Part shown: piece after piece, positions 1 to 64,000 of the stretch
How positions within the stretch are numbered: position 1 is the first letter of the stretch
Layout of the letters: each line of letters opens with the position of its first letter
Assembly: GCA_040752595.1 (NCBI GenBank)
Contig: JBFMGX010000006.1
Location: 1 to 64,000, forward strand
Reading direction: 5' to 3'
Length of the DNA stretch: 64,000 bases
Origin: Candidatus Zixiibacteriota bacterium
Lineage (GTDB): Bacteria; Zixibacteria; MSB-5A5; WJJR01
Program-made: the position numbers and the translations under genes
Notes under the pieces: model-generated
Database searches by the model: none
What the model was told of the DNA's origin: nothing
Seen by the model: the letters and a program-made list of their open reading frames with translations, nothing else

Positions 1-2
1 CG

Positions 3-125
3 ATCATGGCCTATCTCAACGAAACCAACGACCATCCCAAACCGTTCGTCTGGACCAAAACCGCTGATGAAATCATCCAATCCATCGGACGCTTTTGTAT
101 AGAAACTTCTAACTCAGGACACTAG
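3..125 (+). mobile_element. IS630-family transposase, C-terminal fragment
   Basis: The frame from base 3 is open to a TAG at 123-125 and gives the last 40 residues of a protein that continues off the left edge. The fragment contains the KPFVWTKTADEI stretch and ends RFC..TSNSGH, which I recognise as the C-terminus of IS630/Tc1-mariner-type DDE transposases. IS630 elements insert at TA, and the TA inside the stop codon (123-124) could be the element's right boundary; that is inference. The catalytic DDE domain is outside the window, so activity cannot be judged. Confidence 0.75.
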
Positions 126-418
126 CACTCCGTCCGGAGGGATCACGCGCGCAGTTGCAGAACTACCCCAATCCCTTTAACTCGGGCACCACCATTGGAT
201 TCGTTTTGTCCCGATACGAACGTGTGTCCCTGGCCGTTTATGACATCTTGGGGCGGCAGGTGGCCCGGATTGTCGAGCGGGAAATGGAGCCAGGCCGGCA
301 CCTTCTTTCATGGGACGGCCACGACACGAATGGCGGGGCCGTCAGCAGCGGCGTGTACTTTTGTCGCGTGACCACGGGCCATGGCACGACATCGCGGAAG
401 ATGGTGTTGTTGAGGTAA
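113..418 (+). pseudogene. headless C-terminal sorting domain of an exported protein
   Basis: The frame is open from 113 (TAA at 110-112) to 418. It encodes a FlgD/Ig-like C-terminal domain starting at QNYPNPFN (about 155), with the usual YDILGRQV, W-x-G-x-D and G-x-Y-x-C-R motifs. Domains of this kind are sorting signals at the end of long secreted proteins in FCB bacteria. No signal peptide, ATG or ribosome-binding site precedes it: the frame runs directly out of the IS630 transposase end. The likeliest reading is that transposon insertion cut off the 5' part of a larger gene. The TTG at 155 could be called a start but would yield only the sorting domain. Confidence 0.7.
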
Positions 419-651
419 GGACATTGTAAGTGCATGTGGATTGGCATTGCTTGGGGTCACTCGATGGCGGGACAATGGCTTTGGGCGGAGTGCGCTCACC
501 CTGCAATCGACAATGACGTGACGAAACACCACTGGCGGAGTCGTGGTAACATTTTGTGCCACTGTATGTTCGGTCTTTTGATATAAACCACCACTCAAAG
601 ATGTGCCAGAGGGGTCAACAGTGGACCGGGGGATTGACGACAGCCGATGAA

Positions 652-736
652 TGCCGGAGGCCGGACTTGAACCGGCACGTCCCTTTAGGGACAAGGGATT
701 TTAAGTCCCTGGCGTCTGCCATTCCGCCACTCCGGC
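652..736 (-). tRNA. tRNA-Leu(TAA)
   Basis: An 85-nt cloverleaf reads on the minus strand from G736. The acceptor GCCGGAG pairs with CTCCGGC, discriminator A is at 652, the TTCAAGT T-loop is present, and a long variable arm marks it as class II. The anticodon loop shows ACTTAAAA, giving TAA. CCA is not encoded. It is the last of three tRNA genes transcribed in this order: Gly, Cys, Leu. Confidence 0.95.
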
Positions 737-822
737 ACGAACGCGTAGGGAAGATAAACGCCATGGTCCGGCGCGCTACACCGGAATCACTGTCAGGAGA
801 ACTCGGTTTGAGGAAGGGCAAG

Positions 823-894
823 AGGCGGGTTCCGGAATCGAACCGGAGTATAGAGGTTTTGCAGACCTCTGCCTTACCGCTTGGCTAACCCGCC
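823..894 (-). tRNA. tRNA-Cys(GCA)
   Basis: A 72-nt cloverleaf reads on the minus strand. The acceptor GGCGGGT pairs with ACCCGCC, the discriminator is U as expected for tRNA-Cys, the T-loop is TTCGATT, and the anticodon stem-loop GAGGT-CTGCAAA-ACCTC gives GCA. CCA is not encoded. Confidence 0.95.
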
Positions 895-931
895 GAAATC
901 TGCTGTGAGCGATCGTGTTGGGAGTGTCCGT

Positions 932-1061
932 CTCCCTCACCCCTTCGCTCCGCTCAGGACAAGCCGATCCGCCTGCGGCGGATCGACCTCTCTCCCTCAC
1001 TTCGTTCGGGACACTGCCGGAGAGAGAGGTTAATCAGTGAACAAGGGGCTTAAGCCCCTTG
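932..1061. repeat. intergenic palindromic repeats (CCTCTCCC family and AAGGGGCTTAAGCCCCTT palindrome)
   Basis: Between tRNA-Cys and tRNA-Gly lies a copy of the repeat that begins with a CCCTCACC-type motif and ends GAGAGAGAGGTTA, with an internal GATCCGCC/GGCGGATC palindrome (932-1033). It is followed by a 20-bp perfect palindrome CAAGGGGCTTAAGCCCCTTG at 1042-1061. Both types recur elsewhere in the window. There is no run of T after the palindrome on either strand, so I do not call it a terminator. Confidence 0.8.
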
Positions 1062-1105
1062 CCCGTGCACGCGATGAGACCAGCGACAGTACTCGCGGGG
1101 AAAAA

Positions 1106-1179
1106 AGCGGGAAACGGGATTTGAACCCGCGACATTCACCTTGGCAAGGTGACGCTCTAGCCAACTGAGCTATTCCCGC
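1106..1179 (-). tRNA. tRNA-Gly(GCC)
   Basis: A 74-nt cloverleaf reads on the minus strand. The acceptor GCGGGAA pairs with TTCCCGC, the discriminator is U, the D-arm is AGCTCAGTTGG, the T-loop is TTCAAAT, and the anticodon loop CTTGCCAA gives GCC. CCA is not encoded. Confidence 0.95.
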
Positions 1180-1262
1180 ATCATCCCACACCCACTATAT
1201 CGGCAGCGGCGCCCCCTGTCAATGGCGATTTGCCGGGCATTGACAGCGTCGGTTCGAGACGT

Positions 1263-3164
1263 TCACGGTCCGGGGGCCAACCAGGGTGCCAGCCGTCTAA
1301 TCCGATTCCAGGCCACCTCGGCGGCCACCGTGTCGCCCAGTTGGTGCAGGGCTGCACCGCGCACTAGGAGAGCGGAAATGCTCATGGAGTCGATGGCAAG
1401 GGCAGAATCGGCATAAGCCAGAGCCACTTCGAGCCGGCCGGCGTCGTAGTGACGCTCGGCGATGAAGGCGTCGGGGACGGAGTAATCGTGAATCCCGAGG
1501 GCTTTGAGCTTCTGCATGGCCAAAATGGCGGAATCCGCCTCTTGTCGCCCGGCGATGTAGTTGTAGGCGGCGTTGAGCAACTGCGCCGGCTCGATCGACG
1601 GCCAGACCGAATCGCCGCCGGCGTAACCCCCGCGCCGTTTGTGGACCGCCAATGACCGCCCGGGGATCGGGAAGAGAATGGTGTAGTAGTCACGCCGGAA
1701 TTTCTCATGGAGGATCAGCGCCCGCTCGGCGGGGGCCGACGGCTTGTGTCCGGTGGAGAAGAGGATGTAGTCGGGGTCCTGCGACAACACATAGGTGGCG
1801 TTGAAGTTCCGTTCCTTCCAAGAGCTGACGTTCCCGGGGATGGATTCGGGATGGCGCGCCACGGTCGAATCAACCAGGCCGAGCATGTCGATGATGCGAT
1901 GCCCCGGCAGTTCATAGCCGATCTTGCCGATCGTGGACGCGGCCAGCGTGAAGGGTCGGGGGTCGGTGGCGCGCAACTTGCCGGCGACCGTGGTCATCTT
2001 CGTGGTCAGCCCGAGCTCCAACGCCCGTGTCGAGTCGAGAAGGCTGCGCGGCAGGTACCAGCTCAGAAAACACCATCCCGCAAGTCCGAGCGCAGCGATT
2101 CCATACCCCCTGGTCTTCTTCGCGATGCGTCCGATGCCCCAGGCGACGGCCCCCAATGACGCAATGACGAAGGGGACGAGCAACGGCACAAAGAATCGAT
2201 TTGGCCTCAGTACGTCGCCGCCGACGCCGACCACATAGACCGCGAAGACCAACCACAAGAGCGGCACGATGCGCCAACGTCCGCGCAGAATGATCGACGC
2301 CGCGACAACAAGGAGAAGACTCACGCCCCATAGGCCATACTGTGAGAGGAAGGCCCACGCATACGCCAACCCACTCTGGAAGTACTCCCAGGCCAGACCG
2401 GTCTTCGCATAGAACGGATTGGGTAGGAGGGAGCCGTAGTACAGGAGTTTGAAAAGGGCAAAGGGAGTCAGCAGGAGTACAACGGCGCCGAACAGTCGAG
2501 CCGCTGTTCGCGGACCATCACCGATCCACCATTCACCGAGGACCAATACAATCCAGATCAGCATGCCCTCGGGACGTGTCATGGCGGCCAGAGCAAGGGT
2601 CGCGATGACCAAAGGTGAACGTCGCAACCAGAGCCAGAGACTCAGCGTGATCCAGAAGCCGAAGAAGGCGGTCTCCAACCCGGAGACCGTCCAGTATGCC
2701 AGCGAGCCATTGGCGGCCAACAGCACAGCCCCGAACACCCCGGCCCAGGGGGCGAAGCGTGATCCGGGAGACACCGCGCGCCAGACGGCGCGTCCCAACA
2801 GCGCCGACAGCACGATCATGCCGCCCCCGGACAACACCCCCAGGACCTTGGCCGCCAGATCAAGATCCACGCGCAGAAGCCCGGCCAGCACGAGCCAAAT
2901 CACCCAGAGAAAATTGGTGTACCCTTCGACCCGCTCCCAGGGATTGAACACGAGCCCGTACCCGGCCAGCGCATTGCGGGCGTAGCGATACGAGATGTAG
3001 GCATCGTCCTGGGTGAACCAGAGCATCCGGGCTTGCCAGGCAAAGAGAACGAGTGCGACGATGACGCCAACGGCAATGATCAGGTGATCGTGTGTGGACG
3101 CCGATGCGGAGGCCCGAATCTTGGGTGGGGAGCCGATCTTGCTGCGTGATCTCGACGGAACCAT
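1263..3164 (-). CDS. GT-C fold integral-membrane glycosyltransferase with C-terminal TPR-like tail
   Basis: The 633-residue protein has one N-terminal helix (about 28-48), an acidic loop TQDDAYISYRYARN (51-64) and the G-x-VFNPWERVEGYTN motif (70-84), then about ten more hydrophobic segments. This DD plus ERVEGYTN-LW signature is shared by polyprenyl-phosphate-sugar-using GT-C enzymes such as the mycobacterial arabinofuranosyltransferase AftB group. It probably transfers a sugar from a lipid carrier on the periplasmic side; the substrate is unknown. The last 70 or so residues hold a TPR-like helical pair (ALLVRGAALHQLGDTVAAE). It stands alone between the tRNAs and a regulator gene. Confidence 0.8.
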   Translation of the reverse strand: MVPSRSRSKIGSPPKIRASASASTHDHLIIAVGVIVALVLFAWQARMLWFTQDDAYISYRYARNALAGYGLVFNPWERVEGYTNFLWVIWLVLAGLLRVDLDLAAKVLGVLSGGGMIVLSALLGRAVWRAVSPGSRFAPWAGVFGAVLLAANGSLAYWTVSGLETAFFGFWITLSLWLWLRRSPLVIATLALAAMTRPEGMLIWIVLVLGEWWIGDGPRTAARLFGAVVLLLTPFALFKLLYYGSLLPNPFYAKTGLAWEYFQSGLAYAWAFLSQYGLWGVSLLLVVAASIILRGRWRIVPLLWLVFAVYVVGVGGDVLRPNRFFVPLLVPFVIASLGAVAWGIGRIAKKTRGYGIAALGLAGWCFLSWYLPRSLLDSTRALELGLTTKMTTVAGKLRATDPRPFTLAASTIGKIGYELPGHRIIDMLGLVDSTVARHPESIPGNVSSWKERNFNATYVLSQDPDYILFSTGHKPSAPAERALILHEKFRRDYYTILFPIPGRSLAVHKRRGGYAGGDSVWPSIEPAQLLNAAYNYIAGRQEADSAILAMQKLKALGIHDYSVPDAFIAERHYDAGRLEVALAYADSALAIDSMSISALLVRGAALHQLGDTVAAEVAWNRIRRLAPWLAPGP

Positions 3165-3305
3165 GGTTCGAAACCATCCGAGGCATGACGCCTCATGGAC
3201 ATGCGATGTCGTTGCCGTGCGGATTCAGCACGACGGCACCGACGTGGAATCAATGCCCTGGCACCCGTGGAGGCAAACGGTTTGCCGGCGGCTCTTGGAT
3301 TCTGT

Positions 3306-4835
3306 TCAGAACGTGGCCGAGGCGTAGGCGTGGGCTTGACGCTGAGGGAGCTTCATCCAAGGGATGTCAACATCGTTGAGGGCGGCAAAGAACAGCTCGA
3401 CGATCTCCGGGTCGAATTGGATGCCGGCAAAGGCGCGAAGTTCTTCCCGCGCCACCTCCAGGGACTGACCGCGACGGTAGGGCCGGTCCGATGTGATCGC
3501 GTCAAAAGCATCCACGACCGCCAGGATTCGTCCCTCGATCGGAATCTCGTCGCGGATCATGCCGAAGGGGTACCCGCTGCCATCATAGCGCTCATGGTGG
3601 TAGTACACATAGGGGATGGCGGGTTTCAGGAAGGGGACGCCTTCGATGATCTTCACGCCGATCTCAGGATGGGTCTTCATCAATGCGAACTCGTCGGCGG
3701 TCAACGGCCCCGGCTTGGAAAGGACGCCGTCGGGGACACCGATCTTGCCGATGTCGTGCAGCGTGCACCCCATCCAGAGTCCGAACAACCGGTCGTTGTC
3801 CCAGCCCAGACGGTTGCCGAGCGCGCGCGCCAAAAGCTTGACCCGATCGGTGTGTCCGCGCGTGTATGGGTCGCGGATTTCGATGGCATTGGCCAGTGCC
3901 GAGACCGTGTCCAGATAGGCGGCGTGAAGATTCCGGTAGAGACGTGAATTGTCGATGGCGATCGCCGCCTGCGCCGCCGTCATCTCAATGGTCCGCAAGG
4001 TGCCGTCACCGCAGGGACCGGCATTGGCGCGGCGCACGATGTTCAGCACGCCGATGGCGCGTCCCTTGACCAGCAACGGCTGGCAAAGACGATCATGGCG
4101 CGGCGCACCCTCCGTAAACAGATCACCCTGGCGATCGGTCAACAGCGCCAGTCGCCCGGTCGCCAATACGGTCGACGACACCGCGCTCTCGCCACGGAGG
4201 AACTCGAGATAGGGACCGTCGCGGATCACGGCACGATCGCCTTCGAGCCCCTGGAGCTCCATTCTCCCGGTGTCCGGGTCGTACAGGAGAACGGAGACGG
4301 CGGCGGCGGAGAATTCGCGCAAGACGGTGCCGAGGATCAGGGAGAGGATCTGATCCAGCTCCAACGAGGAGCCGATCGCGCGCATCATTTCGGAAATGGC
4401 CACCTGCTCGCGCAATTGCATGTTCTCGTGGCGCAGACGAGAGTGCTCCAGCGCCCGGTGCACCGTGGCGCTGAGCAACTCCAGCTTGAAGGGCTTGATC
4501 AAATAGTCGAAGGTCCCGGTTTGCAGGGCGGAGATCGCCGTCTCCACGGTGGGGTGGCCGGTGATCAGAATCGAGACCGCGTGCGGCTGCAATGCACCGG
4601 CGACACGGATCACCTCAAGTCCGGAACCCTCGCGCAGACGCAGATCGACCAGTAGCAGGTCGACCGATTCCCGTTCGAGGACCGCCTCGGCTTCATCCGG
4701 CGAGGCGGCCACGCGCACGGTCAAGCCGGGTTCTTCCGCCAGCCAGTCATAGAGCAACTGCCGGATCGACGGCTCATCGTCCACGACGAGAACGGTCGCC
4801 GGCGTGCCCCGCAATCCCAGGTCGATACGGTACAT
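3306..4835 (-). CDS. response regulator REC-GAF-HD-GYP, probable c-di-GMP phosphodiesterase
   Basis: The 509-residue protein has a receiver domain (about 14-130) with acidic pair D19-D20, phosphoacceptor D64, the ITGH switch and K114. A GAF domain (about 150-300) follows. The C-terminal HD-GYP domain (about 310-495) carries HDIGKIGVPD, a KTHPEIG helix and the full HHERYDGSGYP signature, so the metal site looks intact. HD-GYP proteins hydrolyse c-di-GMP. No partner kinase is adjacent. The motility cluster at the other end of the window is a plausible but unproven client. Confidence 0.9.
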   Translation of the reverse strand: MYRIDLGLRGTPATVLVVDDEPSIRQLLYDWLAEEPGLTVRVAASPDEAEAVLERESVDLLLVDLRLREGSGLEVIRVAGALQPHAVSILITGHPTVETAISALQTGTFDYLIKPFKLELLSATVHRALEHSRLRHENMQLREQVAISEMMRAIGSSLELDQILSLILGTVLREFSAAAVSVLLYDPDTGRMELQGLEGDRAVIRDGPYLEFLRGESAVSSTVLATGRLALLTDRQGDLFTEGAPRHDRLCQPLLVKGRAIGVLNIVRRANAGPCGDGTLRTIEMTAAQAAIAIDNSRLYRNLHAAYLDTVSALANAIEIRDPYTRGHTDRVKLLARALGNRLGWDNDRLFGLWMGCTLHDIGKIGVPDGVLSKPGPLTADEFALMKTHPEIGVKIIEGVPFLKPAIPYVYYHHERYDGSGYPFGMIRDEIPIEGRILAVVDAFDAITSDRPYRRGQSLEVAREELRAFAGIQFDPEIVELFFAALNDVDIPWMKLPQRQAHAYASATF

Positions 4836-5197
4836 CTTGTGGGATTATCGGCGTGCGCTCAGAGGGTGTTCACACGTGGGTGGTGCGCTTTCCACCGGCG
4901 AACGTACCGATGTGCAGTCGCTTGCGCAGTTGCAGAATCGGGGCGCGATGGTGCGTCGGCGGCACGAGAGAGTGTCGCAACCGGTTCGGCGCGGCGGGTC
5001 AGTGGTCCCCTAGGGGAGCACGAGTCGATGGGGGGAGATTCCCTCACCCGCTCGGACCTGCGGTCCGAGCGACCTCTCCCGGAGGGAGAGGTTAAGACTC
5101 GCCCCTCTGGGGAGAGGGTAGGGTGAGCAGTCTTCGGACTTTGCGGACACAGCGTGCAACCAGATCAACCGTCTCGTCCATGTTCTGTGAGAGGTCC
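4836..5197. repeat. non-coding spacer with palindromic repeats
   Basis: No gene is supported in this 362-base stretch. The part at 5041-5093 is a copy of the CCTCTCCC family: CCCTCACC, then a GCTCGGACC/GGTCCGAGC palindrome, then CTCTCCCGGAGGGAGAGGTTA. A second CTCCCC/GGGGAG palindrome follows to 5126. Nothing recognisable was seen at 4836-5040. Confidence 0.75.
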
Positions 5198-5755
5198 TCA
5201 GTAGTCTATGCCTTTTTGGGCCAGATCACCCTTCTGATAAGGGTGCTTGATCTCACACATCTCGGTCACGAGATCGGCGCGTTCAAGAATTTCGGCGGGG
5301 GCGCCCCGGCCGGTCAGCACGAGATGCACTGTGGCCGGTTTCGCCGCCAGCAGTTGCAGGAGATCATCGGCAGTGAAGAACCCCAACTGGCAGCCGACGA
5401 AGATCTCGTCGAGGATGACCAAGTCCCAATTCCCTGAAGTGATCTCCCCTTTGACTTCATCGAGGGCAGCGAGGGCCTTGGCGCGATGCACGTCGCGCGG
5501 CAGTTTGTCGTCGACGATGCCGACAAATCCCTCCCCCTTCTGGCGCAGTTCGACGTAAGGGGCCAGGAGTTTCAGGCCGTCCAGTTCACCGTAATGCCAC
5601 GACCCCTTGATGAACTGCCAGATCAGCGTGCGCAAATTGTACCCGGTCGCGCGCACCGCCATGCCGATGGCGGCGGTGGTCTTCCCCTTGCCGTTGCCGG
5701 TATAACAGATCACCAGCCCTTTGCGGATTTTGATCTTCGGTGGGTCGGCTGTCAT
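5198..5755 (-). CDS. cobO: cob(I)yrinic acid a,c-diamide adenosyltransferase (CobO/BtuR/CobA type)
   Basis: The 185-residue protein begins with a P-loop GNGKGKTT (20-27), followed by GMAVRA..G and the FIKG(S)W stretch typical of CobA/CobO ATP:corrinoid adenosyltransferases. The Walker-B-like VILDEIFVG and the LTGRGAP motif are both present, and the length matches the family. It attaches the adenosyl group to the cobalt of corrinoids in cobalamin synthesis or salvage. No other cobalamin genes are in the window, which suits salvage or a dispersed pathway. It is divergent from the exported-protein gene at 5827. Confidence 0.93.
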   Translation of the reverse strand: MTADPPKIKIRKGLVICYTGNGKGKTTAAIGMAVRATGYNLRTLIWQFIKGSWHYGELDGLKLLAPYVELRQKGEGFVGIVDDKLPRDVHRAKALAALDEVKGEITSGNWDLVILDEIFVGCQLGFFTADDLLQLLAAKPATVHLVLTGRGAPAEILERADLVTEMCEIKHPYQKGDLAQKGIDY

Positions 5756-5826
5756 GGAATCTCACTTTTGTACCCGCCCTGCCGGTGGGGCACTGACACC
5801 GTGGGGGAGATTACGTATAATCGGAT

Positions 5827-7005
5827 GTGGCGGCAATGGGATACTCCGGCGTGACATCACGGCACAGGACGCTCTTCTTCCTCGTAACCCTCGCAATTGC
5901 GACGCTCTGGGCGGGGCGCTCCGGGGCCGAAAACGCAGTTCGTTTCACCGACACCACGGCGCAGGCCGGCGAGCGGTTCAGTGTCGGCATTGTCATCGCG
6001 AACGATGTGATCTTGGGGGGTGCGTTCATCCCGTTCCGATGGTCGTCGGCGGACCTGCGATTCGACAGCGTGATCTTTGTGACGGACCGATTCCACGGCG
6101 ATGTCGTCGCGAGCAGAACGGCAACGGATCGTACGCATCGCACCAGCGGAATCCTGCTGTCGACGTCACTGGACCCTGGCGAGCAGGCGTGGATTCCCGT
6201 GGGCGAGGGACCCGTGGCACGCTTGCACTTCACAGTGTCGCAGGACGCAACCGACCAAATCGCATTCGTGGATTCAGTCCAGGCCCCGTTGGGCTCCGGG
6301 CAGTTTGTTCAATTCACGACGTATGATGGGGGTACCTTGCTGTTGCCCGACGTGTACGCGGGCGCGATTACCATTGGCCATCCCGCGGCGGTGACGATGC
6401 AGGTCTCCCCGGCGGCGATGTCGTTCCGAGGCGAGGTCGGCGGACTCGATCCGCCGGGGCAACGGCTGTCGATTTCATCCTCGTCACAGGATTTCTTCAG
6501 TTGGTCGGCGCAGTGGACAAACTCGTGGTTGAGCGTCCTGCCACCGGAGGGGAAGGCACCCGCACAGCCCCAAGTGACGGTCGATCTGTTCGTCCTGCCG
6601 GAGGGGCGCTACGAGGATACGATCGTGCTTGAGTCGCGCCATGCCGTCAACTCGCCGGTGCGCATTCCCATTGTGTTGACGGTTGATACCGCCGGATTTC
6701 GTCCGCCTGTCGATCTGGGATTCGCGCTGTTTCAGAACTATCCGAACCCGTTTGTCACCTACCACGATCCGGAAACCGAGATCCGCTACTACCTGAAAGA
6801 GGCGAAGTCGGTGCAGATACGCATCTACAACGCCGTGGGGCAATTGGTGCGGGTGCTGTTGTCCGGACATGTCGCTGCCGGAGAGCGGTCGCTGATTTGG
6901 GACGGACGGGACGAGAGCGGGGTCGTCGTGCCCTCGGGGCGATATTTCTGTCGGATGACGACGTCGACAGGGGCGATCACCAGGCCGATGATCGTGATCA
7001 AGTGA
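5827..7005 (+). CDS. exported cohesin-like protein with C-terminal PNPF sorting domain
   Basis: This is the only complete plus-strand gene. It begins at GTG 5827, or possibly ATG 5836; neither has a strong ribosome-binding site. Residues 14-34 form a signal peptide. Residues about 36-180 resemble cohesin or other Ig-like adhesion modules. Residues about 195-290 look like a BACON-type beta domain. After FALFQNYPNPF (about 301) comes a FlgD/Ig-like C-terminal domain with YNAVGQLV and WDGRDESG motifs, the sorting-signal type also seen at 155-418. It is probably anchored or released at the cell surface; the ligand is unknown. Its 3' end overlaps the convergent DUF2203 gene by 8 bases. Confidence 0.75.
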   Translation: MAAMGYSGVTSRHRTLFFLVTLAIATLWAGRSGAENAVRFTDTTAQAGERFSVGIVIANDVILGGAFIPFRWSSADLRFDSVIFVTDRFHGDVVASRTATDRTHRTSGILLSTSLDPGEQAWIPVGEGPVARLHFTVSQDATDQIAFVDSVQAPLGSGQFVQFTTYDGGTLLLPDVYAGAITIGHPAAVTMQVSPAAMSFRGEVGGLDPPGQRLSISSSSQDFFSWSAQWTNSWLSVLPPEGKAPAQPQVTVDLFVLPEGRYEDTIVLESRHAVNSPVRIPIVLTVDTAGFRPPVDLGFALFQNYPNPFVTYHDPETEIRYYLKEAKSVQIRIYNAVGQLVRVLLSGHVAAGERSLIWDGRDESGVVVPSGRYFCRMTTSTGAITRPMIVIK

Positions 7006-7384
7006 TCGGCTTGCGGCCGCGGAAACCGGTATCCAAGTGATGCCAGTGGGAGACGGACTCCTCGCCGCTGCGCCAGCAGAGAAAGATCTCTTCTCCGTCG
7101 CGAATGTGCGGGAAGTCGATGATCCCCGCCTCGGGATCTTGGACGATCACGCCGTTCTGCTCCAACTCATGCAGGAGCCGTCCGATGGTCTCGGACTGGA
7201 TGACCAGCTCGGAGCCGTTGGGGTCGCCGCCGTTTCCGGGTGCGGCACGATGGACGAGCGCAAGATCGCCCTGTCGTTCCGCCAACTGGGCGCGCAAGGC
7301 GGCGATCTGTTCGAAGATCGCACGTATTTGCGGGAGCATGGCGTTCGCTTCCGCCAGCGTGAAGTGCTTCGCGAATTGGGCCAA
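6998..7384 (-). CDS. DUF2203 family protein
   Basis: The 128-residue soluble protein has an N-terminal helical part (FTLAEANAMLPQIRAIFEQI) and ends with the DUF2203 signature IIDFPHIRDGEEIFLCWRSGE, H-W-H and GFRGRKPI. The molecular function of the family is not known. It follows glcD after a 65-base gap on the same strand and overlaps the 3' end of the convergent exported-protein gene. Confidence 0.85.
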   Translation of the reverse strand: MAQFAKHFTLAEANAMLPQIRAIFEQIAALRAQLAERQGDLALVHRAAPGNGGDPNGSELVIQSETIGRLLHELEQNGVIVQDPEAGIIDFPHIRDGEEIFLCWRSGEESVSHWHHLDTGFRGRKPIT

Positions 7385-7449
7385 GACTCCTCCCCTTGAT
7401 CAATCCCGGCCGCTCACCATTCCCCGGCCGGATTCCATGATATGGAGGT

Positions 7450-8856
7450 TCATGTTGCCCCGTCGTCGGGGAAGACCTTCCCCGGATTGAGGATGCCGTC
7501 GGGGTCGAAAGCCGCCTTGAGACGACGCATCAGTGCAAGCTCCGCGGGAGCGACCGCGATCGGCATGTAACGCTTCTGGGTCCAACCGATGCCGTGTTCG
7601 CCGGAAATCGCTCCGCCCATCGCGACCACGCGCTCGAACAATTCTGTGATCGCTCCCGGCAGACGATCATTCCATTCGGCGTCGGACAAATCGCGTTTAA
7701 GGATGTTGACGTGGAGATTGCCGTCGCCGGCGTGGCCATAAGTGATCGCCGAAAGCCGGTGGCGGGTGCAGATGTCGCGGACGACCCGCACCAGTTCAGG
7801 GAGACGGGCACGGGGGACAACGGTGTCTTCCTCTTTGTAGATCGACACCGACTTGACCGCCTCGCCGATCCCGCGACGCATCTGCCACAGATCATCCATC
7901 CGGGTCCGGTCATCGGCGAGCAACACATCGCGTGCGCCTTCACCAAGACAGATCTCCCCTACTGTCTCGGCCTCTTTCTCCAGAAGCGCGCGGTCATTGC
8001 CATCGAGTTCGAGCATGAGATGCGCATCGGCGTCGGATTGCGGGAATGACTTGCTGAATTTGGCCTCAGCGCAACGGACGGCCGCACCTTCCAGGTATTC
8101 GGCGACCGAAGGAGTCAGCCGCGCCAGGAATACCTTGGTCAATGCCCGTGCCGCCGCTTCGCCATCATCGAACGGCGCCACAAGCATGATCCGCTCCCGG
8201 GGTAAAGGGATCAGCTTCAGCGTGGTTTCGGTGATCACCGCCAGTGTCCCCTCGGAGCCGATCAGCAACTGCGCCAGATTGTATCCGGTGACATTTTTGA
8301 ACAGCTTCCCGCCCCAGCGGATCAGATCGCCGTTGGGGAGGACCGCCTCGACGCCGAGGACATAGTCCTTCGTCACGCCATATTTCAGCGCGCGCGGTCC
8401 GCCGGCACACTCGGCCAGATTCCCGCCGAGCAGGCACGACCCGCGGCTGGCCGGATCGGGCGGATAGAACAGACCCTGCGCCTCGACCGCTTCCTGCAGG
8501 ACCTGCGTGATCACACCCGGCTGCACGACGGCGACAAGATTGTCGGTGTCGATTTCGAGGATGCGGTTCATCCGGTCCAATGACAGACAAACACCACCAC
8601 GCACTGGAAGTGCCCCGCCGGACAAACCAGTTCCTCCGCCGCGCGGCGTGACCGGGATGCGTCGCGACGAACAATGGCGCATGATCGCCTGCACCTGTTC
8701 GGTTGTCTGTGGTCTTACTGCCACCTCGGGCGGGAAGCACAGGTCTTCCGTCTCATCGGCGCCGTAAGTGTCAAGGTCAGTCTTGTCGGTGAGGACGAAG
8801 TCCGCGCCGCAGATGGCACGGAGGATGGCGAGGTCCTGCGGCAGAATGTGGTTCAT
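7450..8856 (-). CDS. glcD: FAD-linked 2-hydroxyacid oxidase, GlcD/LldE-type subunit
   Basis: The 468-residue protein shows an FAD_binding_4 (PCMH) domain (about 35-215) with PRGGGTGLSGGA, LGGNLAECAGG and LLIGSEGTLAVIT. The C-terminal FAD-oxidase domain has the metal/substrate motif GHAGDGNLHVN, the GEHGIG motif and the terminal DPDGILNPGK. These fit glycolate oxidase subunit GlcD or D-lactate dehydrogenase, which oxidise 2-hydroxyacids and pass electrons to a partner or quinone. No GlcE or GlcF neighbours are present, so the substrate is uncertain between glycolate and D-lactate. Confidence 0.88.
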   Translation of the reverse strand: MNHILPQDLAILRAICGADFVLTDKTDLDTYGADETEDLCFPPEVAVRPQTTEQVQAIMRHCSSRRIPVTPRGGGTGLSGGALPVRGGVCLSLDRMNRILEIDTDNLVAVVQPGVITQVLQEAVEAQGLFYPPDPASRGSCLLGGNLAECAGGPRALKYGVTKDYVLGVEAVLPNGDLIRWGGKLFKNVTGYNLAQLLIGSEGTLAVITETTLKLIPLPRERIMLVAPFDDGEAAARALTKVFLARLTPSVAEYLEGAAVRCAEAKFSKSFPQSDADAHLMLELDGNDRALLEKEAETVGEICLGEGARDVLLADDRTRMDDLWQMRRGIGEAVKSVSIYKEEDTVVPRARLPELVRVVRDICTRHRLSAITYGHAGDGNLHVNILKRDLSDAEWNDRLPGAITELFERVVAMGGAISGEHGIGWTQKRYMPIAVAPAELALMRRLKAAFDPDGILNPGKVFPDDGAT

Positions 8857-8976
8857 CGGAGAGTGCCGGGAAGTCGCGATCGGTTGATCAAGCTGTTTAA
8901 TCCAGAAACGCCTCGGCAGGAGCCTCGCCCTCCCGAAGACGCTGGTAGTGGTTGATCGAGTCCATAGGCATCGGAT

Positions 8977-9615
8977 CTACTCTGCCGCTCGGGCGCGATA
9001 TGTCATCGTCGTCAACTCCATGGGAGGGAAGGAACCGAGCGACCGCGCCGCCGCTGCCACCACGGCAAAGGGTGAATCATAGCGGATGCGAATCGACCAC
9101 GCGCTCCAGGAACCGTCGAAGGAAATCACCCACTGGCCATCCTGCCAGCGCATCCTCCCGGTGACTTCCGGATAACGACTTTCGGACCAACGCAATGCGA
9201 AGGTCGAATCGCCGGGTTCGGCAACGACAGTTCCCCGGCCGCGTGAGACGACCACGGTATCGTCATTGTTGACCAAGACGCGGCGAATCGATACGGACCG
9301 GCCGGTGCTGTCGGGTGTCATGGTCAGTGTGTCGGCGTAGTTCACCATGAAATAGCGCCCATTGCCGACCCAACGCGCCGCACCGACCGAGCTGAAGTAA
9401 CGGATCGGGTCGAAACGGAAGAGGCCCATGGAGTCTTGGGTCTGCCCGGCAAGGGGAATCATCGCGAGGAACACGAGGCAGAGGCCGGCGAGTGTTCTTC
9501 GTAGGGTGCGTGCTCCGCACGCACCGACAGGGGGCTCAAAGCCCCCTGTCCATGACGCGTCATGGTGAGTGCGGAGCACCCACCCTATTGCTCTGTGTGT
9601 CCTGCAGAGACTCAT
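8977..9615 (-). CDS. secreted protein of unknown function with an in-frame repeat in its N-terminus
   Basis: The 212-residue frame starts with ATG at 9615, three bases after the stop of yjbQ, which supports this start. Residues about 38-58 (RRTLAGLCLVFLAM...AGQTQ) form a clear signal-peptide core. The 29 or so residues before it are encoded by a palindromic repeat (9502-9587). No start codon lies between the repeat and the hydrophobic core except the ATG inside the core. The mature part (about 150 residues) is beta-rich, with FDGSWSAWSIRIRYDSPF near the end. I do not recognise a family. Confidence 0.6.
   Translation of the reverse strand: MSLCRTHRAIGWVLRTHHDASWTGGFEPPVGACGARTLRRTLAGLCLVFLAMIPLAGQTQDSMGLFRFDPIRYFSSVGAARWVGNGRYFMVNYADTLTMTPDSTGRSVSIRRVLVNNDDTVVVSRGRGTVVAEPGDSTFALRWSESRYPEVTGRMRWQDGQWVISFDGSWSAWSIRIRYDSPFAVVAAAARSLGSFPPMELTTMTYRARAAE
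9502..9587. repeat. MITE-like palindromic repeat inside a gene
   Basis: Terminal inverted repeats TAGGGTGCGTGCTCCGCAC (9502-9520) and its near-exact complement at 9569-9587 (18 of 19 match) enclose an ACAGGGGGCT/AGCCCCCTGT palindrome and CATGACGCGTCATG. The whole element stays open in the reading frame of the secreted protein gene on the minus strand. It resembles the Rickettsia palindromic elements in behaviour, not in sequence. Confidence 0.75.
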
Positions 9616-9618
9616 TCG

Positions 9619-10035
9619 CTACTCACCGATGATCTGTACGCGCACGCTCCGCGAGCGCGGGCGGTTGTCGAATTCGAGAAAGACAATTTGTTGCCAAGTG
9701 CCCAAGACGGGCCTGCCATCGGCAACGGCGGTCGTGAACGACGTGCCGACCAGCGCGGAGCGCAGATGTGCATACCCGTTGCCGTCTCCCCAAGTGGCAT
9801 CGTGCGCATACGCCCGCTGTGAGGGCACCAGTCTTTCCAGGAGTGCCGGCAGGTCCTGCCGAAGACCGGGCTCATTCTCGATGGTCGTGACGGCGGCGGT
9901 CGATCCGATGGCGCAGACGCTGACGATCCCGTCCCGCAGACCGCTGTGGCTGATGGCCTGGCTCACGCGCTCAGTCAGATCGATGATGTCGCCGTCACCG
10001 GTGGTGCGGAAGGAAATCGTCTCCGATCGCACCAT
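9619..10035 (-). CDS. yjbQ: YjbQ/UPF0047 family protein
   Basis: The 138-residue protein starts at ATG 10035, which shares its A with the TGA of the upstream acyl-CoA synthetase gene, so translation is probably coupled. Longer upstream starts would lie inside that gene. It carries the family pattern: SETISF...GDGDIIDLTERV, a central HDATWGDGN-GYAHLRSALVG and a C-terminal LGTWQQIVFLEFDNRPR. UPF0047 members are small soluble proteins; some have thiamine-phosphate-synthase activity, but the usual role is unsettled. Confidence 0.9.
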   Translation of the reverse strand: MVRSETISFRTTGDGDIIDLTERVSQAISHSGLRDGIVSVCAIGSTAAVTTIENEPGLRQDLPALLERLVPSQRAYAHDATWGDGNGYAHLRSALVGTSFTTAVADGRPVLGTWQQIVFLEFDNRPRSRSVRVQIIGE

Positions 10036-11732
10036 CACGTACCGGCCTGAGCTTGTGTCTTGGCGGGTTCGGCAACGCCCTGAGCGGTCACGAGAAGACG
10101 TTTGATCTTGCGCGTCGAGGTCTTTTCGAGGGGTTCCCGGCGCAATTCCCATTCGACGACACGCTTGTACGGTGCCAAACGCTCACAGGCGTTGCGGACG
10201 GCCGCCGCGATCAACTCACGGAGAAGCGCCTCATCGGTGAGCGCCTCGGGCCGTGTCGTCTCAAACCACTCGCGGTCAGGAACGATGACGGCGGCGACGG
10301 CCTCGCCGATCCTGCCCGGTCGGGACCGGCCGTACACAACCGATTCCAAGATCCCGGGCTGGTCGCCCAAGACCGCCTCGAGTTCCTCCGGGTAGATGTT
10401 CTTCCCCGCGCCGGAGATGATGACATTCTTGCTGCGACCGACGATGCGCAGGCGCCCATCGCGGTCGAGAGTCCCCAAGTCGCCGGTCAACAACCAGCCA
10501 TCGCGGATGACGGTCGCCGTTTCGGCGGGCCGCCGCCAGTACCCCTTCATGATCATCGGGCCCTTGACCAGAATCTCTCCGACGCCGTCAGGACGGGGGT
10601 CGCGAATCGTCACTTGCACCATGGGCAGTGGCGGACCGACTGTGTCGTAACGATGCCGTCCCGGGATGTCAACCGCCACGGCCGGTGCCGCTTCTGACAG
10701 GCCATATCCCTGCACGAGAGGCAGCCCAACGGTGTCGAAGAATTCGGCGACGTCGGGAGGAAGTGCCGCCGCACCCGATGTCAGCAGGCGCAGGGAGCCG
10801 ATCCCGGCGCGCTGTCGTACACCACGGAACAACCACCGTCCCGCCCCACGCCATCCCGCCCTCCGGAAGGCCCGGGACAGCGCCATGCATAGAGCGAAGG
10901 TGAGGCGCTGGGACCGCGGCGCCTCGGACACGCGGTGCCTGATGCCCTTGGCGATCTTCTCAAACAGCAGGGGAACGCCGATCATCTCGGTCGCGCCGGT
11001 GGCCTTCAGGTCAGCCAGAATCTCCCCCGACTTCAAGCCGCGCGCGAAGGCCACCTGCGCTCCCTGGGACAGCGGGTAGAGAAATCCCATCGTGCACTCA
11101 AAGGCGTGGTGGATCGGCAGGATCGAAAGGAGCTTGTCGCGGGAGGTGAGGAGCCCGCGTTCGGCCACGGCGGCGATATCCGCGACGATGTTCGCATGCG
11201 ACAGCATTACGCCCTTGGTGGTGCCGCTGGTTCCCGATGTGAACAGGATCGACGCGATGGCCTCAGGATCAATGGTCGGGGCCGGGGGCAGCGCCGCTGT
11301 CGGCTCGACGAACTCGGGCCAGATCTGCGAGAGGCGCACTATCGGCAGACTCGTGCCGCGGCCGGTCAGTATCGGTGTCGCGCCGGCGGTGATCAGAAGC
11401 GAAGGATCGGCTTCCTCAAGGATGGCCCGCGCCTCGCCCGGGGTCAGAAGCGGATCGACAGGTATCGCGGTGGCACCGGACCAGAGCACGCCGAGATAGG
11501 CCACACCCCATGAGAATCGGTCTGGGACCCAGATTCCGACTCGGCGATCCGGACCCGCCCCGTAGGTCCGCAATCGTTGGGACAACTGCACCGCCGCGCC
11601 GACCAGCGCCCCGTAGGACACGGACGTAAGGGCGCCATCACGCCAGCGCCAGAGGGCCGGACGAGCCGGCCAACGCAGGGTGCTTGTGAGGATCAGTTCG
11701 GGAATCGTAGTGGGTGCTGATGCGGTTGTCAC
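10035..11732 (-). CDS. AMP-dependent acyl-CoA synthetase/ligase
   Basis: I chose the GTG at 11732 because a GGGAG ribosome-binding site lies about 8 bases before it; the frame extends 18 codons further but without such a site. The protein of about 565 residues shows the adenylate-forming enzyme motifs: ILFTSGTSGTTKGV (A3), the QGYGLSEAAP loop (A5), TGDLGTLDRDG and IVGRSKNVIISGAGKNIYPEELE (A7/A8), and a C-terminal KTSTRKIKR lysine region (A10). It activates a carboxylic acid, probably a long-chain fatty acid, to an acyl-CoA or acyl-AMP. It is co-transcribed with yjbQ. Confidence 0.85.
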   Translation of the reverse strand: MTTASAPTTIPELILTSTLRWPARPALWRWRDGALTSVSYGALVGAAVQLSQRLRTYGAGPDRRVGIWVPDRFSWGVAYLGVLWSGATAIPVDPLLTPGEARAILEEADPSLLITAGATPILTGRGTSLPIVRLSQIWPEFVEPTAALPPAPTIDPEAIASILFTSGTSGTTKGVMLSHANIVADIAAVAERGLLTSRDKLLSILPIHHAFECTMGFLYPLSQGAQVAFARGLKSGEILADLKATGATEMIGVPLLFEKIAKGIRHRVSEAPRSQRLTFALCMALSRAFRRAGWRGAGRWLFRGVRQRAGIGSLRLLTSGAAALPPDVAEFFDTVGLPLVQGYGLSEAAPAVAVDIPGRHRYDTVGPPLPMVQVTIRDPRPDGVGEILVKGPMIMKGYWRRPAETATVIRDGWLLTGDLGTLDRDGRLRIVGRSKNVIISGAGKNIYPEELEAVLGDQPGILESVVYGRSRPGRIGEAVAAVIVPDREWFETTRPEALTDEALLRELIAAAVRNACERLAPYKRVVEWELRREPLEKTSTRKIKRLLVTAQGVAEPAKTQAQAGT

Positions 11733-11816
11733 AGGACGCTCCCGGGATCGGCATAAGATTATACGCCGGTTTCCCGGGTCCGTCAAAGGATATGCACAAT
11801 GCCGGAGTCGGCACCG

Positions 11817-13097
11817 CTAGATGCGCGGCCGGAGCGTTTCGACGCGCCGCTTGACCTTGTCCTCGATATTCAGGATTTGGGCGCGGTCGTGGTACGACAC
11901 GACGTCGAACCGGGTCAACTGTTTCATTTCGGTCAGCACGGCGGAGATGCTGACGACGGCATCCTCGACCATGCGCATGGAGTCCGCCAACCGCCCGTCG
12001 GGATCGGCGAGGACGCCGCGCGCGATCGCCATCTGCACCAGCTCGGCGTGCCCCATGATGGAGGTCGAGGCGTTGTTGATGTAGTGCGAGAAGGTGGCGC
12101 ACACCGCCTCGAGGATCTCACTGGTCAGTTCGTCGCGCGACGTGCCGGCGGATTCCAGCAGGAGCGCCTCGGTCTCCTGGTGCAACTCGTACAGACGTTG
12201 GTTGGCCCGTGCGAGGATCTCGGTCGGCGAGCCGACCTCGATGTCGAGGTGAGACGCAATGGCGGTGAGATTCTCCGAGACCCAGCGGTCGACCAGGGAC
12301 AGGTCGAGCGGGCGCAGACCGAGAGTGCTGACGATGCGGTGTTTCTCCTCGACCATGGCGCGGGTCAATGTGGCGCGCGGCCAGATCCCCTGGTGGGCGA
12401 CCCGGTCCGACAGCGCCACCAGCAGCGTCAAACGGTCCGCGTTGGGACCGCTGACCTGCAGGGGGTACTCATGGTGACGCGCCACCGCGTCAATCAACGG
12501 CTGCGGGAGCCCCCAATCGCGGAACAATGCCGCCCCGGCCTCCGCATGATCGATTCCAAAGAACTCGCCTTCGGCCTCGCACCATCCCTTGGCTGCATCG
12601 GCGCCGGCGAGGAATTGCCGGTATTCTTCGGGACAGGCGCGCGCCATGACCAACAGGCCGATATCATGGAGCAACCCGGCGACAAAGGCCTCCTCTTGGG
12701 GCTGATAGCCGATTCGTCCTGCCAACAGTTGAGAAATGCCGGCGGTTTCCAGCGAGTACTGCCAGAATTGATTGAAATCGAACGGCGGATTCTCGTTTCG
12801 ATCGGCAAACAGATCGTAGACTGCTGTTGACAATACCAGAGACTTGACGGCGCGAAAGCCGAGCAGAACCACGGCTTGATGCACCGTGTTGACCCGTCCT
12901 TGCTGACCGTACATCACGGAGTTGGCCATACGGAGGAGCCGGGCGGTGATCGGCGCATCGCGCAGAATGATCCGACTGAGGTCATGCGCGGATGTCTGCG
13001 GCGAGTCGGTCACCCGGAGCACTTCAACCAGAGTCTGAGGGAGTGTGTACAACTCCCTGACTCCCAATATCTTGCTTCGCATGGGCTGGGTGGTCAT
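11817..13097 (-). CDS. HDOD-domain signalling protein with C-terminal histidine-kinase-like dimerisation helix
   Basis: Residues about 15-210 form an HDOD domain (LRDAPITARLLRMANS, LLGFRAVKSLVLS, HDIG). Past residue 280 the helical C-terminus contains the H-box-like stretch FSHYINNASTSIMGHAEL around H338, close to the dimerisation helix of sensor kinases, but the protein ends without any ATPase domain. HDOD proteins are regulatory scaffolds, often linked to c-di-GMP, motility or stress. A second HDOD gene lies at 40281-41168. Confidence 0.85.
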   Translation of the reverse strand: MTTQPMRSKILGVRELYTLPQTLVEVLRVTDSPQTSAHDLSRIILRDAPITARLLRMANSVMYGQQGRVNTVHQAVVLLGFRAVKSLVLSTAVYDLFADRNENPPFDFNQFWQYSLETAGISQLLAGRIGYQPQEEAFVAGLLHDIGLLVMARACPEEYRQFLAGADAAKGWCEAEGEFFGIDHAEAGAALFRDWGLPQPLIDAVARHHEYPLQVSGPNADRLTLLVALSDRVAHQGIWPRATLTRAMVEEKHRIVSTLGLRPLDLSLVDRWVSENLTAIASHLDIEVGSPTEILARANQRLYELHQETEALLLESAGTSRDELTSEILEAVCATFSHYINNASTSIMGHAELVQMAIARGVLADPDGRLADSMRMVEDAVVSISAVLTEMKQLTRFDVVSYHDRAQILNIEDKVKRRVETLRPRI

Positions 13098-13165
13098 CGC
13101 CGTACCGACTGGACGCTATGCCTGCCGTTTTCGGCAGCGGCACAGGCAGGCAGCATCTAAGCTCT

Positions 13166-13192
13166 ATATCGGCCGACGAACTGAAATCTCGA
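13166..13192 (-). promoter_or_regulatory. possible sigma-28-type promoter for the HDOD gene
   Basis: On the minus strand GCCGATAT (13173-13166) matches 7 of 8 bases of the flagellar sigma-28 -10 box. Eleven bases upstream TCGAGATT matches 5 of 8 of TAAAGTTT. The HDOD start codon at 13097 is about 70 bases downstream. The -35 match is weak, so this is tentative. Confidence 0.25.
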
Positions 13193-13234
13193 ATCAGATT
13201 CTCGCCACGGGATATCCAAGTATGCCTTGGAGGT

Positions 13235-14515
13235 TCAAGCTTCTCGCGGCGCGGCGACCGCCAGCCGTCTTTTCAAGCGCATCTGCCGCCGAAGCAGCGA
13301 CTCGCGTGCGCCTGCAATTTCCGGTTCGCCCAGGGACTCCCGTATGCGCAAATTCTCCAGAGCCCGGTCGACAATCGCGAGCGCCGCGGCGAAATCGCGA
13401 CGGCGATGTTCCAGGTGTTTGGCCATCTCCTCGGCGGCGTCATGTCGCGCCGGGTGGATCGCCGCCAGCGATTGCCACTGCGAATGCGCGGCCTCATACT
13501 CGTGATCGCGCTTCAGAATTCGGCCGCGCAGCTCATGCAGGCGGGCGCGCTGGTGGCCATCGAGAACGCGGCTCTCCGCCTCGCCGAGTGCGGCCAGGGC
13601 CGGTCCGGACCTGTGGCGACGGAACCATAGCCGCGCCAGAGCCATCAGGTCATCGGGAGCCGCCAACCGGGGACGTGTCGGGTGCGTCTGTGCGTTCAGC
13701 CACAGCGCATACACGAACAACGAGACGACGTCGAAGCGGTTGTGCTCAAAAACCGCATGCAGACGGGGGCTGAATCCAGCGCGCAGATACTCGAAGTAGA
13801 CGCCCGGCACCTCCGATCCGGGCAGATCCTCCGTCCGGGCGTATCGTAACAACTGCTCCTCGACCTGGCTCAAGGCGCAGGATTCCAGGCGATGCGCGAA
13901 CAGCGCCCGCGTCGGCCACAGCAGGTCCAAGTGCGGAAGGCAGACAAACTCGGGAGACAGACGCCAGAAATGGAACCGACCCTCCAACAGCGGCGCATCG
14001 AAGGCGCGGCCGTTGTAGGTGACCAACGCTTTCGCCTCTGCCAGGCGAGCGGCCACACAATCGAGAACAGCCGCTTCATCGGACGGGTCGGCCAGGAAGA
14101 ACTGATCGACCGCGAAGGTCGTACCATCGAATTGTCCCAGCGCGATCAGGAAGGGGATTGTGCCGGCCCCGCCGGAAAGACCAGTCGTCTCACAGTCGAG
14201 GAACACACAATCGCGCAGGTCGACGCGCGCGCCGGGATCGTCAAAGGGAACGCGCACAGAGGCGGACTCGGCGTCGGCTGCGGGGTCAGTCTCGGACAGC
14301 AGCGATTCTGGGATATGTTCCCCCCACGGTTCTTCCGGCGCGTGGTCGACGCGACGGTGCCAGAAGCGTCCGCGGGGCGCACGGACTTCGATCGCACCCA
14401 CGGACTCGGGCCCGATGTGGATCGGCTCCACTGCGGGCGGCCCTGACGCGATATGCGCGGACATCCGTTCGACGCGGGCGCGGATGGTGTTCTGGTCGAG
14501 CGATTGTCGGTCCAT
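13235..14515 (-). CDS. YprB-like DEDD-type 3'-5' exonuclease with TPR region
   Basis: The ATG at 14515 gives about 426 residues. The longer frame to 14692 is only the palindromic repeat at 14565-14708 read through. The exonuclease (RNase_H_2) domain has FLDCETTGLSGG (catalytic D and E), YNGRAFDAPLL and a final HNRFDVVSL motif, the DEDDh pattern. The C-terminal third is helical and TPR-like (LARLWFRRHRSG..ALAALGEAE). B. subtilis YprB has a comparable exonuclease-plus-TPR layout. It is probably a nucleic-acid 3' exonuclease of unknown substrate. Confidence 0.8.
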   Translation of the reverse strand: MDRQSLDQNTIRARVERMSAHIASGPPAVEPIHIGPESVGAIEVRAPRGRFWHRRVDHAPEEPWGEHIPESLLSETDPAADAESASVRVPFDDPGARVDLRDCVFLDCETTGLSGGAGTIPFLIALGQFDGTTFAVDQFFLADPSDEAAVLDCVAARLAEAKALVTYNGRAFDAPLLEGRFHFWRLSPEFVCLPHLDLLWPTRALFAHRLESCALSQVEEQLLRYARTEDLPGSEVPGVYFEYLRAGFSPRLHAVFEHNRFDVVSLFVYALWLNAQTHPTRPRLAAPDDLMALARLWFRRHRSGPALAALGEAESRVLDGHQRARLHELRGRILKRDHEYEAAHSQWQSLAAIHPARHDAAEEMAKHLEHRRRDFAAALAIVDRALENLRIRESLGEPEIAGARESLLRRQMRLKRRLAVAAPREA

Positions 14516-14564
14516 CGGCACTCGAGTGAGAACGCAGCCGGACGTCCGTGGAAGTGTGACGATT

Positions 14565-14708
14565 CCCTCACCCCTTCGACTTCTCTCGGCTTCGCTCGGG
14601 ACAAGTCGCTCAGTGCAGGCCGATCCGCCTGCGGCGCCGTGCCTGCCGGCAGGCAGGGATCGACCTCTCCCCCTCGGCTCTGCTCGGGGCAAGCCGGAGG
14701 GAGAGGTT
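14565..14708. repeat. long copy of the CCTCTCCC palindromic repeat family
   Basis: It starts CCCTCACCCC and ends GGAGGGAGAGGTTA. Inside are TCGGCTTCGCTCGGGAC, a GATCCGCCTGCGGC unit, a TGCCTGCCGGCAGGCA palindrome and GATCGACCTCTCCCCCTCGG. It is longer than the other copies, which suggests internal duplication or nested insertion. It lies in the 5' region of the exonuclease gene and reads as an open frame through it. Confidence 0.8.
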
Positions 14709-15789
14709 ATTTCTCCCTTTTTCTGTCTTGGTTCGCCTCGGCGCGTCGTTCAAGTCGCTCCATCTGTGCGCGGACGAAGGGATCCTTCTCCTTACGTTTG
14801 AGCGCGTCGACCCGTTTTCGCTCCTGCTGGCTCGGGTGGATCGCCAGTCCCTCGATGGCGAATCCGCGCTCGTACGGATCGGGGCTGCCCAGGAAGTGGA
14901 GCAGCGTCTTATGGGCGGCCGCATCGGGACATCCCCCCAACGCCACGACGGCGCAATAGCGCGCCGCGCCGCTCAACACCGAGATCGCATCGATCAACAG
15001 TCCGGATGGGGGTGGCACGAGCCGTGTCAGCGATCTCTGCGCCGAGAGACGGACGCCATAGAATGGGTCCTCCAGTGCTCTGACCAGCGCCGGTGCCGCG
15101 CTGGAATCGCCGATCGATCCGAGGGCCACGGCGGCGCTTTTGCGTACATCGCTGTCGTCGTCGGTCTGGAGTGTCACGATAAGACTGTCGACGGCGCGTT
15201 TGTCCTTCGTCTTGCCGAGCGCCGTGGCCACCTCGGAGCGGACACGATGCTCGCGATGGCCCAAGTGCGCAATGAGCGGTTCAACCGCGGCGGTATCTCC
15301 AATCAACCCCAGGGCATTGGCGGTGTTGGCCGGCATGTCTTCACCGCTCGAATCCAGGCACGGGACCAGATACGGTGTCGCTACGGGGCCGATCTTCTGG
15401 AAGATCTCGCTGAGTGCGCGTCGCTCCCGGGCATCGCTCGTGCGCAGTTTGAAGGCCAGCCAGCGTGCCGCCACAGGCCCCATTGCAGCCAGCGAATCCT
15501 TGGCCGGCTGGACTCCGGCGGCGAAGCGTATATCGCCCGCCGTCGCCCACATGAAGAGACGATCGACCCGGGCCGAGTCAGTCTGGGCGTGAGCGGTCAA
15601 GTCGAAGGCAAGGAGCACAAGAAGTCCGCACAGGCCAAGGTGAGCAGAGGCGACTCGGAGTAGTCTGCAAGAGCCCCCCTCACCCGATCCGCCTACGGCG
15701 GATCGACCTCTCCCCCTCGGCTCTGCTCGGGGCAAGCCGGAGGGAGAGGTTACGTCCGACACTCCACATGTTCCCACGTCAAGTGACAT
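14707..15789 (-). CDS. exported HEAT-repeat protein with in-frame repeat in the signal region
   Basis: ATG 15789 lies one base after the stop of the upstream gene, so this start is favoured. The first 13 codons are followed by about 25 codons from a palindromic repeat (15676-15751), then a hydrophobic signal segment (LGLCGLLVLLAFDLTAHAQ). The mature part carries six or so HEAT/PBS-lyase-type repeats of about 31 residues, such as TANALGLIGDTAAVEPLIAHL, VATALGKTKDKRAVDSLIVTL and AVALGSIGDSSAAPALVRAL, then a charged C-terminus. Such arrays bind proteins; the partner is probably the co-transcribed 661-residue protein or another periplasmic factor (inference). Confidence 0.75.
   Translation of the reverse strand: MSLDVGTCGVSDVTSPSGLPRAEPRGRGRSAVGGSGEGGSCRLLRVASAHLGLCGLLVLLAFDLTAHAQTDSARVDRLFMWATAGDIRFAAGVQPAKDSLAAMGPVAARWLAFKLRTSDARERRALSEIFQKIGPVATPYLVPCLDSSGEDMPANTANALGLIGDTAAVEPLIAHLGHREHRVRSEVATALGKTKDKRAVDSLIVTLQTDDDSDVRKSAAVALGSIGDSSAAPALVRALEDPFYGVRLSAQRSLTRLVPPPSGLLIDAISVLSGAARYCAVVALGGCPDAAAHKTLLHFLGSPDPYERGFAIEGLAIHPSQQERKRVDALKRKEKDPFVRAQMERLERRAEANQDRKREK
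15676..15751. repeat. CCTCTCCC-family repeat inside the HEAT gene
   Basis: CCCTCACCC, GATCCGCCTACGGCGGATC palindrome, GACCTCTCCCCCTCGG, CTCGGGGCAAGCC and GGAGGGAGAGGTTA are arranged as at 35432-35507. The repeat is read without a stop in the HEAT gene frame. Confidence 0.85.
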
Positions 15790-15790
15790 T

Positions 15791-17776
15791 TCAGCGGGAG
15801 TCTCTTCCCCGAGGTTTCAAGCCGGCCCAAGTGGAGTCGGCGTCGATGCCGACGCCCCACATTGATTCGCCGAGCCACACGGTGCCATCGGCGCCGGGGC
15901 CATCATAGCGGTCGGTTCCGCCCAGATCGAGGAACAGGCCGATTGACCCGTACTCGCGTCGCGGGTTGCCGTACCCTTGCGTGTTCGCCCGCGACAGGAC
16001 GTTGTAGACGTCATCACCCGACCGATCAATGAGCACACCCACACCGTTGGCCGACCCCGCGGCCTGGGACAGATCGGTGGCCTGATACCGGTCATTGCCG
16101 GCGGCGTCGATCAGTAGTCCCGCCGACCAATCATGTCCGCATCCCTGTGAGACGCCCTTGGACGAGTAGGAATCGTCGCCCCCGGCATCGAGCAGGCACC
16201 CCGCTGTCATGTGCGTCGCCGCGCCTTGGGCATACTGATAGGCGACATAGCGATCATTCCCACCGCCGTCATAGAGACCGCCGAAGGCCCACCAGTAGGA
16301 GCATCCCTGCGCGAAGATGTCCCCCACATAGACATCATTGCCGTGTTGATCCAGAAGCAGGCCGACCCCGCCGGAAAAGTGTGGTCGTGTGCCGTACCCA
16401 AACCCTTGCGAGAGCGACAGAAACCGGTCACGATAGTTCAACGACGCCCCATAGGTCCCGCCGGCGGAATACAGGTCGTTGCCGCCGGCGTCCGCCAAGA
16501 TGCCCCAACCGGCTGCGAAGCCGAATCCCTGGGCATACAGACGGGCGGCGTACTGGTCGGCCTCCACGCCGGCGTCGAACAGAAGACCCAGACCAAAACC
16601 GCCGGCACCTTGCGTATAGGTGTCGGCCTCATACAGATCACGGCCGGAGAGATCGATCAATGCCCCGACACCAAACCACCCAGCCCCGAGTGAGAAGTTC
16701 CCGGCACGATAGGTGTCATCACCCCGCCGGTCGATCAGAAGCCCCCAACTGAAGTAGCCGCACCCCAAGTCGCGCCCGCTCGGGGCCAGATATGTGTCGC
16801 TCCCGTCCCAGTCCACGATCAGACGCGGGTGGCCCGGCGGACGTGGCACCAGCCGATACTCGTCATCTCCACCCGGATCGATGATCGCAACCGGGTCGCC
16901 GGTGAAACGATCGTCACCACGGCTTCCGAATACGATCGGACCCAGCGGCGTTGGTAGGATAACAGTCGTGTCGGCAAGGAAATTGCGACCTTCGGGTGCC
17001 GAATCGGGAAGTGCGTCGATCAAGTTTGCCAACAGGTGGGCGCCGTGGCTGTGAATCCAGCGCCAATCCACCAGTTCGGCGATCGCCCGGATGTGTGTCG
17101 CCAGTGAATCGTTGATTTTCTGCAGCGAATCGAGGACCTCCTCGCTCCGTTCCCGATCGGCTTCGTCTTTTCGTACCAACTGCGGGCAACTATCGATCAA
17201 CAGCGCCCGCGTGGCCGGATCGGCGCGGCGCATGATGGAGTCCGGCCAGGTCGTGTCCGCCAGCGCGCGCATCGTCCGCTGCACGAATCGGCCCCATTCG
17301 GGGGACAATCGCTCGATGGTCTTGGCGAGGGATGAAGGAAGCGGGATGGGCAGGGTGTCCCCGACAACGAAGGGGGGGCGTTTTGAGAACTCCTGCAGAA
17401 AATCCCTACATCGTAGGAACGCCGCATCGGGCGGCCGTCCTGCACTGTCGGTGCCGGGAGTGCCGAGGATTCGGGCGGCATACTGCTGGAGGACATCGGG
17501 CGCGGTCGATGGCCTCGTCATGACATGATCAACAAGCGGCAGCCGGAAGGGATCGCGATCGACATAGTCATCGCGGAGAGCCAAATCGCGCGGCAGCAGG
17601 TGGACATACGACAGGGCCGTGGCGATGGCGCCGACCGGCCAGGTCGCTCCCGCATCAAACGTGCTGTCGAGCCGCAGGTGCCCCTGAGCCCGCAGGGATG
17701 CCGGGCACATCACAAGGCAGAGGGTCGACAACCCAACGGCACGAAGCCACGTCCGGACCGTGTGCGATGCCTCCAT
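15791..17776 (-). CDS. exported protein with an array of 27-residue GNDxY...QGxG repeats
   Basis: The 661-residue protein has a signal peptide (1-31) and a helical, charged N-terminal region to about 280. An array follows (about 286-625) in which G-[ND]-D-x-Y blocks recur at 352, 378, 405, 432, 479, 506, 533, 560 and 587, a period of 26-27 residues (one gap of 47 holds a longer unit). A typical unit reads GNDRY....AQG....GxLLDAGG. Regular Gly, Asp and Tyr placement suggests a beta-solenoid with Asp-rich, perhaps calcium-binding, turns. The pattern differs from RTX nonapeptides. I do not recognise a named family. It is followed by the HEAT gene with a one-base gap, so the two are probably translated together. 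Confidence 0.75.
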   Translation of the reverse strand: MEASHTVRTWLRAVGLSTLCLVMCPASLRAQGHLRLDSTFDAGATWPVGAIATALSYVHLLPRDLALRDDYVDRDPFRLPLVDHVMTRPSTAPDVLQQYAARILGTPGTDSAGRPPDAAFLRCRDFLQEFSKRPPFVVGDTLPIPLPSSLAKTIERLSPEWGRFVQRTMRALADTTWPDSIMRRADPATRALLIDSCPQLVRKDEADRERSEEVLDSLQKINDSLATHIRAIAELVDWRWIHSHGAHLLANLIDALPDSAPEGRNFLADTTVILPTPLGPIVFGSRGDDRFTGDPVAIIDPGGDDEYRLVPRPPGHPRLIVDWDGSDTYLAPSGRDLGCGYFSWGLLIDRRGDDTYRAGNFSLGAGWFGVGALIDLSGRDLYEADTYTQGAGGFGLGLLFDAGVEADQYAARLYAQGFGFAAGWGILADAGGNDLYSAGGTYGASLNYRDRFLSLSQGFGYGTRPHFSGGVGLLLDQHGNDVYVGDIFAQGCSYWWAFGGLYDGGGNDRYVAYQYAQGAATHMTAGCLLDAGGDDSYSSKGVSQGCGHDWSAGLLIDAAGNDRYQATDLSQAAGSANGVGVLIDRSGDDVYNVLSRANTQGYGNPRREYGSIGLFLDLGGTDRYDGPGADGTVWLGESMWGVGIDADSTWAGLKPRGRDSR

Positions 17777-17868
17777 GCCCGGTCGATAACGAAGCCCGGG
17801 CGCGTCGTCAATCGCTTTTGCGACAGGCGACCGACTTGGACGCAGTCACACGGCTCACGTGAGTCGCC

Positions 17869-17940
17869 GTGCCACGGGTCTTCAGACCCGTGCCGTGTTC
17901 CTTCGCATTGGAGTTCACGGGTCTAAAGACCCGTGGCACC
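17869..17940. repeat. GTGCCACGGGTCTT palindromic repeat, uninterrupted copy
   Basis: A 72-bp element begins GTGCCACGGGTCTTCAGACC and ends GGGTCTAAAGACCCGTGGCAC. It has two ACGGGTCTnnAGACCCGT palindromes facing each other across about 20 bases. The second copy in the window lies inverted at 61086-61337 and is interrupted by another element at the TA that is intact here (17924-17925). Confidence 0.85.
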
Positions 17941-17996
17941 AAGTGCCTGTGTATCGCTCCAGGGTAGGATGCCCGTTGCGGCGGGGACAGCGTCGA

Positions 17997-19223
17997 TCAA
18001 GCAGGGGTTGCCGTGGAGGGCAGCGCCACGCGGGCCACGGTCTCACGAATCTGTTCCAGACGGAACGGCTTGGCCAGCAGGGCATCGACGCCGCAGTCGG
18101 AGAGTTGCTTCTTGTCGATCTGCGCGCCCCACCCGGAGATGATAATCACGGGCAGACGCGGCGTCATGTCACGCGCGGCCCGGGCCACTTCCCATCCCGT
18201 CACGCCCGGCATTCCCAAGTCGGTTACGACGACATCATAGCGACCGTCGCGCATGGCGCCCAGCGCCCGGGCCCCATTGTCGATGGCATCGACATCATGG
18301 CCGGCCGCCCGCAACGCCTCCCCGATGACGTCGAGGATGGTCGTGTCATCATCGACCAACAGAACCCGGCGACCATGCGCTCCCGTCGCGGCCGTCTTGA
18401 TGGCCGGCTCGGTCACCGTCTGATCGGTCGCCGGCAGTTCGATGACGAAACGGCTGCCCTTTCCCACCGTCGATTCGACGCGGATGTGTCCGTGGTGGCG
18501 GGTGACGACACCGTGCACGACCGCCAAACCCAATCCCGAACCCTGGGATCCTTTGGTCGTGTAGAACGGCGAAAAGACCTTCCCGATTTCCTCGGGGGTC
18601 ATGCCGGTTCCCTCGTCGGTCACGGACAGCAGGCAACGGGGTCCATCACGACGGGCGGCCAACGTCAAAGGGCCGCCTTGTGGCATCGCATCGATGGCGT
18701 TTAGAATCAGATTGGCGGCGGCGTCCACCAGATCCGAATGAGTGCCGGAGACGGTCACCTCCGAGCCGCGCTCGACGTCGATGGTGTAGACGATGCCGTG
18801 CTGCTGGGCTTGCGTCTCCCAACGGTGTCGTGTCACCTCGACGGCATCGGTGATGACCTGGTTCAAGTCGGTTGGCTGTAGAGAGTCCCGCTCCCCTTCC
18901 CGGATGAAGTCTTGCAGCCGCTTGACCGTGGCGCCGCCCTGGACGGCGATTTTCTCGATCTGCGCCACTTGGCGCTTGATTTCCTCGACGTCGGACTTGA
19001 TCTGCACGATCTGTGCCCGACCGAGAATGGCGCCGAGGAGATTGTTGAGGTCGTGGATGATCCCGGAAGCCATCTCACCGAGGACGCGCATCTTCTCTTC
19101 GCGTCGCATGAGACGGCCTGTGGACAGTGCCAAGGGGTCCGCGCCGGCCAGCGGCAAACCTGTCTTCCGCTCAGTCGGGGCGCTTGCGCTTCTGAAGCTC
19201 TGCATCAGACGGTCTCCCGCCAT
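17997..19223 (-). CDS. histidine kinase with C-terminal receiver domain, no sensor domain
   Basis: The 408-residue protein has a dimerisation helix with GEMASGIIHDLNNLLGAILG (H57), an HATPase domain with N-box NLILNAIDA (171-179), G1 DEGTG and G2 GSQGSGLGL, and a receiver domain (about 286-400) with D335 and the acidic triplet DDD. No sensory domain or membrane helix precedes the kinase. ATG 19205 has a better GGGAG ribosome-binding site than ATG 19223; the two differ by six codons. It lies 12 bases after the GAF gene, so the two are probably one operon and one sensory unit. Confidence 0.88.
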   Translation of the reverse strand: MAGDRLMQSFRSASAPTERKTGLPLAGADPLALSTGRLMRREEKMRVLGEMASGIIHDLNNLLGAILGRAQIVQIKSDVEEIKRQVAQIEKIAVQGGATVKRLQDFIREGERDSLQPTDLNQVITDAVEVTRHRWETQAQQHGIVYTIDVERGSEVTVSGTHSDLVDAAANLILNAIDAMPQGGPLTLAARRDGPRCLLSVTDEGTGMTPEEIGKVFSPFYTTKGSQGSGLGLAVVHGVVTRHHGHIRVESTVGKGSRFVIELPATDQTVTEPAIKTAATGAHGRRVLLVDDDTTILDVIGEALRAAGHDVDAIDNGARALGAMRDGRYDVVVTDLGMPGVTGWEVARAARDMTPRLPVIIISGWGAQIDKKQLSDCGVDALLAKPFRLEQIRETVARVALPSTATPA

Positions 19224-19235
19224 CCTGTTGTCTGT

Positions 19236-21485
19236 TCATCGAACCACGGTTGCGAATCGGGATCGCGCGGTATCCACGCCATGACCGGGTCCCGCCGCCA
19301 ACATGGACTCGGGACACGATACGCCATGGTTGGCTTCCAGGAACGACGCGGGGCGGGTCAGGCCAGTCCGTCCGGCGCTCCCGTCGCCGGCTCGGCACCA
19401 GGTCACATCTTCGTCGCCGTTTCGGCCGTGCCGAGGAGGAACAAAGCCGGAATGCTCGCCGAGTTCAGCCATGAAGCTGACAACCGACTCGTGCACGCTG
19501 GCGGCACAACGCTCAATCGTCTTCAGGTACTTCATGGTCTCCAAAGAGAGATCGGCCTGTTTGTGGCGGATCAGTTCCGCCGATCCAATGATGCTCGTCA
19601 GCGGATTGACGATGCGTCTGTGCAATTCCCTGGTCGCATCGATATCGGTGCTCGGGGAACTCCCCGGCGGCGCCATGACGCGTTGTCTCGTCCATCGACT
19701 GGCGAGAACCGAGGCCAGATTGGACAGGAGCAAGCGGTCCATTCGGTCCAGACGGGAGCGATCGGGATCACGCATTTCGAGCACGTTGAGCGCACCGAGC
19801 CACTGGTCGCCGACGGTGATGGGGACCACGCAGCCGGTCTTGATCCCGGCGGCGAGCGTCGATTCCGCCTCGTTGGCGGTCATCAGGGACTCGGGGTCGC
19901 CCTGGTCAATCTGCAGGAGGCGATGACTGCCCAACGCCCAGCGGTGCCAGGGCAAACAATCGAGTGGCATCGGGCCGGATTGGGCGCTGCGACCGACCCG
20001 TCCTGCCGCGGCGACCTGCTCCAAGGTCCGCTCCTCGGAGTCGTAGCGGAACAGACGCATCCCGGAGACGTCGAGCAGCTCTTTGGCGTCTTGGAGCAGG
20101 GCGGCATCATCCGACCATGAGTCGACATCATCGCGGAGGCGCTGTACGAAGGTCTCCACGGCACGCAGTCGATTGGCATCACGGTGCCCTTCCAGCCCGC
20201 GCAGCCAAAGAGACAGCACATCCGCGATGACTGCCAAGACATGGATCTCGGACTCGCCGTAGAATGCCACGCGCCGGTGTGCCACGGTGATCGTCCCCCG
20301 GATCTCGTCACCGTCGAGTATCGGCGCGACCAGGCGGGACCGCATCCCGAGGCGGCACTCCCATGGCTCGCCATCCAAGAGACCATCCACGGAGGCCATG
20401 CGCAGATCGGGCGTGATCAAAGCGCGGCGCATGGCCATGACCCGCTGCGTCTGGCTGTCAGAGATCGGCCAGCGGCGGCGGTTCTCGAGGACGCTCTCGT
20501 CCGGCCCACGGCCATCGGTGAGGAGCATGCTGACGCGATTCTCATGGAACCGGGAGCGGTCCAGCCATGACACGGACAGATAGTCAACGTCGCAGACACC
20601 GCGCAGCCCGTCTGCGATCGCCGTCAAGCCGCGCTCAAACCGATCGGTAGTTGCCAGAGCCGGAAACAGACGGCGCAGGTTGTCGCAGAGACGGCTGTAC
20701 CGAGCGCCCATCGCGGCACCGGTCCAGTCGGCCAGGGCGCGGCCGACCAATGCCCCGATGCTCAAAAGCATGCGACGGTCCGCAGAGACTTGCGCCTGCA
20801 GCCGGGGGTTGTCGAGGACCATGACCGCCAGCGCGACGCCATCACTGCCGAAGGGCAAGGCGAGGGTCGAGGAATCACCGGTTGGAGTCATTGGAGCGAC
20901 AGCGAGATCGGACTTCACGGCGGCCTGCCAGGCCAGGTCACTCAGGGCATGGCCACGGTCCTCCTGCCGGTTGATGGGTGAGCGATTGATGGACGCTGTC
21001 GCCTCAGTGATCGTGCCGATCCGCAGGGCCCGGCGACGGGCATGGCTGATCTTGAACACATGTGCCGCCTGCGCCGACGTCGCATGGCGCAGGACAGCCG
21101 CGACACTGAACAGCATCTCATCGAGTGAAGCGCTCGCGGTGGTCGCGCGGACGATCGCCTGCCAGATATCGTCGTTCTTCAGCCCGCGTGCGCGGGTCGT
21201 GCTTGTCATCCCGCGGCGGCGAATGGAACTGTAAACGGCGATCGTCAGTCCCAGAGAGAGACTCACGGCGAAGGGGATCGCCGCCTTGGGGAGGGTTAGT
21301 GACCCAGCTTGAGTGACCGAAGGTGGGCCTACTTGAATGGCCAGGATGACGGCCGACCAGAGGGAATACGCCAGCGCCATGACTCCCATCCGCTGACAGC
21401 CGGACCGGGTGTGCGCCCGCGCGGCGAGCGCAAGGATGACCATCCCGGACAACAGGGTGGCTCCTGCCAAGATTGCGGTGAGCAT
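19236..21485 (-). CDS. membrane GAF-domain sensor protein with kinase-like dimerisation helix but no ATPase
   Basis: I chose ATG 21485 because an AAGGGGGG ribosome-binding site lies 7 bases before it; the frame is open 32 codons further up. The product of about 749 residues has three N-terminal membrane segments, then tandem GAF-like domains. Near the end (about 619-640) comes an H-box-like segment RELHRRIVNPLTSIIGSAEL. The usual histidine position is shifted by one residue, and no HATPase follows; the last 90 residues are low-complexity and charged. It probably feeds signals to the kinase encoded next to it (17997-19223). Confidence 0.75.
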   Translation of the reverse strand: MLTAILAGATLLSGMVILALAARAHTRSGCQRMGVMALAYSLWSAVILAIQVGPPSVTQAGSLTLPKAAIPFAVSLSLGLTIAVYSSIRRRGMTSTTRARGLKNDDIWQAIVRATTASASLDEMLFSVAAVLRHATSAQAAHVFKISHARRRALRIGTITEATASINRSPINRQEDRGHALSDLAWQAAVKSDLAVAPMTPTGDSSTLALPFGSDGVALAVMVLDNPRLQAQVSADRRMLLSIGALVGRALADWTGAAMGARYSRLCDNLRRLFPALATTDRFERGLTAIADGLRGVCDVDYLSVSWLDRSRFHENRVSMLLTDGRGPDESVLENRRRWPISDSQTQRVMAMRRALITPDLRMASVDGLLDGEPWECRLGMRSRLVAPILDGDEIRGTITVAHRRVAFYGESEIHVLAVIADVLSLWLRGLEGHRDANRLRAVETFVQRLRDDVDSWSDDAALLQDAKELLDVSGMRLFRYDSEERTLEQVAAAGRVGRSAQSGPMPLDCLPWHRWALGSHRLLQIDQGDPESLMTANEAESTLAAGIKTGCVVPITVGDQWLGALNVLEMRDPDRSRLDRMDRLLLSNLASVLASRWTRQRVMAPPGSSPSTDIDATRELHRRIVNPLTSIIGSAELIRHKQADLSLETMKYLKTIERCAASVHESVVSFMAELGEHSGFVPPRHGRNGDEDVTWCRAGDGSAGRTGLTRPASFLEANHGVSCPESMLAAGPGHGVDTARSRFATVVR

Positions 21486-21844
21486 TGAACTTCCCCCCTT
21501 CGCCAGTTCGAGGGCTCCCTGCACGGCCCCGGCGATCGCCGGGCCGTTGAAGGTCGGGCAGAATGTGCAAAGCGCCATCACGTGCCAGACTCCGGCCGAC
21601 CTGCGTCCGCCGCGTTGCTCCGGCTGTTGGTGCGTGAGACGCGTCCAGCTCTACCCGCCTCGCCAGCCGGAGCTGCAGGAGCAACGGATGGGGTTGGCCC
21701 CACAGCCGTATGTTGTTAGCATCGGCTTGTCAGGACAAAACTTGACCGGGTCGTAACGGAGCGGGGACTACGCCATGGTATGGGGCTGGCTCCTCAGGGG
21801 TCATTGCACAAGCAGGACGTGTGGGCGACGCCGCCTCGTGCTCG

Positions 21845-22657
21845 TCACATCCGCGTCCAATGTCTCGCCGGGTCAGGGATGTGCCGGCATTCAGTGATCC
21901 AGTGGTGCACCGGCATCCAGTCCACCCGTTCGAAGCAGCGGTTGACGGCCATCAGGCGATGCGTGGAACGGCGAAGGAGCTGATAGGGATCGTGAACCGG
22001 AAGCCGAGTATCCGGCAGAATTCGATGTCGAATCCGGAAACGATCCGCCAGGACATAGACCGGAACATCGGCGGTGACGGCCAGCATTGAGAGCATGAGT
22101 GAGCCGGTCTTGTTCACGAATCCGCGCCGGTCGACCCAGTCTGCGCCCAGGACGACCGCCCCGCATTGCATGATCGAGCGCCCCGCGCTGGCGTCGGTGA
22201 CCAAAGTCACTTCGCATCCCTCACCGGCCAGCAACCGGGCCATGATCGCACCTTCACGGGCCGGGCGCGACTCGCAGATGGTCACGCGGACGCGGCGGCT
22301 GTGAGCCATGTGGCGGCAGGCCGCCAGAACGGTGCCGGACTGGCTCAGGAGCAACAAGGGACGTCGTGTGGGAATGATCTGTGCTGCAACGTCCGCCAGC
22401 GCGCGTCGGCTGTGACGTGTGTCCTGCAGCCACGTGCAGAGGTTGTCGGCCAGTCGATCGCGGAGTCCTTTGCGGGAGAGCTTCGCCTTCACGCGCAGCG
22501 ACGTGCCGAACGTTTCGCGCAGATCCTGCAGAACGGCCATGGCCGGGTGCGCGGCCGCCAATGCTGCCAGGTCGCGCTGGAGCCGCGACAGGTCCACGTT
22601 GCGATGTCGCGAGCGAATCTCCGAGTTGAGGTAACGAACCGCCCGCTCGGCGATCAT
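21845..22657 (-). CDS. eIF-2B alpha/beta/delta-like family protein
   Basis: The ATG at 22657, with GGGGAG ribosome-binding site, gives 270 residues. The C-terminal half has the family pattern: LLLLSQSGTVLAACRHM, ICESRPAREG, VTLVTDASAG, VVLGADWVDRRGFVNKTGSL and the final VPVYVLADRFRI. Bacterial and archaeal members of this family include ribose-1,5-bisphosphate isomerase and methylthioribose-1-phosphate isomerase; this short form cannot be assigned to one. It follows the RNase HIII gene with a 35-base gap. Confidence 0.8.
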   Translation of the reverse strand: MIAERAVRYLNSEIRSRHRNVDLSRLQRDLAALAAAHPAMAVLQDLRETFGTSLRVKAKLSRKGLRDRLADNLCTWLQDTRHSRRALADVAAQIIPTRRPLLLLSQSGTVLAACRHMAHSRRVRVTICESRPAREGAIMARLLAGEGCEVTLVTDASAGRSIMQCGAVVLGADWVDRRGFVNKTGSLMLSMLAVTADVPVYVLADRFRIRHRILPDTRLPVHDPYQLLRRSTHRLMAVNRCFERVDWMPVHHWITECRHIPDPARHWTRM

Positions 22658-22692
22658 CGAGCTCCCCGAGCGCCGGTCCGTCAGAAGTCGCG

Positions 22693-23424
22693 TCAGCGTC
22701 GGCCGGCGGCGAGGGATTGCGCCTTGGCGGTGTTCTTGAAATGGCATTTGGCCAGGCCGGTGAGCTTCTCCACTCCGAAGCGAGCAATGATCCGGGCCGC
22801 CGCGTCGTCGACCGGTGGCCCGGCTCCCTTGGGGAGGTCCACTCCCGTCGCCTGGGACAGCGCCTTCAGCCGGCGAAGGAAGTCGGCGCGGGCCATCACG
22901 GAGGCGGCGGCCACAACGACGTCGCGCTCCCCCTGCGGCATCTGGACAAGACGGACGCTCCGGCCCTTGGCAAAGAGGGCCTTTTCGATCAGTGCGGCAT
23001 CCCCGAACTGATCGGCAATGACCAGCTCAACCGGCGTTATCTCCAGCAGGTTTTCGATGGCGCGTGCGTGTCCCCACGCCAGCAGACGGTTCAGATTCTT
23101 CATGCGACCGTGGAGTTCGTTGTATTTCTCGGGGCCGATGGCGACGATGGTGTGCGGAATCTTCGCCTGTACGATCTGCCGCGCGAGCGCTTGCGCTCGT
23201 CCATCAGAGAGCTTCTTTGAGTCGGTCACGCCCCAATCGGACAATCGCGCCGCCGCGACAAAATCCGCCGCCACCGCGGCGATGACCAGGGGTCCGAAGT
23301 AGTCCCCTTTCCCCGACTCGTCTGTCCCGGCACGTCGCTGCGCCACCGGGATTGCGGACGTGCCCTCCGAATCGGCCTGGTCCGAGGTGCCGTTGCGAGT
23401 GGCCGTGGCGCGGACGGGACGCAT
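22693..23424 (-). CDS. rnhC: ribonuclease HIII lacking the usual N-terminal substrate-binding domain
   Basis: The 243-residue protein carries the RNase HII/HIII signature GTDESGKGDYFGPLV (D35, E36), followed by VTDSKKLSD, a YN-x-LH-x-RMKNLN-x-LLAWGHA region typical of HIII, VIADQFG and ASVMARADFL. HIII enzymes normally have about 80-90 residues of a TBP-like domain before the first catalytic aspartate; here only about 32 charged residues precede it. The catalytic core seems complete. It removes RNA from RNA-DNA hybrids. The start lies two bases after the stop of the exported-protein gene. Confidence 0.88.
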   Translation of the reverse strand: MRPVRATATRNGTSDQADSEGTSAIPVAQRRAGTDESGKGDYFGPLVIAAVAADFVAAARLSDWGVTDSKKLSDGRAQALARQIVQAKIPHTIVAIGPEKYNELHGRMKNLNRLLAWGHARAIENLLEITPVELVIADQFGDAALIEKALFAKGRSVRLVQMPQGERDVVVAAASVMARADFLRRLKALSQATGVDLPKGAGPPVDDAAARIIARFGVEKLTGLAKCHFKNTAKAQSLAAGRR

Positions 23425-23426
23425 GG

Positions 23427-24122
23427 TCAGTTGCCCGATCCCCCCGATGAATCGGCCGGCGGATTGAAATCCATCGAGAGGATCATGTTCTTGATTTCAT
23501 CGGTGACCTGCGGGTATACGACGCGCTCGCAGAGCATGTAGAAGACGTACATCTGGCCGCCGTGCTTGACGACGAACAACTCGCCGATGAGCGCGTCGTT
23601 GATCACCGAGTACCGGTCGCGGGAGCGATCATACGTCTGCGCCTCGTATTCCAGTCGGAACGCCTGACGGACGCCGCTCTCGCCATTGATCTGAATCCGG
23701 CTGGCGTCCTGAATGCTCCCCTTGCTGATGATCGGCACTGCTGTTGCCAGGTCCTTGCGCCATTTCAGCTTGCTGCGCGAGTCGGTGATGGCCGCCATGA
23801 TGGAATCGACGGGCAAGCTCGACGTGTCGACCCATAGTCCGAGACTGGGAGGAGTGAAGGACTCCAGATTCGCACGACGGTCGGCGGGCACATAGTAGTT
23901 GCTCTGCGTGAGCTTAAAACGGATGCGAAGCGGCTTGTTGAGGTCTTCTTGGGCGATCTTGCCGTACTTCCAGTTGTCGTATTTCTGAAAGGAGAAGCCA
24001 TAGCGCCGATCCCTGTACCGATTGCCATCGACCTGACCGGTCTCCTGCTTGTTGGCTGCCAGTGCCGCAGTCACCGCCATGACTGCCGCCAACCACAGAA
24101 GGCTCGTCGTGAGTCGTTTCAT
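23427..24122 (-). CDS. exported protein of unknown function
   Basis: ATG 24122 has a strong AAAGGAGGAG ribosome-binding site three bases away and is followed by a signal peptide (1-22, ending AALAA). The mature part of about 209 residues contains YGFSFQKYDNWKYGKI, an IRFKLTQSNYYVP strand pair and a C-terminal ITDEIKNMILSMDF-like segment. This layout resembles small periplasmic proteins that measure or modify an envelope component, but I recognise no family. It is co-oriented and nearly contiguous with rnhC. Confidence 0.65.
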   Translation of the reverse strand: MKRLTTSLLWLAAVMAVTAALAANKQETGQVDGNRYRDRRYGFSFQKYDNWKYGKIAQEDLNKPLRIRFKLTQSNYYVPADRRANLESFTPPSLGLWVDTSSLPVDSIMAAITDSRSKLKWRKDLATAVPIISKGSIQDASRIQINGESGVRQAFRLEYEAQTYDRSRDRYSVINDALIGELFVVKHGGQMYVFYMLCERVVYPQVTDEIKNMILSMDFNPPADSSGGSGN

Positions 24123-24758
24123 CTGCTCCTCCTTTCCACCATGTTCGTGGAGCGAATTCCGCCGACGGGGCGGAGGGGACTGCCCTCCCCCTTGTTTTAC
24201 ACCCGCCGACCATGACGATAAGGGGCGGGGTACGGAAATCCAAGTTGAACTGAAACGAAGGCCGTGGCGCTCGGTCAGTGAGCCGATGTCGGTCGTGAGA
24301 CCGGGGTGCAAAAAGAGGGCCGGGGCATGATGAAGTTGGGATCGGCTACGCTCGGGAGGGTCAGTAGCGAGCGCAGGTCATCATCCCCGGCCGCATGGTT
24401 GGTACGTCAGTGTCGGACTCTACATGGTATCACATGATCGTGAATCGCCCCTCTTCGGTCTTTCCTGTCCGGACCCGTTGCTCGCAACGTGGACCCGACG
24501 ATCCAAGTTCCCTTGCATGTCTTGGGTGATGCCGTGGTCCATAATCCTTGGTGATGGTCACTGGGCCGTTTCCGCCACTCCATATGGCTCCAGAGAACGC
24601 ACCGCAATTCTCATACCGCCCGCGGCCTCAAGCGGCAGTTGACGACACGATCATAACCTTCTGCCGTACAACATACTACAATACGGCGCCCGCGACCGTT
24701 TCGTTGGGGTAGATCGGGGAGGTGCAAGGCGTTGCAGCATGACGCTGCGAACTGGAAT
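24123..24758. other. 636-base intergenic region without a supported gene
   Basis: Short open frames here lack ribosome-binding sites and family resemblance. TTGACG at about 24638 and AT-rich sequence near 24665-24680 (CATACTACAATAC) could hold plus- or minus-strand promoter elements, but no clear -35/-10 pair with correct spacing was found. It separates the nadK operon from the exported-protein/rnhC pair. Confidence 0.5.
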
Positions 24759-25619
24759 TCAGCGCTCGCCGGGGCCGATGCCCCAGTGCAGCTTCTCGCG
24801 CAAGACCCTCAGGAAGGAACGATCGGCAAAGTCGACCAGAAGCGCGTCATGCGGGGACTTTCCGATTTCCACCGTGACACCTTCGCCCAAGTGGCGTGCC
24901 AACTGGCCATCCACGGTCAGCATCGCCGGGCCAGCCACGGACCTGACGGTGACCTGAAGCCGGTCGGCCGCCGCGAAGACCATCGGCCGTTGGGCCAGTG
25001 TATGTGGGGAGATCGGCGCCATGACGAATCCCTGCATGGTCGGCATCATGATCGGTCCCCCGACGGAGAGGGCGTATGCGGTCGAACCGGTTGGGGTGGC
25101 GACGATGAGTCCGTCGCCGGCGATCTCGCTGAGGAATTCGCCATTGAGGTGAACCCGCAGCGTGACGATCCGGGCGATCCCACCCTTGTCGAGGACGACG
25201 TCGTTGAGCCCTGACCAACGCTCACCGCCGCCGGACTCGGAAACTTCGAGCATCATCCTCCGTTCAATAAAGAAATCGCCGGCACGAATCCGATCGAGCG
25301 CCCCGATGACGTCGGTGGGATAGACCACCGTGAGGAAGCCGAGCGATCCGAGGTGAATACCCAGGACCGGGATGCCGGATTCAGCGACGGTTCGCGCCGA
25401 GGTCAGAATCGTCCCGTCACCGCCGAGCGCCAGAAGCAAGTCGATGCGATTCGCGAAGAGGTCCTTCGGCGCCGACGCAAAGTCGGGCGTGCGGACCATG
25501 TCGATCCGGTGTTGCGCCACGATGGGCCAATCAGCGGCCTTGGCCCACCGCTCGATCGTCGACACCGTTTCCTCGGCGTCGGGACGCTGAACGTTGACGA
25601 TGATGCCCAGGCGTTTCAT
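24759..25619 (-). CDS. nadK: NAD kinase
   Basis: The 286-residue enzyme makes NADP from NAD and ATP. It shows the GGDGT motif (66-70), the LGIHLGSLGFLT segment, the NDVVLDKGG loop and the GDGLIVATPTGSTAYALSVGGPIM catalytic block. ATG 25619 is preceded by GAGG at good distance. It is the last gene of the housekeeping run rny-ymdB-folD-xseA-xseB-polyprenyl synthase, but a palindromic repeat fills the gap to the synthase gene. Confidence 0.95.
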   Translation of the reverse strand: MKRLGIIVNVQRPDAEETVSTIERWAKAADWPIVAQHRIDMVRTPDFASAPKDLFANRIDLLLALGGDGTILTSARTVAESGIPVLGIHLGSLGFLTVVYPTDVIGALDRIRAGDFFIERRMMLEVSESGGGERWSGLNDVVLDKGGIARIVTLRVHLNGEFLSEIAGDGLIVATPTGSTAYALSVGGPIMMPTMQGFVMAPISPHTLAQRPMVFAAADRLQVTVRSVAGPAMLTVDGQLARHLGEGVTVEIGKSPHDALLVDFADRSFLRVLREKLHWGIGPGER

Positions 25620-25632
25620 GGTCCGTATCCTC

Positions 25633-25701
25633 GTAGGGGCGACCGGTTGGGTCGCCCACCCCCCTCGGGGGGTAAAGGGCGAGGCAGCGCCTCGCCCCTA
25701 C
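25633..25701. repeat. palindromic repeat between the polyprenyl synthase gene and nadK
   Basis: GTAGGGGCGACCGG...GGTCGCCCACC, CCCCTCGGGGGG and GGGCGAGGCAGCGCCTCGCCCCTAC form nested palindromes. The outer arms GTAGGGGCGA and TCGCCCCTAC pair. It is distinct from the CCTCTCCC family. Confidence 0.8.
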
Positions 25702-25714
25702 AGATAACAATCGG

Positions 25715-26608
25715 TTAACGGTCGCGTTCGATCACGAAATCGGCCAACGCCAGCAGAATCGCCGGATCGCCGGGATACGATGTGAGGGCCGTCTTCGCTT
25801 CGGCAACCAATCTTGCGGCATGGCGGCAGGCGGTATCATTCCCCACCGCGGCCGGATACGTGACCTTCTGATGCTTCAGGTCCGAGCCGGTCGGTTTCCC
25901 GAGCGCCTCGGCACTCTGCGTCAGTTCCAGAAGATCATCGATGATCTGAAACGCCAGACCCAAGGGGCGGCCATAGCCGTCCAATTGCCGCTGGGTCGGC
26001 TCATCGGCACCGGCCATCATGCCACCGGCGACAATGGCAGCGGCAATGAGCGCTCCCGTCTTGCGTCGGTGGATGTCGACGACCAGTTTCTCGGTTGGGA
26101 CCTCGCCCTCGGCATCGAGGTCGGCCATCTGTCCGCCGGCCATGCCATCGGCGCCGATGGCACGGGCGATCAGGGCGGTGATCTCCGGCGTGGCGAAGTG
26201 CGCCAAGAGCTCGAATGCCGTAGCCTGCAGGGCATCACCGGCCAACAGGGCTGTGGCCTCGTCAAAGGCCACATGGACGGTGGCACGGCCGCGACGCGTG
26301 TCATCGTCGTCCATGCATGGGAGGTCATCGTGGACCAGCGAGTAGGTATGCAGCATCTCCAAGGACGCCGCCACGGGATAGATCGCCTCCCCCTGTCCGC
26401 GCAGCGATTGGAAGCCGGCCACGGCCAAGACAGGACGCAGGCGTTTGCCCTCGCCCAAGGCGGCATAGCGCATCGCTGCCCACAGACGGGACTGTACCGC
26501 CGCCGATTCCGGGAGCCAGCGTTCGAGCTCGGCTTCGATGCGCCGCCGTTCGCGTTCCCAGAAGTCGCGCAGAGAATTCATGACCGGTCGCGCCTGCGCC
26601 AGCGACAC
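25715..26608 (-). CDS. ispA: polyprenyl synthetase (geranyl/farnesyl diphosphate synthase type)
   Basis: GTG 26608 follows a GGAG six bases away and comes one base after the xseB stop, so this start is favoured over ATG 26581. The 297-residue enzyme shows GEGKRLRP, the first Asp-rich motif HDDLPCMDDDDTRRGRAT, GDALQATAFELL and the second motif FQIIDDLLE. The last aspartate of the usual DDxxD is Glu. It condenses isopentenyl diphosphate with allylic diphosphates for quinone, lipid-carrier or similar isoprenoid chains. The chain length cannot be read safely. Confidence 0.9.
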   Translation of the reverse strand: MSLAQARPVMNSLRDFWERERRRIEAELERWLPESAAVQSRLWAAMRYAALGEGKRLRPVLAVAGFQSLRGQGEAIYPVAASLEMLHTYSLVHDDLPCMDDDDTRRGRATVHVAFDEATALLAGDALQATAFELLAHFATPEITALIARAIGADGMAGGQMADLDAEGEVPTEKLVVDIHRRKTGALIAAAIVAGGMMAGADEPTQRQLDGYGRPLGLAFQIIDDLLELTQSAEALGKPTGSDLKHQKVTYPAAVGNDTACRHAARLVAEAKTALTSYPGDPAILLALADFVIERDR

Positions 26609-26609
26609 A

Positions 26610-26855
26610 TCATTCTCCTTCAGCCGGGGTCACCGCGCTCTCGGCATTCAACTGCTCGATGCGCTGCTGGGCCGCGGTCAGCTTCTCGCCGCAGACACGG
26701 ACCAAGGCGATCCCCTCGGTATAAAGGGTCAACGCCTCCTCCAGAGGAACGTCGCCGGACTCCAGCGTCTCGACGATCTCTTGCAGGCGCGCAAAGGCAT
26801 CCTCGAACTTCTGCGGCGCAGAAGTGACGTTCGGTCCTTGGTTCGTGGTGGCCAT
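26610..26855 (-). CDS. xseB: exodeoxyribonuclease VII small subunit
   Basis: The 81-residue helical protein has FEDAFARLQEIVETLESGDVPLEEALTLYTEG, the XseB hallmark. It lies between xseA and the polyprenyl synthase gene, the classic xseA-xseB-ispA order. Together with XseA it digests single-stranded DNA from both ends. Confidence 0.95.
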   Translation of the reverse strand: MATTNQGPNVTSAPQKFEDAFARLQEIVETLESGDVPLEEALTLYTEGIALVRVCGEKLTAAQQRIEQLNAESAVTPAEGE

Positions 26856-26913
26856 GTGAGAGGATACTATCGGTCCTTCGGCCGCTTGGCAACACCTTTC
26901 ACTTTCGCGGTCT

Positions 26914-26933
26914 CAAGGGGCTAAAGCCCCTTG
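26914..26933. repeat. 20-bp CAAGGGGCTAAAGCCCCTTG palindrome at the xseA stop codon
   Basis: The palindrome encodes the last codons of xseA and its loop supplies the TAG stop (26923-26921). A close relative lies at 1042-1061 and a third inside 9502-9587. No T run follows on the minus strand. Confidence 0.7.
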
Positions 26934-28192
26934 TCCTCGGTTTGGGCCGCCGGTGGGACATGGGTCGATGTCACCTTTGAAGTTATGGTCCCCACGCTCA
27001 GGCGTGTCTCCAGAAGCTGTCCGGAACTCACCGCCGAGGCGTCGCGCAACGGGACATTGTCGCCCCGCCGACGTGTAATGGAATACCCGCGTCGCAGGAC
27101 CCCTTCGGGGGACAGTGCATCCAATCGACTGCCGACAGCACTGAGACGTTCCCGTCCCTGCTGAAGTCGGAGGTCGATGGCGCGCTGCAAGCGGTCGTGT
27201 GTGTCGTCCAGGCGCTGGGACCATTGCTGCAGAAGATCGGCGGGGCGCCGCATCGCATGTGACAGGCGCAGCCGTTCCCAGTGCTGGCGCCGCGATCCGA
27301 CGATGGCATTCACCGCGCGCAGAAGACCGTGCGCCAGATTCGGGAGGTCCCTCTGCGCACGAACCCAGCCTTCCGTGACGATCTGTGCGGCCGCGGTCGG
27401 CGTGGCGGCACGCATGTCGGCCACCATGTCGGCGATCGTGTAGTCGACTTCATGTCCCACGGCCGAGATCACCGGCAGGCGCGATGCGGCGATGGCGCGG
27501 GCGACCGTTTCCTCGTTGAACGGCCACAGATCCTCCAGCGAGCCGCCGCCTCGACCGACGATCAGAACTTCGACATCGTCACGGGCATTGAGCCGCTCAA
27601 TGGCGCGAACAATCTCCTCTCTGGCTCCTTCCCCCTGGACGCGCGCGGGACAGAGAACGATCCGCATCCCCGGGTGACGCTCGCCGATCGTGCGCGTGAT
27701 GTCGACGAATGCGGCCCCGGTGGGCGATGTGACCACTCCCACGGTACTTGGGAAAACCGGGAGCGGGCGCTTGCGCTCCGGCTCGAAGAGTCCTTCGCGC
27801 AGCAGTTTCTCCTTCAGTTTCTGAAAGGCGATCTCCAGCGGTCCGATTCCGACGGTGATAATCTGGGAGGCGACCAATTGGTAGGTCCCCTGAGGCGGAT
27901 AGACAGTCAACTGCCCGAAGGCGCGCACGCGCAGGCCATCGGTCGGTTCGAACCCCAGCCGTTGGCCCATGCCGCGCCACATCACGCAGCGCAGTGCCGC
28001 CGCCTCGTCTTTCAGAGAGAAATAGCGATGGCCGGAAGTATGCAGCTTGTAGTTCGAGATTTCCCCTTCGACCCAGATCGGCCCGATGGTCTCCTCAAGG
28101 ACCCCTTTGATGATCTGGGTGATCTCGCCAATCCGGTAGATCTTGTCCGGGTGGGTGATGACGGGCAGATTGCCTGAGCCGTGCGAAACCAT
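26921..28192 (-). CDS. xseA: exodeoxyribonuclease VII large subunit
   Basis: The 423-residue protein has an N-terminal OB domain (VEGEISNYKLHTSGHRYFSLKDE), then the catalytic core with VGVVTSPTGAAFVDI, GRGGGSLEDLWPFNEE, VISAVGHEVDYTIADMVADMRAATPTAAA, and a long coiled-coil C-terminus ending in RGYSI. It is the nuclease subunit of ExoVII. The stop codon falls inside a palindrome. Confidence 0.95.
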   Translation of the reverse strand: MVSHGSGNLPVITHPDKIYRIGEITQIIKGVLEETIGPIWVEGEISNYKLHTSGHRYFSLKDEAAALRCVMWRGMGQRLGFEPTDGLRVRAFGQLTVYPPQGTYQLVASQIITVGIGPLEIAFQKLKEKLLREGLFEPERKRPLPVFPSTVGVVTSPTGAAFVDITRTIGERHPGMRIVLCPARVQGEGAREEIVRAIERLNARDDVEVLIVGRGGGSLEDLWPFNEETVARAIAASRLPVISAVGHEVDYTIADMVADMRAATPTAAAQIVTEGWVRAQRDLPNLAHGLLRAVNAIVGSRRQHWERLRLSHAMRRPADLLQQWSQRLDDTHDRLQRAIDLRLQQGRERLSAVGSRLDALSPEGVLRRGYSITRRRGDNVPLRDASAVSSGQLLETRLSVGTITSKVTSTHVPPAAQTEDKGL

Positions 28193-28220
28193 CGAGATTG
28201 TCCCACACTCGGTGCCGCGA

Positions 28221-28273
28221 TGTCATTCCGAGCGACTTGTCCCGAACGAAGTTGATGGAAGCGAGGAATCTGT
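28221..28273. repeat. TGTCATTCCGAG...GAGGAATCTG repeat overlapping the end of folD
   Basis: The motif TGTCATTCCGAGCGACTTGT at 28221 and GCGAGGAATCTGTTG at 28261 belong to a repeat type also present, in diverged form, inside the element at 61102-61278 (TGTCATTCTGAG...GAAGAATCTGCTGT). Here it contains the folD stop codon. Confidence 0.65.
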
Positions 28274-29167
28274 TGTTGTTCCGCGTCGCACGAGCCAGTC
28301 CTCGGCGGCGGTGACGGTGTTTTGCAGCAGCATGGCCACGGTCATCGGGCCGACGCCGCCGGGGACCGGCGTGATCGCTCCAGCCACTTCGGATACCGAT
28401 GGGAAATGCGCATCACCGACCCAACGGTATCCCTTCGGTGCGGCGGGATCGGCGATGCGGTTGGAGCCGACATCGATCACGGTCGCGCCCGGTTTGACCA
28501 TGTCGCCGGTGATCATCTCGGCCTGCCCCATGGCCAGAATGAGAATGTCAGCGCGTTTTGTGTGCGCAGCCAGATCGCGTGTGCGACTGTGACAGAGCGT
28601 GACCGTGGCATCACCGCGCGCCGATTTCAATGATAACAGAATTGACAATGGACGACCCACGATGTTGCCGCGCCCGAGCACGACGACTTCGGCGCCGGGG
28701 ATGCGGACTTGGGCGTGGACCAGTAATTCCACAATCCCCGCGGGTGTGCACGGGAGCATCTTGCCATGACCCAGCGTCAGAGCCCCGACGTTGAACGGGT
28801 GAAATCCGTCGACGTCTTTGGCCGGATCGATCTGCGCCACCAGCGCGGCTTCATCCAGTCCGGCGGGAAGCGGCGATTGGATGATATAGCCGTGCAGTTC
28901 AGCCCGCGCGTTCAGTTCATCGACCAGTGCCGCCAACTCGGCCTGGGAGGTCGACGCCGGACGGTGGATGATCTCCGAGGCGATACCGATCTCCTCGGCG
29001 GTTTTCTTCTTGGTGCCGACATAAGAAACTGAAGCGGGATTGTCGCCAACGAGGACAGCGGCCAGGCGGGGATGGACACCGTGCCGTTTCAACGCCGCAA
29101 TGCGCGGCGACAATGCCGCTCTCACTTGTGCGGCAATCGCCTTACCATCGATGATGCGGGCGGGCAT
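28223..29167 (-). CDS. folD: bifunctional methylenetetrahydrofolate dehydrogenase/cyclohydrolase
   Basis: The 314-residue enzyme interconverts methylene-, methenyl- and formyl-THF. It shows SYVGTKKK with catalytic lysine, GYIIQSPLPAGLD, DVDGFHPFNVGAL, the P-C-T-P-AG motif, VVLGRGNIVGRPLS and the final VTPVPGGVGPMTVAMLLQNT. The normal family end is near WLVRR (295). The last 19 residues are encoded by a dispersed repeat and are rich in Ser and Thr. The gene starts six bases after ymdB. Confidence 0.95.
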   Translation of the reverse strand: MPARIIDGKAIAAQVRAALSPRIAALKRHGVHPRLAAVLVGDNPASVSYVGTKKKTAEEIGIASEIIHRPASTSQAELAALVDELNARAELHGYIIQSPLPAGLDEAALVAQIDPAKDVDGFHPFNVGALTLGHGKMLPCTPAGIVELLVHAQVRIPGAEVVVLGRGNIVGRPLSILLSLKSARGDATVTLCHSRTRDLAAHTKRADILILAMGQAEMITGDMVKPGATVIDVGSNRIADPAAPKGYRWVGDAHFPSVSEVAGAITPVPGGVGPMTVAMLLQNTVTAAEDWLVRRGTTTDSSLPSTSFGTSRSE

Positions 29168-29173
29168 AATATG

Positions 29174-30043
29174 TCAGACATCATTCGGCGGGACCGGGCA
29201 CGGGTCGACTTCTGTGACCTCGCGTGGCGGCAGGCCGAAGTACTCGCGCACCGATTGCTTGCCATCATAGTCGAGACGGAAGCGCTCGATGGAGCGCGCC
29301 CGTCCCGAGGATTCGTCGATGTCCACGACGACGCCGCACATCTTGATGTCGCCGTCGGCCATCTGGAACTTGTGCGGCAGGCCGGTGAGAAAGCGCTTGA
29401 TCGCGTCCTGCGGTCGGACCCAGAGGACCGAATCGTGCGGTCCGGTCATTCCGGCATCGGTGAGATATGCCGTGCCCTCGGGCAGGATACGTTCATCCGC
29501 GGTCTGTACATGCGTGTGCGTGCCGATCACCGCCGAGACCCGACCATCGAGATAGTAGGCGAGGGCCTGCTTCTCCGACGTCGCCTCGGCATGGAAATCG
29601 ACGAAGATGATCGGCGTCTGCTCGCGCAGTCGCGCCACCTCGCGGTCGGCGATCTGGAAGGGGCAGTCGATCTCCTTCATGTAGACGCGACCCTGGAGGT
29701 TGAGGACGGCGACCGGAACACCCGATGCGGTCGGCACGACGATCGACCCATGGCCGGGGACACCCGGCGGGTAGTTGGCGGGGCGTAACAATCGCGCCTC
29801 GGCATTGAGCAACTGGGCGGCATCGGGACGGTCCCAGATGTGATTGCCCGACGTCTGCACATCGATGCCGTAGGTGAACAACTTCTCGGACATTTCCGCC
29901 GTGATGCCATATCCGCCCGCGGCGTTCTCGACGTTGGCGACGACGAAGTCGATCTCATACTTGCGCTTGAACCCCCACAGCAACTGCGACACGACCCAGC
30001 GTCCGGGCCGTCCCGTGATATCGGCGATGAAGAGGAGTTTCAT
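29174..30043 (-). CDS. ymdB: YmdB-family metallophosphoesterase (TIGR00282)
   Basis: The 289-residue protein begins MKLLFIADITGRPGRW and has the binuclear-metal motifs D-x-G, VANVENAAGGYGIT, SGNHIWD, VDFHAEATSEK and VIGTHTHVQTADE. Members hydrolyse 2',3'-cyclic nucleotides. The gene follows RNase Y, an association seen in many bacteria and consistent with a role in RNA turnover. Confidence 0.93.
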   Translation of the reverse strand: MKLLFIADITGRPGRWVVSQLLWGFKRKYEIDFVVANVENAAGGYGITAEMSEKLFTYGIDVQTSGNHIWDRPDAAQLLNAEARLLRPANYPPGVPGHGSIVVPTASGVPVAVLNLQGRVYMKEIDCPFQIADREVARLREQTPIIFVDFHAEATSEKQALAYYLDGRVSAVIGTHTHVQTADERILPEGTAYLTDAGMTGPHDSVLWVRPQDAIKRFLTGLPHKFQMADGDIKMCGVVVDIDESSGRARSIERFRLDYDGKQSVREYFGLPPREVTEVDPCPVPPNDV

Positions 30044-30070
30044 GCGTCGTTCTGTCTACAAGGTGCGTGC

Positions 30071-30282
30071 CCGCGATCTTCGATCGCGGTGTCGTTGCGT
30101 CTTGTGCCCATTGTCCCGCTTCGCGGGACCGCGATCAGAGATCGCGGCCACACATTTCCGTGGTGCCAATGCCCAAACCCCTCACCCTAACCCTCTCCCC
30201 GGAGGGGAGAGGGGATCTGACTCCTTCTGTGCTATTCGTCGATCATTGGCATGTCATCGCGTCAGGAGCACAGGGCTCCTGA
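30071..30282. repeat. cluster of three unrelated palindromic repeat families
   Basis: Between rny and ymdB lie two CCGCGATCnnnGATCGCGG palindromes (30071-30089, 30129-30147), a short CCTCTCCC/GGAGGGGAGAGG element (30181-30214) and TCAGGAGCACAGGGCTCCTGA (30262-30282). None has a T run fitting a terminator for rny. No gene fits here. Confidence 0.8.
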
Positions 30283-30299
30283 CCTACGAATGCGTCCCA

Positions 30300-31862
30300 T
30301 CACTTCGCATACTCGACCGCGCGGGTCTCGCGGATCACGGTCACCTTGATCTGGCCGGGGTATTGCATTTCGTTTTGGATCTTCTTGGCGATGTCGCTGG
30401 CCAGCAGTTGCGAGCCGACATCGTCGACGGCGTCATTCTCGACGATCACGCGCACCTCGCGGCCGGCCTGGATGGCGTATGACTTGGCGACGCCGGCGAA
30501 CGAGTCGGCCAGCTCTTCGAGTTTTTCCAGACGCTTGATGTACCCTTCGAGCGGTTCACGGCGCGCCCCGGGGCGGGCGCCGGAGACCGCATCGGCAGCC
30601 ATCACCAGGATCGGGTACGGCGACTCGGCGGGGACATCGCCATGGTGCGCGGCGACGGCGTTGATGACGATCGGATTCTCGTTGTAGCGCTTCAGGAAGT
30701 TGACGCCGATCTCGACATGAGTTCCCTCGGTCTCACGGTCGATCGCCTTGCCGATGTCGTGCAGCAGCCCGCCGCGTTTGGCGATCATTGGGTCGAGCCC
30801 CAGCTCCGCCGCCATCAGGCCGCACAGGGTCGCCACCTCAACGATGTGCGCCAGGACATTCTGGCCGTACGATGTGCGGTAATGCAGCTTGCCCAACAGC
30901 CAGACGATGTCACGGTGCAGGTCGTGAATGCCGACATCAAAGCAGGCCTGCTCGCCGGCCTCGCGGATTTTGACTTCGATTTCCTTCTCGGTCTTGGCGA
31001 CCACCTCCTCGATGCGCGCCGGGTGAATGCGACCGTCGGAGATCAACCGTTCCAGAGCCAGACGGGCGATTTCGCGTCGCACCGGATCGAAGGCGGAGAG
31101 GATTACCGCTTCCGGGGTATCGTCGACGACGACATCGACGCCGGTGGCAGTCTCGAAGGAGCGGATATTGCGCCCCTCACGGCCGATGATGCGTCCCTTC
31201 ATCTCATCCGAGGGGAGATTGACGACCGAAACGGTCGTCTCCACGGCATGATCGGCGGCGCAGCGGTAGATCGCCTTGGTGATGATCTCGCGCGCTTCCT
31301 TGTCGGCGTTGCGTTCGGCCTCTTCGATGATTTCCTTGGCCATGGTCGCCGCCTCGCGCCGCACCTGCGCTTGGAGATTGTCCATCAGAAGCTGCTTGGC
31401 TTCTTCCGTCGTCATCCCGGCAATGCGTTCGAGTTGTTTGTTCTGGTCGGCGATCAGGTGCTCCAACTCCCCCTCGCGACCGCGGAGCGCCTTCTCCTTC
31501 ACGGAAAGTGCCTTTTCGCGGTTTTGCAGGTCGCGTTCCTTGGTCTGCAGGACGTCGACCTTGCGGTTGAGCGCCTCCTCGCGCTCGGTCTGGCGTTTCT
31601 CGATTTTCTGGAATTCGGTGCGCTTGATCTGCAGTTCGCGCTCGAAATTGACCTTCTGCTTGTACCATTCATCCTTGGCCTCGAGCAGGGCTTCCTTCTT
31701 CTTGATCTCCGCTTCCTTTTCGGCATCGCGGACAAGCTGGGCGGCGACTTCCTCCGCCCGGGCGATCTTGTCGGAGCCAAGCCGACGCGCCGCCAACCAC
31801 CCGAGGAAGGCGAACAGAATCGCCGCGGCGGCCACCGCGACGACGACCCACTGTATCGGCAT
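30300..31862 (-). CDS. rny: ribonuclease Y
   Basis: ATG 31862 has a GGGAGGG site and starts directly before the membrane anchor ([20 protein letters not shown]). Then come a long coiled coil (about 40-200), a KH domain with [13 protein letters not shown] and [13 protein letters not shown], and an HD domain with [10 protein letters not shown]. At about 520 residues it is the normal size. It is a membrane-bound endoribonuclease that initiates mRNA decay. A frame 14 codons longer at 31904 is less likely. Confidence 0.95.
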
Positions 31863-31943
31863 ACTGCCCTCCCTGGGACTCAATCGCCAATCGTACCATG
31901 CCACGCCGTCAGGCGGGTCAATGGCAGGCGATGGTCCCGTCGA

Positions 31944-32294
31944 TCAGTTGGCGGCTGGGGAAACGGAGGATGGAGAATCGGAAGGGGTTGAAATGCCCAC
32001 TGTCAGGCGCTCATCAAGCCACTGGGCCATGCTCTGCGCCCGATCCTGAAACACGGAGAGCTTCCGCTCGGCGTCACGCCGTTCGGAAAACAACTCGTCA
32101 GTGATGTTCAACGCCGCCAGAATGGCCACCTTGGCGGTGGATAAGTTGGGTGATCGATCGGCGATCTTGCGCATCGATCGATCCACATAATCGGCCACCC
32201 GCGACATGTACTCCATGTCCGTATCCCCCGCACTGCGAAGGGGATACTCCTCGCCGAATATGCTCACCTTCACCGTTTTGGGCGGCGTGTCCAC
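31944..32294 (-). CDS. zapA: cell division protein ZapA
   Basis: The 116-residue protein begins with the beta-rich KVSIFGEEYPL-R segment and continues with a long helix containing YVDRSMRKIA, KVAILAALNITDELF, the ZapA pattern. It bundles FtsZ filaments at mid-cell. A Ser/Pro-rich tail of about 20 residues is extra. It follows the terminator at 32378-32401 and lies 81 bases before rny. Confidence 0.9.
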   Translation of the reverse strand: MDTPPKTVKVSIFGEEYPLRSAGDTDMEYMSRVADYVDRSMRKIADRSPNLSTAKVAILAALNITDELFSERRDAERKLSVFQDRAQSMAQWLDERLTVGISTPSDSPSSVSPAAN

Positions 32295-32377
32295 AAACTA
32301 TCTCAACCCTGTCATCTGTCAGAAGATCCGATCTGATTCCCGCACCGCGATTTATGTTCAGTACTGCTCCTCCGGAG

Positions 32378-32401
32378 AAAAAAATCCCCCGCGTGCGGGG
32401 G
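32378..32401 (-). terminator. intrinsic terminator after the pheT/zapB-like operon
   Basis: On the minus strand a CCCCCGC-AC-GCGGGGG hairpin (32401-32386) is followed by A then seven T (32384-32378). It lies between the ZapB-like gene and zapA. Confidence 0.85.
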
Positions 32402-32434
32402 AAAGTCAAGATCGATTTTGCCGCCAAAGGACGA

Positions 32435-32686
32435 TCACAACCGGCGTTCGCATTCGCGCACGGACTCGATGAGTCGCTGCAGGCGGACTTTGACCTCGGC
32501 GAGTCGGTCGGGCGAGAGCGTCGGCGGTGGATCGGTGCGCGGGGTCGGCACGGCACGGTCCTTCAACCGCCGCTCCAAGCGCGTCTTCTCTTCGGAGAGC
32601 CGCTGGTTGCTCGCCTCCAGGGAGCCAATCCGCTCCATGGCCCGACGAATCGATTGCTCCAGGCGATCGAGTTCGGCTGTGTCCAT
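32435..32686 (-). CDS. small coiled-coil protein, ZapB-like
   Basis: ATG 32686 gives 83 residues. Residues 1-45 form a heptad-patterned helix (LDRLEQSIRRAMERIGSLEASNQRL) with a second helix after a Pro-rich turn. The position directly before zapA, downstream of pheT, matches the location of zapB-like genes in many bacteria. No enzymatic motif. The longer frame to 32926 is not supported. Confidence 0.65.
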   Translation of the reverse strand: MDTAELDRLEQSIRRAMERIGSLEASNQRLSEEKTRLERRLKDRAVPTPRTDPPPTLSPDRLAEVKVRLQRLIESVRECERRL

Positions 32687-32849
32687 TGCTGTCCGACTTG
32701 GGGCGGACCAAACCCGGATCAAGCTTCGGTTGCGGCCCGCGGAAATCTCCGATCCCAGCTTAATCTTCCACTTTAAGTCTGTCAAGCGGTTTCGCGCGGC
32801 GCGGCACGCATGCCCGATTCGGATCAGATGGAGCACGCACGAAGAGATT

Positions 32850-32903
32850 CCCTCACCTGCTCCGTCCTCCGGACGGAGCGACCTCTCCCGGTGGGAGAGG
32901 TTA
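32850..32903. repeat. CCTCTCCC-family repeat downstream of pheT
   Basis: CCCTCACC, a GCTCCGTCC/GGACGGAGC palindrome, then CTCTCCCGGTGGGAGAGGTTA. It lies in the space between pheT and the ZapB-like gene. Confidence 0.85.
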
Positions 32904-32922
32904 CACGCCCTCTTTCCTCTGG

Positions 32923-35313
32923 TCACTCACGGAGACGGGCTCCGAAGGCCGTCGCCAGTGCGGCTATGATGGTCGTGTGCGCGACGTCGGCCTCGTGATC
33001 GGTCAGTGTCCGCTCCGGATGTCGGTAGGTGAGCGCGAAGGCGACACTCTTTTCGCCCGCTGCGATAGGCGGCCCGGTGTACAGATCGAACAACTCGGCG
33101 GATTCAAGAACCGGACCCCCCGCCTGGCGGATCGTGGTCAGAAGATCGCCGACGGCGACGCTGTCCCTGACGATGATCGCCAGATCGCGGTAGGCGGCGG
33201 GGAAACGCGGCAGCGGCACGTACTGCGGAACGGCCGATTCGCTGACCATGGCGGCCATCGGCTCCAGTTCGAGCACACCCGCCCAGACCGGCCGCTTGAT
33301 ATCCCTGCGTCGGCAGAGCTCCGGATCGATCTGTCCCACCTCGCCCAAGGGCTTGCCGTCCGCGCTGATGACGAACCCCTGCCCCCGACCAAAGGGACGC
33401 CGGTCGGCAGGCGCCAGTGCTACACTCAGTCCGAGTGCAGTCAAGATCTCCCAGACGGCCCCTTTGAGATCGAAGAAATCATAGTCGCCGGCCGATTCTC
33501 CCCACCCTGCACTGGGACGACGGCCGCACAGGGCGACCAGCAATTGGCGTTTCTCGCGGAAGGCGCCATCCGGTGCTTCCTGTGAGAACACAGTCCCGAT
33601 CTCATAGACCGCCAACGAGTCAATCCGTCGGTTGAGATTGTGTGCGACAACTGCCAGGAGGGAACCATACAGATCAGGGCGCAGCACCGACATGTCGCTG
33701 GACAAAGGGTTCCGAAGGGCGACAGGTGCCTGGGAATCGGACAGCACTTGTGCGGGATCGATCAGGGAATTACAGATGATCTCCGTGAGGCCGACGCCCT
33801 CGGCCAGATCGCGCAGACGCTGTTCGATCATCCATTGCGGGGCGCGATGCACCGGGAGTGCACCCGCGGCCCGGCGGTCGATCGGAATTCTCTCATAGCC
33901 ATAGAGCCGGGCGATCTCCTCGGTGAGATCGACCTCACGCGTTACATCCGGCCGGAATGTCGGGACCGTGACGACAGCGGGTTTCCCGGGTACGACTCCA
34001 AACTCGATGCCGGACAACATGTCGATCATGGTCGGCGTGGACATCCCTGTGCCCAAGAATCGGTTAACCGACTCCGCATCAAGTTCCAGTTTGACCGGGT
34101 TCACCGGGTTTGGGTAACAATCCACCGCTCCGGCGAGGAGTTCACCGCCTGTCAGCTTGACGAACAAGTCGGCCGCGCGGTCAAGTGCATACGGGACACC
34201 GTTGGGATCAACGCCGCGCTCGAAGCGTTGCGCCGACTCTGTGGCCAGATCGAGCCGTTTACGGGTTCGACGGATCCGGGTCGGATTGAAGTGTGCGCTC
34301 TCGATCAGGAAACTGGTGGTGGTGTCCGCGACTTCGGAATCGCGGCCGCCCATCACGCCGCCGATGGCGACGAATCGGCCGCCATCGGTGATCATCACGG
34401 TGTTCGCAGGGAGAATACGTTCCGCTTCATCGAGGGTAATGAAGCCCTCGTTCCCGCGCGTCGACAGCACGACAACTTCACCGGACTTGAAGTTGGCCCA
34501 GTCGAACGCGTGCAATGGCTGTCCCGTCTCCAGCATCACGAAATTGGTGATGTCGACGGCGTTGTTGATCGAACGAATCCCGGCGGAGCGCAGGCGGCGT
34601 CGCATCCAGAACGGCGACGGGCGAATCTGCCCGTTACGGACCAGCCGTCCGGCGTAGCGGGTGCACCCGTCGGTGTCCTCGATCCGAACGGACAAATGCG
34701 AAGATGCCGCCTCCGCCGTCTCGACCAGGTGGAACTCGGGGCGTCGAATCCGACTGCCGACCAGGGCGGCGATCTCGCGCGCCAAGCCAAGAACCGAGAG
34801 GCAATCGGGCCGATTCGGGGTCAACTCAAAGGAGAGGGCGACCTCTTCCAATTCCATGGCATCCCAGAGATCGCAACCGATCTTGAACTTCTCGGGGTCG
34901 AGATCCATCAGCCCGCTGTGATCATCAGAAAGACCCAGATCGCGCTCGGAGCAGCACGCACCTTCGGAATCGACACCGGCAAATGTGATGACACCGACAG
35001 GAGCGTCCGGGAACGGGGGCAGCATGGCGCCGGGTCGTGCCAGGGGGACAATCAGACCAAGCTGGGAATTCGGCGCCCCGGAGACGACCTTGCGCCGTCC
35101 GGTGCCATCCTCCACTGTCAGCACGTGGAGGTCGGGACGGCCGGGCAGTTTATCGACGGCCACGATGCGCGCGGCGACGACTCCGGTGAAGCGCGCGAAG
35201 ACCGGCTCCATCCGTTCCACGGCGGTGCCGATGGCGGTGAGCCGTTCGGCCAATTCCGCAACGTCCCACGGGATCGTGATGTAGTCCGATAGCCAGCGTG
35301 TTCCGACTTGCAT
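32923..35313 (-). CDS. pheT: phenylalanyl-tRNA synthetase beta subunit
   Basis: The 796-residue subunit has the N-terminal tRNA-binding OB domain (about 40-150), the B3/B4 editing region with RYAGRLVRNGQI and DITNFVMLETGQPLHAFD, the B5 domain, the catalytic-like core with ERIPIDRRAAGALP and the C-terminal anticodon-binding (FDX-ACB) domain with FPAAYRDLAIIVRD. It pairs with PheS as an alpha2-beta2 enzyme. A 238-base spacer full of repeats separates it from pheS. Confidence 0.96.
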   Translation of the reverse strand: MQVGTRWLSDYITIPWDVAELAERLTAIGTAVERMEPVFARFTGVVAARIVAVDKLPGRPDLHVLTVEDGTGRRKVVSGAPNSQLGLIVPLARPGAMLPPFPDAPVGVITFAGVDSEGACCSERDLGLSDDHSGLMDLDPEKFKIGCDLWDAMELEEVALSFELTPNRPDCLSVLGLAREIAALVGSRIRRPEFHLVETAEAASSHLSVRIEDTDGCTRYAGRLVRNGQIRPSPFWMRRRLRSAGIRSINNAVDITNFVMLETGQPLHAFDWANFKSGEVVVLSTRGNEGFITLDEAERILPANTVMITDGGRFVAIGGVMGGRDSEVADTTTSFLIESAHFNPTRIRRTRKRLDLATESAQRFERGVDPNGVPYALDRAADLFVKLTGGELLAGAVDCYPNPVNPVKLELDAESVNRFLGTGMSTPTMIDMLSGIEFGVVPGKPAVVTVPTFRPDVTREVDLTEEIARLYGYERIPIDRRAAGALPVHRAPQWMIEQRLRDLAEGVGLTEIICNSLIDPAQVLSDSQAPVALRNPLSSDMSVLRPDLYGSLLAVVAHNLNRRIDSLAVYEIGTVFSQEAPDGAFREKRQLLVALCGRRPSAGWGESAGDYDFFDLKGAVWEILTALGLSVALAPADRRPFGRGQGFVISADGKPLGEVGQIDPELCRRRDIKRPVWAGVLELEPMAAMVSESAVPQYVPLPRFPAAYRDLAIIVRDSVAVGDLLTTIRQAGGPVLESAELFDLYTGPPIAAGEKSVAFALTYRHPERTLTDHEADVAHTTIIAALATAFGARLRE

Positions 35314-35360
35314 GCTTGGGACCTTTGATCAATAGTCTCCAATTGGGCTTCGTTCGTAGC

Positions 35361-35507
35361 GCAGGAGCCCTGTGTTCCTGCGGTCTGTGTCAGGTGCGCA
35401 GGGCACCTGACCTACAGTCTACTTTCGTTCGCCCTCACCCGATCTGCCTCCGGCGGATCGACCTCTCCCCCTCGACTCCGCTCGGGGCAAGCCGGAGGGA
35501 GAGGTTA
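35361..35507. repeat. palindromic repeats between pheS and pheT
   Basis: GCAGGAGCCCTGTGTTCCTGC (35361-35381) and CAGGTGCGCAGGGCACCTG (35391-35409) belong to the family also at 30262. At 35432-35507 is a standard CCTCTCCC-family copy with GATCTGCCTCCGGCGGATC. Together they interrupt a gene pair that is usually contiguous. Confidence 0.85.
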
Positions 35508-35551
35508 TCACTCCCCGTCTCGCCACGGACTTTGAACGCGACGGCGCCGCA

Positions 35552-36574
35552 TCAAAACTGCCGCAGGAAACGCAGATCGTTCTCATAGAACAACCGGATG
35601 TCATCGATGCCGTGCTTCAACAGCGCGATCCGTTCAATCCCCATTCCAAACGCGTATCCCGAAAAGACCCTGGGATCATAGTCGACCGCCGCGAAAACGG
35701 CCGGATCGATCATACCCGCCCCCAGGATTTCGAGCCATCCCGCATGCTTGCATAGGGAGCATCCCTGTCCCCCGCACAGCATGCAACTGACGTCGACTTC
35801 GGTCGACGGCTCCGTAAACGGGAAGAAGCTGGGACGAAACCGCAACTGGGCCGCACTCCCGAAGAATTCCTGAACAAAAGCGACGATGACCCCTTTCAGG
35901 TCGGCAAAGGAGACATCGGTGTCGACGAAGAATCCTTCAACCTGGTGAAAGACGCAGTACGAGCGCGCGTTGACAGCCTCGTGGCGATAGACGCGTCCCG
36001 GCGCCAGTATACGTACCGGCGGGCGGCGGTTTTCAAAGACCCGCACCTGCACCGGTGAGGTGTGTGTCCGCAACAGGAACTCGTCATTGAGAAAGAACGT
36101 GTCCTGCATGTCGCGGGCGGGATGGTCGGGCGGGAAATTGAGCGCCGCGAAGTTGTAATAGTCGGTCTCGATCTCCGGACCCTCGGCGACCTCGAAGCCC
36201 ATGCCGTAGAAGATCGACACCACCTCGTCCATCGTCTTGGTGATCAGATGGCGGTGGCCGCGCGGACGGGGACGGCCGGGAAGGGTATGGTCATAGGGCC
36301 GATGCGCCGCGAATGTGACAGCCCTTGCGGCGCCTGCATTCCCGGCGTCGAAAATCGCAGCGAGACGGTCGCGGGTTTCGTTGGCCAGACTGCCGACGCG
36401 TCGGCGCTGCTCCTCCGGAAGATCCTTCAGGCCGCGCAGAATGGCATTGAGCGGGCTATTGCGCCCCAGATAGCGGGCACGCACGGACGCCAGATCGCTT
36501 CCGGCGACGGTCTCCTGACGGGCCGATTCCTCGATTCGCCTGAGTTGGGCTGTGATCTCTTCGAGGGGCGTCAT
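35552..36574 (-). CDS. pheS: phenylalanyl-tRNA synthetase alpha subunit
   Basis: The 340-residue subunit has an N-terminal coiled coil, class II motifs (GFEVAEGPEIETDYYNFAALNFPPDHPARDMQDTF, LLRTHTSPVQVR, R-x-YRHEAVNARSYCVFHQVEG) and motif 3 with YAFGMGIERIALLKHGIDDIR near the end. It carries the catalytic site for tRNA-Phe charging. An intrinsic terminator lies just upstream. Confidence 0.96.
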   Translation of the reverse strand: MTPLEEITAQLRRIEESARQETVAGSDLASVRARYLGRNSPLNAILRGLKDLPEEQRRRVGSLANETRDRLAAIFDAGNAGAARAVTFAAHRPYDHTLPGRPRPRGHRHLITKTMDEVVSIFYGMGFEVAEGPEIETDYYNFAALNFPPDHPARDMQDTFFLNDEFLLRTHTSPVQVRVFENRRPPVRILAPGRVYRHEAVNARSYCVFHQVEGFFVDTDVSFADLKGVIVAFVQEFFGSAAQLRFRPSFFPFTEPSTEVDVSCMLCGGQGCSLCKHAGWLEILGAGMIDPAVFAAVDYDPRVFSGYAFGMGIERIALLKHGIDDIRLFYENDLRFLRQF

Positions 36575-36609
36575 GGTGTCGACCTCATAGAGAAGATCGG
36601 AATCGGGCG

Positions 36610-36637
36610 AAAAAACAAAACCCCGTCAAACGGGGTC
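36610..36637 (-). terminator. intrinsic terminator between rplT and pheS
   Basis: On the minus strand GACCCCG-TTTGA-CGGGGT is followed by TTTGTTTTTT. It ends the infC-rpmI-rplT transcript about 36 bases before pheS, so it may also act as an attenuator for pheST; no leader peptide with clustered Phe codons was seen. Confidence 0.85.
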
Positions 36638-36685
36638 AAGAGAAAGGTCGCGGGCCGTCGCCGGTCCGCCTGGCAAATGTCACAC

Positions 36686-37039
36686 TCAGGTCGTCCCGGT
36701 GGCGGTCCGCGCCACCGCGGCAAAGGCCTCCGGATCGGTGGCTGCCATGTGGGCCAGGACCTTGCGATCGAGGCGAATCCCCGACTTGTTCAGGCCATCG
36801 ATCAGCCGGCCATAGGTCAGCCCCAGCGCCCGGGCGGCGGCGTTGATGCGGACGATCCACAGGGCCCGCATCGTGCGCTTGATGTTGCGCCGGTCGCGGT
36901 ACTGATAGGTCCAACCCTTCTGGACCGTCTCCCGTGCGGTGCGGTAGAGCTTGCGACGTCCGCCGAAGTTGCCTTTGGCGGCGTCGAGATACCGTTTGCG
37001 ACGGCGGTGCGCCGCGACGTTGTTGGTTGCTCTCGACAC
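36686..37039 (-). CDS. rplT: 50S ribosomal protein L20
   Basis: The 117-residue basic protein has the L20 core: a helical N-terminus [26 protein letters not shown], then [39 protein letters not shown]. It lacks the first seven to ten residues of some homologues but is otherwise complete. In many bacteria it represses the infC-rpmI-rplT mRNA. Confidence 0.96.
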
Positions 37040-37073
37040 GTTCTATCCCTTTGATTCGTACCCGGAAACCGGC

Positions 37074-37271
37074 TCAGCCATTGGGAAGCATCCCATTGAC
37101 GCGCACGCTGTCGGCATCGGACACATAGGTTGACTTGCGCAGGCGGCGCTGACGTTTTGTGGTCTTGGATGCCGACAGGTGTCTCCGGTACGCCTTGGAG
37201 CGCTTGAACAGACCGGATTTGGTCCGTTTGAACCTCTTGGCCGCCGAGCGATTGGTCTTCATCTTGGGCAT
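37074..37271 (-). CDS. rpmI: 50S ribosomal protein L35
   Basis: The 65-residue basic protein MPKMKTNRSAAKRFKRTKSG and the later LSASKTTKRQRRLRKSTYV are standard L35. It lies between infC and rplT. Confidence 0.96.
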   Translation of the reverse strand: MPKMKTNRSAAKRFKRTKSGLFKRSKAYRRHLSASKTTKRQRRLRKSTYVSDADSVRVNGMLPNG

Positions 37272-37353
37272 TGTACCATGCTCCTGTCTCGGCCATATCG
37301 GACCGAAACACCTAATATAGACCCCCGGCCTGTCTGGTCAACACGAAAAAAAA

Positions 37354-38022
37354 CTATCCGGTCGTGTCCGATTCACCGCCGGACGGCGTTTGTGTCCCAT
37401 GAGCCATGAGCGCTTCGGCGGCAGGCGTTGCGGCTGCGGCAATCGACGTCGCGACCTCCTGTCGTGGAGGTGGAGGCGTTTCGGTCTTGGTTTTTCCCGT
37501 GCCGCGCTTCGGATTGATGATGAGCGACATATGCCGCCCTTCCATCCGCACACTGGTCTCGGACTGGCCGACATCGGCCAATTGCGCCTTGATCCGCTCC
37601 AGGATACGGTAGCCGAATTCCGTGTGGGTCATTTCGCGGCCACGGAACTCGACATAGGCGCGCACCTTGTGACCATCCAGAAGAAACTCGCGCAGCCGCT
37701 CGGTCTTGAAGTTGATGTCGTGCTCGTCGATTTTGGGACGGAACCGCATCTCCTTCAGCATCGAGCTGTGCTGACGCTTCTTGGCCTTACGGGCATTCTT
37801 GGCCTCATCGTAGAGGTGCTTGCCGTAGTCGAGGATGCGGCACACCGGCGGCCGGGCCTCGGGGGAAATCTCCACCAGATCGAGACCCTGCTCTTCGGCC
37901 AGTTTGAGGGCGTCGCGGGTGGCCATAATCCCCAACTGGCTGCTGTCGGCGCCGATGACGCGAACTTGGGGAAAACGAATGCGGCGATTCGTGCGAAGTG
38001 TATGCTGACGTGGTATAGCGAT
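37354..38022 (-). CDS. infC: translation initiation factor IF-3, probable rare AUC start
   Basis: IF-3 has an N-domain (RTNRRIRFPQVRVIGAD) and a C-domain (KEMRFRPKIDEHDINFKTERLREFLLDGHKVR), then a Pro/Ala-rich 40-residue tail beyond the normal end. A GGGGAGG ribosome-binding site (38037-38031) lies 8 bases before an ATC at 38022, whereas the GTG at 38028 is only 2 bases away. An AUC (or AUU-like) start is the classic device by which IF-3 represses itself. ATA at 38016 is the alternative. Confidence 0.9.
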   Translation of the reverse strand: MAIPRQHTLRTNRRIRFPQVRVIGADSSQLGIMATRDALKLAEEQGLDLVEISPEARPPVCRILDYGKHLYDEAKNARKAKKRQHSSMLKEMRFRPKIDEHDINFKTERLREFLLDGHKVRAYVEFRGREMTHTEFGYRILERIKAQLADVGQSETSVRMEGRHMSLIINPKRGTGKTKTETPPPPRQEVATSIAAAATPAAEALMAHGTQTPSGGESDTTG

Positions 38023-38030
38023 GGGCACAA

Positions 38031-38037
38031 CCTCCCC
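38031..38037 (-). promoter_or_regulatory. ribosome-binding site of infC
   Basis: GGGGAGG sits 8 bases upstream of the ATC proposed as the start. It is too close to the GTG at 38028 (2 bases) for ordinary initiation there. It lies between the thrS stop and infC. Confidence 0.6.
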
Positions 38038-38055
38038 GGGTCTTCTCACCCGGCA

Positions 38056-40023
38056 TCAAGGGTTTCCAGATTGCGACGTGGGAGCAACGGCGGGATGGTC
38101 CTGGTCACGCACCATGGCGATGAACGCGGACACCTCCTGTGTCCCCATGTCCTTCCCACCATGAGCGCGCACGGAGACCGTATGCGCCTGCGCCTCCCGT
38201 TCCCCCACAACCAACATATACGGGATCTTCTGTGTCTCTGCCTCGCGGATCTTCGAGCCGATCTTCTCGGAGCGCACATCGGCGCGCGCCCGTAACCCGG
38301 CCGACTGCAACTCCTCCGCCAGGGCGGCGGCATAATCTGCCACGCGATCGGTCACGGCCAGTACATGCACCTGCTCCGGCGCCAGCCAGACCGGGAACGC
38401 GCCGGCATAATGCTCGATGAGTATGCCGAAAAAGCGTTCCAAGGAACCCAGCAAGGCACGGTGAATCATCACCGGGCGATGAACCTGCCCGTCGGCTCCG
38501 GCGTACTGCAGATCGAACCGTTCCGGGAGATTGAAATCGAACTGTATCGTCCCACACTGGTGCAGTCGGCCGATGGCGTCCTTCAGGTGCAGGTCGATCT
38601 TGGGACCATAGAACGCCCCGCCGCCTTCATCGACGGTGTAGGTGTGGCCCCGGGACTCCAAGGCGCGCCGGAGGGCATCCTCGGCCATCGTCCAGTCAGC
38701 GGGGTCGCCGATCGCCTTCTCCGGGCGCGTGGACAGGAACACGGCGACATCGGTGAAGCCGAGCGCGGCATAGATCGACAGGCAGAAATCGAAGGTCTGG
38801 CAGATTTCCTCTTCCACCTGGTCGCGTCGGCAGAACAGATGCGCGTCGTCCTGCGTGAAGCCGCGCACACGGAACAGCCCCTGCAAAACGCCGCCACGCT
38901 CGAAGCGATAGACCGTCCCGAGCTCGGCCCAACGCAACGGCAGGTCCCGGTATGACCGCACTTCGGAGCGGTACACCAGAATATGGAAGGGGCAGTTCAT
39001 CGGCTTCAGTTGGTGTGGGTTGTTCTCCACCGCAAAGGGCGGGAACATGTTCTCCGCGTAGAAGCCGGTGTGCCCGGAGACCTCCCACAGTCGCAGCCGG
39101 GCGATGTGGGGCGAGTAGACCAACTCGTAGCCGGACTCCTGGTGACGGCGATACCAGAATTCCTCGATCTTGCGGCGTATGAATGCCCCCTTCGGGTGCC
39201 AGAGAACCAAGCCGGCGCCAGAGTCCTCCTGGATCGAGAAGAGCTTCAGTTGTCTGCCCAACCGGCGGTGATCGCGGCGCTCGGCCTCTTCTCGACGATG
39301 CAGATAGTCATCCAGTTGTTTCTTGTCGGGGTAGGCGACACCATAGATGCGCTGCAGTTGCGGGTTCCCCTCGGCGTCACGCCAATACGCCCCGGCAATC
39401 GACAAGAGTTTGAACGCCTTGATCCGTCCCGTGGATGGGACATGCGGTCCCCGGCAGAGGTCTTCGAAGCGCGAACTGGAATAGAAACTGACCGGTTCCT
39501 CGGTGGATTCGACCTTGTCGAGGATCTCCAACTTATAGGATTCGCCGCGCTCCTTGTAGAGTTGTCGGGCCGTCGCCGGATCGCACTCGCGGCGTGCAAA
39601 AGGCGCATCTTCGGCCACGATCTGTGCCATGCGCGCCTCGAAGCGCTCGAGATCATCCGGAGTGAACGGCCGCGGCGGATCGAAATCGTAATAGAAACCC
39701 TCGTCGATCGCCGGGCCGATGGCCAGTTTCGTGCCAGGGACGATCTCGGTGACGGCCTGCGCCATGACATGCGCCGACGAGTGCCAAAATACCTGACGTC
39801 CCTCTGGAGAAGCGAAAGTCAGAACCTCGATCGGGGCATCGATCAGGATCGGAGCGGACAGATCCTGCACCCGACCGTCCACCTTGATGGCCAGGGCATC
39901 TTGGGCCAAACGCCGCCCGATCGCGGCCGCGACTTCTGCCCCGGTTACGCCGCGGGCAAAGTCACGCGACGACCCATCCGGAAACACCAGCCGGACGGAA
40001 CTGTTGCCTGCGGGCGCTGTCAT
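38056..40023 (-). CDS. thrS: threonyl-tRNA synthetase
   Basis: The ATG at 40023 gives about 655 residues with a TGS domain (LVFPDGSSRDFARGVTGAEVA), the editing domain with HSSAHVMAQAV (zinc-binding), class II motifs and the C-terminal anticodon domain with VHVLAVTDRVADYAAALAEELQ. The zinc-binding MNCPFHILVYRSEVRSYRDLPLRWAELG block and HRALLGSLERFFGILIEH are intact. The gene frame continues 13 codons upstream to 40062. infC starts about 33 bases after it, the usual thrS-infC-rpmI-rplT order. Confidence 0.95.
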   Translation of the reverse strand: MTAPAGNSSVRLVFPDGSSRDFARGVTGAEVAAAIGRRLAQDALAIKVDGRVQDLSAPILIDAPIEVLTFASPEGRQVFWHSSAHVMAQAVTEIVPGTKLAIGPAIDEGFYYDFDPPRPFTPDDLERFEARMAQIVAEDAPFARRECDPATARQLYKERGESYKLEILDKVESTEEPVSFYSSSRFEDLCRGPHVPSTGRIKAFKLLSIAGAYWRDAEGNPQLQRIYGVAYPDKKQLDDYLHRREEAERRDHRRLGRQLKLFSIQEDSGAGLVLWHPKGAFIRRKIEEFWYRRHQESGYELVYSPHIARLRLWEVSGHTGFYAENMFPPFAVENNPHQLKPMNCPFHILVYRSEVRSYRDLPLRWAELGTVYRFERGGVLQGLFRVRGFTQDDAHLFCRRDQVEEEICQTFDFCLSIYAALGFTDVAVFLSTRPEKAIGDPADWTMAEDALRRALESRGHTYTVDEGGGAFYGPKIDLHLKDAIGRLHQCGTIQFDFNLPERFDLQYAGADGQVHRPVMIHRALLGSLERFFGILIEHYAGAFPVWLAPEQVHVLAVTDRVADYAAALAEELQSAGLRARADVRSEKIGSKIREAETQKIPYMLVVGEREAQAHTVSVRAHGGKDMGTQEVSAFIAMVRDQDHPAVAPTSQSGNP

Positions 40024-40120
40024 GTGGAACAACACCGGGCCGCCCGGAGGGCGGCTGACCATAGAGTAGCGACGATCATTGCGGGAATGGGCTCAATCCG
40101 GGGATGGGCATACACAATCA

Positions 40121-40194
40121 TGGGCGATACTGGAATCGAACCAGTGACCTCTTGCATGTCAAGCAAGCACTCTAACCATCTGAGCTAATCGCCC
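40121..40194 (-). tRNA. tRNA-Val(GAC)
   Basis: A 74-nt cloverleaf reads on the minus strand. The acceptor GGGCGAT pairs with ATCGCCC, discriminator A is at 40121, the D-arm is TAGCTCAGATGG, the T-loop is TTCGATT, and the anticodon stem-loop CTTGC-TTGACAT-GCAAG gives GAC. CCA is not encoded. It is the first feature upstream of thrS. Confidence 0.95.
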
Positions 40195-40280
40195 CCTTAT
40201 CACAAGGATATGATACGGGGCGGGACATCGGGGCGCAAGCATTTTGGACGCGCTGTGTGCGTCCGTCGGCGCGGCTCGGA

Positions 40281-41168
40281 TCAATGGCCGCGCACCAACT
40301 GCAGAAACGTGCCGGCCCGCCCATACTCCAAGCGTGCCCTCTCCACGAACTCATCGATGTTGACGCGGTCGATGCCGAAGGCAGAGGCGACATGCCAATC
40401 CAGATCGGGAGCCGGGGACGGGCGGTGGTCGCTGTCTCCCAGCCGATGCGCCAAGTAGTCCGCCACATGGATGGCATGCGCCAACCGCGTTTCCTCCGCG
40501 CCGTCGACGGCCAGGTCGTGATGATGTGCGATGGCGGAGGCCAGGACCCACGGCAGGCGCCATCGTTCGGCCAAAAGCGCGCCAATGGCGGCATGATCCC
40601 AGCCCAGCACGGCCGCTTCCACCTGCCGATCGGTGAGGTGCCCGTAATCGGGATGAGTCCGTATGCGGCGACGCTCTTCCGGCATGTGGCAGATCAGAAT
40701 CATCTTGCCGATATCGTGCAGCAATCCGGCGGTGAACGCCTCTTCGCTCTGCGTCACGGCCCAGCCGTCGGCGTGAGTGCCACAGAGAACACGAGCCGCC
40801 GAAGCCGTCGCCAGGGAATGCCGCCAGAACTGATCCTGCATTTCGGGTTCATCCTGGCAGCGGGCGAAAACTTCGGCCATGGAGGCCGACAGAACCAGCG
40901 TGCGGACGACCGCCATGCCCAAGATCACGATCGCTTGCCGGACAGAGGCCGTCGGTTTCGGCAGCCCATAATAGGCGGAGTTGGCGATGCGCAGCACCAT
41001 GGTCGCCAAACCGGGATCTTCGGCCACGACGGCCGCGATGTCATACGCCGAGGCGGCCGGATCGTTCAGCACGCGATTCAGTTGCGACAGCACCAGAGGA
41101 GGCGTTGGCAGTGATTGGGCCTGATGCAGGCGTCGGATCAGTGCCGGATCGCTGACAGCAGTTGTCAC
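40281..41168 (-). CDS. HDOD-domain signalling protein
   Basis: The 295-residue protein is an HDOD domain for most of its length: [51 protein letters not shown] and AIAHHHDLA. GTG 41168 has GGGAGGG upstream. The C-terminal 60 residues are not recognised. Proximity to flgM and the flagellar cluster suggests a motility or signalling role, but function is not known. Confidence 0.85.
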   Translation of the reverse strand: MTTAVSDPALIRRLHQAQSLPTPPLVLSQLNRVLNDPAASAYDIAAVVAEDPGLATMVLRIANSAYYGLPKPTASVRQAIVILGMAVVRTLVLSASMAEVFARCQDEPEMQDQFWRHSLATASAARVLCGTHADGWAVTQSEEAFTAGLLHDIGKMILICHMPEERRRIRTHPDYGHLTDRQVEAAVLGWDHAAIGALLAERWRLPWVLASAIAHHHDLAVDGAEETRLAHAIHVADYLAHRLGDSDHRPSPAPDLDWHVASAFGIDRVNIDEFVERARLEYGRAGTFLQLVRGH

Positions 41169-41312
41169 TCTACCCTCCCATGATCGCGGCGGCGATCATA
41201 ACCCACAGCATCGGATTGCGGACCAACTATGCCACGGCCGCGCCCGGTCGCCGTCCAACCGCGTCGACGCAGCCGGTCCTTGCCCAATGGCGTTCTTGCG
41301 ACAAGAGTACGT

Positions 41313-41669
41313 TCAAATTTGCCAATGCTCCAGCAGGCGGTCGACGATCCCGGCGATGACATCCCGGCGGCTGTAGGTGCCGCGGTCGACATTGCGGCGC
41401 GCCGCGGTGATCCGATCGGGGCGGACCGCGCCATCCGCGGAGATGTTGATGTCACCGCTGGCCATGAGCTTGGCGGCCGTGTCGCGCAGCCCATCCTGGC
41501 TATGTAGGTCGTCGGCGCCCAATTCCACACTGTCCTTGGATAGTGAATTCTTCGTCTCCGCAGGGGCCTTGGCGCGATCCCGGCGCACCCGTGGGGGAGA
41601 CGTGCTGTCCCCCGGTTTGACCCTCTCGAAAGGGTCTATCGGCGCGGCGCTCCCGCTGATCATCGCCAC
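41313..41669 (-). CDS. flgM: anti-sigma-28 factor FlgM
   Basis: The protein of about 118 residues is disordered and charged at its N-terminus. Its C-terminal region RPDRITAARRNVDRGTYSRRDVIAGIVDRLL fits the FlgM sigma-binding pattern (D-R-I, G-Y, helical end). A sigma-28-like promoter lies 25 bases upstream (41694-41721), the usual arrangement. GTG 41669 and ATG 41663 are both possible starts. No sigma-28 gene is in the window. Confidence 0.75.
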   Translation of the reverse strand: MAMISGSAAPIDPFERVKPGDSTSPPRVRRDRAKAPAETKNSLSKDSVELGADDLHSQDGLRDTAAKLMASGDINISADGAVRPDRITAARRNVDRGTYSRRDVIAGIVDRLLEHWQI

Positions 41670-41693
41670 AATCGTCCGTTCCCCCTATTGTCC

Positions 41694-41721
41694 ATATCGG
41701 CAGGTCGTTCGTCGGACATTA
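41694..41721 (-). promoter_or_regulatory. sigma-28-type promoter of flgM
   Basis: On the minus strand TAATGTCC (41721-41714) is followed by a 12-base spacer and GCCGATAT (41701-41694), against consensus TAAAGTTT-N11-GCCGATAA: 5 of 8 and 7 of 8 matches. The -10 box is about 25 bases from the flgM start. The 12-base spacer is also found at the flagellin promoter. Confidence 0.55.
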
Positions 41722-41797
41722 TGGCCCCGGAGAAGCCATCCGCCGTACGGGACAAGATGGACGAGATGGGAGATCTGAAGCGCCGGGAAGCCCGTCA

Positions 41798-42259
41798 TCA
41801 GGGCCTGGCATCAAGAAATCGGGGTGACGAATCGCCATGGGCCATGCCGCTGAACAAACGGCGTCCCTGACCCATGGCGTCCAACTCGCGCCGGTACGAC
41901 GTCAGACGTTCCTGGGCGAGTCTTTCGCAATCGGCGACCAGAGCCCGGCAGCGACCGATTATGTCCATGATCTTGCCGGCGACGCTGGTCACCTCCGGTG
42001 TTCGTGTCCACTCTTCCAACTGGCCCGGCACGACCGAGCGCAGCTCGGCGATCCGATGCTCCCGGGCCTCGATTTCCCGCTTGAGGTCCTCGACCTCGGC
42101 AAAGTCGGCGGCGATGTCGTGCCCATCCCCGTTCACAAGACGGTCGCGTTGGCGATCAAAGAGCACGTACAGCGAGCGATAGAAGCCGAGCTCGGATTCG
42201 AGGACCTCCGCCAACTGGAACGGATCGCGGATGACCGATACGCTGGACTCAGACGTCAT
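41798..42259 (-). CDS. FlgN-like or FliT-like flagellar export chaperone
   Basis: The 153-residue protein is nearly all helix (FQLAEVLESELGFYRSLYVLFDRQRDRLVNG), with a second helical half, as in FlgN and FliT secretion chaperones. ATG 42259 follows fliS after nine bases with GAGAGG upstream. A separate FlgN lies beside flgK at 58793-59290, so this one may serve FliD or another late substrate. Confidence 0.6.
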   Translation of the reverse strand: MTSESSVSVIRDPFQLAEVLESELGFYRSLYVLFDRQRDRLVNGDGHDIAADFAEVEDLKREIEAREHRIAELRSVVPGQLEEWTRTPEVTSVAGKIMDIIGRCRALVADCERLAQERLTSYRRELDAMGQGRRLFSGMAHGDSSPRFLDARP

Positions 42260-42268
42260 GGCGGCCTC

Positions 42269-42706
42269 TCATGCCTGGCAATAGAGTGTCCCCGTCGCCA
42301 CCGGCGTGGCGGGTGTCGTGTCGGCGGGGACCGGGGCCGCGGTCTGGACGGCGATCCCCTCCCACCCTTCTTTGAGAGTGCGCAGGATGTCGATACAGTT
42401 CTGTGCCGCCTGCACGTCGCGGCGCGCGTTGGCGATCGTGATCTGCTCGATCACAAAGGCGTAGAGGGCAGCGAGCTTGTCGGCCAAATCGCCGGCGTCG
42501 CGATTGAGCGTGCCGCACAGATGGACGACGATTCTGCGGGCGCGGTCGAACTTCCGCCAGCTCTGATCGTAGCGGCCGGTTTCGATCAAGGCAATCGCCT
42601 CGTGCAGGAAGCGAATCGCCCCTTGGAAGAGCATGACCAACAACTCCGCCTGCGACATTCCCAACAACTGCGTCTGGCGGTACTCGTCCAGCGAGTGTTT
42701 TGTCAT
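42269..42706 (-). CDS. fliS: flagellin export chaperone FliS
   Basis: The 145-residue protein has the FliS pattern: YRQTQLLGMSQAELLVMLFQGAIRFLHEAI, ARRIVVHLCGTLNRDAGDLADKLAALYAFVIEQIT, then a Pro/Thr-rich tail. It binds the flagellin C-terminus and prevents early polymerisation. It follows fliD with a 16-base gap. Confidence 0.92.
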   Translation of the reverse strand: MTKHSLDEYRQTQLLGMSQAELLVMLFQGAIRFLHEAIALIETGRYDQSWRKFDRARRIVVHLCGTLNRDAGDLADKLAALYAFVIEQITIANARRDVQAAQNCIDILRTLKEGWEGIAVQTAAPVPADTTPATPVATGTLYCQA

Positions 42707-42722
42707 GTTGCCTGTCCCGCTC

Positions 42723-45056
42723 CTATCGCTTCAGGATTGCATTGGTGTTGGCGCTGATCTGCGCCAGTTGCTGCGAGAGGAAATCTCCCTGTGTTTGGAA
42801 CTGACTGAGCGCCTGCTCCAAGGCGGTGAATCGCTCGTAGAGCTTCTCCTGGCGGATCGCCAGCCGCTCCTCCTGGCTGGTGATCTGCGCCTTCAGATCG
42901 TCGATCTGATTCTGGATCCCCTGGGTGTACCGGCTGATCGACCCGTCGCTTGCGCGCGACAACGAGTCGGCGATGCGGTCGATCCGGGACGCGAAACCGC
43001 GCACAAATGTGATGACCGCGCTGGTGCCGCCGGTGACCTGAGACGGCGTCAGTCGCACCTCAAGACGAAGCCCGGCCGTGGTCGCGTTGCCCGCATTGCC
43101 GGTCAGGATCTGCCCGCTCCCGGTCGCCGCCTCGCCATTGATGGTCCCGGCCACGTCGGCCCCAGCGGTGAAAGCGCCCCCGCCGCTGAATCCGAGGACG
43201 CTGACGGCGCTGCCGGCGTCGCCCGCCTCGACCGAAAGGCGTGACGCCGATCCATATCCTCCGGACGTGAACTGCAAATACCCGGTATCGCCGAGATCGA
43301 CCCAACTGACGGTGACGCCGCGACTGCCGATGGCGTCATCGTGGTTGATCTTGTCCTGAATCTCGGCGGCAAGTGCGGAGCCCGAATTGAATGTCCCGAG
43401 ACTGAGCGTGAGCGGGTCGGACCGAATCCCGTCCACGACCAAACGGAAGGAATTGTTGTCGCTGGTCAGCTCCAGTGGCGTCGTTGCCGGATCGGTGATG
43501 TCGAGACCGCGCAACTGACCGCGCGTGGCGGCCTGCGTGATCTCGACGTCGTAGCCGTTCTGGCTCTCGACCGACTTCGTCCCTGCCGACAGGAATGAAA
43601 TCAGAGCATTCGTGGATGTGCCGGAGTCGGTAAACAGATTCATGACCCCGGACAGATCGGTGGCGAGTTTGTCGCTGAGAGTCGAGGGGGACGCCAGGGA
43701 CAGCAGTCCGTCGGCGCCGGTGCGGATGCCCAACGCCCGCAGGGTGTTCATCCCCTTGGGCAGCCCTGCCACAGTCGATGCCAAGGGCCCGCGCAACTGG
43801 CTCTGGACAGCCATGAGAAACTGATCGCCGATCAGCAGCCCGGCTTCCTGCGTCTCGCTGTTGTAGGAGAACTGCTTGTCGATCGTCCTCATCACTTCGT
43901 TGTACTTGGCCAAGAAGTCGTTAATCTTGCCCTCGATGGCGGTTTGGTCGACGGCGGCTGTGATCGTTACGGGCGTGCTCGTCACGTTCTTCAGATTGAT
44001 CGTCAGCCCGGCAATCAGATCCTTGATCTGATTGGACGCCGAGGCGACGACGATCGGCGAGGCGCCATCCGATCCGGAGCCGAAGCGCACCTGGGCGTCG
44101 GCGGCCTTCTGCAACAGCGGCGCGAACGTCTGAACCCGAAACTGATCGCCGGCGGTCAGCGTCCCGCCGCCGAACGTCAGTTTCAACCCATCGCTGCCTG
44201 TTCCAGTCAGAGCCACTTCGCTGTCGGCGGCGGCCACCTCAAACGAGCCGGAGTTGGTGCCGTCGGTCCAGTTCACGGTGATCGGGGCATCCCCGATGGT
44301 CTGTGTGCCGCTCCCTGCCACCGTGAACGTGTACGTCTTGTTGGCCGCGCCGGAATAGGAGGCTGTTGGTCCCACGGACACGAGGGCCGTGCCCGCCATG
44401 CCCGGCAGTCGCTCGACCGCGTCGAATGTCGACGACGCAAAATCCGGCGCCAATCCGCCGCTCAGATTGGTGGTCACCGTGATCGTGTTCTCGGCACCGG
44501 TCTCGTTGGCGGTCAGCATCAGACGATAGCTCTGCGAGGAGGAACCGTCGTTTATGATACTGGCAGTGACACCAACCCGCGCGGCGTTGATGGCGTTCTT
44601 CAGGCCGGTCAGACTGTTGTTCGTGCTGTCGATCGTGATGGTTTGGGTGCTGCCGGAGCCGACCCGGATCTGGAGAGTGCCGTTGCCGAGTATTGCCGTG
44701 GCCGGGTCATCAAATCCCTGTGAAGCGATCTGATGATTCGTCGCCAGAGCATCGACCGACAGGAAGTACGTGCCGGCGGCGACCTGACCCGATGTTGTCG
44801 CCGAGATCGCGTCCTGGTCGGAAACGGACAGAGTGGCTGCCTCGAAGGTCGATGTCCGCAACAGCGGCGCCAGCGCGCTCCGCAGCGCCACCATCAGCGC
44901 GGAGATCGAATTATAGGTCGCCATCCGATTGGTGGCTTCGGTCTGGCGCTCGGTGAGCCGGTCGACGACCCTGTGCTCCGCCGCCATGATCGCCTGCACG
45001 ATGGCGTTGGTGTCGAGATTCGAGGCCAACCCTTGAATCGACTGAGAACCGGGCAT
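42723..45056 (-). CDS. fliD: flagellar hook-associated protein 2 (filament cap) FliD
   Basis: ATG 45056 has a GGAG site five bases away; the frame is open ten codons further to 45086 without one. The product of about 777 residues begins GLASNLDTNAIVQAIMAAE and ends in a heptad-rich helix plus FTALEQALSQFQTQGDFLSQQL. In the middle are a Flagellin hook IN motif (about 120-200) and extra Ser/Gly/Thr-rich beta regions that make it far larger than the usual 450-480 residues. It caps the growing filament. Confidence 0.93.
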   Translation of the reverse strand: MPGSQSIQGLASNLDTNAIVQAIMAAEHRVVDRLTERQTEATNRMATYNSISALMVALRSALAPLLRTSTFEAATLSVSDQDAISATTSGQVAAGTYFLSVDALATNHQIASQGFDDPATAILGNGTLQIRVGSGSTQTITIDSTNNSLTGLKNAINAARVGVTASIINDGSSSQSYRLMLTANETGAENTITVTTNLSGGLAPDFASSTFDAVERLPGMAGTALVSVGPTASYSGAANKTYTFTVAGSGTQTIGDAPITVNWTDGTNSGSFEVAAADSEVALTGTGSDGLKLTFGGGTLTAGDQFRVQTFAPLLQKAADAQVRFGSGSDGASPIVVASASNQIKDLIAGLTINLKNVTSTPVTITAAVDQTAIEGKINDFLAKYNEVMRTIDKQFSYNSETQEAGLLIGDQFLMAVQSQLRGPLASTVAGLPKGMNTLRALGIRTGADGLLSLASPSTLSDKLATDLSGVMNLFTDSGTSTNALISFLSAGTKSVESQNGYDVEITQAATRGQLRGLDITDPATTPLELTSDNNSFRLVVDGIRSDPLTLSLGTFNSGSALAAEIQDKINHDDAIGSRGVTVSWVDLGDTGYLQFTSGGYGSASRLSVEAGDAGSAVSVLGFSGGGAFTAGADVAGTINGEAATGSGQILTGNAGNATTAGLRLEVRLTPSQVTGGTSAVITFVRGFASRIDRIADSLSRASDGSISRYTQGIQNQIDDLKAQITSQEERLAIRQEKLYERFTALEQALSQFQTQGDFLSQQLAQISANTNAILKR

Positions 45057-45171
45057 ATCCGCTCCAGCGATATCCGACTTGATCATTTCACGGGGCGAGT
45101 GACCCGGGACAGCCCCGGGTCACCCTCCCGTGCGTGAATGTCGCGCCCGCACTGTATGGACGGTACGGACG

Positions 45172-45570
45172 TCAGGCGGTTACATCGAACAGGATCCCCA
45201 TGAGCTCCTGCATCCGCTGCCGCATCCGGAGAATCTGGTCCGGCGGTACCTGCCGCAACACCTCGCCGGTGTCGCGGTCGACCACCGAGACGACCAGATC
45301 TTCAGTCCTTTCATCGATGCGATAGCGCAGGCCGACGTTGGCCTGTTCCAGGACATCATTGGCGGCGGCAACAGTGCTCTCAACCTCCGCGGCCGACGGC
45401 CGATCCGATGCCGAGCGTCCGGGCGGGCTGAACCCGGGCAGGTCTTCGACGCCGGTGCCGCGACTGGCGGCAATGTCGACTGCGCGCCTTCCCGCGCCCC
45501 GGCCTGAGACCGTTCCCGAGGTGGACCCCCGCTCTATAATCGCCGGCGGTATGAAGAGATCATAGTTCAT
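45172..45570 (-). CDS. flaG: FlaG-family protein
   Basis: The 132-residue protein has a disordered N-terminal half and the FlaG core YRIDERTEDLVVSVVDRDTGEVLRQVPPDQILRMRQRM. ATG 45570 has a GGGAGG site. FlaG affects filament length in some bacteria. It sits between flagellin and fliD, the usual order. Confidence 0.92.
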   Translation of the reverse strand: MNYDLFIPPAIIERGSTSGTVSGRGAGRRAVDIAASRGTGVEDLPGFSPPGRSASDRPSAAEVESTVAAANDVLEQANVGLRYRIDERTEDLVVSVVDRDTGEVLRQVPPDQILRMRQRMQELMGILFDVTA

Positions 45571-45610
45571 CGGTCGCTGCCTCCCGCTCTGTCACCCCCC
45601 GCTGGGTTCG

Positions 45611-45640
45611 GCGGGGAAGGGAGGATTCTCCCTTCCCCGC
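45611..45640 (-). promoter_or_regulatory. 13-bp perfect stem-loop between flagellin and flaG
   Basis: GCGGGGAAGGGAG (45611-45623) and its complement (45628-45640) enclose a four-base loop, about 12 bases after the flagellin stop. No T run follows, so it is not a standard terminator. It may protect the flagellin mRNA 3' end or lower read-through into flaG. Confidence 0.6.
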
Positions 45641-45651
45641 GTTACTCAAGG

Positions 45652-47841
45652 TTACTGGAACAGCGAGAGGACGACTTGCGGCACCTGGTTGGCTTGCGCC
45701 AGCATCGCGGTGCCCGCCTGCAACAGGATCTGGTACTTGACGAACTGCGACATCTCGCTGGCCATGTCCGTGTCACGGATGGACGACTCCGCCGCCGTGA
45801 GGTTCTGGGCCGCGATCCGCAGGTTCGACAGGTTCGACTCCAGTGTGTTCTTCTGGAACGTACCCAAGTTCCCGCGGGTCCCGGAGACCTCGTTGATGGC
45901 GGCGTCGACCACCGACTGGGCATCCTGGGCGCCCTGGACGGTCGTGACGTCGATCTTGGACAGGTCGGCCCACATGTTCCCGGCCAGGTTCTTTCCCAAG
46001 GCCGAGGTGCTCATGTTCGGCAGCGAGATGCTGGTGATCTGGCCGACCGATGCACCGATCTGGAAGACCAGCGACTGGTCGGTGACCGACAACTGTTCGG
46101 TGCCGCCGCCGGAGATCAGCGCATAGTTGACCTTGATCGACTCCGAGCGGTCCGCGTTGTAAACCAGTGTGTCCTTTCCGGCCGTCACCGATGTTGCCGG
46201 GCCGCCGTCGAGGCGCACATCGAACTTGGCCGCCTTGACATCGAGCAACAGCGTGCCAACGTTCAGTCCGTTGGCGGCTGTGTTGATCGTCAGGTCGATC
46301 GTGCCCCTGCCGGCCGCCCCTTCGGCCTTATTGCCGATGGTGACGTCCCAGGTCGCCGCGTACTTGACCTTGGTGATCGAAGTCGTGAAGCCGTCGAACG
46401 ACATCAGGGCGTCGGTGCCGGCTCTGTCGATCGTGTCTGCCGCGGCGAATCCCAGCACGTTTTCCGCATCCTCGGCGGCGGTGCCGTTGGACAGGATCTT
46501 GAGCTTGTAGTCCGAGCCCTCATCCGAGGTGGTCAACTTGACCTTGTCGGTGCCGTCGGCCGCGGCAACGACGTTGTTCACTGAGCCGGTGGCAACACTC
46601 CCCAAGCCGATCTTTAGGGCACGGTTGAATTCCGTGACCAGCGCGGCAACGGAAGTGAACGTCTTGGTTCCAGCCGCCGCGGTGACAAGGTCGAGCACGG
46701 TGGTGTAACCGTTCTGATTTGCGGTTGTCGCCTGGAGCTTGAACCTGTCGAGCGACACGCCGCGACGCGCACGCGTAGTCCCAAAGTCGAGCGCCTTCTG
46801 CGCACTGGTGTAGCTGAACGAAGTCAGCTTGAGCGAGTACTGGGCACCCTTGTTGACGGAACGGATGGTGACAGTACCGGCGGCCGCACCGGCACTGGCG
46901 GCCTCGAGTTTGCCGGCCAGCGAGGCGTTCGCTGCGATGGCCGCGTTCAGCTTCGCCACCACTTGTGTGGCCGAATCGTTGAGCGCGACGGAAATCGTCA
47001 ACGTCTGATCACCGACCGGGTTCGAGCCCGCTTCTTGATAGTTGACGACCACCGAGTAGTTGCCGACCTCGCTGGCCATGGCCAGGCCAACTGTACCCAG
47101 TGTTGTCATCGTGGCGTACTGCGCGGCGGTGCCGAGGACCAGGCTGTTGGAGAACGCATCCGTGATGCTGATCGTCGTCGAGCTGCGCGTGGCACCCGCC
47201 GAGGCTTGGATGACGTCAAGATTGTGGATCTTCTCTTCGAGGTTGTAGACCGTGCCGCCGGTCTTCAAGGCAAAGCCCAACGAGGTCGAGTTCAATGACG
47301 CCGTGGCATCCGCCGTCTTGGTGGCGATCAGCGAATGCGCGCCGGTCGTCAGCCGGCTCTGCTTGACGGTCAACAGCGAGGTGTTGGTGCTGGTGATGAT
47401 CGCCGAGTTCTCCTTGCTGCCGTCGAGCAGCTTCTTGGTGCCGAACTGCGTGTTCTTCGCGATACGGTCGATGGTTGCGATGGAGTTGGCGATTTCCGCC
47501 TGGTCCGCGTCCAACTGCGCGGCATCGTTGAATCCCTCGTTGGCGGCGTGAATCGCCAGTTCGCGCATCTTGACCAGCAGGTTGTTGATTTCGGTCAGGG
47601 CGCCCTCGGCGGTCTGGATCATGTTGATCGACCCTTCCGAGTTCTGGATGGCGCGGTTCAGACCGGCGATCTGCGCGCGGAACTGCTCGGAGATCACCAG
47701 ACCGGCCGGGTCGTCGGACGCGCGGTTGATGCGATAACCGGACGACAGTTTCTCCATCGCCAGCGACATCTGACGGGTGGTGGACAACAGGTTGCGATGG
47801 GCGTCCAACGCCGCCAGGTTATTGTTGATCTGCATTCCCAT
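45652..47841 (-). CDS. fliC: flagellin, large form
   Basis: The 729-residue protein has the conserved ends: residues 1-140 (LSSGYRINRASDDPAGLVISEQFRAQI, NSEGSINMIQTAEGALTEINNLLVKMRELAIHAAN) and 640-729 (NLRIAAQNLTAAESSIRDTDMASEMSQF, QILLQAGTAMLAQANQVP). The 500-residue middle (D2/D3) is Thr/Ala/Gly-rich and gives an unusually thick outer filament surface. ATG 47841 has an AAGGAGG site. It is secreted with FliS. Confidence 0.96.
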   Translation of the reverse strand: MGMQINNNLAALDAHRNLLSTTRQMSLAMEKLSSGYRINRASDDPAGLVISEQFRAQIAGLNRAIQNSEGSINMIQTAEGALTEINNLLVKMRELAIHAANEGFNDAAQLDADQAEIANSIATIDRIAKNTQFGTKKLLDGSKENSAIITSTNTSLLTVKQSRLTTGAHSLIATKTADATASLNSTSLGFALKTGGTVYNLEEKIHNLDVIQASAGATRSSTTISITDAFSNSLVLGTAAQYATMTTLGTVGLAMASEVGNYSVVVNYQEAGSNPVGDQTLTISVALNDSATQVVAKLNAAIAANASLAGKLEAASAGAAAGTVTIRSVNKGAQYSLKLTSFSYTSAQKALDFGTTRARRGVSLDRFKLQATTANQNGYTTVLDLVTAAAGTKTFTSVAALVTEFNRALKIGLGSVATGSVNNVVAAADGTDKVKLTTSDEGSDYKLKILSNGTAAEDAENVLGFAAADTIDRAGTDALMSFDGFTTSITKVKYAATWDVTIGNKAEGAAGRGTIDLTINTAANGLNVGTLLLDVKAAKFDVRLDGGPATSVTAGKDTLVYNADRSESIKVNYALISGGGTEQLSVTDQSLVFQIGASVGQITSISLPNMSTSALGKNLAGNMWADLSKIDVTTVQGAQDAQSVVDAAINEVSGTRGNLGTFQKNTLESNLSNLRIAAQNLTAAESSIRDTDMASEMSQFVKYQILLQAGTAMLAQANQVPQVVLSLFQ

Positions 47842-47850
47842 TTTCGAGCC

Positions 47851-47865
47851 TCCTTGAAGGTCCTT
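47851..47865 (-). promoter_or_regulatory. tandem A-A-GGA motifs at the flagellin RBS, candidate CsrA sites
   Basis: The minus strand reads AAGGACCTTCAAGGAGG directly upstream of the flagellin ATG. AAGGA occurs at 47865-47861 and 47855-47851, ten bases apart, and the second overlaps the ribosome-binding site. CsrA dimers bind A-N-GGA pairs and in other bacteria repress flagellin translation. The csrA and fliW genes are in the same cluster. Confidence 0.55.
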
Positions 47866-48115
47866 GTCAGGCGGTCCATGCCCGACACGTACGCGACAAT
47901 TGGTTTCCCTCTACGATGATGACCTCCATGGTCGCGTGACCCTTGCGGGTCTTTGGGTCGTGGCATCCATCCGACCGCACAAACTTGTGGACCTCTCACC
48001 CCCTTTGGTTGCAGATCATGTGGTCTGCGTCTGTTGGCGCCGCCATCGGCCTTGGGACCGCGACGGCGCTGGCATCTATGATCACCTGCGTGCTGCCCTT
48101 CAATCCTACTGCGGT

Positions 48116-48143
48116 TCGTCGGCAACTCGACCGTAGTGCTTTA
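48116..48143 (-). promoter_or_regulatory. sigma-28-type promoter of flagellin
   Basis: TAAAGCAC (48143-48136), a 12-base spacer and GCCGACGA (48123-48116) on the minus strand match TAAAGTTT at 5 of 8 and GCCGATAA at 6 of 8. The start of translation is about 275 bases downstream. Confidence 0.5.
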
Positions 48144-48273
48144 GGGGTCCGCCGACCACGGCGCGACATCCGGCGCCGCCGGGGCGTCCTTCCAGACAAG
48201 CCACGCCGTTGCAACGGGTTCATGGCGCGGGGTGAATGGGGAACACCCCACAGTCAGAAGGGCGCCCGAACGG

Positions 48274-48867
48274 CTATCCACAGGGAGCGGCCGACGACGC
48301 CATGGTCACGGCCCCTGCCGGGATCACGGCGAGGTTGTAGCGGCCGGCCACGACATGGCATTGGGCGCCGGGATGGACGGCAAAGTCCTCTGCCGTCCAG
48401 AGGCAGTGGTGGGTCTCCCGCTCGTTGCCGTACTCGGGACCCTGTGCGTGGAAGTAGTTCGGCGTCGTCACAATGACCGCGCGTTCGGCGTGCGCCACGC
48501 ACTTGTCCAGCAGTTGTCGACCGGCATTCTTCGGGAAATGCTCGATGACGTCACCGAGGAAGATCAGGTCGTAGGTCTCAAGCCGGTCGATCTCAACCCG
48601 CGCGTCACCGATGATGATGCGGTCGTAGATCTGCCGCTGCAGATCGCTGATGTAGGGAGCATAACATTCGATGCCGTCGATGCGGACACGCCATCCCGCG
48701 CGATGCAGACGCGCCGGTTCGGTCGCCGCCCCCCAAATGTCGAGATACTCGCGAAACAGAAAGCCGTACTTGCCGAACCCGGTACCGATCTCCAATATGG
48801 ACCGCGGTTGCAGTTCCATCACCAGATTCACGACGAAGGGGATCAACTCAGGGCGTGACGACGGCAT
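48274..48867 (-). CDS. SAM-dependent methyltransferase, second of a pair
   Basis: The ATG at 48867 has a GGGAG site and overlaps the upstream gene by 20 bases; the longer frame is a shadow of it. The 197-residue protein shows SAM motif I (ILEIGTGFGKYGFL), IIIGDAR, DLIFLGDVIEHFPK and VIVTTPNYF, the class I methyltransferase order. It may modify a sugar or amino acid of flagellin, but the substrate is not known. Confidence 0.7.
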   Translation of the reverse strand: MPSSRPELIPFVVNLVMELQPRSILEIGTGFGKYGFLFREYLDIWGAATEPARLHRAGWRVRIDGIECYAPYISDLQRQIYDRIIIGDARVEIDRLETYDLIFLGDVIEHFPKNAGRQLLDKCVAHAERAVIVTTPNYFHAQGPEYGNERETHHCLWTAEDFAVHPGAQCHVVAGRYNLAVIPAGAVTMASSAAPCG

Positions 48868-49498
48868 GGGCCGACTCCCTCTCTGGCGTGGTGACGGTCG
48901 CCGGGTTGGAACGGCGCGCGACGATGTAACGCTGGGCGTGGCGCACGTGATCGGAAGCGACCCGCCACGGCGGGCGGCGCAAGAGCGCATCGTAGTCGTG
49001 GTTGAAATTGTGCGGGGCGGGGTCATCGAACGGCGCCGCGGTGACAATGGCCAGTGTCCCGCGGCAAATGCGATGCAGATCGGCGACCAAGGCGCCGATC
49101 TCGTCGGGTACGACGTGCAGCAGGACTTCGGCAGCAACCACGAGGTCGAAGTGGGAATCGTCGTAAGGAAGCCGTGTCCGGACCGAGCCGATGCCGCACA
49201 TCAGGTGGTACGGCCTGTCCGGACGCAAGCGCCGGGCCTCGCCGTCGGCGACCGCGAGTTGCGAGCGCGAGCGATCGTAGCCATGGACCTCCGGGACATC
49301 CTGCCACAGCGGGAAGAGCTTGCCGGTTCCACAGCCGAAGTCCAACAGCGTGCGGGGGTGCAGTTCGGCAACCAGAGCGGCGAAGAAGCGCGCCTGCTCC
49401 TCACGGTACACAGCGTACTCCGGCGAGTTCACATAGGCGCGGTACCCTTCACCTCCCCGCGCCTCCCAGTACGAGTCGGGTTCGTAGTGTGCGGTCAT
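48848..49498 (-). CDS. SAM-dependent methyltransferase
   Basis: ATG 49498 overlaps the stop of the upstream glycosyltransferase as ATGA; translation is probably coupled. About 216 residues with motif I LLDFGCGTGKLFPL, motif II YDRSRSQ and motif IV VVAAEVLLHVVP. It acts in the glycosyltransferase/methyltransferase island between flagellin and fliW. Confidence 0.75.
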   Translation of the reverse strand: MTAHYEPDSYWEARGGEGYRAYVNSPEYAVYREEQARFFAALVAELHPRTLLDFGCGTGKLFPLWQDVPEVHGYDRSRSQLAVADGEARRLRPDRPYHLMCGIGSVRTRLPYDDSHFDLVVAAEVLLHVVPDEIGALVADLHRICRGTLAIVTAAPFDDPAPHNFNHDYDALLRRPPWRVASDHVRHAQRYIVARRSNPATVTTPERESAHAVVTP

Positions 49499-52311
49499 CG
49501 TTCTTCTCCGGTGCATGCGACCAGCGGTTGCTCCTTGGGTACGTCATCCTTTGGTGGTGTAAGACTCTCCCGACCTTTGGCGCGGACTGTGGATTGGTCA
49601 ACAAGCTGCTCGCGGATCGCCCGGAGCCGTTCCCAGGCCGGTTGGTATTCGGCGTCGACCTTCAGGGCGGCTTCGTATCCCATCAGCGCCGAGGCCAGGA
49701 TGCCGCTGTGAAGATAGCAATCACCCAAGCGCGTCAGTGTGTCGGGGCGGTCCGGCTCATGCTCGATCGAGCATTCATAATGGTCGATGGCACGGGGGTA
49801 GTTCCGGCAGGTGAAGTAGAGGTCACCCAGCATGCCGTGGACATCGTAGTCTTCCGGAACCATCTCGCGGTAAGCATCCAGCGTGAAGATGGCATCCTCA
49901 CATTTCTGTTGTTGCGCCAGAGCCACGGCCAGGTTCCGATACACGAATGGCGCCGCCTCCCGGCCGTCGATCAGGCGGCGGTAGAGAGATTCGGCGCGCG
50001 CGAAGTCGCCCAGTTGAAAGTGGCAGTTGCCGAGGTTGTTCAATAGATCCGAATCACCATCCGCTCCTGCCAGACATGTCTCATAGATACTCACAGCCTC
50101 GTCCCATCGGCCTAACGCATAGAGGACATCGCCACGGAGCCGCGACAGATCCCCTGAGCCTGAGGTCTGCGTCGATTCCGGGATCACGCCGAGGAGTTCC
50201 CAGGCAGCTTCGGGACGGCCGGACTGAAGCTCCACGCGCGCCAGCCGCCACTGCAGTTCGACGTGTCCGGGATGGTGTCGCAGTCCCTCTTCCAAAACGA
50301 CGCGCGGTGCCTCTTTCCGATTCAACTCAGTCAACAGGTCAGCCAGCACGATGCGCATGTCCAGATTCTCACCATGGACAGACAACCCCCGCTCCAGCTC
50401 CTGACAGGCACGCTCCTTGTCGCCGGTGCGCGACAGTGCTTGGGCAAGTCGGAAATGGCTGTCGATGTAGTCGTCACGTTCGGCGACGCATTTCTCGAAC
50501 CACGCCATGGCCTCGTCGGGCTTCCCTTCCATTTCCGCGACCAGACCGAGGCCATAGTACGCGTTGTGACGGCTGTGCAGGTGCAGGATGATCACATGGT
50601 CGGTCTCGGCGTGCTCATTGTACCGCGCCTGCTCATCGAGATATTCCAGGAAATACCGGCGCGCCAGATCGCGGCGCCCGTCCAGTGAATGAATGTGCCC
50701 CAGACCAATCAGGGCGTCGAGATACCCCGGCTTGTGCTGCAAGGCCCGGTGGGCGCACGCCGCCGCCTGCTCATACTCCCCCTTGGTGAAGTGGGCCGTC
50801 AGCAGTTGATGCAGCGCCATCAGATGGATATGTCGCTGCTTGACATCGTCCGGAGACGTCAACGCGACGGCGCGGGACGCGTGTTCGATGACCCGGTCCA
50901 TTCTCCCCGGTGAGTCCTCGTTCGGATCTCCGCGCAACAACTGGGCGAGATTGAAATGCGCGAAGGCGTGATTGGGATTCTCCGCCAGTTGCTTTTCGAG
51001 CAGTTCACGGCTGCGGGCGACTTTCCGCGCCATCGCCTCCGGCGAAAGTCCATAGCCATAGTGGTAGAGCCGGGCGGATACGCGCAGTGTCGGCTCGGCG
51101 GTATGAAACCGCAATTGGTTATGGACGATGCCCTCGTAGTACGCCCCCAGATGCCGGCGGAACATCCGGATAGAGGGGAGGAATGAGGTGTACATCCCCT
51201 TCTCGCGGGAGTAATTGTAGACGGAGACGGAGACGACGTTGAAGTCGGTCTGACGGCTTACCTCCCTCAGGAGGGCAATATCGGCCGCTTCCACCTCTTC
51301 ATCCGCGTCGAGAATGAAGATCCACTCGCCGTCGGCATACCCCATCGAGATATTCCTCGCCTTGGAAAAGTCACCCTCCCAGGCGTGATGGTAGACTTGC
51401 GCGCCGAACGATTGGGCGATCTCCACTGTGCGGTCGGTGGAACCGGTGTCGACGACGACCATCTGGTCGGCGAGGCCCTGGACGCTCGCCAGGCACCGCG
51501 GCAGATGTTCCTCCTCATTCTTGACGATCATGCACAGGGAAATCTTCGGGGCGGTGTTCTCCGGCTGAGCCGGCACACCCAACTGTACCAATACCTGTGA
51601 TCGTGGGCAGGCCCGACGCGCATGCACCAATACCGCCTGCGCATCGGCGGAGCGGTTGAGCTTCACCAAGAGTCGCACCAGGTTGATCCAGGCCGGCTCG
51701 TATGACCTGTCGGCCTCGATCGCCTCTTCATAGGCCGCCAGCGCCTCGTTGAATCGTCCGGTATTCTCCAGTGATAGCGCCAGGTAGTTGAGGATCTCGT
51801 GACGTAGTCCCATGGTACTCCGGAAGATGACGACCTTGGGATCATCACTGTCGCCATCGCAGTGCGCCAGGAAGACACGCGCGTGGCGTTCACACAAGGC
51901 ATCAGATCCGAGCCGATGGCAGACGTAGGCCATGATATAATGGTAGTCCAGAGCCTCCGGCGTGTCGTTCGCGAGCGGCTCGATCAGACGACGGGCGTCG
52001 TCAAACCGCTCCAGTCCTACCAAGGCGACCCCGAGTGTGCGCACGGCCCGCCGGTGCTCGATCGTGTCCGGTTCCTCCCTGACGTCACCGACATGCCCAT
52101 CCAGCAGCGGGACGACTTCTGCCGGTTTACCTCTGTTCAAGAGACGCTCTGCCAGCTCCAAGCGCGCGGCCAGATTGTCGGGATCGGCTTTCAGTCTGGA
52201 ACGGAGCGCGCGAAGTGACGGCGTCTTGGGACCGGAACCGGCCGTGTGCATCACGGGGCGGCCGTCCCATTTTCGGACCAGTCGCGAGCGTCGTTGCGAT
52301 TTCTTTGCCAT
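49495..52311 (-). CDS. family 2 glycosyltransferase flanked by TPR arrays
   Basis: The 938-residue cytoplasmic protein has TPRs (about 40-240), a GT2 domain (about 256-470) with ISLCMIVKNEEEHLPRCLASV, VVVDTGSTDRT and FILDADEE, then a long C-terminal TPR superhelix to about 910. TPR-fused GT2 enzymes glycosylate proteins. Its place next to flagellin makes flagellin the likely acceptor (inference). Confidence 0.82.
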   Translation of the reverse strand: MAKKSQRRSRLVRKWDGRPVMHTAGSGPKTPSLRALRSRLKADPDNLAARLELAERLLNRGKPAEVVPLLDGHVGDVREEPDTIEHRRAVRTLGVALVGLERFDDARRLIEPLANDTPEALDYHYIMAYVCHRLGSDALCERHARVFLAHCDGDSDDPKVVIFRSTMGLRHEILNYLALSLENTGRFNEALAAYEEAIEADRSYEPAWINLVRLLVKLNRSADAQAVLVHARRACPRSQVLVQLGVPAQPENTAPKISLCMIVKNEEEHLPRCLASVQGLADQMVVVDTGSTDRTVEIAQSFGAQVYHHAWEGDFSKARNISMGYADGEWIFILDADEEVEAADIALLREVSRQTDFNVVSVSVYNYSREKGMYTSFLPSIRMFRRHLGAYYEGIVHNQLRFHTAEPTLRVSARLYHYGYGLSPEAMARKVARSRELLEKQLAENPNHAFAHFNLAQLLRGDPNEDSPGRMDRVIEHASRAVALTSPDDVKQRHIHLMALHQLLTAHFTKGEYEQAAACAHRALQHKPGYLDALIGLGHIHSLDGRRDLARRYFLEYLDEQARYNEHAETDHVIILHLHSRHNAYYGLGLVAEMEGKPDEAMAWFEKCVAERDDYIDSHFRLAQALSRTGDKERACQELERGLSVHGENLDMRIVLADLLTELNRKEAPRVVLEEGLRHHPGHVELQWRLARVELQSGRPEAAWELLGVIPESTQTSGSGDLSRLRGDVLYALGRWDEAVSIYETCLAGADGDSDLLNNLGNCHFQLGDFARAESLYRRLIDGREAAPFVYRNLAVALAQQQKCEDAIFTLDAYREMVPEDYDVHGMLGDLYFTCRNYPRAIDHYECSIEHEPDRPDTLTRLGDCYLHSGILASALMGYEAALKVDAEYQPAWERLRAIREQLVDQSTVRAKGRESLTPPKDDVPKEQPLVACTGEER

Positions 52312-52352
52312 GGTAGGAACCTGTTTGATATGTGGGGTGGCCCATCGTTCGA

Positions 52353-54083
52353 TCAGGACAAAGACACGCGATCCCCCGTGCGTTCCTTTGCGTCCGTCAG
52401 GACATCGCGCAGCACGGCATCGATCTCTTGTAAGCGATCATGCCAATTGTAGCGGTCGGAAACGTACCGGCGATATCCCGCCGCGATGCGGTCGGCATCA
52501 CCGGTATCGTAGCGCTGGATGATCCGAAGCGCCTCATCCGGTGTGTCGAAGATGCACTCACGGGGATAGATCTCGTCGGCCCCCTTCCAACTGTGGATCA
52601 GGGGCAGGCACCCGCTCAGCATTCCCTCGGCGATGGAATAGTGGAATGACTCGAACAGCGAAGTGGAGAGGACATAGTTCATGCCCGCATAGAACGCCGG
52701 CATGTCGGCCACCCAACCATGGAACTCGACCGGGACTCCCAGGCGCGGCAGCAGGTGGTCCATGTACACTTCAATCCGGGGATCTTGATGAGTTCCGGCC
52801 ACATCAAGACGAAAGCCGGGGTCCCACGAGTGCAGGGTCTTGAGCGTCTGTAATAGCAGTGATGGATTCTTCTTGTAGTTGATGTATCCGACCGAGGCAA
52901 CACGACGCGACCCGGGCGTTCTGGCACTTGGCGGCACGAAGGGAAAGCGCTCCGGGTCGATACCGTTGTGTATGATGGTACGCTGTGTCGGGATTGCCCA
53001 ACGACGGTCGAGAATCTCCCCGACGGAGTTGTTCACCAGGATCAGGCGATCGACATTGCGCCAGTTGACCTTTCCCGGGATGTCCGTGAACGCTTCATAG
53101 GAATGCAAACGACAGACAATCGGGCAGGTCTTGGGTTGGTGGCTGGCATCAACCACATGGGCGTCGCACCACTCGAACCACACGAGGTCGGCCCAGCGCA
53201 TCGCTTCCGCCAACTGCGGTGAGGAACGAGGCGCTTCCACACGGACATCGTTGCGTCTCCCCAGATGTTGTACGATCGGGCGCAGGAACGTGTCCGCAGC
53301 CGTCACGAACATGATCCGGCGCCCGCTGACCTGCGAGACAGGAAGCGGCTCGACATCATGCGCGGACAACGATACCGATTCGCCGGGCAAGACCCTGGCA
53401 CGCGCTGCCTCGAAGCGCTGCTGCCAGGACGTGAGGTCCGGGTGATCGCCAAGCGTGTCACGCAGTCGCGCGATCAAGGCGACGCCCGTGTCAATCTGGC
53501 CGGTATCCCAGTAGAACTTCAGGGCGTTGTCACGTCCCTTTTCATACTCGGGATTCAGTGACAGGCATCGATCGTAGGCCGCCGCCGCGGCGACAGGATT
53601 TCCTGCGGCCGCCTCCAGAACCGCGAGGTCATTGAGCGCCTCGTAGTTGTCGGGATTCAATCGCAGGCGACGTTCGCAGGCGGTGCGACCGAGGGGAGCG
53701 TCGCCGACGCGGCAGGCGGCGATCAACAGGTCGAGTTGCGCGTCGTCGGCCTCGGGGAAGAGGTCGGCGATGCGACGATACGCGTCCAGCGCGCCCCGGT
53801 CGTCCCCTGACTCAGACAAGATGGCGGCGAGTTGCCGGACACGCTCGGTGTCCGTTGGGATCAGATCGACCAACCGCCGCAGCAGCGGGAGCGCCTCCGA
53901 GTTTAGACCCGCTTCGAGGAATACACTGACCGCATCGTTGTGAACCGCGGCGTCGGCCGGGTTGCGCTGGCAGCGCACGCGGATATCGGCAATCTGCGCG
54001 CGCGATAGAGCGGGACGCTTGCTGACGGGGCTGGCGGTGGCCGTCATGGGCAAATCCAATTGTGCGACCGGGTGAGGCGACAT
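52353..54083 (-). CDS. TPR protein fused to a GT4-type glycosyltransferase
   Basis: The 576-residue protein has N-terminal TPRs (about 25-215) and a C-terminal glycosyltransferase group 1-type domain with GYINYKKNPSLLLQTLKTL, WVADMPAFYAGMNYVLSTSLFESFHYSIAEGMLSGC. The E-x7-E-like motif at SLFESFHYSIAEGM is typical of GT4 donors. A start at ATG 54047 is also possible. With the GT2 gene it forms a probable flagellin glycosylation unit. Confidence 0.78.
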   Translation of the reverse strand: MSPHPVAQLDLPMTATASPVSKRPALSRAQIADIRVRCQRNPADAAVHNDAVSVFLEAGLNSEALPLLRRLVDLIPTDTERVRQLAAILSESGDDRGALDAYRRIADLFPEADDAQLDLLIAACRVGDAPLGRTACERRLRLNPDNYEALNDLAVLEAAAGNPVAAAAAYDRCLSLNPEYEKGRDNALKFYWDTGQIDTGVALIARLRDTLGDHPDLTSWQQRFEAARARVLPGESVSLSAHDVEPLPVSQVSGRRIMFVTAADTFLRPIVQHLGRRNDVRVEAPRSSPQLAEAMRWADLVWFEWCDAHVVDASHQPKTCPIVCRLHSYEAFTDIPGKVNWRNVDRLILVNNSVGEILDRRWAIPTQRTIIHNGIDPERFPFVPPSARTPGSRRVASVGYINYKKNPSLLLQTLKTLHSWDPGFRLDVAGTHQDPRIEVYMDHLLPRLGVPVEFHGWVADMPAFYAGMNYVLSTSLFESFHYSIAEGMLSGCLPLIHSWKGADEIYPRECIFDTPDEALRIIQRYDTGDADRIAAGYRRYVSDRYNWHDRLQEIDAVLRDVLTDAKERTGDRVSLS

Positions 54084-54137
54084 CGACCGTGCGTCCGTAT
54101 CCCTGGACGCGCCGGCGCGCGAGGGTTCGAACTCGTG

Positions 54138-54632
54138 CTAAACGGTCACGGTTTCCCCTTCGGCGACACACACCTTGGCGCCGCGTTTCTGCAATTCATC
54201 CATGATATAGTGGCAGGTCGTGTAGGTGCTGTGCACCAGGACCAACTGCTTGCCGCGCTTCGTGTCGCGACTGATCAAAAGCGGGCCCTGCAGGTTGACC
54301 GACATGCGCGTCATGTCCTCGGGCACAGTGACAATGGCCCAGACCGCGAGATGCCGTACATCCGATACCTCGAGCTCGACGATTTCACGCGGATCGACCT
54401 CGATGCGGTAGTGGGGCACCAGCGCCCGCGGATTGATGACGATGAAGAGGAGCTTGGGATCATCCAGCGACTGGAGGTAGGCGAAGGGCTCACACTCCTC
54501 CGAGGTGATGAGCGCATAGTGGGTATAGGCCTCGAAGCCCAAAAGCCCGCGTGGGAACTCGACCACCGCGTCGGGAGACACCGTGATCTCCCCCAACCGC
54601 GGCGTCGTCAGAGTTGTCGTTTCAGCAGACAT
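54138..54632 (-). CDS. fliW: flagellar assembly factor FliW
   Basis: ATG 54632 has a GGGGGGA site; a longer frame to 54656 overlaps flgL. The 164-residue protein has VVEFPRGLLGFEAYTHYALI, FAYLQSLDDPKLLFIVINP and the final YTTCHYIMDELQKR. FliW binds flagellin and CsrA, releasing flagellin translation from CsrA repression as export proceeds. Confidence 0.93.
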   Translation of the reverse strand: MSAETTTLTTPRLGEITVSPDAVVEFPRGLLGFEAYTHYALITSEECEPFAYLQSLDDPKLLFIVINPRALVPHYRIEVDPREIVELEVSDVRHLAVWAIVTVPEDMTRMSVNLQGPLLISRDTKRGKQLVLVHSTYTTCHYIMDELQKRGAKVCVAEGETVTV

Positions 54633-54652
54633 AGGTCCCCCCGTGCACTCCG

Positions 54653-56593
54653 TCACTGCATGAAGTCCGCCAGCGACGGCATCAGGACGCGCGATACGGC
54701 GTTCAAGGCGGCCTGATAGACGCTCTGCTGGGTCGCCAAATCCGTTGTCACTTTGAGGATATCGGCATCCTCGACTTCGGACAATAGCTTCGTCACCAGC
54801 AGGTTGACATCATCGAGGCGGTCGCTGGTGGTATCGAGACGACGAATCTTGGCGCCGACATCCGCACGCGCCGACAGCATGTGATCCGATACCTTCTCCA
54901 GATTGCCGAGGAGCGTGCCGACAGCGGCGCGATCGTCGTTCTCAAGCGCCTGCACCAGCAACATCATGCTTCCCATTAGATCGGGGGAGCCGGCGATCCC
55001 CAACGCCGTGGCCGTCTGTCCGCCCCCGAAGTCGGAGACGATCAGGGAACGATCGGCGACGGTCGGCGTGATGCGGATCCCACGCCCGGAGGAATTGATC
55101 GCGGCCGTGACCGACACCCCGGAGAGATTCAGCCGTTGCACGATGTCGTTGACCGTAGCGGCCGTGGAGAGATCCACCACAACAGCGTCGGCGCCCTGCG
55201 CGATCCGGAGTTGTCCCAGATTGACGCCTTGCCCGAAATTCAACTCGCTGACCGGCGTTGTCAACGTGAGGCGGGGATCGAGCGCGTCGCCTTCCCGAGC
55301 GCGGGTCAACGTACCGAGGATCCCGAGGTCGGCTGCGGTGGTCTGACCGACGCCCCCTTCCGCGATGGTGACGACCCGGGCCGGATCGAGGTCTGTGCCG
55401 ACCAACTGTGCATTGACGAAGCCAACAATTCCAAGATCCGACGCCGTCGATTGCTCCGCCGAATCGGTCACCGTGAGACCCAACGGCGTCGCATTGGCAT
55501 CGGTGATCACAAGCCCGGTTTGACCGGCGTTGACGGCCATGGTGACGTTTGCCAGCGCGGGGTTCCCTTGGGAGACGGCCGCCGCGGCCATCTGCGTGTT
55601 GAACGCCGTGATGACATCGCCGATCGTCTGCACACCGGTGAGGTCAATGGCCACGTCGATGGATCCGTCCTCCGTCCCAATGTGGAAGATGCCGGGTACA
55701 AGATCGACCCCGGCGGTGCCGTGGAGGTTTGCCAGTTGCGTGGTGCTTCCCACGATTCCGTTGTCAGCCGCCGCGACACTCAGACCTCTGCCGGAGCTGC
55801 TGACAGAGACCGTCACCCCCGAGATTCCACCCGCGACGAGTTGCGTGTTGATTGCCGTGATCGCATCCCCGACCGTCGTCGCGGCTGAAAGGTCAACCGT
55901 CACAGCCGCACCCGAGTTCTCATCGGTAAACACGATCGTACCCGGCGTCAGATCGACACCCGCGCCCAGATGGAGGTCGGCCAACGGCACGGCTGCGGCG
56001 ACGCCGCGTTTCAAATCGAAACCCTCACCGAGGACTTGCTGCTGTGACAGGAAGAGTTCGGATCCAATCAGGTTGATCGCCATTTGCGATGCCGATTCGA
56101 TCTGGGCGTAGATCGTGCCATTGTCCCCTTGATACACGACGCCATTGCCGCTGGCCACCAACGCCTGCGAGCGGGTGCGAAATCCGGAGAACAAGTAACG
56201 ACCGTCCCTTTGCGAATTGGCCAGTTGGAGCAACTGATCGAGAATCGACTGTGCTTCCTGTGCCGCCGCCCGACGCGCCGTCGCGTCGTAGTCGTCGTTG
56301 GCCAGAGTGACCGCGAGTTCGCGGGCACGGACCAACAGGGTGCCGGCGGAGGACAGTGCCTGTTCTACTGTCGCCAATTGCGAGTTGCTGTAGGATACAT
56401 TGGACTTGAACTGCTGCAGGGCATCGCGCGTCGTGCGGAACGAGAGCGCACGCGTAACGCCGGAGGGATCATCCGAGGGCGTGGCGATGCGGCGCCCGGA
56501 GGACATTTGTGTCTGGAGTCGGAGGAGTCGTGTGGCCGCCGACGCCAGGTTTGACGTCGAGCGGGACACCATCATCTGTTCGGTGACGCGCAT
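54653..56593 (-). CDS. flgL: flagellar hook-associated protein 3 FlgL, enlarged
   Basis: The ATG at 56593 gives 646 residues; the frame to 56731 is the neighbour's shadow. The conserved ends are MRVTEQMMVSRSTSNLASAATRLLRLQTQMSSGRRI and LLSEVEDADILKVTTDLATQQSVYQAALNA. Between them are three Flagellin-IN-like beta units (about 211-275, 295-367, 453-513), so it is about twice the normal size. It joins hook and filament. Confidence 0.92.
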   Translation of the reverse strand: MRVTEQMMVSRSTSNLASAATRLLRLQTQMSSGRRIATPSDDPSGVTRALSFRTTRDALQQFKSNVSYSNSQLATVEQALSSAGTLLVRARELAVTLANDDYDATARRAAAQEAQSILDQLLQLANSQRDGRYLFSGFRTRSQALVASGNGVVYQGDNGTIYAQIESASQMAINLIGSELFLSQQQVLGEGFDLKRGVAAAVPLADLHLGAGVDLTPGTIVFTDENSGAAVTVDLSAATTVGDAITAINTQLVAGGISGVTVSVSSSGRGLSVAAADNGIVGSTTQLANLHGTAGVDLVPGIFHIGTEDGSIDVAIDLTGVQTIGDVITAFNTQMAAAAVSQGNPALANVTMAVNAGQTGLVITDANATPLGLTVTDSAEQSTASDLGIVGFVNAQLVGTDLDPARVVTIAEGGVGQTTAADLGILGTLTRAREGDALDPRLTLTTPVSELNFGQGVNLGQLRIAQGADAVVVDLSTAATVNDIVQRLNLSGVSVTAAINSSGRGIRITPTVADRSLIVSDFGGGQTATALGIAGSPDLMGSMMLLVQALENDDRAAVGTLLGNLEKVSDHMLSARADVGAKIRRLDTTSDRLDDVNLLVTKLLSEVEDADILKVTTDLATQQSVYQAALNAVSRVLMPSLADFMQ

Positions 56594-56609
56594 GGTTCTG
56601 TGAGTTCCT

Positions 56610-56795
56610 TCAACGCCTCTCGTCGTCGCGATAGCAGAAATCGGCGTCGACGCCCAGCGGGTCTTGACTGACAGTGTCCCGTTGACGCGGCGTGGTGCGG
56701 CCGGTTGTGACGTCATCCCGATGGCGCTCACGATCCGCGTCGGTCACCCGTCCAGGAGCGGGTGCCACAGGCACCTTGCGGCCGAAGAGGCTCAT
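56610..56795 (-). CDS. small protein of unknown function between csrA and flgL
   Basis: The 61-residue frame begins with ATG 56795, which overlaps the csrA stop as ATGA, and ends 16 bases before the flgL start. It starts [12 protein letters not shown] and is then charged, hydrophilic and probably disordered. The spacing argues that it is translated. No family is recognised. Confidence 0.5.
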
Positions 56796-57145
56796 CGCGC
56801 GCCTCCCAGGCGCCGGGCGGGACGCGATCGTGGGGCCGTCAGACCGCCACGGGGGGTGCGTCCGGCTGCTTTGTACTCCACGCCACCGGGGTGATCAGAA
56901 TCCGGGAGGTTGCCTTTCACCTTGCCCTTGATCAACCGGGCCAGGTCGATGATGTCGCTCTTGATGGTCCGTGCCTTGCGGTTCTCTTCCTTGATTTTCA
57001 AGTACACTTCCTCGCGATGCACGACAACCTTCAGCGGCGCCTCCACACCGAGCCGGACCTGGCGTCCATAGACACCCAGCACCGTGACTTTGATGTCGTC
57101 ACCGATGGTGATGCTCTCGCCTTGTTTTCGCGTGAGAATGAGCAC
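56792..57145 (-). CDS. csrA: carbon storage regulator CsrA with C-terminal extension
   Basis: GTG 57145 with a GGGAGGGTGA site opens the standard CsrA sequence [37 protein letters not shown]...VHREEVY (1-50). The RNA-binding strand and R44-equivalent are present. Residues 60-117 are an extra basic, Pro/Gly/Arg-rich tail; most homologues are 60-80 residues. It represses translation by binding GGA motifs and is antagonised by FliW. Confidence 0.93.
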
Positions 57146-57381
57146 TCACCCTCCCTGGCGCGAGACCATCGCACACACGCTCCGGCTCTCTGTACATCTA
57201 TCGACCAGCGCCGCGATTACTTCAATCAACATGCCACCAAGACCGGAGTCGTCGGGGCCGACTAGTCGTCTGCCGGAAAGGAACGCGGTGCGCCAGTGTG
57301 GGACGCGTCCCATTACCAGCGGACGACGCTAGGGGACGGCGAGATGGGGGATGGCGGGACCGGAACAGCGGTTGCGATGGA

Positions 57382-58773
57382 TCAGAGTCCGACGCCCATG
57401 TCGTTGATCAAGGTGTCGAGGGAGCGATCCACCGCTGAGACCACGCGCGCCGCGGCCGCATACGCGTGCTGCGACTTGATGAGGTCGGCCATTTCCTCAT
57501 CCAGCGAGACCCCCTGGACGGACTGGCGGGAGAATTCGATCTGTTCGAGAACGAGACTGGCGTTGTCCCTGGCGGTTGTGGCTTCGCGTGATCGGGTTCC
57601 CACGGTGCCGATGATCTGGGCATAGTAGTCGGCGAACGTGGACGTGTTGCCGTTGAGCGTGAGGGCGTCCTGCAGACCGGCGATCGCCAGGGCATTGGCG
57701 TTGTCTCCCACTTCGCCCGATTGTGACGCTGCGATCCGATTCAAATCCCCGGCAATCCCACCGGACAGCGCGATCCGTGCCGCGGTCGTGGCGGTGGGAT
57801 CAAAGAAGTTGTTCCCGGTCGATCCGTCGAGACCATACCCGGCGGCGTGGAGTGCGTTGACCCGGCCGACGATGGCTCCGGCCAGTTGGTCCAGCATGTT
57901 TTGATACTCCGGAATGGCTTGATCACGCGCGGCGATCACGCCGGCCAATTCACCGCCGGACACGGTGACCTCGATCGACGACCCGGCCCAGACGACCTGC
58001 GTGCGCGTGGAGGTCCCGGTGCCGACCGTCCTGGTCCCGAGCGCACGGCTGGAGTCCTGGCTGACAATTTCCATCGTGCCGAGGAAGACGCGCGTAATGC
58101 CGTTGCTCTGCTCGATGACGCGAACGTCGGCCTGGCGGCTCAATTCGTCGATCATCTGGTCGCGCCGATCACGCAGGTCATTGGCGGTCTGGCCTCCCAG
58201 CTCGGTCCGTTGGATCTCCCGGTTGAGCTGCGCCAGCCCAGCCGCGGCTTCATTGATCGCCGCGACGTGCGTTGCCACGCTGTCGTCGAGCGACTGTTGC
58301 AGGTCGGTCAGGCGATTCGACACCTGATGAAAGGCATTGACCAGTGTGCTGGCCTGTTCGCGGACGGAGGCACGCGCGGCGGAGGACTCCGGATTCTGCG
58401 ACAGTGTCTGCCAGGCGTTGAAGAAGCTGCTCAATGAGGCATTCAGTCCCTGATCGGAGGGCTCGCGCATGATGTTCTCGACTTCAGAGAGAGCGCTTTG
58501 CAACGTACTCCACCGGCCCAATTGATCGCTTCCCTGCCGGTATTGCCCGGTCAAGAATAGATCCCGCAGATGGCGTACGGAGGCGACGCGGACGCCGGTC
58601 CCGACGCGGCCGACCGTGGAGGCAAACGGGTCGGTGGCCACGAGGTTGACGCGCTGGCGGCTGTAGCCCGGCGTGTCGGCGTTGGCAATATTGTGGCCGG
58701 TGGTCGTCAGCGCGTACTGCTGCGACAACAGGGCCCGCTTGGCCAGTTCCAATCCCTGAAAGATGCCGGACAT
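57382..58773 (-). CDS. flgK: flagellar hook-associated protein 1 FlgK
   Basis: ATG 58773 has a GGAGG site. The 463-residue protein starts MSGIFQGLELAKRALLSQQYALTTTGHNIANADTPGYSRQRV and ends LEQIEFSRQSVQGVSLDEEMADLIKSQHAYAAAARVVSAVDRSLDTLINDMGV, the FlgK ends. A frame 33 codons longer overlaps flgN. It is the first hook-filament junction protein. Confidence 0.95.
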   Translation of the reverse strand: MSGIFQGLELAKRALLSQQYALTTTGHNIANADTPGYSRQRVNLVATDPFASTVGRVGTGVRVASVRHLRDLFLTGQYRQGSDQLGRWSTLQSALSEVENIMREPSDQGLNASLSSFFNAWQTLSQNPESSAARASVREQASTLVNAFHQVSNRLTDLQQSLDDSVATHVAAINEAAAGLAQLNREIQRTELGGQTANDLRDRRDQMIDELSRQADVRVIEQSNGITRVFLGTMEIVSQDSSRALGTRTVGTGTSTRTQVVWAGSSIEVTVSGGELAGVIAARDQAIPEYQNMLDQLAGAIVGRVNALHAAGYGLDGSTGNNFFDPTATTAARIALSGGIAGDLNRIAASQSGEVGDNANALAIAGLQDALTLNGNTSTFADYYAQIIGTVGTRSREATTARDNASLVLEQIEFSRQSVQGVSLDEEMADLIKSQHAYAAAARVVSAVDRSLDTLINDMGVGL

Positions 58774-58792
58774 GCTCAGTCCTCCACCGTCG

Positions 58793-59290
58793 TCACACCA
58801 TGCGGTCGACCGCCACGGGAACAGTTGCCGCCTTGCCTGAAACCGGTCCTCCCGCGTATTCCGGGGCGCCATGCGCGGCGGCCAACAGACGCATCGTCTC
58901 GCCGATCGTAGACAACGACCGCTGGATCAGCATGGCGTTCTGCTCTCTCGTCTTCGTCATCAACTCAATCGATCGTTTCATGGAACCGCGCAGGGTTTCC
59001 AGGCGGCGGCCATAGTCATTCGACAGGGATGCGATCAGACGCGATATGTCGAGCCGCTGACCGCGAAGGTTCGGATCCTGACCGAGCGTTTCCAGCAGAC
59101 GCCCACGTTCCATCCCCAAAGCACGGGAACGCGTGATCGCTTCCTCCTGGTCGCGCACGTTGGCGTCCAGGCCGGCGACATTTCCCTCCACCAGGTACCG
59201 CTGTTGTTGCCGCAGGAGCGTCAAGAGACGCTCGCACTGCTCGGCCTCCTCGGCCACCACGGAGATCAGTTGATCGATGAGGTCGTCCAC
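58793..59290 (-). CDS. flgN: flagellar export chaperone FlgN
   Basis: GTG 59290 has an AAGGA site. The 165-residue helical protein has DQLISVVAEEAEQCERLLTLLRQQQRYLVEGNVAGLDANVRDQEEAI and LIASLSNDYGRRLETLR, matching FlgN. It escorts FlgK and FlgL and lies directly before flgK (start 19 bases after its stop). Confidence 0.85.
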   Translation of the reverse strand: MDDLIDQLISVVAEEAEQCERLLTLLRQQQRYLVEGNVAGLDANVRDQEEAITRSRALGMERGRLLETLGQDPNLRGQRLDISRLIASLSNDYGRRLETLRGSMKRSIELMTKTREQNAMLIQRSLSTIGETMRLLAAAHGAPEYAGGPVSGKAATVPVAVDRMV

Positions 59291-59331
59291 GTTCGTTTGG
59301 TTCCTTCTCTCCGGTCCCGCCCGGAGAGACG

Positions 59332-59829
59332 CTATCGTCCCTCTCTGTCTATCGGACGCGGGGTGGGACTGGTTGACTGTCCGGGAGCCAATGGCCGGAT
59401 CTTCGTTTCGGATGTCAAGGGACGTGGGGATGGCTCGTCGGACGGCCATGGGATGATCGGCGCCTTGTCAGGCGGAGTCACCGGCGTTCTTTCCGCGGAA
59501 TCGGGCACGACGCGCCGCCGCAGCGACTCGAACAATATCCTGCCCAGGCCGAAGCCGCCTTGGTCCGCCACCGACTCGGCCATCTTCTCCTGCGCGACAC
59601 CGATCATGACGTCCCCGCCGTAGCCGCTACCGTTGGACCGGCTGCCGATGGTGCGCTGCATCGTACTGAGCAGTTGCTGCAGGAAGATCGCCTCGAAGCC
59701 ACTCGCCGCGCGACGAAGGCGTCGGAGTTGGACGTCAGAAGACGTCGGTCCATGCAGACGCTTCGGTTGCGGGGACGCGGAGGAGTCTGCCGGACGCTCG
59801 ACGGCAATCGATGGGATGGGGGTGGCCAT
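59332..59829 (-). CDS. flgJ: FlgJ N-terminal-domain protein (rod assembly)
   Basis: The 165-residue protein has the Rod-binding domain AASGFEAIFLQQLLSTMQRTI and YGGDVMIGVAQEKMAESVADQGGFGLGRILFE. The peptidoglycan-hydrolase domain of E. coli FlgJ is absent; instead the last 50 residues are Pro/Ser-rich. It helps polymerise the rod. It lies between flgI and flgN. Confidence 0.9.
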   Translation of the reverse strand: MATPIPSIAVERPADSSASPQPKRLHGPTSSDVQLRRLRRAASGFEAIFLQQLLSTMQRTIGSRSNGSGYGGDVMIGVAQEKMAESVADQGGFGLGRILFESLRRRVVPDSAERTPVTPPDKAPIIPWPSDEPSPRPLTSETKIRPLAPGQSTSPTPRPIDREGR

Positions 59830-59871
59830 CAGAGTCGCCTGGCATCGGCATGTGCCGGATGCCGATGTTCA

Positions 59872-61008
59872 TTACAGAATCACGAGTTCAGCCCGCAACG
59901 CCCCGGCTTCACGCAGGGCCTGGAAAATGGCGATGATGTCGCGCGGTGTGGCGCCGATGGCATTGAGACTCTCCGCCACCTCCTGGATGGTCGTTGACCC
60001 GGGGAGACTCACGACATGGGCTTCCTCATCTGAGACCGTGATGGCGCTCTGTGTTTCGACGACCGTCTGACCCTGCGACAGCGGCGCCGGCTGGCTGATT
60101 ACCGGCTGCGACTGGATCTGCACGGTGATGCCGCCATGGGCGATGGCGACCGGCGCGATCGACACGTGCTGCCCCGCAACAATCGTACCCGTCTTCTCGT
60201 TGATCACCACCCGCGCCACGTCGTCCGGTTCAACGGAAAGGGATTCCAGCTCCGCGATGAAGGCAGCGCGACTCTGTGTCGCCGCATAATCGGCGGGGAG
60301 CGAAACTCGAACGGAAGCCGGCCCGGAAACCTCCGCGATGGGCCCCCAGCGTTTGGCGATGACCGCCGCCACCCGTTGCGCCGTCGTCCAATCGGGATCC
60401 AGCAGGGCCAGTTCGACGCCGGTCGGATCATCCGTCAGTCGAACCAGCGGCTCCTCCAATGTGGCTCCGCCGGGCACACGGCCGACCATGCTGTAATTCC
60501 GCGTCACTCCGGCTCCCCCTTGCGCCTCGACCGCAAAACCGCCGGTCGAGACGGGTCCTTGTGCCGTCGCGTGTACCGTGCCGTCAGCACTGGCCAGCGG
60601 CGTCAACAAGAGCGTCCCGCCACGCAGACTCTTGGCATCGCCGATCGATGACACCGTCACGTCAAAGCGCTCTCCCCGCACGGCCAACGGCGACAGCGAT
60701 GCCGTGACCATGACCGCCGCCACGTTCTTCACTTTGACCTGTTCCGGGTCGACCGTGATCCCCATGCGGCGCAGCATGCTGGTCAGCGTCTGGACCGTGA
60801 ACTTCGTTCCCTGCCCGTCGCCCGTCCCTTCCAGACCGACAACCAGTCCATAGCCGAACAGGTTTGCCCGCCCGGTCCCGGCCACGTGGGCGATGTCCTT
60901 AAGGCGGACGGCTGCCAAGGCATCATTGGGAGTAATAACCGCCATCCCCAGGACCGGAAAGGCGAGCATCACGAATAACCGACGCGTGGCACTTATCCGT
61001 TCATTCAC
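59872..61008 (-). CDS. flgI: flagellar P-ring protein FlgI
   Basis: GTG 61008 follows AAGGAG by eight bases. The 378-residue protein has a signal peptide (LFVMLAFPVLGMAVIT...ALA), then RLKDIAHVAGTGRANLFGYGLVVGLEGTGDG, VAAVMVTASL and the ending AESLNAIGATPRDIIAIFQALREAGALRAELVI. It forms the periplasmic P ring. It is separated from flgH by 447 bases of repeats. Confidence 0.95.
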   Translation of the reverse strand: MNERISATRRLFVMLAFPVLGMAVITPNDALAAVRLKDIAHVAGTGRANLFGYGLVVGLEGTGDGQGTKFTVQTLTSMLRRMGITVDPEQVKVKNVAAVMVTASLSPLAVRGERFDVTVSSIGDAKSLRGGTLLLTPLASADGTVHATAQGPVSTGGFAVEAQGGAGVTRNYSMVGRVPGGATLEEPLVRLTDDPTGVELALLDPDWTTAQRVAAVIAKRWGPIAEVSGPASVRVSLPADYAATQSRAAFIAELESLSVEPDDVARVVINEKTGTIVAGQHVSIAPVAIAHGGITVQIQSQPVISQPAPLSQGQTVVETQSAITVSDEEAHVVSLPGSTTIQEVAESLNAIGATPRDIIAIFQALREAGALRAELVIL

Positions 61009-61085
61009 AAGACTGCTCCTTGACGGCTTCCCTATCCCTTCTGACCAAAGACCATTCGACATCCCACACTGTATATGAGTTGCTC

Positions 61086-61337
61086 GTGCCACGGGTCTTT
61101 AGCAGGCTGCTGAAGAAGGTCACTCCATGTCATTCTGAGCCCCGCCGCTGTTGGGCGGGGCGAAGAATCTGCTGTCGGTTTCATAGGTAGAAACAGCAGA
61201 TCCCTCGTCCGCCAAAGGCGGACTCGGGATGACAATGGTCGGTCAGGTCCGCATTTCTTGGGTTTTTCAGCAACCTGTTAGACCCGTGAACTCCCAAGGG
61301 TGGAGCGGGGCGGCACGGGTCTGAAGACCCGTGGCAC
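61086..61337. repeat. GTGCCACGGGTCTT palindromic repeat interrupted by a second element
   Basis: The outer repeat is the inverse of the copy at 17869-17940. Left part 61086-61101 and right part 61279-61337 join to give the same sequence when the inner segment is removed. The joining site is a TA. Confidence 0.85.
61102..61278. mobile_element. 177-bp MITE-like element with TA target duplication
   Basis: Terminal inverted repeats are CAGGCTGCTGAAGAA (from 61103) and, on the opposite strand at the right end, CAGGTTGCTGAAAAA: 13 of 15 match. A TA flanks both ends (61100-61101 and 61279-61280). The interior holds a TGTCATTCTGAG/GAAGAATCTG motif, a GCCCCGCC/GGCGGGGC palindrome and a GTCCGCC/GGCGGAC palindrome, and no gene. 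The TA duplication points to Tc1/mariner- or IS630-type mobilisation. The ends do not match the transposase end at base 125. Confidence 0.75.
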
Positions 61338-61455
61338 ACCGCTTCACTCGGGTTATGAAACCGACTCCAGACAGTGGATGCTTCGCTCAACACGACACAC
61401 TCGTTCTCTAGCTCCCCGAGGTGTTCTTCAGCGACCTGTCAGAGTACCGCGTGAA

Positions 61456-62076
61456 TCAGAACAACCAGTTCAGGAATCGTGTAATGAACCCCGGCCGTCC
61501 GGCGTTGCTCGAGGCACCTTTCCCTCTGTAGCCGATCTGGGCGTCGGCGATCTGGTATGAATAGACGGTGTTGTCCGGGCCGACGTCTTCCGCCCGCACG
61601 ATCCCCGTCAACGTCAGCATTTCCTTGTCGTTGTTGATCCCGACAACACGATTCCCCTCGATCACCAGATCCCCGTTGTCGCGCACCCCGACGACCTGAA
61701 CGGTCATCTGCGCCTTCAGTTGCCCGGCACGGGCCGTCTGACCTTGATTGTCAGATTGATTCGACAAAGTCGCGTCGGCGCCGAACAGACCGATGAAGTC
61801 GAAGGGCCCCACACCAGGTCCGCCCTCGACTTTGAAGTCGCTGCTCTTCTTTGTGTTTGTGCTTACGGCATTCCGTGCCGTCGCCGATTCCACGATCAGA
61901 ACCGTCAACAGGTCGCCGACCTTGTGCGCTTTCAGGTCGGTATAGAGAGAGGCGCTGCGAATCTGCGTGTACGGCGCCGCGGCCAATCCGGCCGACCAAC
62001 CGACAAGGAACACGGCCGTCAGGCCGAGGCGCATCGGCCGCGACCGTAGACTCCCAAGACGATGATCCTGCAACAT
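61456..62076 (-). CDS. flgH: flagellar L-ring protein FlgH without a lipobox
   Basis: ATG 62076 has a GAGG site seven bases away. The 206-residue protein has a signal peptide (LGLTAVFLVGWSAGLAAA), then SLYTDLKAHKVGDLLTVLIVESATARN, TVQVVGVRDNGDLVIEGNRVVGINNDKEMLTLTGIVR and YSYQIADAQIGYRGKG. FlgH is normally a lipoprotein, but no cysteine follows the signal region here. It forms the outer-membrane L ring. Confidence 0.93.
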   Translation of the reverse strand: MLQDHRLGSLRSRPMRLGLTAVFLVGWSAGLAAAPYTQIRSASLYTDLKAHKVGDLLTVLIVESATARNAVSTNTKKSSDFKVEGGPGVGPFDFIGLFGADATLSNQSDNQGQTARAGQLKAQMTVQVVGVRDNGDLVIEGNRVVGINNDKEMLTLTGIVRAEDVGPDNTVYSYQIADAQIGYRGKGASSNAGRPGFITRFLNWLF

Positions 62077-62105
62077 CACGTCACCTCACAAAGGTATGGG
62101 CACGG

Positions 62106-62837
62106 TCATGGTACCGGGCACACGGTATTTCCATCGATGACGGAAACCGTCAGCCAACGCCCGCCGGATTGCGGTTTCACGCGAATCTTCTGACCCCGGT
62201 AACCATCTTCCATCGCCACCGCGGATCGGGCGACGCGGACAGCGCCGGTGGTGTACGCGATCATGACAGAGGCACCGCGCCGTACGACCGGGATCTCGAC
62301 GACCCAGCGACGATCGACAATCCGCCCCGGGTTGATCGTACGGTCGGCCCAACGTCCGACGACGGAATCGGCGTCGCACATTACCCACTTCGACACGTCG
62401 GTGATCGGCCGCCGCTCTCGCGTCAAGTCCTGCGGTCGTATCATGGCGTGTCGGCTGAGCGGTCGTGCCGTGACCAGGACATCCGCATAGAGATCAACCC
62501 GCACCGGCACCGACAGGACGGCTATGGTGCCCGCTTGATTGGCCAATGTGACACGAACCGTCGTCGGACCGACAACGTCGGCGTAGGTGGGAATATCGAC
62601 GTCGACCTTCTCGGCCTCAGAGCAGTCTGCGTCGAGCCGGATCGTGTGCACAGTGATCTGCACCTGCTCGTTCGACAGACCAAGATGCCGGGCGACGGCT
62701 GCGCCAATCGCACTCTGCAACCGTTCCCGACACGCGGGCCCGATTTCCGCCGCGATCGCCGTGCGGTGCACGGTGAGTACCACAGTCAGCGTGAGGCCGA
62801 CTGCGATGGCGCGTAACGAGTGTCGGACTTGCCTCAT
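62106..62837 (-). CDS. flgA: flagellar P-ring assembly chaperone FlgA
   Basis: The 243-residue protein has a signal peptide (1-29), a first domain without strong motifs and the SAF domain with LSRHAMIRPQDLTRERRPI, VGRWADRTINPGRIVDRR and the terminal VRVKPQSGGRWLTVSVIDGNTV-like region. ATG 62837 overlaps the flgG stop as ATGA. It assists FlgI assembly in the periplasm. Confidence 0.92.
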   Translation of the reverse strand: MRQVRHSLRAIAVGLTLTVVLTVHRTAIAAEIGPACRERLQSAIGAAVARHLGLSNEQVQITVHTIRLDADCSEAEKVDVDIPTYADVVGPTTVRVTLANQAGTIAVLSVPVRVDLYADVLVTARPLSRHAMIRPQDLTRERRPITDVSKWVMCDADSVVGRWADRTINPGRIVDRRWVVEIPVVRRGASVMIAYTTGAVRVARSAVAMEDGYRGQKIRVKPQSGGRWLTVSVIDGNTVCPVP

Positions 62838-63622
62838 CGCTTCAGTTCATTGGCGACGGCCGCCATTTCATCGGCCGTCTGGATCGCCTTCGCGTTCGTC
62901 TCGTAGGCGCGCTGGGCCACGATCATGTTTACCATCTCGTCCACAATCTGGACGTTTGACATCTCGAGGTACCCCTGCGCCAGCTCGCCAAAGCCGTTCT
63001 GCGATGGGTTTCCGAGGATCGCGTCGCCGGATGACACCGTGGCGCGATAGAGATTGTGTCCGATCGCTTCCAGCCCGGAGGGATTCAGGAACTTCGCCAA
63101 TTCGATCTGGCCGACTTCTTGCGGCTCCGTCTGTCCGGGGAGGGACACCTGTAAACGCCCATCGATGCCGATCGCCACGCCCTGCGTATCCTGTGGCAGT
63201 GTGAGCTCGGGATTGAGGAAGAACCCATCGGCGGTCACCAAGCGCCCGTCGCCGGAGAGCTTGAACGACCCGTCGCGGGTGTAGGCGATCGTGCCGTCGG
63301 GCATCGAGATCTGGAAAAAGCCCTGGCCCTGGATCGCGACGTCGAGCGGATTGTCGGTGGGATTCATGTCACCCCCGGAAAACTCCCGGGTCGAGGCCAC
63401 CGGCCGGGAGCCGTACCCGACCTCCAGGTTGACCGGCACGACGTTCAGGGCCGACACATTGGTCCCCGCCCGGCGCACCCGTTCATAGAGAACATCCTGA
63501 AATTCGACCTTCGACTTCTTGAATCCGGTCGTGTTGATATTCGCCATATTATTGGCGATCGTATCGATGTTCATCTGCTGGGCGATCATCCCGGATGCCG
63601 CCGTGCGCAGTGCCTTGATCAT
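62834..63622 (-). CDS. flgG: flagellar distal rod protein FlgG
   Basis: The 262-residue protein begins MIKALRTAASGMIAQQMNIDTIANNMANINTTGFKKSKVEFQDVLYE and ends LEMSNVQIVDEMVNMIVAQRAYETNAKAIQTADEM, with the DLLFFNP-like G-x-F-x-Q-I/S-M-x-DGTIAYTRDGSF rod-protein signature in the middle. It forms the distal rod. Confidence 0.95.
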   Translation of the reverse strand: MIKALRTAASGMIAQQMNIDTIANNMANINTTGFKKSKVEFQDVLYERVRRAGTNVSALNVVPVNLEVGYGSRPVASTREFSGGDMNPTDNPLDVAIQGQGFFQISMPDGTIAYTRDGSFKLSGDGRLVTADGFFLNPELTLPQDTQGVAIGIDGRLQVSLPGQTEPQEVGQIELAKFLNPSGLEAIGHNLYRATVSSGDAILGNPSQNGFGELAQGYLEMSNVQIVDEMVNMIVAQRAYETNAKAIQTADEMAAVANELKR

Positions 63623-63671
63623 GCTCTCTCTCCTACCCGATCACCGTCGCGGACCGAGCGTTGCTTGCCGT

Positions 63672-64000
63672 CTACGACCTGACGCGGCCGAGCTCGTTGA
63701 TCGCGCGTCCGAGCGACTCATCCTGCACGAGAATCGACTTCTGGACCGCTTCGAATCCGCGCACGATATCGATCATGTTGACCATCTCATCGACCGGGGC
63801 GACGTTGGATTGCTCCAGGTACCCCTGCCGCAAAAGCGACGATGAATCCTCTTCGGGTTGCCGGACCGGATCACGGATCGTGAACAGCGACCCGGAGGAT
63901 CGTGACAGCACACTCGTATCATCAAAGCGAACCAGGCGCAGGGCGCCGACGTTGAGGCCGTCGACCGAGATGCCGCCATCGGTCGCTATCGTGACGGTCC
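63672..64000 (-). CDS. flgF: flagellar rod protein FlgF, C-terminal part (runs off the window)
   Basis: The frame is open to the right edge and encodes the last 109 residues. It contains QGYLEQSNVAPVDEMVNMIDIVRGFEAVQKSILVQDESLGRAINELGRV, the conserved rod-protein C-terminus. Its position before flgG makes FlgF the likely identity. The N-terminus lies beyond base 64000. Confidence 0.85.
   Translation of the reverse strand, partial: TVTIATDGGISVDGLNVGALRLVRFDDTSVLSRSSGSLFTIRDPVRQPEEDSSSLLRQGYLEQSNVAPVDEMVNMIDIVRGFEAVQKSILVQDESLGRAINELGRVRS

Follow-up and report, generated by a model that had tools for sequence, protein, structure and literature searches.

A head-head GTAG REP dimer, presumably read through, between the start codon and the signal core of an exported protein in Candidatus Zixiibacteriota

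An 86-nt palindromic element in the genome of a Candidatus Zixiibacteriota bacterium is, judged by its sequence, a head-head dimer of GTAG REPs, that is, a repeated mobile-type sequence of a known kind and not new in kind. We consider it likely that this dimer, probably spread by a RAYT, was fixed between the start codon and the signal core of an exported protein, where it is presumed to be read through. The export signal has probably been lengthened by an in-frame element. In the genus-level relative G002 this place is taken by another REP dimer, and the other five genomes of the family in which the gene was compared have no insert behind the likely start.

Results

Gene layout and structure of the element

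The element lies in a 64,000-nt stretch of DNA (contig JBFMGX010000006.1, positions 1 to 64,000 of the forward strand), hereafter the window, at the junction between a yjbQ gene and the gene of a predicted exported protein. The features of this junction are as follows.

8977-9615, minus strand: exported-protein gene, 212 aa, from the ORF list; product predicted exported
9619-10152, minus strand: yjbQ/UPF0047 gene, directly upstream of the exported-protein gene; longest ORF
9613-9615, minus strand: upstream ATG, three bases past the yjbQ stop, near the start position in the insert-free G001 orthologue
9577-9579, minus strand: in-frame GTG inside REP unit 2, codons read directly; the sole other start candidate upstream of the core
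9457-9492, minus strand: hydrophobic signal core, residues 42-53, located by mean hydropathy

The upstream gene was assigned to UPF0047 by Pfam (2.9e-34), and codon usage places its likelier start near 10035, its listed coordinates being those of the longest ORF. No Pfam family was assigned to the exported protein at E 0.001, and no viral relatives were found. On the minus strand the yjbQ stop (TAG, 9619-9621) is followed by CGA (9616-9618) and then by ATG (9613-9615); the first base of the element comes 28 nt past the first base of this ATG, and the signal core sits directly after the element and R39-R40. Genes were called not with an established program but with a custom codon-usage script trained on 35 ORFs of the window. 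The start that it ranked best for the exported gene passed over the element, which is uninformative here because starts within repeats cannot be judged from codon usage.

The element itself is composed of the following parts.

9502-9587, minus strand: composite palindromic element, 86 nt, in frame; a head-head dimer of GTAG REPs that encloses a second palindromic module
9501-9525, plus strand: REP unit 1, with GTAG tag, 9-bp stem without mismatches and 3-nt loop
9526-9550, plus strand: inner module B, 11-bp perfect stem and 3-nt loop; follows REP A at 13 places in an 850 kb sample of the source genome
9551-9564, no strand: perfect palindrome of 14 bp that separates module B from REP unit 2, read directly
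9564-9588, minus strand: REP unit 2, with degenerate tag ATAG and one G.T pair in the stem, read directly

A preliminary description of the window had placed an 86-bp palindrome in the frame of the gene at 8977-9615, just ahead of the signal core and free of stops, with an ATG three bases beyond the end of yjbQ. The positions read from the sequence bear this out, and the ORF crosses the whole element with zero stops; the 19-bp inverted ends of that description give way to arms of 24 nt (9502-9525 and 9564-9587, 92% complementary, 38 nt apart), each of which is itself a hairpin with a 9-bp stem and a 3-nt loop. The GTAG tag (9501-9504) lies unpaired at one hairpin end and the second unit carries ATAG; in G002 both units carry GTAG. 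The 9-bp stem and 3-nt loop fall within the ranges for GTAG REPs (stem 5-13 bp, loop 2-20) in Table 1 of Di Nocera, De Gregorio and Rocco (2013, PMC3733652). The folding energy of the 86 nt as RNA is -67.7 kcal/mol (z -9.84), and none of 200 dinucleotide shuffles folded as well. Rfam returned two sub-threshold matches (E 0.22, far under the gathering scores), which were taken as chance.

The repeat family in the source genome

The element belongs to an abundant family. The source genome, of 2.94 Mb, holds 94 matches to the element region (E up to 1, both strands counted). Two other copies span nearly the whole element (81% over 85 nt, 79% over 86 nt). The 850 kb sample contains 29 places with REP A, 33 with module B and 13 with both, against 1, 0 and 0 in one order-1 Markov copy. 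Within the window, GTAG heads a hairpin at 6 of 171 sites, against 0 to 0.9% for 13 other tags, the highest of which is GTCG (11/1252); ten Markov copies gave 0-4 GTAG-headed hairpins. GTAG hairpins with other stems are common in the genome, and head-head dimers were found in the window, in the source genome and in G002, their share of the total being uncounted.

The same 850 kb yielded 154 GTAG hairpins, 106 of them intergenic, 21 at a gene edge and 27 in a called gene or in a longest ORF only. The last group divides into 14 inside the best-scoring gene call and 13 that lie only inside the longest ORF. An N-terminal REP is often non-coding, since several of these 13 have an ordinary ATG downstream, as ahead of the SecA-, RibH- and RadA-like genes (named by eye); PMC3733652 carries the same warning for N-terminal GTAG REPs. 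Five genic hairpins (C4:17312, 157263, 449312 and 509339, and window 48625) were set aside by eye as chance and not REPs.

Several other repeats were observed. Further GTAG REPs, all intergenic and representing two other stem types, lie at window positions 25633-25701, 30261-30287 and 35356-35415; two of these are head-head dimers. REP dimers of the element's type lie just ahead of secA (gene named by eye) in the source genome (C4:58499-58568) and in G002 (L140:834-897). A family with ACCTCTCCC...GGGAGAGGT ends occurs at 957-1032, 14634-14709, 15677-15752 and 35432-35507 of the window; a repeat like it opens an exported protein at L007 (by eye), the N-terminal part of which matches many places in the source genome. 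Another palindromic repeat, CACGGGTCT..AGACCCGTG, is present at 17859-17939 and 61311-61347. A GGCAGGAGCCTCGCCCTCC-type repeat lies at about 8908-8941, just past the 3' end of the exported-protein gene, and a motif of that type is also found in frame in the LptE N-termini of G005 and G006 (L222, L223; by eye).

Orthologues with and without the insert

Seven genomes of the family were compared, namely the source genome (G000) and G001-G006, with G001 and G002 belonging to the same genus. The exported gene and its signal core were found in all seven, with 41 residues ahead of the core in the source genome, 32 in G002 and 3-23 in the other five. An insert behind the likely start is absent from five of the six orthologues (G001, G003, G004, G005 and G006), and no inverted repeat was found near the gene start in G001, G004, G005 or G006. 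G003 has an untagged palindrome with 25-nt arms, 83-136 nt upstream of the likely ATG (L037:2109-2161), and is counted as insert-free behind the start because the ATG comes after the palindrome. Searches with the element at E 0.01 gave no matches in G001 and G004 and 31 in G002.

In G001 the start is a GTG a few bases past the yjbQ stop, the only start after the last in-frame stop, and the signal core follows directly; a layout without the insert therefore exists. Since this GTG beside the yjbQ stop leads straight into the core, a start at that position looks older, with the element placed between start and core. In G002 a 71-nt REP dimer, 15 nt shorter than the element of the source genome, occupies the same place in frame. 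The G002 ATG overlaps the yjbQ stop; this start is assigned by position only, because another in-frame ATG lies upstream within yjbQ. The preliminary description had proposed that orthologues be compared for presence or absence of the insert, and had regarded the upstream start as original and the element as inserted. The comparison gave both states, and the G001 layout and the five insert-free orthologues favour that order of events; a single simple insertion would not account for everything, G002 having a different dimer.

The junction with yjbQ is not conserved across the family, since no yjbQ motifs were found upstream in the loci of G005 and G006; G001 has them immediately ahead of the gene and G004 at a greater distance. 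Between the source genome and G002, 106 of 202 aligned residues of the exported protein are identical (element codons included). Identity at fourfold sites is 27/62 in yjbQ and 32/61 in the exported gene, the latter including element codons, where 0.33-0.34 is expected. By this comparison the exported protein is under constraint, given such residue identity despite near-saturated fourfold sites.

Candidate transposases

Matches to Y1_Tnp are present in all seven genomes, and six exceed the cut-off in the source genome. One RAYT-like Y1_Tnp gene there (L043/L142, C11) has head-head dimers of a sister REP on both sides, while Y1_Tnp-like genes adjoin REPs of the element's type in G003 and in G002, where the match scores 22.2 bits, short of the Pfam cut-off of 23. 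No Y1_Tnp gene of the source genome was found to have REPs with the element's exact stem next to it. The pattern fits RAYT-REP systems, and the RAYT link of the element is circumstantial.

Discussion

Reading through the element

Between the element and the signal core there is no ATG, GTG or TTG, either in the gene of the source genome or in that of G002. If the exported protein is made, the element must for this reason be read in frame. The start candidates upstream of the core are ATG 9615 and the GTG within the element, and either would include at least 26 element codons; synthesis by the usual route would thus imply that 26 or more of them are translated. A -67.7 kcal/mol hairpin beginning 28 nt past the start might hinder translation, and we count it against this reading.

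The element could instead act mainly as an RNA hairpin at the junction, stabilising the end of yjbQ or damping the downstream gene, its open frame being a by-product. Its very strong fold would suit such a role, as would the location of REPs mostly between genes or at their ends (106 intergenic and 21 edge hairpins of 154). Sharing of REPs by orthologous gene sides, examined in 70 reciprocal-best orthologue pairs of the source genome and G002 (64 and 60 with both neighbours known), points the same way at 3' sides, where presence is shared at 7/12 against 10/52 (p 0.01); at 5' sides it is not significant (2/7 against 8/53, p 0.33), and intergenic spacing is an uncontrolled confounder of both figures. 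Against it, the element lies behind the start position seen in G001, and the frame used is open in both carriers, though only 2 of 6 frames are open in the element of the source genome and 3 of 6 in that of G002. As the main explanation this appears unlikely, and an RNA-hairpin role is compatible with a translated insert, the two not being exclusive.

It is quite improbable that the element lies effectively upstream of the coding part, with translation starting at its GTG or the gene of the source genome no longer expressed. Both carriers do have a GTG at this position, since it comes with the repeat; a G-rich stretch directly adjoins this GTG, a poor Shine-Dalgarno spacing (read directly), and a start there would still translate 26 element codons. 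The conservation of the protein noted above (106/202 identical to G002 with fourfold sites near saturation) speaks against this reading. An artefact of binning or assembly we regard as scarcely credible: the G002 record is a MAG and G000, with its 50 contigs, may be one too, but the site is occupied in two separate assemblies, by in-frame elements that differ from each other.

The course of events that we favour is one of insertion and read-through. A RAYT-type (Y1/HUH) transposase would probably have spread the head-head GTAG REP dimer, which would have come to fixation behind the start codon, ahead of the hydrophobic core of the signal peptide. The ribosome would start at ATG 9615 or at the element's GTG and read 26 to 29 element codons, the signal peptide would work with an n-region of roughly 41 residues, and the insertion would be tolerated because n-regions vary freely in length. 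Either the site would have received one element before the two species diverged, with later renewal, or it would have been filled twice.

One insertion or two

The arms of the source element and of the G002 dimer match at 23/24 and 20/24 positions, more than a single old insertion passed on by simple descent would explain with fourfold sites near saturation. The alternatives are two independent insertions at one site and a single ancestral insertion that exchange with other REP copies has renewed; we give the former somewhat less than an even chance. In its favour, each element is typical of its own genome, an A+B composite in the source genome and a simple dimer in G002 (compare L069, L075 and L076); module B is almost absent from the G002 sample (1 place), and where REPs are shared at orthologous gene sides elsewhere, they mostly belong to different families in the two species. 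Against it stands the right-hand flank at the tag, GAAGA on the coding strand, which is identical in both carriers, while a flank preference across 81 hairpins is clear only at -1 and -2 (pyrimidine-rich). A shared site renewed from other copies and two hits at a favoured site are both possible.

Other REPs read in frame

The source genome contains further, independent in-frame REPs. The linker of MutL (L103:674-2473; C4:380674-382473) holds two in-frame GTAG REPs that G001, G002, G004 and G005 lack. In HemC-HemD (L160:14682-16535; C4:434682-436535) an in-frame GTAG REP lies between the domains, and the linker is shorter in G001, G002, G003, G005 and G006; single stops were also reported in this comparison. 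The idea of a REP-made fusion was dropped, as the relatives read through too with a shorter linker. In LptE (L168:14570-15277; C5:74570-75277) a GTAG REP encodes the n-region of the lipoprotein signal directly after ATG ATT, the likely start; it is absent from G001 and G004, another palindromic repeat is there in G005 and G006 (by eye), and no LptE match was found in G002. In another exported protein of the source genome, two REPs separate the signal peptide from the conserved part; judged by eye, G005 likewise has a REP in frame and G006 a decayed REP. A weak Y1_Tnp match (19.7 bits, under the cut-off) has a REP inside. With the exception of this last case, these in-frame REPs lie in parts that are commonly variable in length. 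Further N-terminal candidates of the source genome were set aside as ambiguous: L057 (C4:107149), where GTG codons after the element could serve as starts, a lipoprotein (L011, C14) with TTG/GTG start candidates, and several more in which an ATG follows downstream.

Relation to known repeats

GTAG REPs were defined in 2013 and attributed to RAYT transposases, with many copies inside ORFs (PMC3733652). That paper already describes intragenic and N-terminal examples, some lying fully in ORFs and encoding 20-30 residues, suggests linkers as REP-tolerant places, and reports for recB different REPs at about the same site in two Xanthomonas species. The element shares with the GTAG REPs characterised there the tag, the 9-bp stem and short loop, head-head dimers, high copy number and a mostly intergenic location with some N-terminal cases. 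It differs in that insert-free and occupied orthologues are both at hand, no downstream start is present and the site is a signal n-region; its dimer has an extra inner module, and the host belongs to the Candidatus Zixiibacteriota lineage.

The preliminary description had likened the element to Rickettsia palindromic elements (RPEs), which are about 150 bp long, encode a conserved peptide and lie in genes in nearly half of the cases (PMC10969869); RPE-4/6 have been placed among CGTC repeats (PMC3733652). The likeness is apt, a palindromic repeat being read in frame in unrelated genes, but among known kinds the GTAG REP comes closest, and it has already been described within genes and at N-termini (PMC3733652). 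Taxon and length set the element apart from RPEs as these are described in that literature: it is 86 nt long and in another phylum, and most copies lie outside genes. In-frame insertion into genes, an RPE trait, is not the usual fate here, with 106 of 154 hairpins intergenic and 21 at gene edges. REPINs and BIMEs with RAYTs (TnpA-REP) offer a further parallel in their REP dimers and in HUH transposase genes in the same genomes, some of them adjoining; they differ in that no transposase is assigned to the element's stem in the source genome. A full-text search, with subscription journals mostly outside it, found no paper on Zixibacteria with REPs, on palindromic elements with signal peptides, or on RPEs with signal peptides.

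Implications

It is easy to take an N-terminal REP for an annotation error, since the start codon often lies further downstream. In the present gene one orthologue is empty, another is occupied and a downstream start is lacking, which together make one case testable. Signal n-regions and interdomain linkers might even be standing landing sites for REPs in this lineage, with the exported gene refilled by different dimers in two species and a like pattern in LptE and the other exported protein; REPs would then be a recurrent source of new N-terminal export-signal sequence, perhaps kept for hairpins or extra basic residues that tune expression or export. We put this forward as speculation that is rather unlikely to hold. 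More immediately, the finding suggests that there are parts of proteins, signal n-regions and linkers, which accept inserts.

Follow-up and report, generated by a model that had tools for sequence, protein, structure and literature searches.

What moved a short element into a dispersed palindromic repeat that lies between two flagellar genes of a Candidatus Zixiibacteriota genome, and what did the site look like beforehand? The locus belongs to a contig of which we analysed a stretch of 64,000 nucleotides (hereafter the window). Very probably, a trans-acting IS5 transposase inserted a 175-bp MITE at TTAG in a RAYT-associated REPIN, where it split the loop of one REP. In this scheme an IS5-family enzyme would have acted on CAGGYTGCTGAAAAA ends, and the MITE would have entered a TTAG (YTAR) target and duplicated 4 bp. 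The REPIN is a small mobile repeat in its own right, of another class than the MITE, and is associated with a RAYT (an HUH tyrosine transposase). The ends, the duplication, the copy number, the restored palindrome, the intact IS5 in a related genus, the polarity of the tags and the REP-flanked RAYT are all read directly from sequence.

The insertion and its limits

Flanked by flgH and flgI, the nest belongs to a flagellar gene cluster on the minus strand (rod/hook-type flg gene, flgA-like gene, flgH, flgI). It comprises the following features, given with their neighbours and with the copy used for comparison:

59872..61092, minus strand: flgI, downstream neighbour, ORF from the first GTG (PF02119, E=9.4e-124)
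61086..61102, plus strand: interrupted REP, left part, with tag GTGC at 61086-61089, then CACGGGTCTTTAG (joined flanks, tag survey)
61099..61102, no strand: target-site duplication TTAG, left copy (joined-flank comparison and copy statistics)
61103..61277, no strand: IS5-type MITE, 175 bp (too short for a transposase gene; copy number, folding)
61103..61117, plus strand: left terminal inverted repeat CAGGCTGCTGAAGAA (comparison of copies)
61263..61277, minus strand: right terminal inverted repeat CAGGTTGCTGAAAAA (comparison of copies)
61278..61281, no strand: target-site duplication TTAG, right copy (joined-flank comparison and copy statistics)
61282..61288, plus strand: interrupted REP, right part ACCCGTG (joined flanks)
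61314..61337, minus strand: second REP of the doublet, intact, with the GTGC tag on its outer side (palindrome search, tag survey)
61456..62079, minus strand: flgH, upstream neighbour of the insertion (PF02107, E=7.7e-46)
17869..17939, no strand: uninterrupted paralogous REP doublet (REPIN) for the empty-site comparison (sequence comparison)

The true start of flgI is probably further inside the ORF, near 61008. Promoter- or terminator-like signals were looked for in the flgH-flgI nest region and none was found; the hairpins might influence flgI. A lone IS5-type end (TTCTTCAGCGACCTG, abutting TCAG) occurs in 61338-61438, about 160 bp from the MITE, and may be a degraded second copy. We rejected the assignment of this end (61424-61438) to a second MITE, since its alignment was unconvincing.

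Positions 61099-61281 read TTAG, CAGGCTGCTGAAGAA ... TTTTTCAGCAACCTG, TTAG. The termini of the MITE are thus CAGG...CCTG, and the bases G and T outside them are part of the TTAG duplication. The first-pass annotation had placed a 177-bp element at 61102-61278: the insertion is real, but each limit has to be shifted by one base. The imperfect inverted ends that it described are present, and they are seen again across the two-ended copies of the same genome. The search for further copies, named at the time as the test that could refute the proposal, returned at least 46 matches in this genome, including at least 29 two-ended copies, and the proposal withstood it. No ORF within the element reaches 90 aa, and the element folds far better than shuffled sequence (z -6.2). 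Being short, non-coding, bounded by terminal inverted repeats and present in many copies, it is a MITE, a well-known class of elements (PMC10969869). Searching the literature for the sequences of the ends, arms and host palindrome gave nothing relevant; identity with the Chunjie MITE is conceivable. The closest copies in the genome are only about 90% identical, and recent activity of the MITE in this genome is therefore not demonstrated.

Deleting 61103-61277 together with one TTAG yields GTGCCACGGGTCTTTAGACCCGTGAACTCC, in which a perfect REP palindrome is restored. Read on the reverse strand, the copy at 17869-17939 has exactly the left 24-bp REP of this joined site but a different spacer between its two REPs. 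The uninterrupted opposite-strand copy put forward earlier is thereby matched in the left REP but not in the spacer, and the unit to be deleted is 175 bp plus TTAG. As a before/after pair the comparison holds, but with a paralogous copy of the repeat instead of the same locus prior to insertion, so that the probable pre-insertion state is taken from a paralogue and not from the corresponding site of a related genome. That a non-autonomous element transposed into another dispersed repeat is supported. The nest gives a relative chronology at base-pair resolution, with the REPIN first and the MITE later, and the 4-bp duplication fixes the transposase class of the MITE.

Several IS families, IS5 included, are known to insert into REPs (PMC1525189). 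The present case resembles these in that a DDE element sits within a REP (for Neisseria REPs, that paper gives a member of IS5), but it involves a MITE and is a single clear case, with no specificity for REPs shown. Only one of the 29 two-ended copies lies clearly in a REP. By a rough inferred estimate, fewer than 0.1 such cases are expected (of some 46,000 YTAR sites, roughly 10 would fall in REPs with a TTTA/TAAA centre; restricting the count to intergenic sites raises the figure), and one case against this expectation is no proof that the MITE targets REPs. It is an ordinary MITE-in-REPIN nest, unusually clean, and a clear new example of known biology. At another MITE copy of the genome (contig C3, 14048-14212, L005), the right flank resembles a REP half (TAGGCCCGTGGCACC) and the left flank does not, possibly a rearranged second insertion into a REP.

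A duplication of four base pairs

The length of the duplication was assessed in the 29 copies of the genome with both ends recognisable, by dealing out the right flanks at random in 20,000 shuffles. In the 4-bp register the two flanks matched exactly in 10 of the 29 copies, against 2.6 by shuffling, and none of the 20,000 shuffles reached 10. The outer positions agreed in 27 and 21 of the 29 copies (13.8 and 12.8 expected). The inner TA alone showed no excess (13 versus 11.5), because TA is the preferred target common to most sites. Copies of the MITE in other phyla had exact 4-bp duplications in 29 of 55 cases, against 7.6 by shuffling. The target consensus is YTAR and, taken with the CAGGYTGCTGAAAAA ends, it indicates the IS5 family, in which 4-bp YTAR targets are duplicated. 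A 2-bp TA duplication of the kind made by IS630/Tc1-mariner elements was rejected, since the flanks match in the 4-bp register; the TA-targeted transposition of the first-pass annotation is accordingly replaced by an IS5-type event.

Autonomous IS5 elements with the same ends

Scanning viral contigs for YTAR followed by the MITE end identified an intact element of 1320 bp (L124, positions 124-1443) with perfect ends and CTAG/CTAG flanks. Its 377-aa protein matches the NCBIfam IS5 model NF033581 above the cut-off (E=9e-87) and also Pfam DUF772 and DDE_Tnp_1. A relative of this element, 1312 bp long with the same ends and CTAA/CTAG flanks, is found in a genome of the sister genus (L133, positions 1339-2650 in G005), where it encodes an intact transposase of 362 aa (NF033581, E=7.7e-72). 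An autonomous transposase with these ends, which had been suggested as something to look for, thus exists in the sister genus and on a viral contig, but not in the assembly of the window itself. There, neither end pairs, nor protein search, nor PF01609 (no match) revealed an IS5 transposase with these ends, although in a 50-contig assembly absence is not certain. The one related reading frame encodes 211 aa, an IS1182/IS5-like fragment without matching ends. A partner in the same genome is usual but not required. We infer that an IS5 enzyme mobilised the copy in the window, and this enzyme would have been supplied by an IS since lost from the genome or missing in its assembly.

The MITE shares with the IS5 family (NCBIfam transpos_IS5_4, DDE transposase) and its MITEs the 4-bp YTAR duplications and the ends common to L124 and L133; it differs in lacking a transposase and in having an interior unlike those of the two ISs. 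Beyond the ends, the subterminal regions also appear unrelated, and an origin of the MITE by simple deletion from L124 or L133 is therefore not demonstrated. Genomes G004 and G006 contain full-length relatives of the MITE, flanked by exact duplications of CTAA or CTAG. Four MITEs of 149-160 bp on viral contigs (L116, L123, L128, L130) have the same IS5 ends, exact TTAA/CTAA duplications and unrelated interiors. An IS5 relative in genome G144 (L349) was dismissed as a partner, as no matching end pair was found.

Two other accounts of the locus can be weighed against these data. Insertion at TA of an element of 177 bp, with G as its first base and T as its last, by a transposase of the Tc1/mariner or IS630 type would explain why TA stands on both sides of the MITE and near most of its copies. 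We regard it as highly improbable, given that the outer bases of the flanks agree far beyond expectation while the inner TA contributes nothing, and that the autonomous elements bearing CAGGYTGCTGAAAAA ends encode IS5 transposases. Just as improbable is the prospect that dispersed repeats recombined or underwent gene conversion and so produced the arrangement, with no transposition of the MITE at this place. Both the MITE and the REP are dispersed, and the flanks of some MITE copies do not match, as recombination would leave them, but the copy in the window has exact ends and an exact 4-bp duplication, and its removal restores a perfect REP.

The host repeat is a REPIN

The palindrome of the host repeat, CACGGGTCTnnAGACCCGTG, occurs at least 51 times in the genome at up to two mismatches, against none for the reversed-pattern control, which bears out the earlier description of the repeat as dispersed. 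A GTGC tag stood on exactly one side in all 38 REPs read with their flanks, and the doublets are inverted with the tags outward. On contig C27, a 172-aa Y1 gene lies directly between host palindromes (7422-9357, L292) and matches NF047646, the REP-associated tyrosine transposase, with 98.3 bits for a cut-off of 80. The host repeat thus has the one-sided tetranucleotide tag, the outward doublets and a cognate RAYT gene between its own REPs; it is a REPIN as PMC3116915 and PMC2817692 define the term, except that its tag is GTGC and not GTAG. This tag excludes it from the GTAG REP superfamily. It also differs from the described systems in abundance, with about 51 palindromes among the matches listed, whereas more than 100 REPs per genome are usual (PMC2817692).

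Other Y1 or RAYT-like genes of the genome lie on contigs C49, C3, C34, C16 and C18 (L293, L294, L296-L298). Several are flanked by their own distinct palindromes, e.g., CAAGGGGCTGAAGCCCCTTG and GGTCAGCCCAAGGGCTGACC, which supports the pairing of the C27 RAYT with the host REP; several REP families may coexist in this genome. The C27 RAYT is followed by two further REPs, spaced at similar distances (about 615-648 bp). The stretches C32:51-125 and C29:3766-3840 are apparently one REP doublet, with one copy at a contig edge, possibly an assembly duplication.

Tagged hairpins inside the MITE

The interior of the MITE contains two inverted hairpin arms, both starting with TGTCAT:

61128..61169, plus strand: TGTC-tagged hairpin arm 1, tip CCCCGCCGCTGTTGGGCGGGGC (arm collection, spacer survey)
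61199..61234, minus strand: TGTC-tagged hairpin arm 2, tip TCCGCCTTTGGCGGAC (arm collection, spacer survey)

A triplet of the stem was complementary in 59 of 61 arms of the genome versus 13.5 by shuffling, although these arms are related copies and the figure is not a count of independent events. The triplet comes in five versions (TCT/AGA, TCC/GGA, CCC/GGG, CCT/AGG and GCT/AGC). Such covariation could result from hairpin-templated repair, with no need for selection. The tips are swapped as modules (CGAAGC, TCCGCC..GGCGGAC, CCCCGCC..GGCGGGGC and others), and almost every copy of the genome has spacers of 10 and 28 nt from end to arm.

CGTC/TGTC-tagged REPs have been reported without a transposase association (PMC3733652). 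The arms resemble them in the TGTC tag, the AT first stem pairs, the inverted dimers and the complementary stem variants, but only the dimers are an independent result, as the tag and the AT were part of the search pattern. They differ in that the stem, instead of a continuous 8-9 bp with a loop of 4-5 nt, is interrupted by GAG/GA breaks and carries larger tips, and in their placement between IS5 ends. No arm lies beside any of the seven Y1 matches, and we discarded the view that the arms are REPs linked to a RAYT.

The arms might instead be the mobile unit, with the IS5-like ends as mere passengers, since TGTC dimers without IS5 ends exist in a genome of the same genus (G002) and in viral contigs. 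Of all the accounts that we weighed this one is the least probable: in the genome of the window both the duplication and the break in the alignments fall at the terminal repeats, the spacers are fixed, and the four viral MITEs keep the ends and duplications around unrelated interiors.

Distribution across phyla

Searching GTDB genomes for the MITE end followed by 4-24 nt and GTCATTCTGAG returned 106 stretches. The matches listed (80 of the 106) lie in MAGs titled Nitrospirae, Nitrospinae/Nitrospinota, Deltaproteobacteria and Acidobacteria/Terriglobia. The spacing between end and TGTC was 10-11 nt in 79 of 87 cases, though the pattern permitted more. Within the 133 genomes of its own phylum, the exact pattern matched in the genome of the window only. 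The design of an end, 10-11 nt and a TGTC hairpin, with paired covarying stems and modular tips, is thus found in this genome and in MAGs of four other phylum-level labels. Old inheritance, transfer or repeated capture might each account for this spread.

In 15 genomes of other phyla, 15 of 39 sampled TGTC arms, unselected for ends, lay within such MITEs. TGTC dimers had IS5 ends in G006 and G004, and the copies sampled in G002 had none; with these and the 15 of 39, we rejected the idea that all TGTC arms are borne by MITEs. It is conceivable, though we lean against it, that MITEs of the IS5 type serve TGTC/CGTC-like REP dimers as a vehicle across phyla. If so, these REPs, described without a transposase, would spread as cargo of IS5-type MITEs, a testable answer, and part of the distribution of the palindrome TGTCATTCTGAGCGAAGCGAAGAATC, which several of the searched environmental genomes contain dozens of times, would be explained. 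What deserves further work is the composite MITE shared across phyla.

TGTC hairpins were also found nested in, or in tandem with, themselves (TGTCATTCTGAG...TGTCATTCTGAGCGAAGCG), at L257, L263 and L259 and on contigs C193, C672 and C824 of genome G144.
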